Below are positions 1 to 36,191 of a stretch of 36,191 nucleotides of DNA, in pieces. The translations under genes were made by a program, and so were the position numbers. Below the pieces are notes generated by a model. That model saw only the letters and a list, made by a program, of their open reading frames with translations, did no database searches and had not been told where the DNA came from. The stretch is from Nitrospirota bacterium (lineage in GTDB: Bacteria > Nitrospirota > Nitrospiria > Nitrospirales > Nitrospiraceae), in assembly GCA_030682135.1 (NCBI GenBank), contig JAUXQT010000012.1, positions 1 to 36,191 on the forward strand, read 5' to 3'. Within the stretch, counting starts at the first letter, position 1. The number at the start of each line of letters is the position of its first letter.

Positions 1-1
1 A

Positions 2-373
2 TTCGGCTTCATGCAGGAAGTGGAAGCTCTCTGGGCCCGTGGGCTTGGAAAGGGTGGCAGCCTGGATAATACGATCATCCTTTCTCAGGACGGTATCCTC
101 AATGAGTCAGGCCTGCGATTTACGAATGAATTCGTCCGTCACAAGATCCTGGACCTGATCGGAGATTTTTCATTACTCGGCGTACCCTTTATCGGGCATG
201 TGATCGCAGAACGCTCCGGGCATGCGATACATACGCGCCTTGTTCAGCAGATTCTGAACCATCCTGACAGCTGGGTATTGCTCAATGCTGAGCAACCAGT
301 TGCCGCGTCTGAGCCTCGATCGGCCATGGCCGCACCACGATTTGCATCGCTGGTGGCACTCCAGGCCTCCTAA
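2..373 (+). CDS. lpxC: LpxC, C-terminal part (UDP-3-O-acyl-N-acetylglucosamine deacetylase)
   Basis: The window opens inside this gene: the reading frame runs from base 2 without a start and ends at TAA 371-373. About 123 residues remain. The stretch GGSLDN, the segment RHKILDLIGD (whose His and Asp are zinc ligands in the LpxC family) and SGHA (whose His is the catalytic general acid/base) are typical of domain II of LpxC. The enzyme removes the N-acetyl group in the committed step of lipid A synthesis, in the cytoplasm, so the organism should have an LPS outer membrane. The Ala/Pro-rich tail after the conserved core (about 25 residues) is poorly conserved in the family. A strong hairpin follows at 466-495. 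Identification is secure from motif order. Confidence 0.93.
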   Translation, partial: FGFMQEVEALWARGLGKGGSLDNTIILSQDGILNESGLRFTNEFVRHKILDLIGDFSLLGVPFIGHVIAERSGHAIHTRLVQQILNHPDSWVLLNAEQPVAASEPRSAMAAPRFASLVALQAS

Positions 374-465
374 CTCGTATCAATTTTCAATAGAATTCTG
401 CTAGGGATCTGTGCCTCAAGAGGCGAGATGACTCTTGACGTGCGGGGAACGATTATCTGATTTAA

Positions 466-495
466 CGTCGGGAGCAAGTGGCCTTGCTCCCGACG
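466..495. terminator. 13-bp perfect hairpin between convergent lpxC and HARE-HTH genes
   Basis: A 13-bp perfect stem (466-478 with 483-495, arms starting CGTCGGGAG) encloses a 4-nt TGGC loop. It lies between two convergent genes and probably stops transcription from both sides. Neither strand has a good T tract directly after the stem, so termination strength is uncertain. Confidence 0.55.
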
Positions 496-601
496 CTAGA
501 ATCAAGGCGGGGACTACTTCTTCTTCTTCTTTGCTGCTTTCTTCGTCGCCAAGACTCTCACCCCCCTTCGTGTCTTTTAAGGTCTAACTGGCCCAGTCGC
601 A

Positions 602-1111
602 CTACACTGCATGGATCAGGGCTTCTTCCAATGCCTCAAACGTATTCGGTCCCACTTTCCTGAACCGCTTATCGCGCTTCAAAGACGTCGCGACAGATGT
701 CAACGGTGTCTTTCCCTTAATCTGGAGGCCCCCTTCGACCAATCGTTGCACAAGCTCTTTTGCATGCATCGATCGGTTCGCCTCCCGGAGCATTTCGTAC
801 GCGGCTTCCGAGACACTCTTCCCGGAGTACTTACTTCGGCCCATGAGGATTTCCCTCGACTGGTCCGTGACATCAGTATTGGGTCGTTGCCGGCCGCCTT
901 TTTCATCGGAGTAGAATTGACTGGAAAGACTGGCGAGCTTGGCTTTGTCGGCTTCAACGCGAAAGAGCGTTTCTGCCAATTCCAAATACTTTTTGATCGT
1001 GGCGATTTCGTCGTCCAAACGGCGACGTTTCTTTTCAAGTTCTTGCAGCCGGTTCTTGTACGCGCTAATTCGCTGTTCAAGACCGACCAAAATATCGGTG
1101 AGTTCTTCCAC
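602..1111 (-). CDS. HARE-HTH (winged-helix) domain protein with N-terminal coiled coil
   Basis: The 169-aa product has a charged heptad-like coiled coil at about residues 5-60, a linker, and a C-terminal winged-helix segment (about 95-165) of the HARE-HTH type (HB1, ASXL, restriction-endonuclease HTH). The hallmark is VSEAAYEMLREA followed by MHAKELVQRL and a basic KRDKRFRKVGP turn. HARE-HTH domains are thought to bind DNA and recur in RNA polymerase delta, ASXL proteins and restriction systems; the role here is unknown. The start is GTG at 1111, preceded by GGGGGCG. A near-consensus promoter overlapped by an inverted repeat lies directly upstream. A 172-residue open frame on the opposite strand is taken as a shadow because only this strand gives a recognisable fold. 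Confidence 0.78.
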   Translation of the reverse strand: MEELTDILVGLEQRISAYKNRLQELEKKRRRLDDEIATIKKYLELAETLFRVEADKAKLASLSSQFYSDEKGGRQRPNTDVTDQSREILMGRSKYSGKSVSEAAYEMLREANRSMHAKELVQRLVEGGLQIKGKTPLTSVATSLKRDKRFRKVGPNTFEALEEALIHAV

Positions 1112-1134
1112 GAAATCGCCCCCAGGTGAAGCAT

Positions 1135-1169
1135 ACTTGCTTTATAGCATTGCTTGCAAAGCAAGTCAA
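1135..1169 (-). promoter_or_regulatory. Sigma70-type promoter with overlapping 9-bp inverted repeat (HARE-HTH gene)
   Basis: On the minus strand TTGACT (1169-1164) and TATAAA (1146-1141) are 17 bp apart, and transcription would begin about 20-25 nt before the GTG at 1111. A 9-bp inverted repeat, ACTTGCTTT (1135-1143) with AAAGCAAGT (1158-1166), covers one edge of each box. An overlap of this kind suggests a repressor site, possibly bound by the gene's own winged-helix product. TGCTTGCA occurs at 1151-1158, inside the repeat, and again at 1189-1196. Confidence 0.6.
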
Positions 1170-1368
1170 TAGGTGGTGTTGCATTAGATGCTTGCATAGG
1201 TTGATCGCTTTCAAACTGATTCGTGCTTGCCAAACATGGTCTGCAAAATGTCCATAAGCGTGACAAGCAGGCGAGCAAGATTCCGACATCAATTTACAGA
1301 TTCCCCATATTTCAGAGGTATTATTGTCCCACATTGTGGAATCCCACCTCGTGTTATGATGCCGCCCT

Positions 1369-2187
1369 ATGACTCCAGCATCCAGTGGCAATATTCCCTT
1401 CGACAGAATCCTTTCCGTCGCAACGGATGCAGCCCGCCAGGCCGGATCCGTTCTCAGAGAATCCACACGTACCGGTTTTTCCATTGAACACAAGCAGATC
1501 ATCAACCTCGTGACCGATGCCGATCACCGGGCAGAGCAACGCATCATCGATGTCATTCAAGAGACCTTCCCAACCCATTCCATCCTTGCCGAGGAGCGTG
1601 GGCTGACCGAACATTCTCCATCCCGCTTTAAATGGATAATCGATCCTCTAGATGGCACGACTAACTTCGCACACGGATTCCCCGCATACTGTGTGTCCAT
1701 CGGAGTGGAGTGTGACGAACGTGGAATAATTGGAGTGGTCTACGACCCGACTCGGGATGAACTTTTCACCGCGCAGCTAGGCCAGGGAGCTCAACTCAAC
1801 GGAGCGCCCATTTCCGTATCCTCCACGGACCATCTCGATCAGGCGCTTCTTGTCACGGGGTTTGCATACGACATTCGCGAGACCGCGAATAATAACTTGG
1901 ACCATTTCGCACGATTTGCGTTGAAGGTGCAGGGACTGCGGCGTACAGGAACGGCGGCCTTAGACCTCTGTTATGTTGCGGCCGGCCGATTCGATGGATT
2001 TTGGGAAGTGACACTAAAGCCTTGGGATATGGCGGCGGGAGTGGTCATCCTCCGAGAAGCCGGCGGAATGGCAACCAACTTGAAAGGTGCGCCCCTTTCA
2101 ATCTATGAGCAAGAACTGGTCGCAAGTAACGGGGTAATCCATCGGTCCATGCTCGACGTACTCCGTGAGGATCTAACCCCCACATAG
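1369..2187 (+). CDS. suhB: Inositol-1-monophosphatase family protein (SuhB-like)
   Basis: The 272-aa protein belongs to the Mg-dependent, Li-sensitive inositol monophosphatase superfamily. Metal-site motifs are intact: AEERG near residue 75, IDPLDGTTN at 91-99, and WDMAAG at 219-224. Length is normal for the family. It should hydrolyse inositol-1-phosphate or a related sugar phosphate in the cytoplasm; in E. coli SuhB also acts in rRNA antitermination, which cannot be judged here. The ATG at 1369 follows the sequence CGCCCT without a good Shine-Dalgarno, but the next in-frame methionine is deep in the domain. It is divergent from the HARE-HTH gene across about 257 bp. Confidence 0.92.
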   Translation: MTPASSGNIPFDRILSVATDAARQAGSVLRESTRTGFSIEHKQIINLVTDADHRAEQRIIDVIQETFPTHSILAEERGLTEHSPSRFKWIIDPLDGTTNFAHGFPAYCVSIGVECDERGIIGVVYDPTRDELFTAQLGQGAQLNGAPISVSSTDHLDQALLVTGFAYDIRETANNNLDHFARFALKVQGLRRTGTAALDLCYVAAGRFDGFWEVTLKPWDMAAGVVILREAGGMATNLKGAPLSIYEQELVASNGVIHRSMLDVLREDLTPT

Positions 2188-2328
2188 AACTCAGCCCCGC
2201 CACGCTCACGCCAATCCAGCGAGATGGGCGAACAACCAGGACCAACCCTAGGGGCCTGCTGACAGATATACAGACAGAATGTGGATGCGGTATGATTCCC
2301 CTCCATAAACGTGAAGGAGATTGGCTGC

Positions 2329-2613
2329 ATGGCACGATCAACGCCTCCATCAGGACCATTAAACGGGAACCCTCCACAAGCGTCAGGAACCGAGTCGCAC
2401 AACAGGGATGTTGAACTACTCCGGGTGCTCGTGAGCAGAAAGGGAACACAAGTCGATGCTCAATGGGCGATCCATCCCCAACTGAAACAAGATTTGTTGC
2501 CGACTGAATGGCAAGAAGTCACCGACCTCATGGCCAAGGTCACCGGTATCGTCGGCACGAGGTTTTCGCAGGTGCTCACCCAGGCTGATCCAGAACCACC
2601 CAACAACGCCTAG
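2329..2613 (+). CDS. Unknown 94-aa protein
   Basis: No family is recognised. The start at ATG 2329 is preferred over the upstream GTG at 2311 because AAGGAGA lies at 2314-2320, eight bases before that ATG; the GTG would overlap the ribosome site. The first 25 or so residues are rich in Pro, Ser and Asn and probably disordered. Residues 26-85 look helical and amphipathic (VELLRVLVSRKG, EWQEVTDLMAKV, TRFSQVL), and the tail is Pro/Asn-rich. There is no signal peptide or membrane segment. It sits 84 bp before the AhpD-like gene on the same strand and may be cotranscribed with it. Confidence 0.65.
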   Translation: MARSTPPSGPLNGNPPQASGTESHNRDVELLRVLVSRKGTQVDAQWAIHPQLKQDLLPTEWQEVTDLMAKVTGIVGTRFSQVLTQADPEPPNNA

Positions 2614-2697
2614 CAGCCGCAGCGGGCAGTGACAGTTGAAGCGGTCTTCTTCCAGCCCACTCGAACTCAACCAGAACCGTTGACCAAGGAGTTGCCT

Positions 2698-3030
2698 ATG
2701 GACACCTACTATCATCCCCATGATCTGGGAAAGTTTTCCGATATGGGCAAGGGGAATAAGGATCTCTGGGACAAGTTCATGGCCTACTACAGCGCCGTGT
2801 TCGCTGAAGGGGCTCTGACCGAACGAGAGAAAGCTCTCATCGCCCTTGCGGTCGCCCACGCAGTTCAATGCCCCTACTGCATCGATGCCTATACGCAGGC
2901 TTCCCTTGAAAAGGGATCGAACATCGAGGAAATGACGGAAGCCGTCCATGTCGCCTGCGCCATCAGAGGCGGCGCATCGCTCGCGCATGGCGTCCAGATG
3001 CGCAACGTCGCAGACAAACTGTCGATGTGA
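2698..3030 (+). CDS. AhpD-like carboxymuconolactone decarboxylase family protein
   Basis: The 110-aa product starts at ATG 2698, six bases after AAGGAG (2686-2691). It has the CMD/AhpD core: REKALIALAVAHAVQC followed by the redox motif CPYC and the helix TQASLEKG. AhpD-type proteins use this CxxC in thiol peroxidase or reductant cycles. The sequence most resembles the peroxidase-like proteins usually encoded beside the arsenosugar radical SAM gene arsS. No arsS is visible here, although a different radical SAM gene follows in convergent orientation only 21 bp away. The function should be read as a thiol-redox protein of unknown substrate. Confidence 0.85.
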   Translation: MDTYYHPHDLGKFSDMGKGNKDLWDKFMAYYSAVFAEGALTEREKALIALAVAHAVQCPYCIDAYTQASLEKGSNIEEMTEAVHVACAIRGGASLAHGVQMRNVADKLSM

Positions 3031-3051
3031 TGGGGCCGGGGTCTCGTTCAG

Positions 3052-4911
3052 CTAGAGGTAGGGGTTTTCGGGAATGGCGAGTGTGAAATACTTGCCGCGC
3101 TCCTCGTAGAGAATCCGCGCCGTCGTCAAGATAGCCAAGGCCTGAAGAATGTCTGCGTCGCTGCTCTCGCCTTTGCCAGCTCGACTTGTTAGCAGGGTAC
3201 GAATCTGGTCCACACTTTTGGCTGCTTCGTTACAGATTTCGATGATCCCCGCCGCAGGCCAATCATAACGCCGCCTAATCGGTGCCTTCGGATTGCGGCC
3301 ATCATAGATCGTGACATAATCCATCGCCTTCGAGTAGTAGAGAAACGGTCGATCGCTTGATGCGACTAATCGCTGCCACTCCTGAACCATATCGGCTAAT
3401 TCCTGATAGACCGACTGGTCCACCTGCCAATTGTCCAGTTCATACTCGAAGTCATAGGCGATCTTCTTCAAATCCACCTGCCGAGCATCGTAGACATACT
3501 CGTAGGGCGTTCCAGGACCGGTGATACGGACACCATATTCCTGTGGTTTGGTGAAGTAGGGACTGAACCGCTCCAACCATAACTTGCCGGTCGACTCCGG
3601 CGGATGCAGATGGAACAACGACGGGATCAGGTCGATCTGCCGACGATAGTCCTCGTTCGTTTCTCCGGGAAATCCGAGTAGGATATTCCACGACACCGCG
3701 ACATGATAGTAGTAGCTCCACTTGAGGCAGATGATATTCTGCATCGGGGTGACGCCCTTATCCATCGCCTGCAACTGATTGAGGCTCAGACTCTCCAATC
3801 CCGGCTGCATGCATTTCACGCCTCCGGCAGCGAGTGTTCGGATCTGGCTCTTGTGGAGGTTACTCTTGGTCTCGATGAACACATCGAGATCACAATGGTC
3901 CGCCGCGAATCGACCGAAGAGATTATCGACATATTTCATGTCGATAATATTGTCCACGAGGCGAAATCTCGCCGTATCGTATCGGCTGGACAGATAGGCC
4001 ATCTCCCGGGCCACTTGCTCGAACGATTTCGCCCGAAACTTCATACTCTGTGCGTTTAATCCGCAAAACGTACAATGATGCTTCTCCCCCCACCAGCAGC
4101 CTCGTGACCCTTCATAGAGGAGGATCCGATCAAGCCCCTGCGCCGCATCCCCGAGTTCAGCCAGCAAATGATAGTAATCGTCATAGTCAGGTGGCCCGGT
4201 CTTCGCAAAATCCGTGAACAATGCCTGGTTCGGGGTAAAGGCGATCCTCTCGCCCTCTCGATAGATCACGCCGCTGGGCATCGCCCCGGTCTTTCCCCCT
4301 AGGAGATAGCGAACCAACTCCGGAAACACCTCTTCCCCTTCCCCCACCACCACATGGTCGATGAAGGGAAAGGCTCGAAAATATTCCAGCCCCATCTCAC
4401 CGTCGTAGTTCGCTCCACCGAACACGATCGTCACATCGGGATAGAGATCCTTGATGAGTTTCGCCATCGTCAAACTGGCGACGTTTTGGTCGAACGTGGA
4501 GGTGAACCCGACAATCGTATATTGCCCCCAGTCAATGGAGGTCAGAGCCCCGGTCAAGAACTGTGGCGCCGTCCTCGTCGCCATATCTTCGAAGAACGAA
4601 GGCTGATGGCCACTCTCCTTGGCAACCTGCTCGAACACAGGCTTAAACAAGCGGGGATACTCGGCACGCTTGGGATTGTCGCGGAACAACAGATAGGAAA
4701 AGAGCCATTCCCCGAATAACGCCCGTTTCTCACAGATCATTTCGTAGAGGGGCACGCCGATCTTGTGAGCGAACCGCACGTTCAGATGGTGGCAGTCAAC
4801 GGGGGTCCCCTTCGATTTGAGCAGGGCGGAGAGAGTACCCAGTTGAATCGAAGGATACTTCGAATAACTGAACGGCATATTGACGAGCGCCACCTGGGCC
4901 TTGTCGCTCAT
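3052..4911 (-). CDS. B12-binding radical SAM protein, RiPP maturation radical SAM protein 1 type
   Basis: The 619-aa enzyme has an N-terminal Rossmann-like cobalamin-binding region (about residues 5-205, including IVFGGANYDG and VVVGEGEE) and a radical SAM barrel from about 265. The cluster motif GCWWGEKHHCTFC places Cys at 272, 280 and 283, that is CX7CX2C instead of the usual CX3CX2C. This spacing with WWGxKHHCTFCGLN is the hallmark of the RiPP maturation radical SAM protein 1 family, which includes the polytheonamide C-methyltransferase PoyC. GLESLSLNQLQAMDKG and NILLGFPGET are further barrel motifs. The ATG at 4911 is chosen because GAGG lies six bases upstream; a TTG at 4938 is possible. 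It lies 42 bp after the pterin dehydratase gene. No precursor peptide is recognised nearby, so the substrate is unknown. Confidence 0.85.
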   Translation of the reverse strand: MSDKAQVALVNMPFSYSKYPSIQLGTLSALLKSKGTPVDCHHLNVRFAHKIGVPLYEMICEKRALFGEWLFSYLLFRDNPKRAEYPRLFKPVFEQVAKESGHQPSFFEDMATRTAPQFLTGALTSIDWGQYTIVGFTSTFDQNVASLTMAKLIKDLYPDVTIVFGGANYDGEMGLEYFRAFPFIDHVVVGEGEEVFPELVRYLLGGKTGAMPSGVIYREGERIAFTPNQALFTDFAKTGPPDYDDYYHLLAELGDAAQGLDRILLYEGSRGCWWGEKHHCTFCGLNAQSMKFRAKSFEQVAREMAYLSSRYDTARFRLVDNIIDMKYVDNLFGRFAADHCDLDVFIETKSNLHKSQIRTLAAGGVKCMQPGLESLSLNQLQAMDKGVTPMQNIICLKWSYYYHVAVSWNILLGFPGETNEDYRRQIDLIPSLFHLHPPESTGKLWLERFSPYFTKPQEYGVRITGPGTPYEYVYDARQVDLKKIAYDFEYELDNWQVDQSVYQELADMVQEWQRLVASSDRPFLYYSKAMDYVTIYDGRNPKAPIRRRYDWPAAGIIEICNEAAKSVDQIRTLLTSRAGKGESSDADILQALAILTTARILYEERGKYFTLAIPENPYL

Positions 4912-4953
4912 CTGCTGCCTCGTGGGTTCATGACGCAACCATCTGATTGGCGA

Positions 4954-5304
4954 TTAACTGGCGGATGCGCGAAACGGTTCAAATTCGCGATCGGCTTTAG
5001 CTGCCATAAAAAAATCGCTCTCGGTCAAGCCATTGATCTTGTGTGTCCAGATTTCGACCTTGCATTTGCCCCAGGCGAGATAGAGGTCGGGATGGTGACC
5101 TTCCGCTTCCGCTATGGCACCCACCTTGTTCACATAGGCCAAGGCCTGAGCGAAACCCTTAAACGTATATAAGCGCTCCAGATGGCCTGCCTGGTTCAAC
5201 GACCAGCCCCGACCGAGTTCTTTCAGTAGAGTCTGCGCACGATCCGCCGGAACCGGCGGCACCCCACCACGGCAAGGGATGCATTTATTGTCGGCAAGAC
5301 CCAT
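4954..5304 (-). CDS. phhB: 4a-hydroxytetrahydrobiopterin dehydratase (pterin-4a-carbinolamine dehydratase)
   Basis: The 116-aa protein matches the PCD/DCoH family: the signature EGHHPDLYL, then a Trp and the segment EIWTH give the conserved His-His-Pro ... His arrangement, and WSL and FKGFAQALAYVNKV fit the remaining fold. The enzyme dehydrates 4a-hydroxytetrahydropterin so that it can be recycled; in bacteria without phenylalanine hydroxylase it also serves molybdopterin or other pterin metabolism. The ATG at 5304 follows GGGAGGTGG at a good distance. The N-terminal CIPC is common in bacterial members. The radical SAM gene follows after 42 bp, so the two are probably cotranscribed. Confidence 0.93.
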   Translation of the reverse strand: MGLADNKCIPCRGGVPPVPADRAQTLLKELGRGWSLNQAGHLERLYTFKGFAQALAYVNKVGAIAEAEGHHPDLYLAWGKCKVEIWTHKINGLTESDFFMAAKADREFEPFRASAS

Positions 5305-5476
5305 GACACCACCTCCCGATAAGAGAATCCCTTCCCCCAGTCATTCACTCCGAGCACGGTATTCTAAAGGGGCTTCAGCAGGAAGGGCAAGGTGGGAAAG
5401 GGAAAGACCAGGACACTCTAAGAGCTTGCTTCCCAGGGATCGCTCACTGTGCTAGGGAAGAATAGTACAAGCTGCC

Positions 5477-6844
5477 ATGGACCACCATTCGAATAAGAAA
5501 CCAGGACAGAAATCCTCTATGCAGAAAATTGGTTGGTTCACGGCAACCTGTGTTCTCATCAGCAATATCGTCGGGGGCGGCATCTTCACGACGACCGGCA
5601 TCATGGCCCGGGATCTCGGCGATCCGATGCTGATTCTCCTCTTGTGGTTCATGGGAGCATTATTCGCCGTCGGCGGTGCGATGATCTATGGCGAACTGGG
5701 GTCGCGCCTGCCACATGCCGGCGGGGATTACGTCTACCTGCGAGAGGCCTATGGACCTTTGGTGGCATTCCTCAGTGGATGGACCTCTTTTACGATCGGC
5801 TTCGGGGCCGCAGTCGCAGCCTCGGCTATCAGCTTTTCGTCCTATGCATTGAGAGTGATACCGATCGTGGATGAGCAGGGATGGCTGGCAAAGGGTCTGT
5901 CGCTCGCACTGCTCTGGATGGCGACCTTCCTGCATTGCCAAGGCGTGGGAACCGGCGGCCGCGTGCAGCTCTTGCTCACCACCACAAAAGTCGTCGCCAT
6001 CGGGGGATTGATCCTCGGCGGGTTATGGACAATGGCAGACCAGGGATTCGGCCTCCTCGAGAGGCCCGCCTTGCGACAACCGACGGTTGGAGCCTCCGCC
6101 ATCGCACTGGTCATCGTGACCTACTGCTATCTCGGCTGGAATGTGGCAGGCTACATTGCCAGCGACATTGTTGATCCCCAACGGACCTTGCCCAAGATCA
6201 TGATCGGGGGCACAGCCTTCGTCGGTGTGATGTATCTGCAGCTGAATGTCGTCTACCTGTCGGCGCTCTCGATTGCCGAGTTGGCTCAAGAACCTATTGT
6301 GCCGGTCGCGGAGAAGGCCGCTGCTGCCTTGTGGGGTCCCCAGAGCGGACGAATAGTCGCAGCCATTCTCTGTCTCTCCATTGCTGGAGCCGTCAGCGCC
6401 ATGACCTGGGCGGGACCCCGTGTCTATTGGGCCATGGCACGGGACGGCATGATTACGCCCTGGCTTGCCAAGCTCCACCACCGCACCGCGGTGCCGGCTC
6501 GGGCAATTGTCTTTCAAAGTCTCTGGGCCTCGCTGCTCATTGTGAGTGGGACGTTCGAGCAGCTCCTCGTATACAGTGGCCTCGTACTCTCATTCTTCAT
6601 GGCCTTGACCCTCTCCTCCATCTTTCATCTTCGTCGAACAGGCCCCGTAGGTATCCAGCAGTACCAGGCGCCACTCTATCCATTTCTCCCAGTCACACTC
6701 GTCTGTGGTGCTGCCGCCCTGGTCATCTCCAGCATGCTGGAACGACCGGCTGAATCGCTCTACGGCGCAGTAACTGTTCTCAGCGGTATTCCACTGTATT
6801 ATTATTGGCGGAGGGCTGACAGTCGCCACCGGCATAAATCCTGA
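5477..6844 (+). CDS. APC-superfamily amino acid permease
   Basis: The 455-aa integral membrane protein has about 12 hydrophobic segments. The first carries SNIVGGGIFTTTG, the glycine-rich substrate and sodium or proton site of APC transporters, followed by YGELGSRLPHAGGDYVYLREAYG, the cytoplasmic loop typical of LAT/SteT-like exchangers. It should move amino acids or related compounds across the inner membrane; the exact substrate cannot be told. The ATG at 5477 has only a weak, distant GGGAAG, and ATG 5519, closer to the first membrane segment, is an alternative start. It is divergent from phhB, with a 172-bp gap that must hold both promoters. A palindromic repeat lies 70 bp downstream. Confidence 0.88.
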   Translation: MDHHSNKKPGQKSSMQKIGWFTATCVLISNIVGGGIFTTTGIMARDLGDPMLILLLWFMGALFAVGGAMIYGELGSRLPHAGGDYVYLREAYGPLVAFLSGWTSFTIGFGAAVAASAISFSSYALRVIPIVDEQGWLAKGLSLALLWMATFLHCQGVGTGGRVQLLLTTTKVVAIGGLILGGLWTMADQGFGLLERPALRQPTVGASAIALVIVTYCYLGWNVAGYIASDIVDPQRTLPKIMIGGTAFVGVMYLQLNVVYLSALSIAELAQEPIVPVAEKAAAALWGPQSGRIVAAILCLSIAGAVSAMTWAGPRVYWAMARDGMITPWLAKLHHRTAVPARAIVFQSLWASLLIVSGTFEQLLVYSGLVLSFFMALTLSSIFHLRRTGPVGIQQYQAPLYPFLPVTLVCGAAALVISSMLERPAESLYGAVTVLSGIPLYYYWRRADSRHRHKS

Positions 6845-6914
6845 CGAAGCGCGTGAAAATCCCCATTCCAATCATCCACCTCAATCCGACAGGACTCGTC
6901 CACACCGGAAAAAA

Positions 6915-7044
6915 TAGCAGGCTATTCAAAAAGGCTGTCCAGCAAGGCCGCAGCGAGTGAAGACCGGAGACGTACCCTCTAGGGTACGTTGAGGATCTGA
7001 ACGATGCGAGAACGATGCTGGCAGACGTTTTCAACAGCCTGCTA
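6915..7044 (+). repeat. Palindromic intergenic element, copy A (130 bp)
   Basis: The ends TAGCAGGCT (6915-6923) and AGCCTGCTA (7036-7044) are perfect inverted repeats, with partial pairing continuing for about 16 bp. The centre is a perfect hairpin, CGTACCCT (6971-6978) with AGGGTACG (6981-6988). It aligns with copies B and C through blocks such as CAGCAAGGCC, CGTTGAGG and GCGAGAACG. It lies downstream of the permease gene. Confidence 0.85.
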
Positions 7045-7050
7045 GAAACG

Positions 7051-7089
7051 GAACGGGCGACCCTGCACTAGGTGGGAGGTCGCCCGTTC
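7051..7089 (-). terminator. 12-bp perfect hairpin after the decayed ORF
   Basis: GAACGGGCGACC (7051-7062) pairs perfectly with GGTCGCCCGTTC (7078-7089) across a 15-nt loop. On the minus strand it begins nine bases after the TAA at 7098-7100, a usual place for a terminator. The following bases (CGTTTCTAGC) are only moderately T-rich. Confidence 0.5.
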
Positions 7090-7097
7090 TATGGCGC

Positions 7098-7378
7098 TTA
7101 GGACGCCGGTTTCGCGGTGTAATTGTCTCGGCCCAGCAAATACTGAGACCCGCGCGACAACGAGAACATCGGGCACCTGATCGGGGGAACATACATGCAT
7201 CCCCGGAGCTTGTGTGCCTCGGCCAGCGTCGAGTTCTCCGCGATGAAATCAGGCTGATAACCTATTGGTCTGTGGTGCCGTTACGGCACAGCCAGTGGAG
7301 AACCGGCTAGCACGATCGATCAGAAACCCGCCCTCGAGTCGGCGGGCCTATATGGTCAGGTGGAGTAAGATCATCCAT
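7098..7378 (-). pseudogene. Probable decayed small gene (unknown family)
   Basis: A minus-strand ATG at 7378 sits just after GAGGAGGG and opens a 23-codon frame (MDDLTPPDHIGPP...) stopped by TAG at 7307-7309. The same frame continues with PVLHWLCRNGTTDQ to another stop. A second frame, open from 7280 to the TAA at 7098, reads as natural protein (GYQPDFIAENSTLAEAHKL, then GCMYVPPIRCPMF) but has no start codon until an internal ATG at 7196. The start with ribosome site, the protein-like tail and the terminator-like hairpin suggest one gene of about 100 codons broken by a stop and a frameshift. A TTGACA at 7502-7497 could belong to its promoter. No family is recognised; a 32-aa peptide from 7196 remains an alternative. 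Confidence 0.35.
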
Positions 7379-7638
7379 CGCTACCCTCCTCTCTTGAGAA
7401 AGTGTGCGGGGGACCCGTTGACAGCCGCGCGGTCTGCCCGGTCCCTCTGATCGAATGAATGGGCCGTAGTTTCCTCTTACGCCCATTAGATAAACCTGTC
7501 AATGGGGTGCCATTATTTTTTGAACGGACAAACCGCAAGCCTTCCAGGAGCGAATACCGCCAGACGGTTATGAGAAGGAGCCTTTGTAGCAGGCACATTC
7601 GCCTCCCCACCACTTGCGGCTTCCCTCACAAACGACAA
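7379..7638. other. Intergenic stretch without a supported gene
   Basis: The frames here are short and lack start signals or protein-like composition. The only candidate signals are a minus-strand TTGACA (7502-7497) with a weak TAAGAG 17 bp further on, and an AT-rich stretch near 7512-7520. No hairpin or repeat was found beyond those listed separately. Confidence 0.4.
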
Positions 7639-7667
7639 GGGGGAATCAACCTGATGGCTGATCCCCC
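7639..7667 (-). terminator. Hairpin downstream of the small secreted protein gene
   Basis: GGGGGAATCA and TGATCCCCC pair with one bulged base across a short loop. On the minus strand it begins about 29 bases after the stop at 7696 and is followed by TTGTCGTTTGT, a moderately T-rich run. Confidence 0.55.
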
Positions 7668-7695
7668 CGTAGACAACGCCAAAACGTCTGTACCC

Positions 7696-7998
7696 CTAGT
7701 AGCCTGTGCCCTGGGCCTTCCGTTTGGATTTTTCAATCTCTTCCGTCATCTTCCCTTCGGCCTGGCTCTTATGCTGGGCCGCCATGTCGCTCATTTTCTG
7801 CTCGGCTTCAGATTTCTTGTCACTCGCTGCCTGGCGGGCGCTGGAACTGGATTCCGTTGCGGACCGCTTGGCATTGGCCATCTCCTGATCGAGCTTTTGC
7901 TGCATATCGCCGGCCGACGGGGCTTGCCCGAAAACGGCCGGAGACAATCCCAGAACCATCATGGACATCGTCAACATGACAGACATTGATCTACGCAT
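7696..7998 (-). CDS. Small secreted hydrophilic helical protein, unknown function
   Basis: The 100-aa product starts at ATG 7998, eight bases after AGGAGG. Residues 1-25 form a Sec signal peptide (hydrophobic run MLTMSMMVLGLSP, likely cleavage after FGQA). The mature 75 residues are almost wholly charged or small (Ser, Ala, Lys, Glu, Gln) with no Cys and no aromatic residue except the C-terminal Tyr, and read as one long helix or coiled coil (QKLDQEMANAKRSA, SEAEQKMSDMAAQ). It is presumably periplasmic. No family is recognised; composition resembles desiccation- or stress-type hydrophilins, but that is only resemblance. It lies 120 bp downstream of the DUF4412 gene. Confidence 0.72.
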   Translation of the reverse strand: MRRSMSVMLTMSMMVLGLSPAVFGQAPSAGDMQQKLDQEMANAKRSATESSSSARQAASDKKSEAEQKMSDMAAQHKSQAEGKMTEEIEKSKRKAQGTGY

Positions 7999-8118
7999 CT
8001 GCAGTTCCTCCTAAATGATGAAAACCGCCCGCGGAACGAGCAGCTTGTGAAAGCGTACCGAACCGTCTAGGCAGATTCAAGACCTCCTGTGATGAAGCCG
8101 TTCCATCGCTCCGTCCGC

Positions 8119-8772
8119 TTATTTCATGATCGGCGCGTACTCGCGCATCCGGTAACCCGCCGGAGGGGCAAACAGACTGTCGCCCAAACGTTGGGCCTTG
8201 ATGTGAATCGCCTCCTCACGAGAGGCTTCTTTTCCTGATTCGTCTCGCTCGATTTCGCGAAGAGGAAAGCCCCCGTCTTTGATGATGTCGCGGACCCAGG
8301 AAGGATAACTTCCACCACCTACGGGATCACTGGACAATAACCCGTAGAACGCCGCATTGCTGATACCCTTCGCAACACAGACTTCGCTGGTTCCGTCATC
8401 GTCCTTGCCCACGTAGATCTCACAGGGATATCCAGCCACCTTGCGGCGCTTCCCGGACTTCGTCACCGTCGTGCCCTCGAACATCTTCTTGACGTCCTCA
8501 GACTTCGGATAATTTCGTGGCAGGATCGTCACGCTCCGCTCGTGAGACTCCACGACGAATCCTTCGTTGGTCGTGGAATCCCACACCATGTAATCTCCAT
8601 CCCTCTCACCATCGGCACGCATCTTCTCACCTTTGAAATAGGTCTTGTGTGTACTCACCTCGCCATCCGACGATCTCTTCATCACCACCACACCTTCAAA
8701 CGAGCCGGCGACCACGAGACTCGGATACCCCAACCAGATCAGCCCCCACAAGGCGACCGCTAACAATGTCAT
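8119..8772 (-). CDS. Exported DUF4412-like protein
   Basis: The start is set at ATG 8772, six bases after AAGGAG, instead of a GTG at 8805, giving 217 aa. Residues 1-22 form a signal peptide (TLLAVALWGLIWLGYPSLVVAG). The mature protein begins SFEGVVVMK and contains a beta-rich segment about a YFKGEKMRADGE turn, then a pair of Cys (YPCEIYV and EVCVA) that may form a disulfide. This is the pattern of periplasmic DUF4412 proteins of unknown function. The palindrome TGACGTGGACGTCA lies just upstream at 8791-8804. It follows ppk2 on the same strand after 102 bp. Confidence 0.7.
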   Translation of the reverse strand: MTLLAVALWGLIWLGYPSLVVAGSFEGVVVMKRSSDGEVSTHKTYFKGEKMRADGERDGDYMVWDSTTNEGFVVESHERSVTILPRNYPKSEDVKKMFEGTTVTKSGKRRKVAGYPCEIYVGKDDDGTSEVCVAKGISNAAFYGLLSSDPVGGGSYPSWVRDIIKDGGFPLREIERDESGKEASREEAIHIKAQRLGDSLFAPPAGYRMREYAPIMK

Positions 8773-8790
8773 GCCCATCTCCTTCAATCG

Positions 8791-8804
8791 TGACGTGGAC
8801 GTCA
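8791..8804. promoter_or_regulatory. Palindrome TGACGTGGACGTCA
   Basis: Two perfect 6-bp half sites (TGACGT and ACGTCA) are separated by GG, 19 bp upstream of the start at 8772 and in the 102-bp gap after ppk2. It could be a regulator site or chance; no promoter boxes were identified with confidence next to it. Confidence 0.3.
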
Positions 8805-8874
8805 CTGATCGCCCTGCAGTTTTTGATCAAATTGTTGCATGCGTTCAGCTTGCGACCGCCGGCCTCGGTTTCCC

Positions 8875-9693
8875 TTACACGATCTTCAACGTGGAAAAGT
8901 CGATGCCTTGAGGCGCCGGTGGCGTCGTGAGCTTCATCGCTTCCAATGCGTTGGTGACAAGTTCCGCGGCCACGAGATTGCGATACCACTTCCGATTGGC
9001 AGGCACAATATACCAGGGGGCACAATCCGTGCTCGTGGCGGCCATCATGTCTTCGAACGCATCCATGTAGGGCTTCCACAACTTTCGTTCCTCAAGATCC
9101 CCCTCGTTGAATTTCCAGCGCTTCTCCGGATCTCGGATACGTTCCTCCAGCCGCTCTTTCTGTTCGTCCTTTGAGATGTGCAGAAAGAGCTTGAGCACCA
9201 CTGTCCCGTTTTCAGCAAGCAGCTCCTCAAATTCTTTGATCTGATTGAACCGCTGTTTCACCACCTTGTCAGACACCCATCCATGGACGCGGGTGATCAA
9301 GACATCCTCATAATCCGAGCGATTGAAGATGCCGATCTGGCCCTTCGACGGCGCCTTCTGATGGACGCGCCACAGAAAGTCATGGCTCAACTCCTCGGAC
9401 GACGGAGCTTTGAATGAGACCACTTTGCAGCCCTGCGGGTTCACACCCGACATCACGCTCCTAATCGTGCCGTCTTTCCCGCTGGTGTCCATTCCCTGAA
9501 GCACGACCAGCAAGGATCGAGTCCCGTTCGCATACAGCCGCTCTTGAAGTTCGCCGAGCCGACCGATCAACCCCGCCGTGATGGCCTTGGCCTTCTCTTT
9601 GCCTTGATCGGTTTTCTTGTAGTCACCGCTGTCGTCAGGGTCGAATCGTGCGAGCGACAACGCGTGTCCCGGCTTCACTCGATAGTCTTTCAT
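8875..9693 (-). CDS. ppk2: Polyphosphate kinase 2 (PPK2) family phosphotransferase
   Basis: The start is set at ATG 9693, seven bases after GAGGAG, giving 272 aa; a longer frame to 9774 lacks a ribosome site. The fold is that of a P-loop kinase: Walker A GMDTSGKDGT at 67-76, the lid-type segment FNRSDYEDVLITRVHGW, and RIRDPEKRWKFNEGD near the C-terminal third, all typical of single-domain PPK2. Such enzymes transfer phosphate between polyphosphate and nucleotides in the cytoplasm. Nucleotide preference (ADP, GDP or AMP) cannot be told from sequence alone. It is divergent from aqpZ across about 160 bp. Confidence 0.92.
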   Translation of the reverse strand: MKDYRVKPGHALSLARFDPDDSGDYKKTDQGKEKAKAITAGLIGRLGELQERLYANGTRSLLVVLQGMDTSGKDGTIRSVMSGVNPQGCKVVSFKAPSSEELSHDFLWRVHQKAPSKGQIGIFNRSDYEDVLITRVHGWVSDKVVKQRFNQIKEFEELLAENGTVVLKLFLHISKDEQKERLEERIRDPEKRWKFNEGDLEERKLWKPYMDAFEDMMAATSTDCAPWYIVPANRKWYRNLVAAELVTNALEAMKLTTPPAPQGIDFSTLKIV

Positions 9694-9854
9694 CAGTGTC
9701 TCCTCTCGCCTTGTGATGGTGTCCCCACGAAAATACGCCGGTCCGAGGAAAGAATATAGTGCCGGACGTCGCACCTAAGCACCTCGCTCCTTGCGATTTG
9801 TCGAGACCACGGGCATAGTGCGGCTCAGCAGTACACCTACCGGGAGGATGAACG

Positions 9855-10544
9855 ATGAATCGACTGGCAGCAGAAGCGATCGGCACGTTTTGGCTAGTGT
9901 TCGGGGGCTGCGGGAGCGCCGTGCTGGCCGCCGCCTTTCCACAAGTCGGCATTGGCCTGCTCGGCGTATCCTTCGCATTCGGACTGACCGTCCTGACAAT
10001 GGCCTATGCCATTGGCCATATTTCCGGCTGCCATCTCAACCCGGCCGTCTCCGTGGGCCTCGTGGTCGGTAAACGTTTCCCGGCCAGCGATCTCCCTGGA
10101 TACATCGGCGCCCAAGTGCTCGGCGCGGTCCTTGGAGCCGGAACGCTCTATCTCATCGCCAGCGGGAAAACCGGCTTCGACCTCGGCGGCTTCGCCTCGA
10201 ACGGGTACGGAGAACATTCCCCGGGCGGCTATTCGCTCATGGCCGCGCTCCTCACTGAAGTCGTACTCACCTTCATGTTTCTGTTTATTATCCTGGGAGC
10301 CACCGACAGTCGCGCGCCCCAAGGCTTTGCACCCATCGCAATCGGCCTGGGCTTGACGCTCATCCACTTGATCGGCATCCCGATCACCAATCTCTCCGTC
10401 AACCCGGCCCGCAGCACAGGTCCCGCTCTCTTCGTGGGTGGCTGGGCCCTTGGTCAACTCTGGCTCTTCTGGATCGCCCCGATCATCGGCGCCGCATTGG
10501 CAGGAGTCGCCTATCCTCTGATCGCAGGCAGCCAGAAACGATAG
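9855..10544 (+). CDS. aqpZ: Aquaporin Z
   Basis: The 229-aa MIP-family channel has six membrane helices and both pore motifs: HLNPAVS near residue 60 and [12 protein letters not shown] near 182. The close match to E. coli AqpZ around [13 protein letters not shown] and the Arg of the second motif argue for a water channel, not a glycerol facilitator, which would carry an Asp after the second NPA. It acts in the inner membrane. The ATG at 9855 follows GGGAGG at a good distance. It faces the FGE-fold gene, with only 45 bp between stops. Confidence 0.95.
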
Positions 10545-10589
10545 GGTTGAAGTTCTTCAGGCTTAGAACGAGAAAGGGGAGAGAACAGG

Positions 10590-11558
10590 CTACGGCAGTT
10601 TCGGCGCGTCTTGGGCACAGCGAAATCCAACGTTCGGATCATGCTCGGTCGGATCGCCTTTGGTCCGAAAAGACGACCGAAGCCGATAGGGATTATTGAT
10701 ATACGAGCCGCCGCGTTGCACCTTCGCGGTGCCCTCGACCGGTCCACGCGGGTTGATGGCAGGATTCTTCTTATAAAACTCTTCGTCGTACCAGTCGGTC
10801 ACCCATTCATAGAGGTTGCCGGCCAGATCGTGGACCCCATAGGGGCTCTTCCCTTTGTCACGATTGCCAATGGGAGACACCGTATCAGCCCCTTCTTTTA
10901 ACCCGAAGACCGCATGGGCCGGAGTCGGCACATCGCTTCCCCAGGGATAGACCCTTCCATCCGCACCTCTAGCAGCTTTCTCCCATTCCGCTTCGGTCGG
11001 CAACCGTTTCCCGGCCCAGAGACAATAGCCCGTCGCCTCCATCCAGTTCACCCATCGGACCGGACGATCTGAATGGATGACCGGCGTCTCCTTGTCCGCA
11101 AAGCTCCAAGGCGGTTCACTCTGAATCGCCTCGACAAACTTCGCAAATCGGCCGTTCGTCACTTCGAATTTATCCATATAAAAACTGTCGAGGAAGGCAC
11201 GATGGATCGGCTGCTCGTCGTCATCACCCTTGTCGCTCCCCATCGTGAACTCACCGGCTGGAACGAGCATCATGGGAACACCATCTTTTCCGGTGATCTC
11301 GACGGGCAATTGGGGTGGACCGACCGGCTTTGAGATGGCTCCAGCTGTAGAAGGAGGATGCACCTTCACAGGTGGCTTCTGTTCACTCTCTGCCACATGG
11401 GGCTTGGGTGCGGCTGAGGCTGGAACTTGAGCTGGTGCTGGAACCGGCTCAGGCTTGGCAGGCGGCGCTTCATTCGCCAGTGCAAGATCACTCGTGATCC
11501 ATAACACCGATAACAGGCCGAATGTCATGGCCTGAATCATGTTCCGAGACTGCATCAT
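10590..11558 (-). CDS. Exported formylglycine-generating-enzyme-fold (SUMF1/FGE-sulfatase) protein without catalytic cysteines
   Basis: The likely start is ATG 11558 (or 11555), giving about 322 aa; the longer frame to 11720 runs through a strong hairpin. A signal peptide (MTFGLLSVLWITSDLALA) is followed by a Pro/Ala/Lys-rich linker of about 60 residues, then the FGE-sulfatase fold: VPAGEFTMGSDKGDDDEQP, VTNGRFAKFVEA, WAGKRLPTEAEWEKAARG, GNLYEWVTDWY, QRGGSY and VGFRCA. True FGEs have a Cys pair shortly after RGGSW; here the region reads GGSYINNPYRLRSS with no Cys, so sulfatase activation is unlikely. It may be a binding or scaffold domain in the periplasm. Confidence 0.85.
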   Translation of the reverse strand: MMQSRNMIQAMTFGLLSVLWITSDLALANEAPPAKPEPVPAPAQVPASAAPKPHVAESEQKPPVKVHPPSTAGAISKPVGPPQLPVEITGKDGVPMMLVPAGEFTMGSDKGDDDEQPIHRAFLDSFYMDKFEVTNGRFAKFVEAIQSEPPWSFADKETPVIHSDRPVRWVNWMEATGYCLWAGKRLPTEAEWEKAARGADGRVYPWGSDVPTPAHAVFGLKEGADTVSPIGNRDKGKSPYGVHDLAGNLYEWVTDWYDEEFYKKNPAINPRGPVEGTAKVQRGGSYINNPYRLRSSFRTKGDPTEHDPNVGFRCAQDAPKLP

Positions 11559-11710
11559 CGACTGTCTCGTCTCCGTGAAAGAGCAGGTGCTTCCTGCACC
11601 ACCCGACCAGGGTACCGAAAATCGTGAGGACAAATCTACTCTTCTGCCAGTCTCGAAGAAGCCATACGCTGTGTCACATGGTAGGGGGCAAGAACGACTG
11701 CGGATTTGAT

Positions 11711-11751
11711 CCGCCGGCATTCATCACGATAGAGCGATGAAGAGCCGGCGG
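11711..11751 (-). terminator. Hairpin downstream of ssrA
   Basis: CCGCCGGC (11711-11718) pairs with GCCGGCGG (11744-11751), and the inner TTCATC/GATGAA also pairs. It begins about 19 bases beyond the tmRNA 3' end on the minus strand. A T tract is lacking, so it may act as a processing or stability element. Confidence 0.5.
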
Positions 11752-11769
11752 CACGCACAACGCGCGATT

Positions 11770-12119
11770 TGGTGGAGGCGAGGGGAGTTGAACCCCTGTC
11801 CGAAGACCTTCAGCACAACGGATCTACATGTTTAGCCGATCGTTTTAGTTTCGCAGCCACCCACGCCCACCGGCTAGCTTAGACTGGCCACTAGCCCAGT
11901 ATTGTCTCGTCCTCAGCCGCTGAGCACCAGCTTTGGACCAGCCCGCTGTATCGCGCTCCGACCACCCCCGCGGGCCTCAGGTGGAGGAACGTCGCAGTTA
12001 TTTAAGCTGCGAGTGCAAATTCTTGGTTTGCAGTTACATTTTCCCGGAGGATTTACGAGACCCCGAGAGCTCGACATGCACCGCTGACCTTAGTATCCCC
12101 GTCGATTCCGGTCGCCCCC
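11770..12119 (-). ncRNA. ssrA: tmRNA (ssrA)
   Basis: The minus strand gives a ~350-nt one-piece tmRNA. The 5' end GGGGGCGACCGGAATCGACG pairs with the 3' end CGCCTCC followed by ACCA, so CCA is encoded (11772-11770). The T-arm GGGGTTCAACTCCCC precedes it. The tag frame reads GCA AAC CAA GAA TTT GCA CTC GCA GCT TAA, that is ANQEFALAA, ending in the usual ALAA degron. Together with SmpB (29805-30284) it rescues stalled ribosomes and tags the incomplete peptides. RNase P should make the 5' end. A palindromic element begins only 10 bp upstream (12130), so the promoter must lie within or beyond it. Confidence 0.95.
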
Positions 12120-12129
12120 TTTCGGTCGG

Positions 12130-12243
12130 ATGTTGAAAAAGGCTTCTGGCAGCGTTCTCGCTTAGCTCAACGCCTCAACGTACTGAGAAGTACGCCTCGG
12201 CATCTCGCGCACTGCGGCCTTGCCAGAAGACCTTCTTGAACAT
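12130..12243 (-). repeat. Palindromic intergenic element, copy B (114 bp, inverted relative to A and C)
   Basis: Ends ATGTTGAAAAAGG and CCTTCTTGAACAT form an imperfect terminal inverted repeat of about 22 bp that includes a shared CTTCTGGCA block. The centre is CGTACT (12179-12184) and AGTACG (12189-12194). Read on the minus strand it shares GGCAAGGCCGCAG, GTACGTTGAGG and GCGAGAACG with copy A. It lies directly upstream of ssrA. Confidence 0.82.
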
Positions 12244-12269
12244 CCTCAAGATCTCTGACTCGGCCATTG

Positions 12270-12294
12270 GCTATATGCCATCAGCCATTCGCTC
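12270..12294 (+). repeat. Short repeat, shared with the gyrB-gyrA hairpin
   Basis: TGCCATCAGCCATTCGCTC (12276-12294) is identical to the reverse complement of 33978-33996, one arm of the hairpin between gyrB and gyrA. The wider segment GCTATATGCC... also resembles the other arm of that hairpin. Confidence 0.6.
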
Positions 12295-12364
12295 CAAACT
12301 AGATACTCATCATACTGCACAGGTCAAGGGTTTGCCAGAGATGATGTAGGACCGATCAGGCAGC

Positions 12365-12800
12365 TCAGGAGAGGGCCGCCAAGAAGAATACGACAACCGC
12401 CATCGCGCCGAGACACCCACGCACCAAATGGCCTCGCCCCCAGGCCTCAATCATTCTACGGGTCTCCGGTCCAGCCGATTCCAGAGGAATGGCCAACAGC
12501 CTGTTATTGGTCGGGATCAAAAAGATGAGTGTATAGGGCCAGTTAGCAAAAATAATCAGGGCACCGGTCAACCATAACCAATGTCCGGTCTGAATATAGG
12601 CAATAGTGCCCAGCACAGCCGTGACAGCAACCAACGATCCTTGCAAATTAAAACCACGCTTGTAGCTCGGCTTCCACTCGGCTAACAAAGACCGATCTTC
12701 AAGACCCAATCGGGCTGGCTGCTCCGCCAGCGTAATATATATAGAAAGCCGCTCCTGTGAAGAACGATGCAAGGACTAGTGCGAATAGACCGATGACCAT
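12365..12800 (-). pseudogene. DUF1772-like membrane protein, frameshifted in a TA tract
   Basis: The ATG at 12800 has an ideal AAGGAGG six bases upstream and opens MVIGLFALVLASFFTGAAFY, the expected first helix. The frame is then lost in a TATATATAT run (12735-12743). The rest, in another frame, is a typical family body: LAEQPARLGLEDRSLL, LAEWKPSYKRGF, then three more hydrophobic helices (FANWPYTLIFLIPTNNR is characteristic) to the stop at 12365. Gain of one TA or loss of two would rejoin the halves. It is the last gene of a six-gene minus-strand series. Mutation, slippage-based switching and sequencing error are all possible; without the first helix the product is probably inactive. Function of DUF1772 proteins is poorly known. 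Confidence 0.75.
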
Positions 12801-12879
12801 AAGCTCCTCCTTCTCATGCGCGCTTCGAGCAGGCCCGGGCTATCACCAGGGAGTATCCCGTAGCTTGGAACCAGTTCTA

Positions 12880-13812
12880 TCAGCTGCGCCGCTCAATCGG
12901 AAACTTCCGTTCCCGCCAGGCATCGAGACCCCCTTCGAGCGGACGGACACGGTGGACGCCTTTCTTCTTCAAGAGAAATGCGGTGCGGGCGCTGGACACT
13001 TCGTTCGGGCAGGAGCAGTAGAGGATAATGTCCCGGTCGCGCGGAATTTCGTGATGGCGATGTTCGATCTCCTCCATCCGAAAATTCAAGGATCCTGGGA
13101 TCGTCTCGGGATCCAGCTCCAGAGACATGGGATGCCGCACGTCGACAATGGTGATGAGATCGCCGGCATCTATACGCTGCTTCAATTCATCCACGGTGAT
13201 CTTCGCCATCCGGAGATCTCGCAGAAACTTCTGCCGGTGAAGAAACTTGTACAGGATAAACCCGACCAGGCCGACCCCGATGATCGTAAGAAACCAGCCG
13301 CCGGTCTGGTCAATGAGCATAGCAACCTGTTCAAGTTGATTGCTGAAGAGCGCGCCGATTCCAGCACAGACCACAACCCAAATCAGCGCCCCGGCTGTAT
13401 CGTACAAAAAAAACCTTGCAGCCCCCATACCCACAATGCCGGCCAACGGAGGAGCCACTGTGCTGAATCCAGGGATGAACTTTGCAAAAAGCAGCGCGCG
13501 CCATCCATGCCGATGAAAGAGATTTTCGGTATCCCTCACGCAGGAGTCCGGTTCCAGCGACATCCGGCATAAGAATCCCAGCACCTGCCCCCCCTTCAAC
13601 CGGCCCAGGTAATACCAAGCAAGGTCGGGAGGCAGCGACGCGACAACAGGAATCAGCAGCGCGGTCAGGACGCTCATCTTGCCGGCTCCTACGAGTGCGC
13701 CGGCGGCAATTAAGAGGGGAATAGCAGGAATAGGCAGGCCGACCTGTTCGATAAACACGACCCAAAAAAGGACCGAGGCGCCGTGATCGACAAGAAACTG
13801 CACGGTGGTCAT
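12880..13812 (-). CDS. DedA-family membrane protein fused to a rhodanese domain
   Basis: The 310-aa fusion has an N-terminal DedA/VTT domain (about 1-200) with the family segments EQVGLPIPAIPLLIAAGAL, RHGWRALLFAKFIPGFSTVAPPLAG and several membrane helices, then a cytoplasmic rhodanese domain (about 205-305). The rhodanese loop is LYCSCPNEVSSARTA with the presumed active Cys as the second Cys; VDVRHP and GGLDAW are further rhodanese marks. DedA proteins act in lipid flipping and envelope homeostasis; the rhodanese part may carry persulfide or sulfane sulfur. The ATG at 13812 lies 18 bp after the BT1-type transporter stop, so it belongs to the same operon. Confidence 0.88.
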   Translation of the reverse strand: MTTVQFLVDHGASVLFWVVFIEQVGLPIPAIPLLIAAGALVGAGKMSVLTALLIPVVASLPPDLAWYYLGRLKGGQVLGFLCRMSLEPDSCVRDTENLFHRHGWRALLFAKFIPGFSTVAPPLAGIVGMGAARFFLYDTAGALIWVVVCAGIGALFSNQLEQVAMLIDQTGGWFLTIIGVGLVGFILYKFLHRQKFLRDLRMAKITVDELKQRIDAGDLITIVDVRHPMSLELDPETIPGSLNFRMEEIEHRHHEIPRDRDIILYCSCPNEVSSARTAFLLKKKGVHRVRPLEGGLDAWRERKFPIERRS

Positions 13813-13830
13813 AGGGCAAACCCGTTCATG

Positions 13831-15465
13831 TTAGGCGCTCTTAAAACGAGTGACCTTGGCGAACACAATTGCGGCGAAAGGGAGGGCCAGACCTAACAAC
13901 AGTTGCACGATGAGGAGCGAGCCGAGCTGGCTGTAGTCGGCGGGAGTGTGAATGGCGCCCGAGGCCTGATCGTGAACCTCCCGCGTGACCACATAGATGT
14001 CATTCATATATTTGGTCCCAAGCTGACTCAACGACAGGGCCAAATTGGTGAACGAGGCCATCACGGCAAAGAATGTCGCTTTCAGATTCGCAGGTGCACT
14101 GTTCGCAATCCAGGCGAGCATCGGAATCATGGAAATCTGTCCGAGGGGCGATTCCAGCGCCGTATCGATCAAGGCAATGAATCGGGCATCGACCACACCT
14201 CCGGTCATACTCGCCGTCCATTCGTGCAAACCATAGAACATGCTCACCACCGGAAGGGTCAAAACGGTTCCGATCACCGTGAGAAACCCCACCACATAGG
14301 CGATCGACCGCTCGGCCATAAAGCGGCGAAAGACAAACATACCAGCCAGCGTGAGGGTGCTCCCGATCAGCGAGAGAATGGAGAGAAACTGTTGATCGAA
14401 TTTGAGCTGATCGATCATCCACCAGGTCGTCCCAGGCCCCGTTCCTGGAATCGCGCGAAAGATAAAGACCACCACCGCTGTCCCGACCAGAGTAAATCGC
14501 TTATCAGGCTCCAGCTCCCGCACCAGTCGAGACATCAAAAACAGGACAATGGCCATCGAGCCGGCAAAAACAATTTCTTCGCTGTAGGAGAAACCGCCGA
14601 AACCCACCGTCAAAGTAAAGAGGACAAACGCGAAGCTCCCGCCAAGAATGTACCAATTCGGTTTCGTCGGTTCGCCGGACGATTCCCGTGCATCGACCAT
14701 CTGCTTGGCCTGCTCACGCGAGAAGCCCTGCTGAACGAGCTGTTGCCGATGTTGCCGCTGCAGCCACCAGGCTACCCCAAGCCCAAGAACTGAAACGAAA
14801 GGGATGACCAGCGCCATGAGGTAGACCTGCTTGTACAGTCGTACAATCTCTGCCTGTGGAAGCCCTTCGGTCCCTGTGAAAACATAGACGTTGATCATCG
14901 CCACCAGGATCCCGCCGCCGACAATCGCCACACGTCCAAGCGTCTGCATCGTCGTATGCATGAGCTTCCTCGTCGGCTCATCGAACGGCTGCCCGCGCTC
15001 ATCCACACGAGGCACGGCTTCGACCGTCATCGCATCCGCCACCGCATCCTGCAGCACATACCCGATAGGAGCCAGGAGTGCGCTCATCACAAACCAGACC
15101 TCGGCAGGCAGGATCGCGGTCATCGCCTCGCGGGCACCGATCAACGCCGCCATGATGGCCAGACTGGCCGCCAACAGACCGGCTCCCAGTCCCACGAGCC
15201 AGCCTTTCCAGCGCCACAACAGATCGACCGCATGTCCGATGGGCATCTTCAACGCCCAGGGAATGCCGGCCCAAAACCCTAGAGCGGCGAGGAACGAAGC
15301 GGAAAGTCCCAGGTAGTCTTTGACGAAGAAGGTTCCGACAATACCGGTGAGGCCCGAGATCCCGTAGGCCATGTAGACCATGAGCGGCGGCAGGTACGAG
15401 AGCCTCATATCACGGCCGAGGGAAAGAATGTTGCGATCGACCCACTGGACCAGCTGCGTAAACAT
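13831..15465 (-). CDS. MFS transporter, probably folate-biopterin (BT1/FBT) type
   Basis: The 544-aa protein has about 12 hydrophobic segments and no clear sugar- or drug-transporter signature. The segment FFVKDYLGLSASFLAALGFWAGIPWALKMPIGHAVD resembles the first helices of BT1-family folate/biopterin transporters, where a similar loop precedes the helix-3 motif. The long central loop (about 195-260, rich in Gln and Arg) and the C-terminal helices fit the same family. It lies in the inner membrane. Start ATG 15465 is two bases after the stop of the MBL gene, implying translational coupling. Substrate is not proven: the pterin link to phhB elsewhere in the window is suggestive only. Confidence 0.6.
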   Translation of the reverse strand: MFTQLVQWVDRNILSLGRDMRLSYLPPLMVYMAYGISGLTGIVGTFFVKDYLGLSASFLAALGFWAGIPWALKMPIGHAVDLLWRWKGWLVGLGAGLLAASLAIMAALIGAREAMTAILPAEVWFVMSALLAPIGYVLQDAVADAMTVEAVPRVDERGQPFDEPTRKLMHTTMQTLGRVAIVGGGILVAMINVYVFTGTEGLPQAEIVRLYKQVYLMALVIPFVSVLGLGVAWWLQRQHRQQLVQQGFSREQAKQMVDARESSGEPTKPNWYILGGSFAFVLFTLTVGFGGFSYSEEIVFAGSMAIVLFLMSRLVRELEPDKRFTLVGTAVVVFIFRAIPGTGPGTTWWMIDQLKFDQQFLSILSLIGSTLTLAGMFVFRRFMAERSIAYVVGFLTVIGTVLTLPVVSMFYGLHEWTASMTGGVVDARFIALIDTALESPLGQISMIPMLAWIANSAPANLKATFFAVMASFTNLALSLSQLGTKYMNDIYVVTREVHDQASGAIHTPADYSQLGSLLIVQLLLGLALPFAAIVFAKVTRFKSA

Positions 15466-15467
15466 CG

Positions 15468-16349
15468 CTATGACACCACCCTGGTGGGCTGGCGGCGTTC
15501 GACCAACGCCTGCAACTTCGCGCGCATCTCATCGGCCGGTAACCGCGTCCGATCCCCATGCCCGGCCAGAACCCATTCGAAGGGGTAGTCGAGAAGTTTC
15601 CTGATCGAGTCCACCAGCACATGTTTTCTCCAGACCAGCCGGCTCGGAGCGCCAAGCATCTTCTGCTCGGAGTCCCACCAGAGATGATCCCCCGTGAAAA
15701 GGAACCGATTCTTATAGAGAAGAGCCATGCAGCCAGCCGTATGGCCCGGCACAGGAATAATCAGAAATTCCGGCGAAACCTCGAGGCTGTCGGCGCCTTC
15801 GATGATCCATTCCGCATCCGGAACCGCTTCGATGTCCGCCCGATGAATCATCCGTTTCGCGCCGAAATGGGCGGCATACTTTGCTGCATCTGCCACATCG
15901 TCTTTATGCGTGAGAAAAATGCGGGCGATGCCGCCCTTTCGTTCGAAAGCCTCGACGAGATGCTTGATGTATCGTGGCGAATCGATGAGCCAGTTGCCGT
16001 CCGGATGTTCGATGAAGAAGCTGTTCGCACCGAACGATTTCTCTGAATTGAAACCACAGTAGGAGACCCCGCCGTCCAGATGGATCGGAAAGCTGGCCAT
16101 CGCATCCTGCATCAGAGACTTGTCGCTCTGCTCGGTGCCGATCGAACCGACGGGGCAGGCGAGGAGCGCTTGATAGGCCTGATGAAGAAGCCCTTGATCG
16201 GCCGGCTGGCTGGTGACTGCCGAGAAATCGCCGACTTCCTCGAAGCTCGTCGGAGCTAATTGGCGGCAGGTGTCGCAGTTGATACAGGTCGCATCGACAT
16301 AGAAATTCCCGGCGATATTGGAATCGAGTCGCTTCTTCTGATCGGCCAT
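15468..16349 (-). CDS. Ferredoxin-metallo-beta-lactamase fold fusion protein
   Basis: The 293-aa protein begins with a single-cluster ferredoxin module: CINCDTC (CX2CX2C) at about 22-28 and ACPVGSI near 64, enough for one 4Fe-4S cluster. An MBL-fold hydrolase domain follows from about 90. Its metal motif is not the usual HxHxDH but THKDDVADA, with later ligands HRAD, PGHTAGC, FTGDH and AGHGDR. This THK/RDDVAD variant occurs in ferredoxin-MBL fusions of phototrophs and plants, whose reaction is unknown. The ATG at 16349 follows AGAGGTTGTGGT. It lies 29 bp after ridA-like and touches the transporter gene downstream. Confidence 0.85.
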   Translation of the reverse strand: MADQKKRLDSNIAGNFYVDATCINCDTCRQLAPTSFEEVGDFSAVTSQPADQGLLHQAYQALLACPVGSIGTEQSDKSLMQDAMASFPIHLDGGVSYCGFNSEKSFGANSFFIEHPDGNWLIDSPRYIKHLVEAFERKGGIARIFLTHKDDVADAAKYAAHFGAKRMIHRADIEAVPDAEWIIEGADSLEVSPEFLIIPVPGHTAGCMALLYKNRFLFTGDHLWWDSEQKMLGAPSRLVWRKHVLVDSIRKLLDYPFEWVLAGHGDRTRLPADEMRAKLQALVERRQPTRVVS

Positions 16350-16378
16350 ACCACAACCTCTGAACCTCTGCGCTAGGT

Positions 16379-16768
16379 CTACCCCTGACTCATAATCGCG
16401 TCTGCCTCGATTTCAACCAGCATGTCCGGATCGATCAAACGCTTCACCTCCACCATCGTCGTCGCAGGTCTGATGGTCCCAAACACGTCACCATGCGCGC
16501 GGCCTACCTCCTGCCATTGATCGATGTTCGCCATGTAGATGCGCGTCCGCACGACATCGGCGAGCGAGGCGCCGGCCTGCTGGAGCGCCGCTTCGATCGT
16601 TTTGAAGGTCTGAATCGTTTGGGCATAGGGATCTCCCTTGCCGACCAGGCCGGAAGAGGTCATCGCCGTCGAGCCGGAGACGGAGATCGAGGCACCAACA
16701 CGCACCGCCCGTGAATAACCGATCTTCGCTTCCCAAGGACCACCGGTGGAAATATTCTGCCGTCCCAT
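16379..16768 (-). CDS. RidA/YjgF family protein
   Basis: The 129-aa product has the family pattern: the N-terminal W-E-xK-xGYSRAVRVG strand, SGSTAM, the helix of QTFKTIEAALQQAGASLADVVRTRIYM, and a C-terminal VEVKRLIDPDMLVEIEADAI strand. RidA proteins deaminate reactive enamines and imines; the Arg in VVRTRIY corresponds to the Arg that binds the substrate carboxylate in active members. This subgroup is of the broader YER057c/Rid type, so substrate may differ. It is cytoplasmic, probably trimeric. GTAGGAGG lies six bases before the ATG at 16768, and the SDR stop is 10 bp upstream, so the two genes are coupled. Confidence 0.87.
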   Translation of the reverse strand: MGRQNISTGGPWEAKIGYSRAVRVGASISVSGSTAMTSSGLVGKGDPYAQTIQTFKTIEAALQQAGASLADVVRTRIYMANIDQWQEVGRAHGDVFGTIRPATTMVEVKRLIDPDMLVEIEADAIMSQG

Positions 16769-16778
16769 CTCTTTCCTC

Positions 16779-17510
16779 CTACATCACGATGCCGCCGCCG
16801 GCATGAATATTCTGGCCCGTCAACCAACGGGCCTCCTCGCTGACGACAAACGCCACCACATCGGCGATGTCTTTGGGTGTACCCAAACGCTTCAACGGCG
16901 ACATCTCGATACCGATCTGGCGAAACGGCTCTGTCATCATGCCTGTCTCGGTAAACCCTGGCGACACGGTATTCACCGTAATCCCACGTGAGGCGAGTTC
17001 CTGCGCCAGTCCCTTCGTATACTGTTCCAGCGCACCCTTGCTGCCAAGATAAGCCGTCGCTCCAGGAAAACTCAAATGGGTTCCATCGGTAGAAATGTTC
17101 ACGATGCGGCCACCCTCTTTCAAGGTCTTGGCCGCTTCCTGCATCGCGAAGTAAGGCCCCTTGGCATTCAAACCGATCACCTGATCGAAGTCGGCTTCGG
17201 TCGTGTCCATGAGGGGTTTTGGCATAAACTTCCCGGCATTATTCACGAGAATATCTAGCCGCCCGAACTGCTTCACCGTGTCGCTCACGAGCCGTCGCGC
17301 CTCCGCCACCTGACTCATGTCGGATTGCACCGCAACGGCTTTCCCACCCTTGGCCTGAATGCCCGTGACCACCTGCTGCGCTTTCTCGGCACTGGTCCCG
17401 TAATTCACCACGACAATCGCGCCCTCTTCGGCCAAGCGCTCCGCGATCGCTCGCCCGATGCCGCTGGACGATCCGGTCACGATCGCCACCTTTCCACTGA
17501 GTGAGGCCAT
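16779..17510 (-). CDS. Short-chain dehydrogenase/reductase (SDR, classical)
   Basis: The 243-aa enzyme has the TGSSSGIG cofactor loop near residue 12, NNAG at about 90, the catalytic Ser of NISTDG, and YLGSK with the catalytic Tyr and Lys near 151-155. The absence of an acidic residue at the end of the second strand (VVVNYGTSAEKA) favours NADPH. It most resembles 3-oxoacyl-ACP-reductase-like and glucose-dehydrogenase-like SDRs, whose substrates vary widely. The ATG at 17510 has AAAGGAGATAAC directly upstream. A 168-bp gap to the nitroreductase gene precedes it, the largest break in the series, so an extra promoter may lie there. Confidence 0.92.
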   Translation of the reverse strand: MASLSGKVAIVTGSSSGIGRAIAERLAEEGAIVVVNYGTSAEKAQQVVTGIQAKGGKAVAVQSDMSQVAEARRLVSDTVKQFGRLDILVNNAGKFMPKPLMDTTEADFDQVIGLNAKGPYFAMQEAAKTLKEGGRIVNISTDGTHLSFPGATAYLGSKGALEQYTKGLAQELASRGITVNTVSPGFTETGMMTEPFRQIGIEMSPLKRLGTPKDIADVVAFVVSEEARWLTGQNIHAGGGIVM

Positions 17511-17587
17511 GTTATCTCCTTTAACGTGCTATATACCGATGTCTCGCTTCTACTTCGTCACTGTAACCAGAACGATACGTGACTCGA

Positions 17588-17607
17588 GTGAGTCGATACA
17601 GACTCAC
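17588..17607. promoter_or_regulatory. 7-bp inverted repeat GTGAGTC-6-GACTCAC upstream of the SDR operon
   Basis: GTGAGTC (17588-17594) and GACTCAC (17601-17607) flank GATACA, about 80 bp upstream of the SDR start in the 168-bp gap. It may be a regulator site or a transcript hairpin. No convincing promoter boxes could be assigned with it; a TATATA lies nearer the start. Confidence 0.3.
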
Positions 17608-17678
17608 TGCCTCATCGACGATTTGGTGGATACCCTGTTTCGGCTCGATCCTCGAACAGCCTCTCGACTCACTCCGTA

Positions 17679-18275
17679 TCAGAGAAGACGCGACGGCTGT
17701 TCCCAGGTTGCCGAGTATACCAACTCTGTGAGGGGCTTCCGGACTCTTGGCTGCACTTCCCTTGCCCGCAGGCGATCCGACAGCACGGCAGGATCCCCCG
17801 GATACCCGACCGCGATCATCGCCACCGGCACATAGCCCTCGGGAATGTGGCAGTCTATCCTCGCCTGATCGCTTCGAAAGCCCGCCATCTGATGGGCGAC
17901 CAGCCCCAACGCCGTACCCTGCAGCACGAGGTTCTCTGCTGCCATGCCCGTGTCATGCAGCGCATGGGCATTCGGCGAACCGTCCTCAAACTGAAGTTGA
18001 GCCACAGATAACATCAGCACCGGCGCGCGGTAGGCCCATTTCTGATTGCCTTCGACCAGGCAGTTGAACAATCGTTCGTACTCGGTCGTATGCTCTTTGG
18101 TCGCAACCAGAAAACGCCAAGGCTGTCCGTTATTCGATGACGGCGCCCAGCGAGCCGCTTCAAACAGACTGCGGAGTTTCTCCGGCTCGACCGGGCGATT
18201 GTCAAAAGCACGGGGACTCCATCGCTGACGCAACAGGTCGTGGATGGGATACTGTGTCTCTGCAGGTTTATCCAT
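17679..18275 (-). CDS. Nitroreductase family protein
   Basis: The 198-aa flavoprotein starts at ATG 18275; AAAGGA overlapping the stop of the upstream outer-membrane factor gene is its ribosome site. Family marks are RWSPRAF at about 17, FEAARWAPSSNNGQPWRF (FMN phosphate and stacking loop) near 47-65, and the dimer segment DTGMAAENLVLQGTALGLVAHQMAGF. Such enzymes reduce nitro groups, quinones or enones with NAD(P)H. It is the fourth gene of the RND cluster and matches the role of MhqN/YodC-type reductases in quinone-stress regulons. The substrate is inferred only from context. Confidence 0.93.
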   Translation of the reverse strand: MDKPAETQYPIHDLLRQRWSPRAFDNRPVEPEKLRSLFEAARWAPSSNNGQPWRFLVATKEHTTEYERLFNCLVEGNQKWAYRAPVLMLSVAQLQFEDGSPNAHALHDTGMAAENLVLQGTALGLVAHQMAGFRSDQARIDCHIPEGYVPVAMIAVGYPGDPAVLSDRLRAREVQPRVRKPLTELVYSATWEQPSRLL

Positions 18276-18283
18276 AACCCTAT

Positions 18284-19699
18284 TTATCCTTTGCTCACGT
18301 CTTTCGGTCTGGCCATCTCGGGAGACCAACCGCCGCCAAGAGCCTTGTAGAGTTGCACCACCGAGACCAGATGCAGACGGCGCGTGCCGGTCAGGGACAA
18401 TTCAGCCTCAAAGAGGTTCCGCCGCGCCACGAGCACGTCCAGATAGTTCGCCAACCCACCCTTATAACGGAGTTCAGCCAACTTGAGCGCCGACTGCAAC
18501 GCCGTCACTTGTTGTTGCTGCGCGTCGGTTTGCACTCGCACCGTCCGCACCGCCACGAGCGAATCTTCCACTTCACGAAACGCGGTCAAGACCGTCTGTT
18601 CATACTGCGCGACCGCCTGCCTGGCTTGCGCCTCCGCCGCTTCCTGCTGAAACCCCAGGACCTGTCCGTTCAACAACGGCGCAGCCAGTCCAACCCCGGC
18701 GACGCCAAAGGAGGCGGGATCAGTAAAGAGTTGGGACAGCTGCGGACTGGCCACACCAAGCAACCCCGTGAGTGAAATTTTGGGGAAGCGCTCGGCCTTG
18801 GCCGCGCCGATACGGGCCGTCGCGGCTGCGAGCTGTTGTTCGGCCTGCAGCAAGTCCGGCCGCCGCTGCAACAGTTCCGAAGGCAGACCGGGCGGTACGG
18901 CAGGCGGCATCACCTGATCCGTGAGGGCGCGTCCCCTGGGAATCGAAAAAGGTTTGCGCCCCAGCAAGACGCTCAATTGATTTTCCGCCTGCACCATTTG
19001 CCGTTCGAGCTCTGCCATCCGTGCGGCGGCGTTGGCCCGCTCCGCTTCGAACTGATCCGTATCAAGGCGCGACGTCATGCCCTGTTTCAGTCTGGCCTGC
19101 GCAATGCGAACCGACTCTTCCCAGGATTGCAGAGTCCGCTTGGCGATATCCATCTGCATATCGAACTGCAGCAGGTTGAAATAGCTCTCCGCCACGCCAC
19201 TCACGAGTTGCAACACCACCGCCCGCCGATTCTCTTCCTTGGAGAGGAGATCGGCACGAGCCGCTTCGTTCGAGCGCCTCACACGGCCCCAGAGATCAAG
19301 TTCCCAGGTCAATGTGCCCTGGAGATAATAGTTGAAGGGATTGGCAAAACCTGGAAAGAGGAAGATCGTCTTCCGTCCCAAGGACGGGGCATTCCCGGAA
19401 ACGGACATTCCGGGAAGATAGTCCGAGCGAGCGATCAGCGCACGGGCTTGGAATTCATCGACCACTGCGACAGCGCGCTGGAGATCCTTGTTTTCTTCCA
19501 GCGCGATACGCATGAGCTGTTGCAACGGCTCATCGCGCAGGAGTTCCCACCAGGGCAAATTTGCGATCGATGGAGCATCCAGCGATGCGTCGGCCATCCG
19601 AAAGCTCTCGGCCATATCCGTCTTGGGGCGTTCGTAGTCCGGTCCCATCGCGCAGGACATGAGAAGACAGGAGAGTCCGATGACAACTGGCTTGCGCAT
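18284..19699 (-). CDS. RND efflux outer-membrane factor (NodT/OprM-type lipoprotein)
   Basis: The 471-aa protein has a lipoprotein signal, LLMSC with the lipobox Cys at about 16, followed by the family start AMGPDYERP. Two long coiled-coil OEP repeats follow (QARLKQGMTSRLDTDQFEAE in the first, ALKLAELRYKGGLANYLDV in the second), as in OprM and TolC-like channels. It should form the trimeric outer-membrane duct for the RND pump encoded just upstream. The ATG at 19699 is one base after the pump stop, and the nitroreductase starts eight bases after this stop, so all are one transcription unit. Confidence 0.95.
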   Translation of the reverse strand: MRKPVVIGLSCLLMSCAMGPDYERPKTDMAESFRMADASLDAPSIANLPWWELLRDEPLQQLMRIALEENKDLQRAVAVVDEFQARALIARSDYLPGMSVSGNAPSLGRKTIFLFPGFANPFNYYLQGTLTWELDLWGRVRRSNEAARADLLSKEENRRAVVLQLVSGVAESYFNLLQFDMQMDIAKRTLQSWEESVRIAQARLKQGMTSRLDTDQFEAERANAAARMAELERQMVQAENQLSVLLGRKPFSIPRGRALTDQVMPPAVPPGLPSELLQRRPDLLQAEQQLAAATARIGAAKAERFPKISLTGLLGVASPQLSQLFTDPASFGVAGVGLAAPLLNGQVLGFQQEAAEAQARQAVAQYEQTVLTAFREVEDSLVAVRTVRVQTDAQQQQVTALQSALKLAELRYKGGLANYLDVLVARRNLFEAELSLTGTRRLHLVSVVQLYKALGGGWSPEMARPKDVSKG

Positions 19700-19700
19700 G

Positions 19701-22700
19701 TTAGGACTGGTCCTCCGGAGATGGCGACGTCGGTAACTCCTCCGCGACTGGCTCAGCCGATACAGACCGCTGGGTCAGCCGACGAATGACCACATAAAAC
19801 AGCGGCACAAAAAAGATTGCCAGGAAGGTGGCTGCGAGCATCCCACCCATCACACCGGTTCCAATCGACTGACGGCTTGAGGCCCCTGCTCCAGTGGCCA
19901 CGACCAACGGAACCATCCCGAAAATAAAGGCCATGGAGGTCATGATAATCGGCCGGAACCGCAATCGCGCCGCTTCCAGCGCGGCTTCGATCAGCGGACG
20001 GCCCGCTTCATAGCGGGTATTGGCAAATTCCACGATGAGAATCGCATTTTTAGCAGACAGGCCGATCAAGGTCACCAGTCCGATCTGGAAATACACATCG
20101 TTTTCGAAACCGCGCATCCACACGGCCGACAAGGCGCCGAAAATTGCGAAGGGCACGGCCAGGATCACCGCGAAGGGAACCACCCAGCTCTCGAACTGGG
20201 CGGCCAGCACGAGAAACACCATCAGGAGACCGACGGCAAAGACCTGGTTCGACTGGCCACCCACGCGCCGCTCCTGAAAGGAAATGTTGCTATAGTCGAT
20301 CGCATAGCCTTGCGGCACGAGCACCTCTTTGCCCACGCGATCGAGCGCTTCGAGCGCCTGACCGGAACTATAACCCGGCGCCGCAGCGCCCAGTACCAGG
20401 GCCGTATTATATCCATTGAAGTGATTCACCGGATCCGGGCCGCTCTGGTACTCCGTCGTCACCACCGTATCGAGCGGGATCATGTTGAAGCCCTGGGCAC
20501 CCTGAGCCCGCACATAGATCTTCGAAATATCCTGAGGCGTGGCCCGATACTCCGCCTCCGCCTCTGTCTGCACATGATAGACGCGGCCGAATTTAACAAA
20601 GTCGTTAATGTAGAAATTTCCGAAGTAGGCCTGCAACGTGTCGAAGATGTCAGAAATCGGGATTCCCAGCGCCTTCGCCCGCTCCCGATTCACATGCACG
20701 TACAGCCGCGGCGAGGACACACGGAAATTCGTTCCCACCCGGCCGATGGCCGGCTCCTTCTGCACCCGATCCACGAACTGCTGCGCGACCGCCGCAAACT
20801 TCTTAAAGTCTCCGCTGCTGGGGTCTTGCAACTGTGCGGAGAATCCGCCGACCGCCCCGACGCCGCGGATCGCCGGCGCATTGAACGCCAACAGCAAGGC
20901 TTCGGGGATCTTCGCAAATTCCCCATAGGCCGCCCCGACCAGCGCCTTCGCATGATTTCGCGGCTCCGCGCGCTCGTCCCAGAGCGTCAGCGGCACGAAC
21001 ATCGTCGCCGAGTTGGGCCCTCTGGTGCCAAAGACGAAGTTTTGGCCGGAGAGCGCATCGGTTGAATGAACCGCCGGGTTTGCCTGAAAGTATCGTTCGA
21101 CCCGTTCGAGCACCGCGTCGGTCCGCTGCTTCGACGCGCCGTCCGGCAGTTGCGCGACGACGATGAAATACCCCTGGTCCTCTTCCGGAAGGAAGCTTTT
21201 CGGCAGCGCCTTGAAGAGACCGGTCGAAACGGCGAGGAGCACCCCGAACAGCAGCATCACGACGACCGGCCGCACCATGAAGGCGCCGACCACACCCATA
21301 TAACCACGCTGCGTCCGCCCGAACGTCCGGTCGAAGAAAGCCCAAAACCCACCACGCGTCTCATGCTGCGGCAAGAGTACCATCGCGCAAAGCGCCGGGC
21401 TCAGGGTCAGTGCGACGAAGCCGGACACAGTGACAGAAATCGCAATCGTCGCGGCAAATTGCTTATAGAGCGCTCCCGTGATCCCGCCGACAAAACCGAC
21501 GGGAACGAAGACGGAGACCAGCACCAACACGATGGCGATAATCGGCGACGTCACTTCGCTCATCGCCCGCTTTGCCGCGTCCTTGGCCGACAGACGATCT
21601 TCACGCATGTGCCGTTCCACGTTTTCGACGACCACGATCGCGTCATCGACCACGATCCCGATGGCCAACACCATTCCGAATAGGGTGATCGTATTGATCG
21701 AGAAACCCAACGCATAGAGGCCGATGAAGGTGCCGATCAGCGAGACCGGCACAGCGACGGTTGGAATGATCGTAGCGCGCCAGCTTTGGAGAAACAGATA
21801 GACCACGAGCACCACCAGGACCATGGCCTCGGCCAAGGTCTTGACCACTTCTTTGATCGAGACTTCGATAAAGCGCGTGGTGTCGTAGGGAATATCGTAG
21901 GACACCCCGGGAGGGAAGTTCTTGGCCAGCTCATCCATCTGCGCGCGTGCGCGACGAATGGTGTCCAGCGCGTTCGCCCCGGGAGAAAGAAACGTCAAAA
22001 TAAATGTCGTGGGCTTGCTGTTCCAGCGCCCCTCAAGAGCATAGGACTGGGCGCCCAGTTCGATGCGGGCCACGTCCTTCAGACGAACCGTGGAGCCGTC
22101 CGGCAATGCACGCACGATCAGTTCCTCGAAATCCTTTACATCGGTCAGCCGCCCCTTCGTAATGATCGGAATCGTCAGCTCGGTACCCTTCGGCGCCGGC
22201 TCCCGCCCGATGGTCCCGGCCGGATAATCGCGATTCTGCTCTCGAATGATGGCCGCGATGTCGGTCGGCACGAGGCCCAGCTTCGCCATATGCAAGGGAT
22301 TGAGGATGATCCGCATGCTGTAATTCTGCTGTCCGAATACCAGCGCATCCCCCACACCCTTGACGCGCTTCAGATCGTCGACCAGCCGGAGCGTGGCATA
22401 ATTCGAGAGGAAAACCGCGTCATGGCGGGGATCGGTGGACTTCAGGACGATGACGGCGACGAGGTCCGGAGATACTTTCTTGACGGTAACACCCTGCCGG
22501 ATGACTTCCGTCGGCAGTTGCGGCTCGGCAAGTTTTTCACGGTTCTGGGTTTGGACCTGGGCGATGTCCGGATCGGTGCCGATCTCGAACGTCAGCTTGA
22601 TCGTGACGTGCCCGTCGTTGCTGCTGGTGGAGTCGAAATACAATAAATTATCGATGCCGGGGAGGGTGACCTCGATCGGCCTGGCAACCGATTCGGCTGC

Positions 22701-22871
22701 GACTTCCGCGCTGGCGCCGGGATAATCCGCATCGATCTGCACGACCGGCGGGGTAATCTCCGGAAACTGGGCGACCGGCAGGAACTGCAGCGCGAGCAGG
22801 CCCATCACCACAATGACGATGGAGACCACCGACGCAAGAATAGGCCTGTCGATAAAGACGTGCGACGTCAC
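19701..22871 (-). CDS. RND inner-membrane efflux pump, HAE1 family (AcrB/MexB-like)
   Basis: The 1056-aa pump has the usual 12 helices and two large periplasmic loops. The N-terminus FIDRPILASVVSIVIVVMGLLAL, the porter segments PEITPPVVQI and DYPGASAEVV-like repeats, and GIVVDDAIVVVENVER around residue 405 (the proton-relay Asp pair of helix 4) define HAE1. It exports lipophilic or amphipathic compounds by proton antiport and needs the membrane-fusion and outer-membrane partners encoded on either side. The start is GTG at 22871; its ribosome site AAGGATAG overlaps the end of the upstream fusion-protein gene. The substrate range is not readable from sequence. Confidence 0.97.
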   Translation of the reverse strand: MTSHVFIDRPILASVVSIVIVVMGLLALQFLPVAQFPEITPPVVQIDADYPGASAEVAAESVARPIEVTLPGIDNLLYFDSTSSNDGHVTIKLTFEIGTDPDIAQVQTQNREKLAEPQLPTEVIRQGVTVKKVSPDLVAVIVLKSTDPRHDAVFLSNYATLRLVDDLKRVKGVGDALVFGQQNYSMRIILNPLHMAKLGLVPTDIAAIIREQNRDYPAGTIGREPAPKGTELTIPIITKGRLTDVKDFEELIVRALPDGSTVRLKDVARIELGAQSYALEGRWNSKPTTFILTFLSPGANALDTIRRARAQMDELAKNFPPGVSYDIPYDTTRFIEVSIKEVVKTLAEAMVLVVLVVYLFLQSWRATIIPTVAVPVSLIGTFIGLYALGFSINTITLFGMVLAIGIVVDDAIVVVENVERHMREDRLSAKDAAKRAMSEVTSPIIAIVLVLVSVFVPVGFVGGITGALYKQFAATIAISVTVSGFVALTLSPALCAMVLLPQHETRGGFWAFFDRTFGRTQRGYMGVVGAFMVRPVVVMLLFGVLLAVSTGLFKALPKSFLPEEDQGYFIVVAQLPDGASKQRTDAVLERVERYFQANPAVHSTDALSGQNFVFGTRGPNSATMFVPLTLWDERAEPRNHAKALVGAAYGEFAKIPEALLLAFNAPAIRGVGAVGGFSAQLQDPSSGDFKKFAAVAQQFVDRVQKEPAIGRVGTNFRVSSPRLYVHVNRERAKALGIPISDIFDTLQAYFGNFYINDFVKFGRVYHVQTEAEAEYRATPQDISKIYVRAQGAQGFNMIPLDTVVTTEYQSGPDPVNHFNGYNTALVLGAAAPGYSSGQALEALDRVGKEVLVPQGYAIDYSNISFQERRVGGQSNQVFAVGLLMVFLVLAAQFESWVVPFAVILAVPFAIFGALSAVWMRGFENDVYFQIGLVTLIGLSAKNAILIVEFANTRYEAGRPLIEAALEAARLRFRPIIMTSMAFIFGMVPLVVATGAGASSRQSIGTGVMGGMLAATFLAIFFVPLFYVVIRRLTQRSVSAEPVAEELPTSPSPEDQS

Positions 22872-22884
22872 AACCTATCTATCC

Positions 22885-24069
22885 TTATTGAGAGGTGGGA
22901 GGAGTGACGTCCGTGGCCGGGACATTCGTCCCTCCCCAGGGAATGGCCTTCACCGGAGCGCCTGGGCCGATCTTCATCAGCCCATTCACCACCACACGAT
23001 CGCCCTGATTGAGGCCGCTGTCGATGAGCCACTGGTCCCCTTTCCAGTCGGATGCGGCCACGTCACGAATGGCGATCTTTTCCTCTTGATTCACCACATA
23101 GACGAAAGGACCCTGCGGGCCCTGTAACACGGCGCGCTGGGGAATGAGGATGGCGTCCGTCTTCGTATCGCCGGTAAACCGTACCTTCACAAATTGCCCC
23201 GGGAGAAGACTCCGCTGAGGATTGGGAAAGGTGATTCTCGTTTGACGCGAGCCGGTCTCCGTTCGCAAGCCTGGCTCCAGAAGATCGAGCACCCCTTCAT
23301 GCGCATAGGCCGAGCCATCCATCAGTGTGAGCTGGCCTCGCAACTGGTAGACCCCCGGATGGGTGATTTTCTTCGACTCGATGTCCCGCCGCCGCTTGAG
23401 GATAAACGTCTCCGGGACACTCACCACCACATACATAGGGTCGACGCGATGGACCACCGTCAATAAATCCGTTTGCGCCGAGACCAGGCGCCCTTCGTAG
23501 TAGCGGCTCCGCTCGATCAATCCGGTAATGGGAGCCGTGATCAGCGTATTGTCGAGATCGAACTGCGCCTTGGTCAATTCCGCCTTCGCCCCTTGCAGCA
23601 GCGCTTTGGCGGTGAGGTCGCCGGCCACAGCATCGTCGACATCTTTCTGACTCACCGCCTGCTCCGCCAGAAGCGGTTTGACACGTGCCAGATCCTGTCT
23701 CGCCTGCACCAGCCTCGCTTCCGCCTCGGCAATCTTGGCTTTCGCGATCGCCACGGCGGCTTGGAAGGGAACAGGATCGATTTGATAGAGGCGGTCGCCC
23801 TTCTTGACGTCACGCCCTTCCTGATAGAGCACGGCCTTCAGCAGGCCGGTTACTTGCGAACGGATCTCCACCGGACGCGAAGCCTCGGCTTGCCCGATGA
23901 ATTCCGGTTCGTCAGGGATCGTCTGCCGAACCACCGTCATCACCTCGACTTGCGAGACCTGAGGAGCCGGGGCGGATCCCGCATCTTGTTTACAGCCAAC
24001 GGGCACAGCCAACAAAACAGCCGCAAGCCCGCAGGACACGATATGTGGAGCCGTATGTTTTGTGAGCAT
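22885..24069 (-). CDS. RND membrane-fusion (periplasmic adaptor) lipoprotein
   Basis: The start is ATG 24069, or TTG 24075, which is better spaced from AAGGGA. A lipoprotein signal ends at AVPVGC (Cys about 26-28). The rest has the adaptor order: a barrel-sandwich strand VEIRSQVTGLLKAVLYQEGRDVKKGD, a helical hairpin (AVAIAKAKIAEAEARLVQARQDLARVKPLL), the returning lipoyl half DNTLITAPITGLIERSRYYEG, then a beta-barrel with FPNPQRSLLPGQFVKVRF. It bridges the RND pump and outer-membrane factor in the periplasm. It is the first of the trio; the VOC gene upstream ends 77 bp before it, so readthrough from the larger operon is likely. Confidence 0.95.
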   Translation of the reverse strand: MLTKHTAPHIVSCGLAAVLLAVPVGCKQDAGSAPAPQVSQVEVMTVVRQTIPDEPEFIGQAEASRPVEIRSQVTGLLKAVLYQEGRDVKKGDRLYQIDPVPFQAAVAIAKAKIAEAEARLVQARQDLARVKPLLAEQAVSQKDVDDAVAGDLTAKALLQGAKAELTKAQFDLDNTLITAPITGLIERSRYYEGRLVSAQTDLLTVVHRVDPMYVVVSVPETFILKRRRDIESKKITHPGVYQLRGQLTLMDGSAYAHEGVLDLLEPGLRTETGSRQTRITFPNPQRSLLPGQFVKVRFTGDTKTDAILIPQRAVLQGPQGPFVYVVNQEEKIAIRDVAASDWKGDQWLIDSGLNQGDRVVVNGLMKIGPGAPVKAIPWGGTNVPATDVTPPTSQ

Positions 24070-24146
24070 GATCAAACCGATTCCCTTGTATAGGAGCCGC
24101 TCAGTCTACCTCTTTATGCACAGAGTTCTCTACATCCCACCTACGA

Positions 24147-24593
24147 TCAGAGCACAAGGGGCTTGATCGGCGACAGCACAGCCGTCGGATCGTTCTTCCA
24201 GATCGATTCATCTGCGTCCACATACAACTCGATCTCATTCCCGTCCGGATCTCGCAGATAGAGGCTTTGGCTCACCGTATGATCGCTCATGCCGTCGATC
24301 GTGATCCCAGCCTGCTCCAGCTCGTGCTTCGCCGCGCGCAACTCGTCGAGACTGTCGCCGACTTTGATGCCGATGTGATAGAGCCCGCGCCGTCTGCCTT
24401 CGAGCGGACCAGGCGCAGCACCGACCTGAATCAACAGCAGTTCGTGATGGGTTCGTCCGGAAGTCAGAGCTGCCGCCGCACCGTTGAAAATCCGTCCAAC
24501 CTCCTTGAAGCCCAACAGATCCCGATAGAAGGCAAGGGACGGCTGCAGGTCTTTCACGTAGAACACGACATGGCCGAGATAGTGAGCCCTCAT
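24147..24593 (-). CDS. VOC (glyoxalase/bleomycin resistance/dioxygenase) family protein 1
   Basis: The start is ATG 24593 (MRAHYLGHVVFYV), giving 148 aa; a longer frame to 24635 lacks family similarity at its start. Two beta-alpha-beta-beta-beta modules are seen. Likely metal ligands are the His of LGHVVFYV, the His of GLYHIGIKVG and the Glu of DPDGNEIELYVD, as in glyoxalase I and extradiol-type VOC enzymes. The pattern resembles CatE- or MhqO-like dioxygenases. It is cytoplasmic. It lies between the Rieske-flavodoxin gene (60 bp upstream) and the RND trio. Confidence 0.88.
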   Translation of the reverse strand: MRAHYLGHVVFYVKDLQPSLAFYRDLLGFKEVGRIFNGAAAALTSGRTHHELLLIQVGAAPGPLEGRRRGLYHIGIKVGDSLDELRAAKHELEQAGITIDGMSDHTVSQSLYLRDPDGNEIELYVDADESIWKNDPTAVLSPIKPLVL

Positions 24594-24653
24594 TCCTGCA
24601 CCCCACAGATAGGAGGCCCGATTTGTACAATACACTCTGCTTCTGCCGATGAC

Positions 24654-25760
24654 TTACCTGGTCGGCTCACTATCGAGCTGATGGGCCTTTCGCCCGCCAC
24701 GTGCGAGCGGATGTTCAGGAAGCTGACCGCCGATCATGAGCTTGGCCAAATCCGCAGCGCGGACAACGAGTTCTTGTGCTCCTTTCCGAAGCTCCTGGCT
24801 ATTCTGTACCTCTTTGACATTCCGCTCCATGTCCTCGGCACTCCAACCCCTTGAATGGGCAATGAATGGAAACTGTGGGAACTGGCAGCCGACTTCGGCG
24901 AAAAAGGTCATGAGTTGTCCAGCCACCCCTTGGACGTTATCTTGCCCGCCCATGATGATGAATGCCGCCACCTTGTTCTTCAGCAAGTGTGTATTCGCGA
25001 TGGTCTCCTGATTCTGGATACAGTTCATCCGCTCGACCATCTTGTAATACAGACTACTGGCGTTGCCCCAGCGGATTGGGGTGGATATCAAAATCACATC
25101 GGCCCAATGCACGATCGCTTCGTACACGCGGTCGAGCTGATCCGTCTGATCCATCTGCGTGATCGAACAGGGCCAGGTACAGGCCTGAGCCGATTTGGAA
25201 TAAAATCCTTCACAGGATCGAAAGTTCAACTCACGGAGCTTAATGCATTGCGTCTCCAGCTCCAGCGCGGTCCGGGCATGGTCCAGCGCCACGTCCAACA
25301 TCGCGTCGGAGGTGCTGTACCGTGGATGTTCCGTTGTCATCGCCGTGGTCGAGATCCCCACGACGCGGATCGGGCCTGCCTGGCGCACTACCGGGCGTGC
25401 GAGTGGATGGGGCGCGTGCTTCTGCTTCTTTCGCTTCGTGGCCGACGACAGGTCGATAGAGAGACGGCCGTTCTCCACTTTGGTCGCATAAGCCGGAACC
25501 TGATCCTGTTCGTACCCCGGTTCTCCTTGACCGGTTTGGCGATGAAACTTCCAGTAGTGCCAGGGACAGACCACATAGTCGCCGTCGAACGTGCCCTCAC
25601 CCAATGGTCCACCGACATGATTGCAGACGCCCGAGATCGCGGCAAACGAGCCGTCTTTATACGTCAGCGCGATGGTCGTCTTCCCGGAAGAGACTTCTTG
25701 CAGAGGCTTCTTCTTGAGCTCTTCGACGCTTCCAATGTCTGTCCATTGTCTGTCCGGCAT
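24654..25760 (-). CDS. Rieske ferredoxin-flavodoxin-like (FMN reductase) fusion protein
   Basis: The 368-aa protein starts at ATG 25760, six bases after GAGGGAG. An N-terminal Rieske domain (about 1-105) has both cluster motifs: VCNHVGG with Cys46 and His48, and CPWHYWKF with Cys65 and His68. A basic linker (KRKKQKHAPHP) leads to a flavodoxin-like NADPH-FMN reductase domain (about 131-330), with ISTTAMT at the phosphate loop and STPIRWGNASSLYYKMVERM in the flavin region. Three further Cys lie in RSCEGFYSKSAQACTWPC, near where iron-sulfur flavoproteins carry a cluster, though spacing differs. It presumably passes electrons between NAD(P)H, FMN and a 2Fe-2S cluster. Its partner and substrate are unknown. 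Confidence 0.88.
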   Translation of the reverse strand: MPDRQWTDIGSVEELKKKPLQEVSSGKTTIALTYKDGSFAAISGVCNHVGGPLGEGTFDGDYVVCPWHYWKFHRQTGQGEPGYEQDQVPAYATKVENGRLSIDLSSATKRKKQKHAPHPLARPVVRQAGPIRVVGISTTAMTTEHPRYSTSDAMLDVALDHARTALELETQCIKLRELNFRSCEGFYSKSAQACTWPCSITQMDQTDQLDRVYEAIVHWADVILISTPIRWGNASSLYYKMVERMNCIQNQETIANTHLLKNKVAAFIIMGGQDNVQGVAGQLMTFFAEVGCQFPQFPFIAHSRGWSAEDMERNVKEVQNSQELRKGAQELVVRAADLAKLMIGGQLPEHPLARGGRKAHQLDSEPTR

Positions 25761-25793
25761 CACAGGCTCCCTCGGTGATCAGATCTCGGCACC

Positions 25794-26165
25794 TTACTTG
25801 CTCGCACCGCTATCGTAATAGAACCGCTCGTGGATGATCTTGCCGTTCTTCCACTTCGCCACCACCACTTGCTCCATATGGACCAGCTGCCCATTGGTGG
25901 CGATGAAATCCATGTTGCACTCGTAGAAGGTTGCGTCATCACCCACAGCCTGAGCCGTCACGTTGAATCCTTTCCACTCCTTGACGCCGCTCATGAACTG
26001 CTTTTCCCGCTCGATATTTGCCGTCTGGCCTATCGTTGGAGGATTGGCGTTCTCCTGCATCTTCACGTCCTTATCATAAAACTCCGTGACCGCCTCGATG
26101 ATCTTGCCCTGACGGATGTAGCCCAACAGATCGCTCAGTCTCTGTTGTAGATTCGCTGTGCTCAT
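25794..26165 (-). CDS. SnoaL/NTF2-like domain protein
   Basis: The 123-aa product starts at ATG 26165, nine bases after AAAGGAGA; start and the upstream VOC stop overlap as ATGA, so the two are translationally coupled. The fold is the cone-shaped NTF2-like domain: an N-terminal helix (LSDLLGYIRQGKIIEAVTEF), YDKDVKMQE, then strands ending VVVAKWKNGKIIHERFYYD. Members include ketosteroid-isomerase-like enzymes and binding proteins. The typical catalytic acid pattern is not clear, so the role is left open. It is in the DoxX-pirin series. Confidence 0.82.
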   Translation of the reverse strand: MSTANLQQRLSDLLGYIRQGKIIEAVTEFYDKDVKMQENANPPTIGQTANIEREKQFMSGVKEWKGFNVTAQAVGDDATFYECNMDFIATNGQLVHMEQVVVAKWKNGKIIHERFYYDSGASK

Positions 26166-26596
26166 GATCGCTTCTCCTTTCGAGGTGTGCTCGTGAATGT
26201 AATCCCTGCCTTCTGCACTTCCTGATAGGGGAGGAGCCAGACCAGCGATTCGTCGCTGAGATCGCCGACCTGAATACGGTTTCCCCAGGGATCGCGGAAG
26301 TCGCACCGAAAACCCGGCTGCATCGTCAGCTTGTATTTGCTCATCAATTTGCGCCGGACTTCTTTGATCTGCTTGGCATCCCGGACCATCAAACCGAAAT
26401 GTTTCACACGGTCCGGTTGCAATGTCTCTACTTCAAAGATCGCCATGAATTGATGCTCGCCCAGCTTGCACCAGGCGGCGCCTTCGCCACCGGTGAGCAT
26501 CGTCAAACCAAAGACATCGGCATAGAACTTCACGGCCTTCTTGACCTCGGTCACTTCGATCACGATATGGTTACAGCCATAGACTTGGACTGCCAT
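26162..26596 (-). CDS. VOC (glyoxalase/dioxygenase) family protein 2
   Basis: The 144-aa protein has a single VOC pattern: CNHIVIEVTEVKKAVKFYADVFGL, then a second module VKHFGLMVRDAKQ and FRDPWGNRIQVGD. The likely His ligands are at NHIVIE and KHFGLMV. In the third site the family Glu is replaced by Gln (RIQVGD), so metal use differs from the glyoxalase pattern or is absent. It overlaps the upstream DsbA-like gene by one base (stop TAA and ATG share an A) and the next gene by four, indicating tight translational coupling. Confidence 0.87.
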   Translation of the reverse strand: MAVQVYGCNHIVIEVTEVKKAVKFYADVFGLTMLTGGEGAAWCKLGEHQFMAIFEVETLQPDRVKHFGLMVRDAKQIKEVRRKLMSKYKLTMQPGFRCDFRDPWGNRIQVGDLSDESLVWLLPYQEVQKAGITFTSTPRKEKRS

Positions 26597-27240
26597 TACG
26601 CACCTGCCTTTCTTGTCAGCTGATCCACTTCGACCTTCTTGAAGGCCGAGACGAATCGATCCGGGGGCTGCGCGCCGGATAGCGCATAGGTCCCGTTCAG
26701 GAGAAAATATGGGACGCTGCGAATACCGAGCCGATGTCCCTCGGATTCTTCAGCCTTCACCTCTGCCGTTCCTTCGTGACCCCGAAGAAATTGTTCAGCC
26801 TTGAGCCCGGCACGTTCAGCCAACTGTGCAAGGACGGAGAGCGAGCCGATATCCTCACCCTCTTCGAAGTAGCCTTTGAAAAGCGAGTCGACCATGGCGT
26901 TTTGGCACCCCTCTTGTCCTGCATACCAAATCAGTCGATGGGCCAGGAAGGTATTGGGCGTCCGCGCAATCTTGTCGAACGCAAAGGCAATATGCTCCTC
27001 AGCGCCGGCCGCGAGCACATGTTCTTCCATCTGGCGAAACGCGTCTAAGCTTCCGAACTTCGCTTCGAGATAGGCCGTACGTTCAAGGCCTTCTTTCGGC
27101 ATCGTCGGATTCAGTTGAAACGGCCGCCAGGTGATCGCCGGCTTCGCCAGACCGTTCGATTCGCTCAGCGCCCGTTCCAACCGACGTTTCCCCACATAAC
27201 ACCAAGGACAAACGACGTCAGAGTAGATGTCGATGTGCAT
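26596..27240 (-). CDS. DsbA-family oxidoreductase (FrnE/2-hydroxychromene-2-carboxylate isomerase-like)
   Basis: The preferred start is the second of two ATGs (27240; 214 aa), seven bases after AAGGA; ATG 27243 is also possible. A TTG at 27279 would lie inside a repeat and is unlikely. The fold is DsbA-like: IDIYSDVVCPWCYVGKRRLE with a CPWC redox motif near residue 12, and GIRSVPYFLLNG with the cis-Pro loop. This is the FrnE subgroup, cytoplasmic because no signal peptide is seen. Members reduce or isomerise disulfides or act in aromatic metabolism. It begins in the operon just after repeat copy C. Confidence 0.92.
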   Translation of the reverse strand: MHIDIYSDVVCPWCYVGKRRLERALSESNGLAKPAITWRPFQLNPTMPKEGLERTAYLEAKFGSLDAFRQMEEHVLAAGAEEHIAFAFDKIARTPNTFLAHRLIWYAGQEGCQNAMVDSLFKGYFEEGEDIGSLSVLAQLAERAGLKAEQFLRGHEGTAEVKAEESEGHRLGIRSVPYFLLNGTYALSGAQPPDRFVSAFKKVEVDQLTRKAGA

Positions 27241-27266
27241 CATAAATTCCTTTACTGCTCTATCCC

Positions 27267-27393
27267 GCAGGGTGCTCAAAAAGGCCGTTCAGCAAGGCCA
27301 CAGCCGACGGAAGCACCGGAGGCGTAGCCCCTGGCTACGTTGAGGATGCTTTCGAGGCGAGAACGACGCTGACGGGATTTTTCAGCGTCCTGC
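27267..27393 (+). repeat. Palindromic intergenic element, copy C (127 bp)
   Basis: Ends GCAGGGTGCTCAAAAA and TTTTTCAGCGTCCTGC are imperfect inverted repeats (13 of 16). The centre is CGTAGCC, CCT, GGCTACG. It shares CAGCAAGGCC, CCGGAGGCGTA, CGTTGAGGAT and GCGAGAACGACGCTG with copy A. It lies between two genes of the DoxX operon and overlaps the last four codons, including the stop, of the pirin gene. Confidence 0.85.
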
Positions 27394-28272
27394 CAAGTGT
27401 CCCATCTTGCCCGCTTGGTAATCGTTCACAGCTTGAACCAGCTCCGCCTTGCTGTTCATAACAAACGGGCCATAGCGGGCAATCGGTTCCTCGATAGGCG
27501 CTCCGGCCATCACCAGGAGGCGGCTATCTTCCTGAGCAGCAATCGTGACCTGCGAGCCATGTCGGTGGCACACAATCAGTTCAGCTTCCCCAGCCGCTTG
27601 TGATCCGTTGACGGAGGCACGACCCTGCAAGACAAAGAACGAGGCATTGTGCCCTTCGGGAAACGTCACTGTCGTGCTCTGTCCGGCCGTCAATGCGAGA
27701 TCATAGAGCTCAACCGGTGAAAAGGTCCGCGCCGGGCCGCTCTGTCCCTGATACGATCCGGCAATGACCCGCAATCGACCGGCACCAACGCCGAGCAGGA
27801 CGACCGGAATATCCACGTTGAGAATCGTTTGATAACCGGGCGCGGACATTTTCGACGCAGCCGGAAGATTCACCCACAGTTGAATGGCATGCAACGTTCC
27901 GCCGTTCTTGGCCCATTCCTTTTCGTGCAGCTCTTCATGGACGATTCCGGATGCGGCCGTCATCCATTGCACATCGCCCGGGCCGATCACGCCTGCGTTT
28001 CCAGTAGAGTCCCGATGCGCCAGAATGCCTTCGTAAACGATCGTCACGGTTTCAAACCCTCGGTGAGGATGTTCTCCCACGCCGCGAGGATGGTCGGTCG
28101 GTGCAAAGTACTGCGGCCCGGCATAGTCGAGCATGAGAAAGGGACTGACCTCTCGATCGAGCTCGTTGCTGGGGAAGAGATTCCGCACGGGAAATCCGTC
28201 ACCGACCATATGAGTCGAACGGGGCTGAAATAGACCTACGATTCCTTTTGCGACGATTGTCTGCGTTGCCAT
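27382..28272 (-). CDS. Pirin family protein
   Basis: The 296-aa bicupin protein has the pirin signature: NPF-like SPFLMLDYAGP near 44, then VGEHPHRGFETVTIVYEG and GDVQWMTAASGIVHEE, whose His residues and Glu form the Fe site. Bacterial pirins cleave quercetin-like flavonoids or act as redox sensors. ATG 28272 follows GAAGGGGG. The product ends ...GHLAGR, the last residues coming from repeat copy C (27267-27393), so the native C-terminus may have been altered by insertion of the element. It is the third gene from the operon promoter, 16 bp after the NmrA-like gene. Confidence 0.95.
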   Translation of the reverse strand: MATQTIVAKGIVGLFQPRSTHMVGDGFPVRNLFPSNELDREVSPFLMLDYAGPQYFAPTDHPRGVGEHPHRGFETVTIVYEGILAHRDSTGNAGVIGPGDVQWMTAASGIVHEELHEKEWAKNGGTLHAIQLWVNLPAASKMSAPGYQTILNVDIPVVLLGVGAGRLRVIAGSYQGQSGPARTFSPVELYDLALTAGQSTTVTFPEGHNASFFVLQGRASVNGSQAAGEAELIVCHRHGSQVTIAAQEDSRLLVMAGAPIEEPIARYGPFVMNSKAELVQAVNDYQAGKMGHLAGR

Positions 28273-28288
28273 AGTGTCCCCCTTCCAG

Positions 28289-29146
28289 TTACACCATATT
28301 CCTCAGAGCGGCAGCGATACTCACCGTCCCGCGGACAAGCGATGCAGGCTGTTCGTACCCGATCGCCCCTGTAGAGAACGAGGTATACATCTCCTCAAAC
28401 AGTTTCGCGGCTTCGTCTGAGAAACCAAACGACTTAAATGTGGGGGCCACCGCACTCAGAGGCGCATGCTGAGCCGAAACTGATGTTCCAAAAATCTGCC
28501 CCAGTGCGACGGCTACATCATTGGGACTGTACTCTTCCGGCCCCGCCAGTTCGATGACCTGCCGGCCCTTTCCGCCTGCTATCAATTGTTCCGCGCCCAC
28601 ACGACCGATGTCTTTGGTCGAAATCATCGGCACCTTCGCCGTCGGCGCGATGAAGGTCGGCAGGAGACCTTGCCCCTTGGCCATGCCGATCCCCGGTGCC
28701 CAGTTGTCCATAAAGTAACAGGGACGCAGGACGGTCAGATGCTTGGCCACAGCCCCGAGCGCCTGCTCGCCATAACGAGCGGCCTGGATAGGCCCTGTGC
28801 CTTTCGCAAGATGGGCTCCGATTGACGACAAGAAGACGACGTGCGGGACTCCGCTGGCCTTCACAGCTTCCGCGGCCTGATCCATCCGTTGCCGTTGTTC
28901 GAAGAGCCAGGCCGTTGCCCCGTAGTTCGGTGGAACCAGCAAGTAGAGACCCGACGCGCCTTCTAAGGCTTTCGTCATCGCCGACACATCCTCCAATGAA
29001 GCAACTGCAACCTTCGCCCCCTTCGCTTTCCATGATGCAGCCTTCTCAGCCGAGCGCACCACGATTCGTACCGGCTGCTTCCGATTGAGCAAGGTCTCGA
29101 CGACCGCTGATCCCGTATTCCCTGTGGCACCGACAATAACGAACAT
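28289..29146 (-). CDS. NmrA-like NAD(P)-binding protein (quinone oxidoreductase type)
   Basis: The start is ATG 29146, seven bases after AAAGGAGG (285 aa). It is an atypical SDR: MFVIVGATGNTGSAVVETLL is the cofactor loop, VRSAEKAASWKAKGAKV the NADP-type second strand, and VVFLSSIGAHLA and FMDNW follow. There is no catalytic YxxxK, as in NmrA and QorB-type quinone oxidoreductases. It likely reduces quinones or senses NADP(H). Second in the operon; DoxX ends 27 bp upstream. Confidence 0.9.
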   Translation of the reverse strand: MFVIVGATGNTGSAVVETLLNRKQPVRIVVRSAEKAASWKAKGAKVAVASLEDVSAMTKALEGASGLYLLVPPNYGATAWLFEQRQRMDQAAEAVKASGVPHVVFLSSIGAHLAKGTGPIQAARYGEQALGAVAKHLTVLRPCYFMDNWAPGIGMAKGQGLLPTFIAPTAKVPMISTKDIGRVGAEQLIAGGKGRQVIELAGPEEYSPNDVAVALGQIFGTSVSAQHAPLSAVAPTFKSFGFSDEAAKLFEEMYTSFSTGAIGYEQPASLVRGTVSIAAALRNMV

Positions 29147-29173
29147 GATGGAGCCTCCTTTGCCCGACAACCG

Positions 29174-29617
29174 TTACAACTTCTCAGTAATGATACGATC
29201 CGCTGACCATCGGCCCGCGCCTGTGACGAGCAACGCCACAGCGATGCCGATCACCAACAAATGATACTCATACCCTTCGCCGGCCTGCTTCCCGAACCAG
29301 TTCATGAAGAATCCATTCGAGAGATGCGAGGTGGTGATGGCGCCTAGCATGATCACGATGAAACTCGCCGCCGTGAAGCGCGTCAGCAGCCCGAGCAACA
29401 GAGCGATACTGCCAAAGGACTCTCCCACGATCACCAAGAAGGCGACGATCCAGGGCAAATGCATGGTCTCCGTGAAGAATCCCATGGTTCCGGAGAATCC
29501 GAACCCGCCATACCAGCCTAACAATTTCTGGGCTCCATGCGGAAACATCACCAGGCCGAGCGTCACACGGAGAATAAGACCGGCCCAGCTGTTGTCTGTG
29601 TAAAATAATTGCCGCAT
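29174..29617 (-). CDS. DoxX family membrane protein
   Basis: The start is ATG 29617, about eight bases after AAGGGGG, giving 147 aa with four membrane helices. Family marks are GLILRVTLGLVMFPHGAQKLLGWYGG and the segment PWIVAFLVIVGESFGSIALLLGLLTRFTA. DoxX proteins include CatD and MhqP, induced by catechols and quinones in Bacillus, and DoxD subunits of thiosulfate:quinone oxidoreductase. As first gene of the series it has the operator-overlapped promoter, which supports the stress role. Confidence 0.92.
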   Translation of the reverse strand: MRQLFYTDNSWAGLILRVTLGLVMFPHGAQKLLGWYGGFGFSGTMGFFTETMHLPWIVAFLVIVGESFGSIALLLGLLTRFTAASFIVIMLGAITTSHLSNGFFMNWFGKQAGEGYEYHLLVIGIAVALLVTGAGRWSADRIITEKL

Positions 29618-29684
29618 CACACACCCCCTTGAATGGTCTAACCGCCTCGTCCGATCGCCGGACATTGCACTGCCCGACCTGTCG

Positions 29685-29715
29685 ATTATAATAGTCCTAG
29701 TTAGGACAATGTCAA
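29685..29715 (-). promoter_or_regulatory. Promoter with operator-like inverted repeat upstream of DoxX
   Basis: On the minus strand a perfect TTGACA (29715-29710) is followed by TATTAT (29693-29688, spacer 16) or TATAAT (29690-29685, spacer 19). Between them lies GTCCTAACTAGGAC (29694-29707), a perfect 6-bp inverted repeat with a 2-bp centre. A repressor bound there would block polymerase. The leader to the DoxX start is about 60 nt and contains a GTCCG/CGGAC hairpin. Confidence 0.72.
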
Positions 29716-29721
29716 TACAGA

Positions 29722-29742
29722 AAATCCGTCCCCTGTTTTCCT
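29722..29742. other. REP-like motif with CGTCCCCTG core
   Basis: AAATCCGTCCCCTGTTTTCC resembles short REP-type sequences that recur in genomes encoding REP-associated transposases. Only one copy was found here and no transposase, so this is a weak note. It lies between smpB and the DoxX promoter. Confidence 0.25.
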
Positions 29743-29804
29743 TGTAAAAATGTGAGTGGGATCAATCGGTTCGAGTGAGATGGCAGGAAACGGACCCGTA
29801 CGAA

Positions 29805-30284
29805 TTAATCGTGCCGCGACCCTTTCATCGCCCGTTCCACTTCGCGGCTGGCTTCACGCGTCTTGTCGGATTCCCGGCGGTCATGCTGCTTTTTGCCTTT
29901 CGCCAACCCGAGTTCGACTTTGGCCAGGCCACGATTGGAGAAATAGATGCGGAGCGGGATGATCGTCAGCCCCTGCTGCTGCGTCTTGACGAGAAGTTTA
30001 TTGATCTCCTTGCGATGGAGCAGGAGTTTCCTGGTGCGGAGCGGCTCATGATTCGAAAGGTTGCCGTGGCTGTACGGACTGATGTGGCAATGGTGAAGAA
30101 AGATCTGCCCATCTTTCACGCTGGCATAACTATCTGACAGGTTCACGCGCCCCTCACGGAGCGACTTGACCTCCGTGCCCTGGAGCATGATACCAGCCTC
30201 GAACTTCTCTTCAATGAAGTAGTCGTGGTACGCCTTACGGTTCGTGACCACCGGCCGCTCGAAGCTCTCTCTCTCTTTCCCCAT
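29805..30284 (-). CDS. smpB: SsrA-binding protein SmpB
   Basis: The 159-aa protein has all SmpB marks: NRKAYHDYFIEEKFEAGIMLQGTEVKSLREG, NLSDSYA, HISPYSHGN, LLLHRKEI and the basic C-terminal tail beginning GLAKGKKQHDRRES. It binds tmRNA and places it in the A site of stalled ribosomes; its tail enters the mRNA channel. The ATG at 30284 has no clear Shine-Dalgarno. The partner RNA is at 11770-12119 in this window. It is divergent from dciA across 131 bp. Confidence 0.97.
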   Translation of the reverse strand: MGKERESFERPVVTNRKAYHDYFIEEKFEAGIMLQGTEVKSLREGRVNLSDSYASVKDGQIFLHHCHISPYSHGNLSNHEPLRTRKLLLHRKEINKLLVKTQQQGLTIIPLRIYFSNRGLAKVELGLAKGKKQHDRRESDKTREASREVERAMKGSRHD

Positions 30285-30380
30285 CAGGCGTCAGACTTTC
30301 ATTGCCACAAGATAAGCGCGGACAACATGCATTCTAGAATACCAGGAAAAGACCATCCGAATATAACCGGAAGCCGGCTG

Positions 30381-30415
30381 CTGATTGCCCCAACCGATTT
30401 TGCTATGATGACCCC
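30381..30415 (+). promoter_or_regulatory. Extended -10 promoter directly before dciA (leaderless start)
   Basis: CTGATT (30381-30386), a 17-bp spacer, and TATGAT (30404-30409) preceded by TGC (extended -10) put the transcription start near 30416, the A of the dciA ATG. There is no Shine-Dalgarno before that ATG, consistent with leaderless translation. Confidence 0.55.
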
Positions 30416-30904
30416 ATGGGTGGACTCAGCTCCAACGATTCAGTATCCAGCGTCCTCGAAGGACTGGTTCGCCGTCTTGGGTTCGAATCCATGCTGCTCG
30501 AAAGCCGCTTGCGGAGGAATTGGGTCTCCATCGTGGGGGAATCCATGGCCTCGAATACCTGGCCCGATCAGATTCGATACAAGAAACTCTACCTCTTAGT
30601 TCATAACAGTGTCTGGCTCCACCAACTCACCTTCCTGAAACCGACACTTATCGAGAAGCTGAACAAAGTAGTTGGTTCTGAACTCATTACGGACATTGTC
30701 TTGCGGGTAGGGACGTTGCCGAAAGTCGACCGTGCTGCCGCGTTGCCAGAAGCGCATCACGCGCCATCCATCCCACCGAGCGACGCGCTGCTCGCAGAGA
30801 TCTCGGACCATGTAACCACGATTCAAGACCCGGAGCTCCGCAATCACCTGGCGCAGCTCATGGCGCAGGCACTGGCTCAACCGCCTGAACCAAAGGCACG
30901 TTGA
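30416..30904 (+). CDS. dciA: DciA-like DUF721 protein (replicative helicase loader)
   Basis: The 162-aa product has the DUF721 core: VLEGLVRRLGFESMLLESRLRRNWVSIVG, then YLLVHNSVWLHQLTFLKPTLIEKLNK, the KH-like nucleic-acid-binding domain of DciA. DciA loads DnaB helicase in bacteria without DnaC and is often encoded near gyrA/gyrB, as here. The C-terminal 60 residues are variable. Its last 47 nt overlap, in opposite direction, the end of the next gene. The start is set by the promoter just before it and by the family's usual N-terminus. Confidence 0.85.
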   Translation: MGGLSSNDSVSSVLEGLVRRLGFESMLLESRLRRNWVSIVGESMASNTWPDQIRYKKLYLLVHNSVWLHQLTFLKPTLIEKLNKVVGSELITDIVLRVGTLPKVDRAAALPEAHHAPSIPPSDALLAEISDHVTTIQDPELRNHLAQLMAQALAQPPEPKAR

Positions 30905-31466
30905 GCGGTCCTTTGAAGAGCTGGCGGGCATAGACCTGCGTCGCTGGCGTCTCAGGACCCTCCAGCAACGGACCGATCCGCCCCTCTTCGTCCGACTCCG
31001 TAATCCGATAGAGCCCCCGTAAGGCCTTTCGAAACCCGTCGCGCACATCCCGATCTTCGCCGGTCAAAAACTTGTGCAGCATCATCGGATCTGCCCAAGC
31101 ATCGAGAGAAAAGACATAGAGGGTGAGTCGGTGGTAGCGGTTGGACGGATCGTCCGGCGTCGTCGGCCGCACTTTGAGCGACCCGAAGTTTCTCGACTCG
31201 CGGCCGACTTTGCGAAAGCGCTCGATCAACGTTTCGATTTCCTGATCGCTCGTCCACGAAGGGACATGAATCGCAACGGCCGTTTCTTCTTGCGAACCGA
31301 TGCTAAAAGGAGGGATCGAACGATCGGGACGGCTCAGATACATCCCGCCCCAGATCAGGGCGAAGGATCCGATAAGCACCCCGAGGGCCAGCTTGACGAC
31401 AATGTCCAGCGGCTTCTTCGGCTGAGGTCCGGAAGGGGTCGTTGAAGAAGCATCCTGTTCGTGCAT
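30858..31466 (-). CDS. Unknown single-pass membrane protein
   Basis: The 202-aa protein has a short charged, Pro-rich cytoplasmic N-terminus, one membrane helix (about 22-45, VVKLALGVLIGSFALIWGG), and a periplasmic domain with VAIHVPSWTSDQEIETLIERF and RLTLYVFSLDAWADP. No family is recognised. It follows gyrA by 27 bp on the same strand without a good ribosome site, so it may be cotranscribed. The 3' end overlaps convergent dciA by 47 nt. Confidence 0.7.
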   Translation of the reverse strand: MHEQDASSTTPSGPQPKKPLDIVVKLALGVLIGSFALIWGGMYLSRPDRSIPPFSIGSQEETAVAIHVPSWTSDQEIETLIERFRKVGRESRNFGSLKVRPTTPDDPSNRYHRLTLYVFSLDAWADPMMLHKFLTGEDRDVRDGFRKALRGLYRITESDEEGRIGPLLEGPETPATQVYARQLFKGPLNVPLVQAVEPVPAP

Positions 31467-31493
31467 GGCAAAGAGGATAACGCCGCGCGGCTC

Positions 31494-33956
31494 CTACGCG
31501 CTACCCTCTTCAGGGAGCACTTCAACCGCTTCCGCCAACCGAGCGACAGCCACGACCCGGTCGCCCTCGCCATCGAGATCGAGAATGCGAACGCCCTGCG
31601 TATTGCGGCCGATCTCGCGGAACTCATCCACCTTGCAGCGAAGCACCTTGCCGTGAGCGGCCATCAGCATGATTTCATCGCCGTCCCGGACTTGCAGGAA
31701 CCCGACGGCCAGTCCGTTGCGCTCATTGGTCTTCACGCTGATGATGCCCTTCCCCCCGCGTCCCTGAATGCGATATTCGTTCACCGGCGTGCGCTTTCCG
31801 TAACCGCCCTCCGTGACCGTGAGGATTTGGGTCGTGGAATCCGGCGTGATGGTTTCCATGCCGATGACTTCGTTGCCTTCCTCGAGCGCAATACCGCGCA
31901 CTCCATGCGCCGTACGGCCCATCGGACGAGCTTCATCTTCCTTGAAACGAATCGTGATGCCCTTCTTCGTGCCCAACAAGATCTCCCGCTGGCCGTCGGT
32001 GACATGCACACTGATGAGCCGATCTCCCTTGTCCAACGACAAGGCAATAATGCCACCCAGGCGGGGATTCCCGTAGGCCGACAGTTCCGTCTTCTTGATG
32101 ATGCCCTGCTTGGTCGCCATCACGACGAACCGATCGTCGCGGAACTCCTTGACCGGCACAGTCGCCGTCACCTTCTCATCGCCGGTGAGCGCCAGGAGAT
32201 TCACAAGGGCTTTGCCCTTGGCGGCCCGCCCTGCATCGGGAATCTCATGTACTTTCAGCCAATAGACCTTCCCGGCATCCGTGAAGAACAGGAGGGACTC
32301 ATGCGTGGAGGCCGTGAACAGGGTCACGACAAAATCCTCCTCCTTGACCCCCATCCCGATTTTGCCCTTGCCGCCGCGCCGCTGAGCGCGATAGAGAGTG
32401 ACCGGATTACGCTTGATATAGCCGGCATGCGAAATCGTGACGACCACCTCTTCGTTCGCGATCATGTCTTCGAGGGTGATCTCCGCTTCTTCTTTCACAA
32501 TCTGGGTGCGGCGCTCGTCCTTATAGGCTTCCCGCACTTCGATGAGCTCATCCTTGATGATCGTCCGCACCAGCGCTTCGCTGCTCAGGATCGACTTGAG
32601 CCGCTCGATCTGCTTCAAGACTTCTTTATATTCTTCGATGAGCTTGTTGCGCTCCAATTGCGTGAGACGCTGGAGCCGCATCTCGAGAATGGCATTCGAC
32701 TGGATTTCGGTCAGCGTAAATTCACGCATCAAGCCCACACGAGCCTCATCCGGCGAGGGCGCCCGTCGGATCAAGGCAATCACCGCATCCAGGTTGTCGA
32801 GTGCGATCTTGAGGCCCTCGAGGATATGGGCCCGCTCTTCCGCTTTGCGCAGCTCGAAGGCCGTCCGACGCACCACCACTTCACGCCGGTGCTCGATGAA
32901 ATGATGCAGGATCTGCTTGAGATTCAAGACCTCAGGCCGGTTGTTGACCAGAGCGAGCATGATGACGCCGAAGGTCGTCTGAAGCTGCGTCAGCTTGTAC
33001 AGATTGTTCAACGTGATGAGCGGAATCTCTCCGCGCTTGAGTTCGATGACCACACGGATGCCGTCCCGGTCGGACTCGTCTCGCAGATCGGAAATCCCTT
33101 TGATCCGCTCGTCGCGAATCAACTCGGCGATCTTTTCGATCAGCTTGGATTTGTTGACCTGATAGGGCAGCTCCGTGACGATCAGCCGTTCACGATCCGT
33201 ACGTTCATCCGTCTCGACCTTCACTTTTGCGCGCAGCGTCAGCAGGCCCCGGCCGCTTTCGTACGCGGACTTGATGCCGGCCGTGCCGTAAATAAACCCG
33301 GCGGTCGGGAAGTCGGGACCGGGAATCTTCTTCATCAACTGGGGAATCGTGATCTCAGGATTCTCCAAGAACAGCAGCAGCGCTTCGATCACTTCACCGA
33401 CATTGTGGGTCGGAATGTTGGTGGAATAGCCCACCGCAATGCCGCCGGCGCCGTTGACGAGAAGATTCGGAATTTTCGAAGGAAGAACCAGCGGTTCAAC
33501 CAGCGACTCGTCGTAGTTCGGCCCGAAATCGACCGTATCCTTGTCGATATCGGCAAGCATGTCTTCGGCCACCTTGGTCAGGCGGGCTTCGGTATACCGC
33601 ATGGCCGCCGGAGGATCGCCGTCGACCGACCCGAAGTTGCCCTGCCCGTCCACGAGCATATACCGCATGTTGAAAGGTTGCGCCATGCGAACGAGGGTAT
33701 CGTAGATCGCGCTGTCCCCGTGGGGATGGTAGTTACCCATGATTTCGCCGACGATCTTGGCAGACTTACGATAGGCCCGGTTCGACGCCAGGCCCATTTC
33801 GTTCATGCCGTGGAGAATGCGGCGATGGACCGGCTTGAGGCCGTCGCGCACGTCGGGGAGCGCCCGGCCCACGATGACGCTCATCGCGTAACTCAGGTAC
33901 GACGAGCGCATCTCGTCTTCAATGGCGATCTGTCCTAACCGTTCATCAGGGGGCAT
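31494..33956 (-). CDS. gyrA: DNA gyrase subunit A
   Basis: The 820-aa protein is full length. Near residue 78 is [19 protein letters not shown], with Ser and Asp at the positions whose mutation gives quinolone resistance in E. coli (83, 87), here unmutated. The active-site Tyr is in AAMRYTE near 118. The GyrA box QRRGGKG follows at about 530, then a six-bladed beta-pinwheel (repeats such as [24 protein letters not shown]). It cuts and rejoins DNA in the cytoplasm with GyrB to introduce negative supercoils. ATG 33956 follows GGAG by eight bases. An antisense frame of 825 codons is a codon-bias shadow. Confidence 0.98.
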
Positions 33957-33974
33957 CTAATTTTCTCCATGGGA

Positions 33975-34050
33975 AAAGAGCGAATGGCTGATGGCAAGAA
34001 GAAAACTCCGCATCTTCTCTTTGCCATACGCTATCAGCCATAAGCTCTTT
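33975..34050 (-). repeat. Long imperfect hairpin between gyrB and gyrA
   Basis: Arms AAAGAGCGAATGGCTGAT (33975-33992) and ATCAGCCATAAGCTCTTT (34033-34050) pair with two mismatches, and GGCAAGAAGA with TCTTCTCTTTGCC continues the stem with internal bulges. The hairpin would form in the transcript between gyrB and gyrA. The segment 33978-33996 is the reverse complement of 12276-12294, so this is a repeated element. Confidence 0.7.
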
Positions 34051-34058
34051 GCAGTTTT

Positions 34059-36191
<2,133 letters not shown>

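Follow-up and report, generated by a model that had tools for sequence, protein, structure and literature searches.

A widespread hairpin repeat of Nitrospira genomes, best read as an IS5-type MITE with a conserved structured half

Three copies of an intergenic hairpin repeat were found in the window, a stretch of 36,191 bp that is an entire contig (C36) of a Nitrospirota genome of 3.75 Mb in 113 contigs. The best reading of the repeat from its sequence is that of a MITE which would be moved in trans by IS5-type transposases. The explanation that we consider highly probable as a whole is an IS5-derived MITE with YTAR targets, in which the left module has decayed and the hairpin has been kept by selection. 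The repeat is short, occurs in many copies, has no transposase gene, shares its terminal inverted repeats with an IS and is missing from empty sites in relatives. The definition of a MITE fits in every testable feature, with target duplication partly shown. A strongly covarying, conserved hairpin core is unusual for a MITE. The GyrB of the host is 94-95% identical to those of Nitrospira sp. CG24E and ES-bin-41.

The three copies lie within a few bases of the places given in a first-pass annotation of the sequence (6915-7044, 12130-12243 and 27267-27393; Table 1). Its description of the copies was also borne out, with shared blocks and terminal inverted repeats in all three, copy B inverted relative to copies A and C, and a central palindrome in which the bases are changed and the pairing is kept (CGTACCCT/AGGGTACG, CGTACT/AGTACG and CGTAGCC/GGCTACG). 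All three were observed to fold far better than their dinucleotide shuffles (z -4.3 to -6.4). An Rfam search up to an E value of 1 gave no match at any of them, the sole match in the window being the tmRNA.

Copy A is located 3' of an amino-acid permease gene (5477-6844, + strand), and the terminus CTAGCAGGCTGTTGAAAAC is present at its right end (7027-7045, - strand) with one mismatch. Immediately to the right of this copy and outside the element there is a perfect inverted repeat (GAACGGGCGACC/GGTCGCCCGTTC, 7051-7089), which is perhaps a terminator. Copy C is neighboured by a DsbA-like gene (26596-27279, - strand) and a pirin gene (27382-28272, - strand), both identified by Pfam. The stop codon of the pirin gene (27382-27384) lies inside the copy and is supplied by the element.

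Table 1. Positions of the hairpin copies and associated features in the window.
Feature	Position	Strand	Basis
Copy A, 124-bp hairpin module	6918-7041	+	cmsearch 137 bits; BLAST family of at least 40
Left flank of copy A, ATAG	6914-6917		Imperfect YTAR-like target copy; sequence and pattern match at 6914-6932
Right flank of copy A, CTAG	7042-7045		YTAR target copy; sequence
Copy B, hairpin module	12128-12246 (core); 12126-12247 (model match)	-	cmsearch 103 bits
tmRNA gene, neighbour of copy B, outside the element	11770-12119	-	Rfam RF00023, E 1.9e-78; ARAGORN
Copy C, hairpin module	27268-27392	+	cmsearch 124 bits

A BLAST search with copy A as the query gave at least 40 matches in its own genome, the best of the other copies being 91% identical (E 1e-45). 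Eleven strong copies (score >60) were found in 400 kb picked without regard to the repeat, or about one per 36 kb, and 23 in 436 kb when weak and partial copies were included and the window was counted in; both densities come from sampled stretches that cover about 20% of the genome. Extrapolated from this sample, there are about 100 strong copies per genome. The right-hand terminus CAGGMTGYTGAAAAAGTCCGC, searched as a pattern of 21 bases with up to two mismatches, was found at 141 places in the genome and at none when read backwards, a count which takes in elements with a different interior. The first-pass annotation had held that a lack of further copies, or an alignment no better than chance, would speak against its proposal; the BLAST and terminus counts contradict both. 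The covariance-model search that it had suggested, carried out here with a model based on 41 own copies, gave many further copies as well.

Matches to this model were found, with the own genome included, in all 32 genomes of the genus that were searched, in all 37 members of the family and in 59 of the 61 genomes of the order. Across the phylum, 90 of 198 genomes contain matches, those beyond the order being weaker (mostly E about 1e-4 to 1e-15). Weak matches that recur up to about 15 times per genome were observed in three families of the phylum outside the order (f19, f27 and f13), and these are possible distant relatives of the hairpin. A search of plasmids gave no copies, and the exact core was absent from the viral contigs in which it was sought. 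Our literature search found no paper describing the repeat in Nitrospira, and in RepRanger Nitrospira moscoviensis appears solely in a table of counts.

At full length the unit measures about 200 bp and consists of a weakly conserved left module of about 76 bp and the 124-bp hairpin, in the order [YTAR]-CAGGCTGCGGAAAAAC-76-bp left module-124-bp imperfect palindrome ending TTTTTCAGCATCCTG-[YTAR]. The ends of the element are CAGGMTGYKGAAAAA, with CAGGMTGYTGAAAAA at the right end, and they are flanked by 4-bp YTAR sequences; no transposase is encoded between them. The left module (about 76-84 bp) was found to the left of the hairpin in 13-15 copies of the own genome and never alone in 773 kb. Of the 146 copies gathered from the genus, 38 show a match to CAGGCTGCGGAAAAAC as their left end, about 76 bp away. 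Inspection of the left module by eye for a promoter revealed no convincing -10 element.

YTAR is present at the left flank in 24 and at the right flank in 20 of the 38 full-length units, and among the flank pairs are three of TTAG/TTAG and one of CTAA/CTAA. The 4-mers of the two sides are identical in 10 of the 38 units compared with 6.4 in shuffled pairs (p about 0.05), an excess that is supportive and not strong because CTAG dominates. Of the target duplications that the first-pass annotation had advised looking for, YTAR on both sides is clear and identity of the two flanks is only partly shown. Among the other 108 copies, YTAR was found at the right flank in 49 and at the left flank in two, which indicates that the right edge is a genuine terminus of a transposon and that the left edge of a bare hairpin is mostly not one. 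Weak left-end matches at 74-81 bp are in excess among these 108 copies, some of which therefore carry a decayed left module. About three quarters of the copies have no recognisable left module, and this was counted against the explanation as an IS5 MITE.

A perfectly conserved 38-bp repeat with a small hairpin (CTCACCCGCCCAACCCTGGCGCGCCAAGACGCGCCT) was observed at one and the same insertion position in the left arms of two own copies (L014:5429-5531 and L027:12625-12723), and it is near-identical in the elements of other genomes (also L146 and L242). It would be another small mobile palindrome, lodged within the first.

Transposase families were sought in relatives and their flanks were scanned for the termini of the element. 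Intact IS with matching ends, for which the first-pass annotation had proposed a search, were found in sister species, one of 1327 bp (L305:1316-2642, in G014) and one of 1326 bp (L319:1325-2650, in G008), both lengths including the flanking tetranucleotides. Both ends of these two elements are YTAR-CAGGCTGCGGAAAAAC, identical to the left end of the full-length MITE (e.g., L228, L235 and L223). Their transposases are encoded in open frames of 372-374 aa and belong to the IS5_4 family of NCBIfam (NF033581, 280.6 bits compared with a cut-off of 140). In several genomes, further relatives of the transposase are bounded by ends that follow the pattern CTAGCAGGCTGTTGACAAAC, with CTAG, and duplication of YTAR has been reported for IS5 (PMC10359306). 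A search with PF13751 (IS1182-type) as a candidate had led to this partner, for which the IS1182 model scored below its cut-off.

No intact transposase of the partner type was found when the own genome was searched, a decayed relative being the sole trace. This IS5-type relic (L329, G000:C101:9733-10305) is degenerate and about 50% identical to the partner, with in-frame stops and unrecognisable ends. The enzyme has apparently been lost from the own genome. Among the 61 genomes of the order, the transposase was found in 15 compared with 59 for the MITE. Both this difference and the missing intact enzyme weigh against the explanation. We infer that mobilisation takes place in trans, where an IS5-family transposase from elements of about 1.33 kb with the same termini would move the MITE into YTAR sites.

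The compensatory change that the first-pass annotation had seen at the centre of three copies extends over the hairpin in the 41 own copies. In these, 98.0% of the cells are paired (91.5% when shuffled), 16 of the 33 pairs are changed on both sides (shuffled 7.3) and 70 cells show double changes (shuffled 15). None of 500 shuffles reached a covariation as high, and pairing falls to 30-43% when one side is slid by 1-3 columns. When the fold of the 41 copies was imposed on 146 distinct copies, in which the length of the middle stem varies, double changes were found at 20 of the 30 Watson-Crick pairs. One strand is favoured, with G-U in 96 cells compared with A-C in 32, and the + strand gives the better fold in 135 of the 146 copies, these being related sequences and not independent. 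The non-canonical internal loops are conserved as well. GA lies opposite GA in 139 of the copies, where the other strand would give TC opposite TC, and the unpaired block CAAGGCCGCAG, opposite CGAGAACG, is present in 129 and is conserved as well as any part of the element. The conservation of this block argues against template-switch correction of the palindrome as the sole cause of the pairing.

Twelve orthologous pairs had enough flanking sequence for a comparison of divergence. The hairpins differ at 4.8% of positions (71/1486) and the adjacent intergenic DNA at 12.8% (132/1028), a 2.7-fold difference (pooled Fisher p 6e-13) that is in the same direction in 10 of the 12 pairs (Wilcoxon p 0.007). 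The hairpin is probably under constraint after insertion. We infer selection rather than gene conversion behind this slow divergence; gene conversion or same-site replacement, as between L027 and L273, could account for part of the conservation. The changes at paired sites in the orthologues show a mild bias, with 7 compensatory changes, 18 that keep a pair and 17 that break one, so that most of the family's covariation probably arose in source elements.

This near balance of 18 and 17 changes, with 7 compensatory, is also what favours the strongest alternative, namely that the repeat is a pure genomic parasite without a host function, whose hairpin is constrained in the source elements only, for transposition, and whose covariation reflects subfamilies together with template-switch correction. 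The copies do form subfamilies and same-site replacement was seen. However, a hairpin free of constraint in the host does not fit with the slower divergence of the orthologous hairpins relative to their flanks, with the decay of the left module of the MITE while the hairpin stays, or with the persistence of the unpaired blocks, both CAAGGCCGCAG and the opposed GA, which template-switch correction would erase. We regard this alternative as doubtful, although it deserves some weight. In the preferred reading of an IS5-derived MITE with a selected hairpin, the left module would decay after insertion and selection on the single-stranded fold of one strand would keep the 124-bp hairpin. The first-pass annotation had offered selection for a fold or the spread of a mobile palindrome as its two possibilities, and both appear to apply, with spread as a MITE followed by conservation of the hairpin half.

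The flanking genes of twelve other copies were sought in three relatives in which the gene ends are 90-97% identical, and several of the sites were found to be empty (L212 in G017 and G021, L025 in G009 and G017, and L205 in G009). The comparisons with conserved flanks are L025 with L262, L205 with L258 and L212 with L261. In the empty sites the native stop codon is at the same place without the element. At the dsbA-pirin locus, many Nitrospira have a gap of 15-30 bp and no element, and in others that stop codon is occupied by different structured elements. Among 60 copies, about one third have a stop codon exactly at the right end. The stops found 0-2 nt from the right end are TAG (15), TAA (6) and TGA (2), compared with 150, 164 and 220 respectively for genes overall. 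Since YTAR, read on the other strand, is compatible with TAG and TAA but not with TGA, target choice and the purging of insertions within genes suffice to account for this position, and targeting of stop codons as such is not needed. In compact genomes the YTAR sites would survive mostly at TAG and TAA stops, which would leave the copies glued to the 3' ends of genes. At one pair of orthologous gene ends (L027:9539 and L273), copies of different subfamilies were observed at exactly one stop codon, which suggests repeated insertion at, or replacement of, one site.

The clean empty sites in close relatives refute the non-mobile version of another explanation, in which the repeat is a structured RNA or an intrinsic-terminator-like element that is selected at gene 3' ends and leaders and inherited in place. 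The transposon termini and the YTAR flanks speak against it as well, and we consider it very unlikely. Such an element would agree with the fixed position at stop codons (about one third of the 60 right ends at gap 0), the strong covariation, the slow divergence and the presence in a tmRNA leader, and a GC-rich stem is followed by a T run of at least five in 104 of the 146 copies. Nevertheless, changes from A-U to C-G keep the pair and break the T run in 16 of the 146 copies, which indicates that the pairing and not the T run is conserved. A scan with a terminator consensus flags neither copy A nor copy B, and a hairpin of this length would exceed its loop limit. The broken T runs and the conserved inner loops make it unlikely that a plain intrinsic terminator is the whole story.

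The first-pass annotation had also left open whether the element is MITE-like or REP-like. The MITE part of this proposal is upheld by the IS5 ends, the YTAR flanks, the empty sites and the many copies, and the REP part is not. A REP/BIME-type palindrome would depend for its movement on a REP-associated tyrosine (Y1) transposase, an enzyme that acts on hairpins in single-stranded DNA. The many extragenic palindromic copies resemble such a system, and a single-strand-acting enzyme could explain the strand preference of the fold. Yet no match to PF01797 (Y1_Tnp) was found in the own genome, which is 99.96% complete, with the controls working. The element is near 4 of the 30 PF01797 loci of relatives, with no visible enrichment over a background density that is itself an estimate. 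The unit of 124-200 bp is long compared with about 20-40 nt for REP, and YTAR flanks on both sides and ends common to IS5 again point elsewhere. We consider this origin very unlikely. An integron attC-like recombination site was considered because the repeat adjoins stop codons and its better-folded strand is opposite to the gene. It can be dismissed, since no attC core boxes were seen at the ends by inspection and these ends are identical to those of IS5-family elements.

Copy B lies between a promoter-like sequence, which is conserved upstream of the tmRNA in relatives, and the mature 5' end of the tmRNA, its right end being 8 nt before the latter. It is presumably transcribed within the tmRNA precursor. 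The same position in the tmRNA leader is occupied in G011, G006, G023, G005 and G013, and G017, G009 and G002 have another small hairpin there. The tmRNA-leader copies of G000, G011 and G006 have their flanks in common, with differences on both sides of the middle stem. Hairpin elements 8-9 nt upstream of the mature tmRNA were observed in several Nitrospira (window 12128-12246; L353, L366, L361, L362 and L363), so that the leader of the tmRNA precursor may contain a mobile hairpin.

Intergenic repeats of a second structured family, which have a core like ACGAGATACGCTTCACGAGCGACGAACGACG, occupy these stop-codon sites and the tmRNA leader in other Nitrospira (L148, L151, L153, L155, L162 at the pirin locus, L358 and L373 in the tmRNA leader) and were also observed in the own genome (L018:7340 and L207:15816). 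Some of these repeats have the outer ends of the element described here and a different interior.

Several known repeats share features with this family. RUP of Streptococcus pneumoniae (107 bp, 108 copies) is likewise a short, intergenic, non-coding repeat with termini that match an IS, by whose transposase it would be moved in trans; however, its partner is IS630-Spn1 with TA targets, where the partner here is of the IS5 family with YTAR targets, and no conserved structured core has been reported for RUP (PMC2229807). The ERIC elements of enterobacteria, also known as IRU or RU-1 (127 bp; PMC2229807), are intergenic imperfect palindromes of nearly equal length, a likeness of size and form only. 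They belong to a different lineage. For our repeat the likely mobilising IS family can be named, and the unit includes a second module that decays. The Correia or NEMIS elements of Neisseria (about 107 and 155 bp) are MITEs with two length forms and form transcribed hairpins near genes, with an internal IHF site and processing by RNase III reported (PMC2229807); their target and IS relation differ from those found here. The Rickettsia palindromic elements (105-146 bp; PMC2229807) are also palindromes with terminal inverted repeats, one of them in the tmRNA gene. They enter protein genes too, whereas the tmRNA insertion in our window lies shortly before the mature 5' end. REP/BIME sequences with RAYT transposases resemble the repeat as numerous extragenic palindromes, and differ from it in the Y1 transposase, which is missing from this genome, in the shorter unit and in the lack of IS5-type ends.

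The hairpin may have taken on a job in the host. Our best guess is that it serves as an RNA hairpin, either processed or stabilising, located at the ends and in the leaders of transcripts. By analogy with ERIC, for which an orientation-dependent effect on mRNA stability has been reported in Yersinia, and with NEMIS (PMC2229807), RNA processing or stability would be the likeliest host effect. A bolder and rather unlikely extension is that the MITE-derived motif, with its conserved non-canonical internal loops, has been exapted and kept genome-wide at transcript ends and leaders, the tmRNA leader among them, across Nitrospira and perhaps the phylum, where it would provide a shared site for processing, stability or protein binding and thereby constitute a dispersed regulon seeded by a transposon.

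Nitrospira are key nitrifiers for which little genetics is available. Many of their genes bear a copy of the family at the 3' end or in the leader. The family also coincides with assembly breaks and provides a marker for the comparison of strains. With its conserved non-canonical loops and its slow divergence relative to the flanks, it offers a testable case of a host keeping the hairpin of a transposon.
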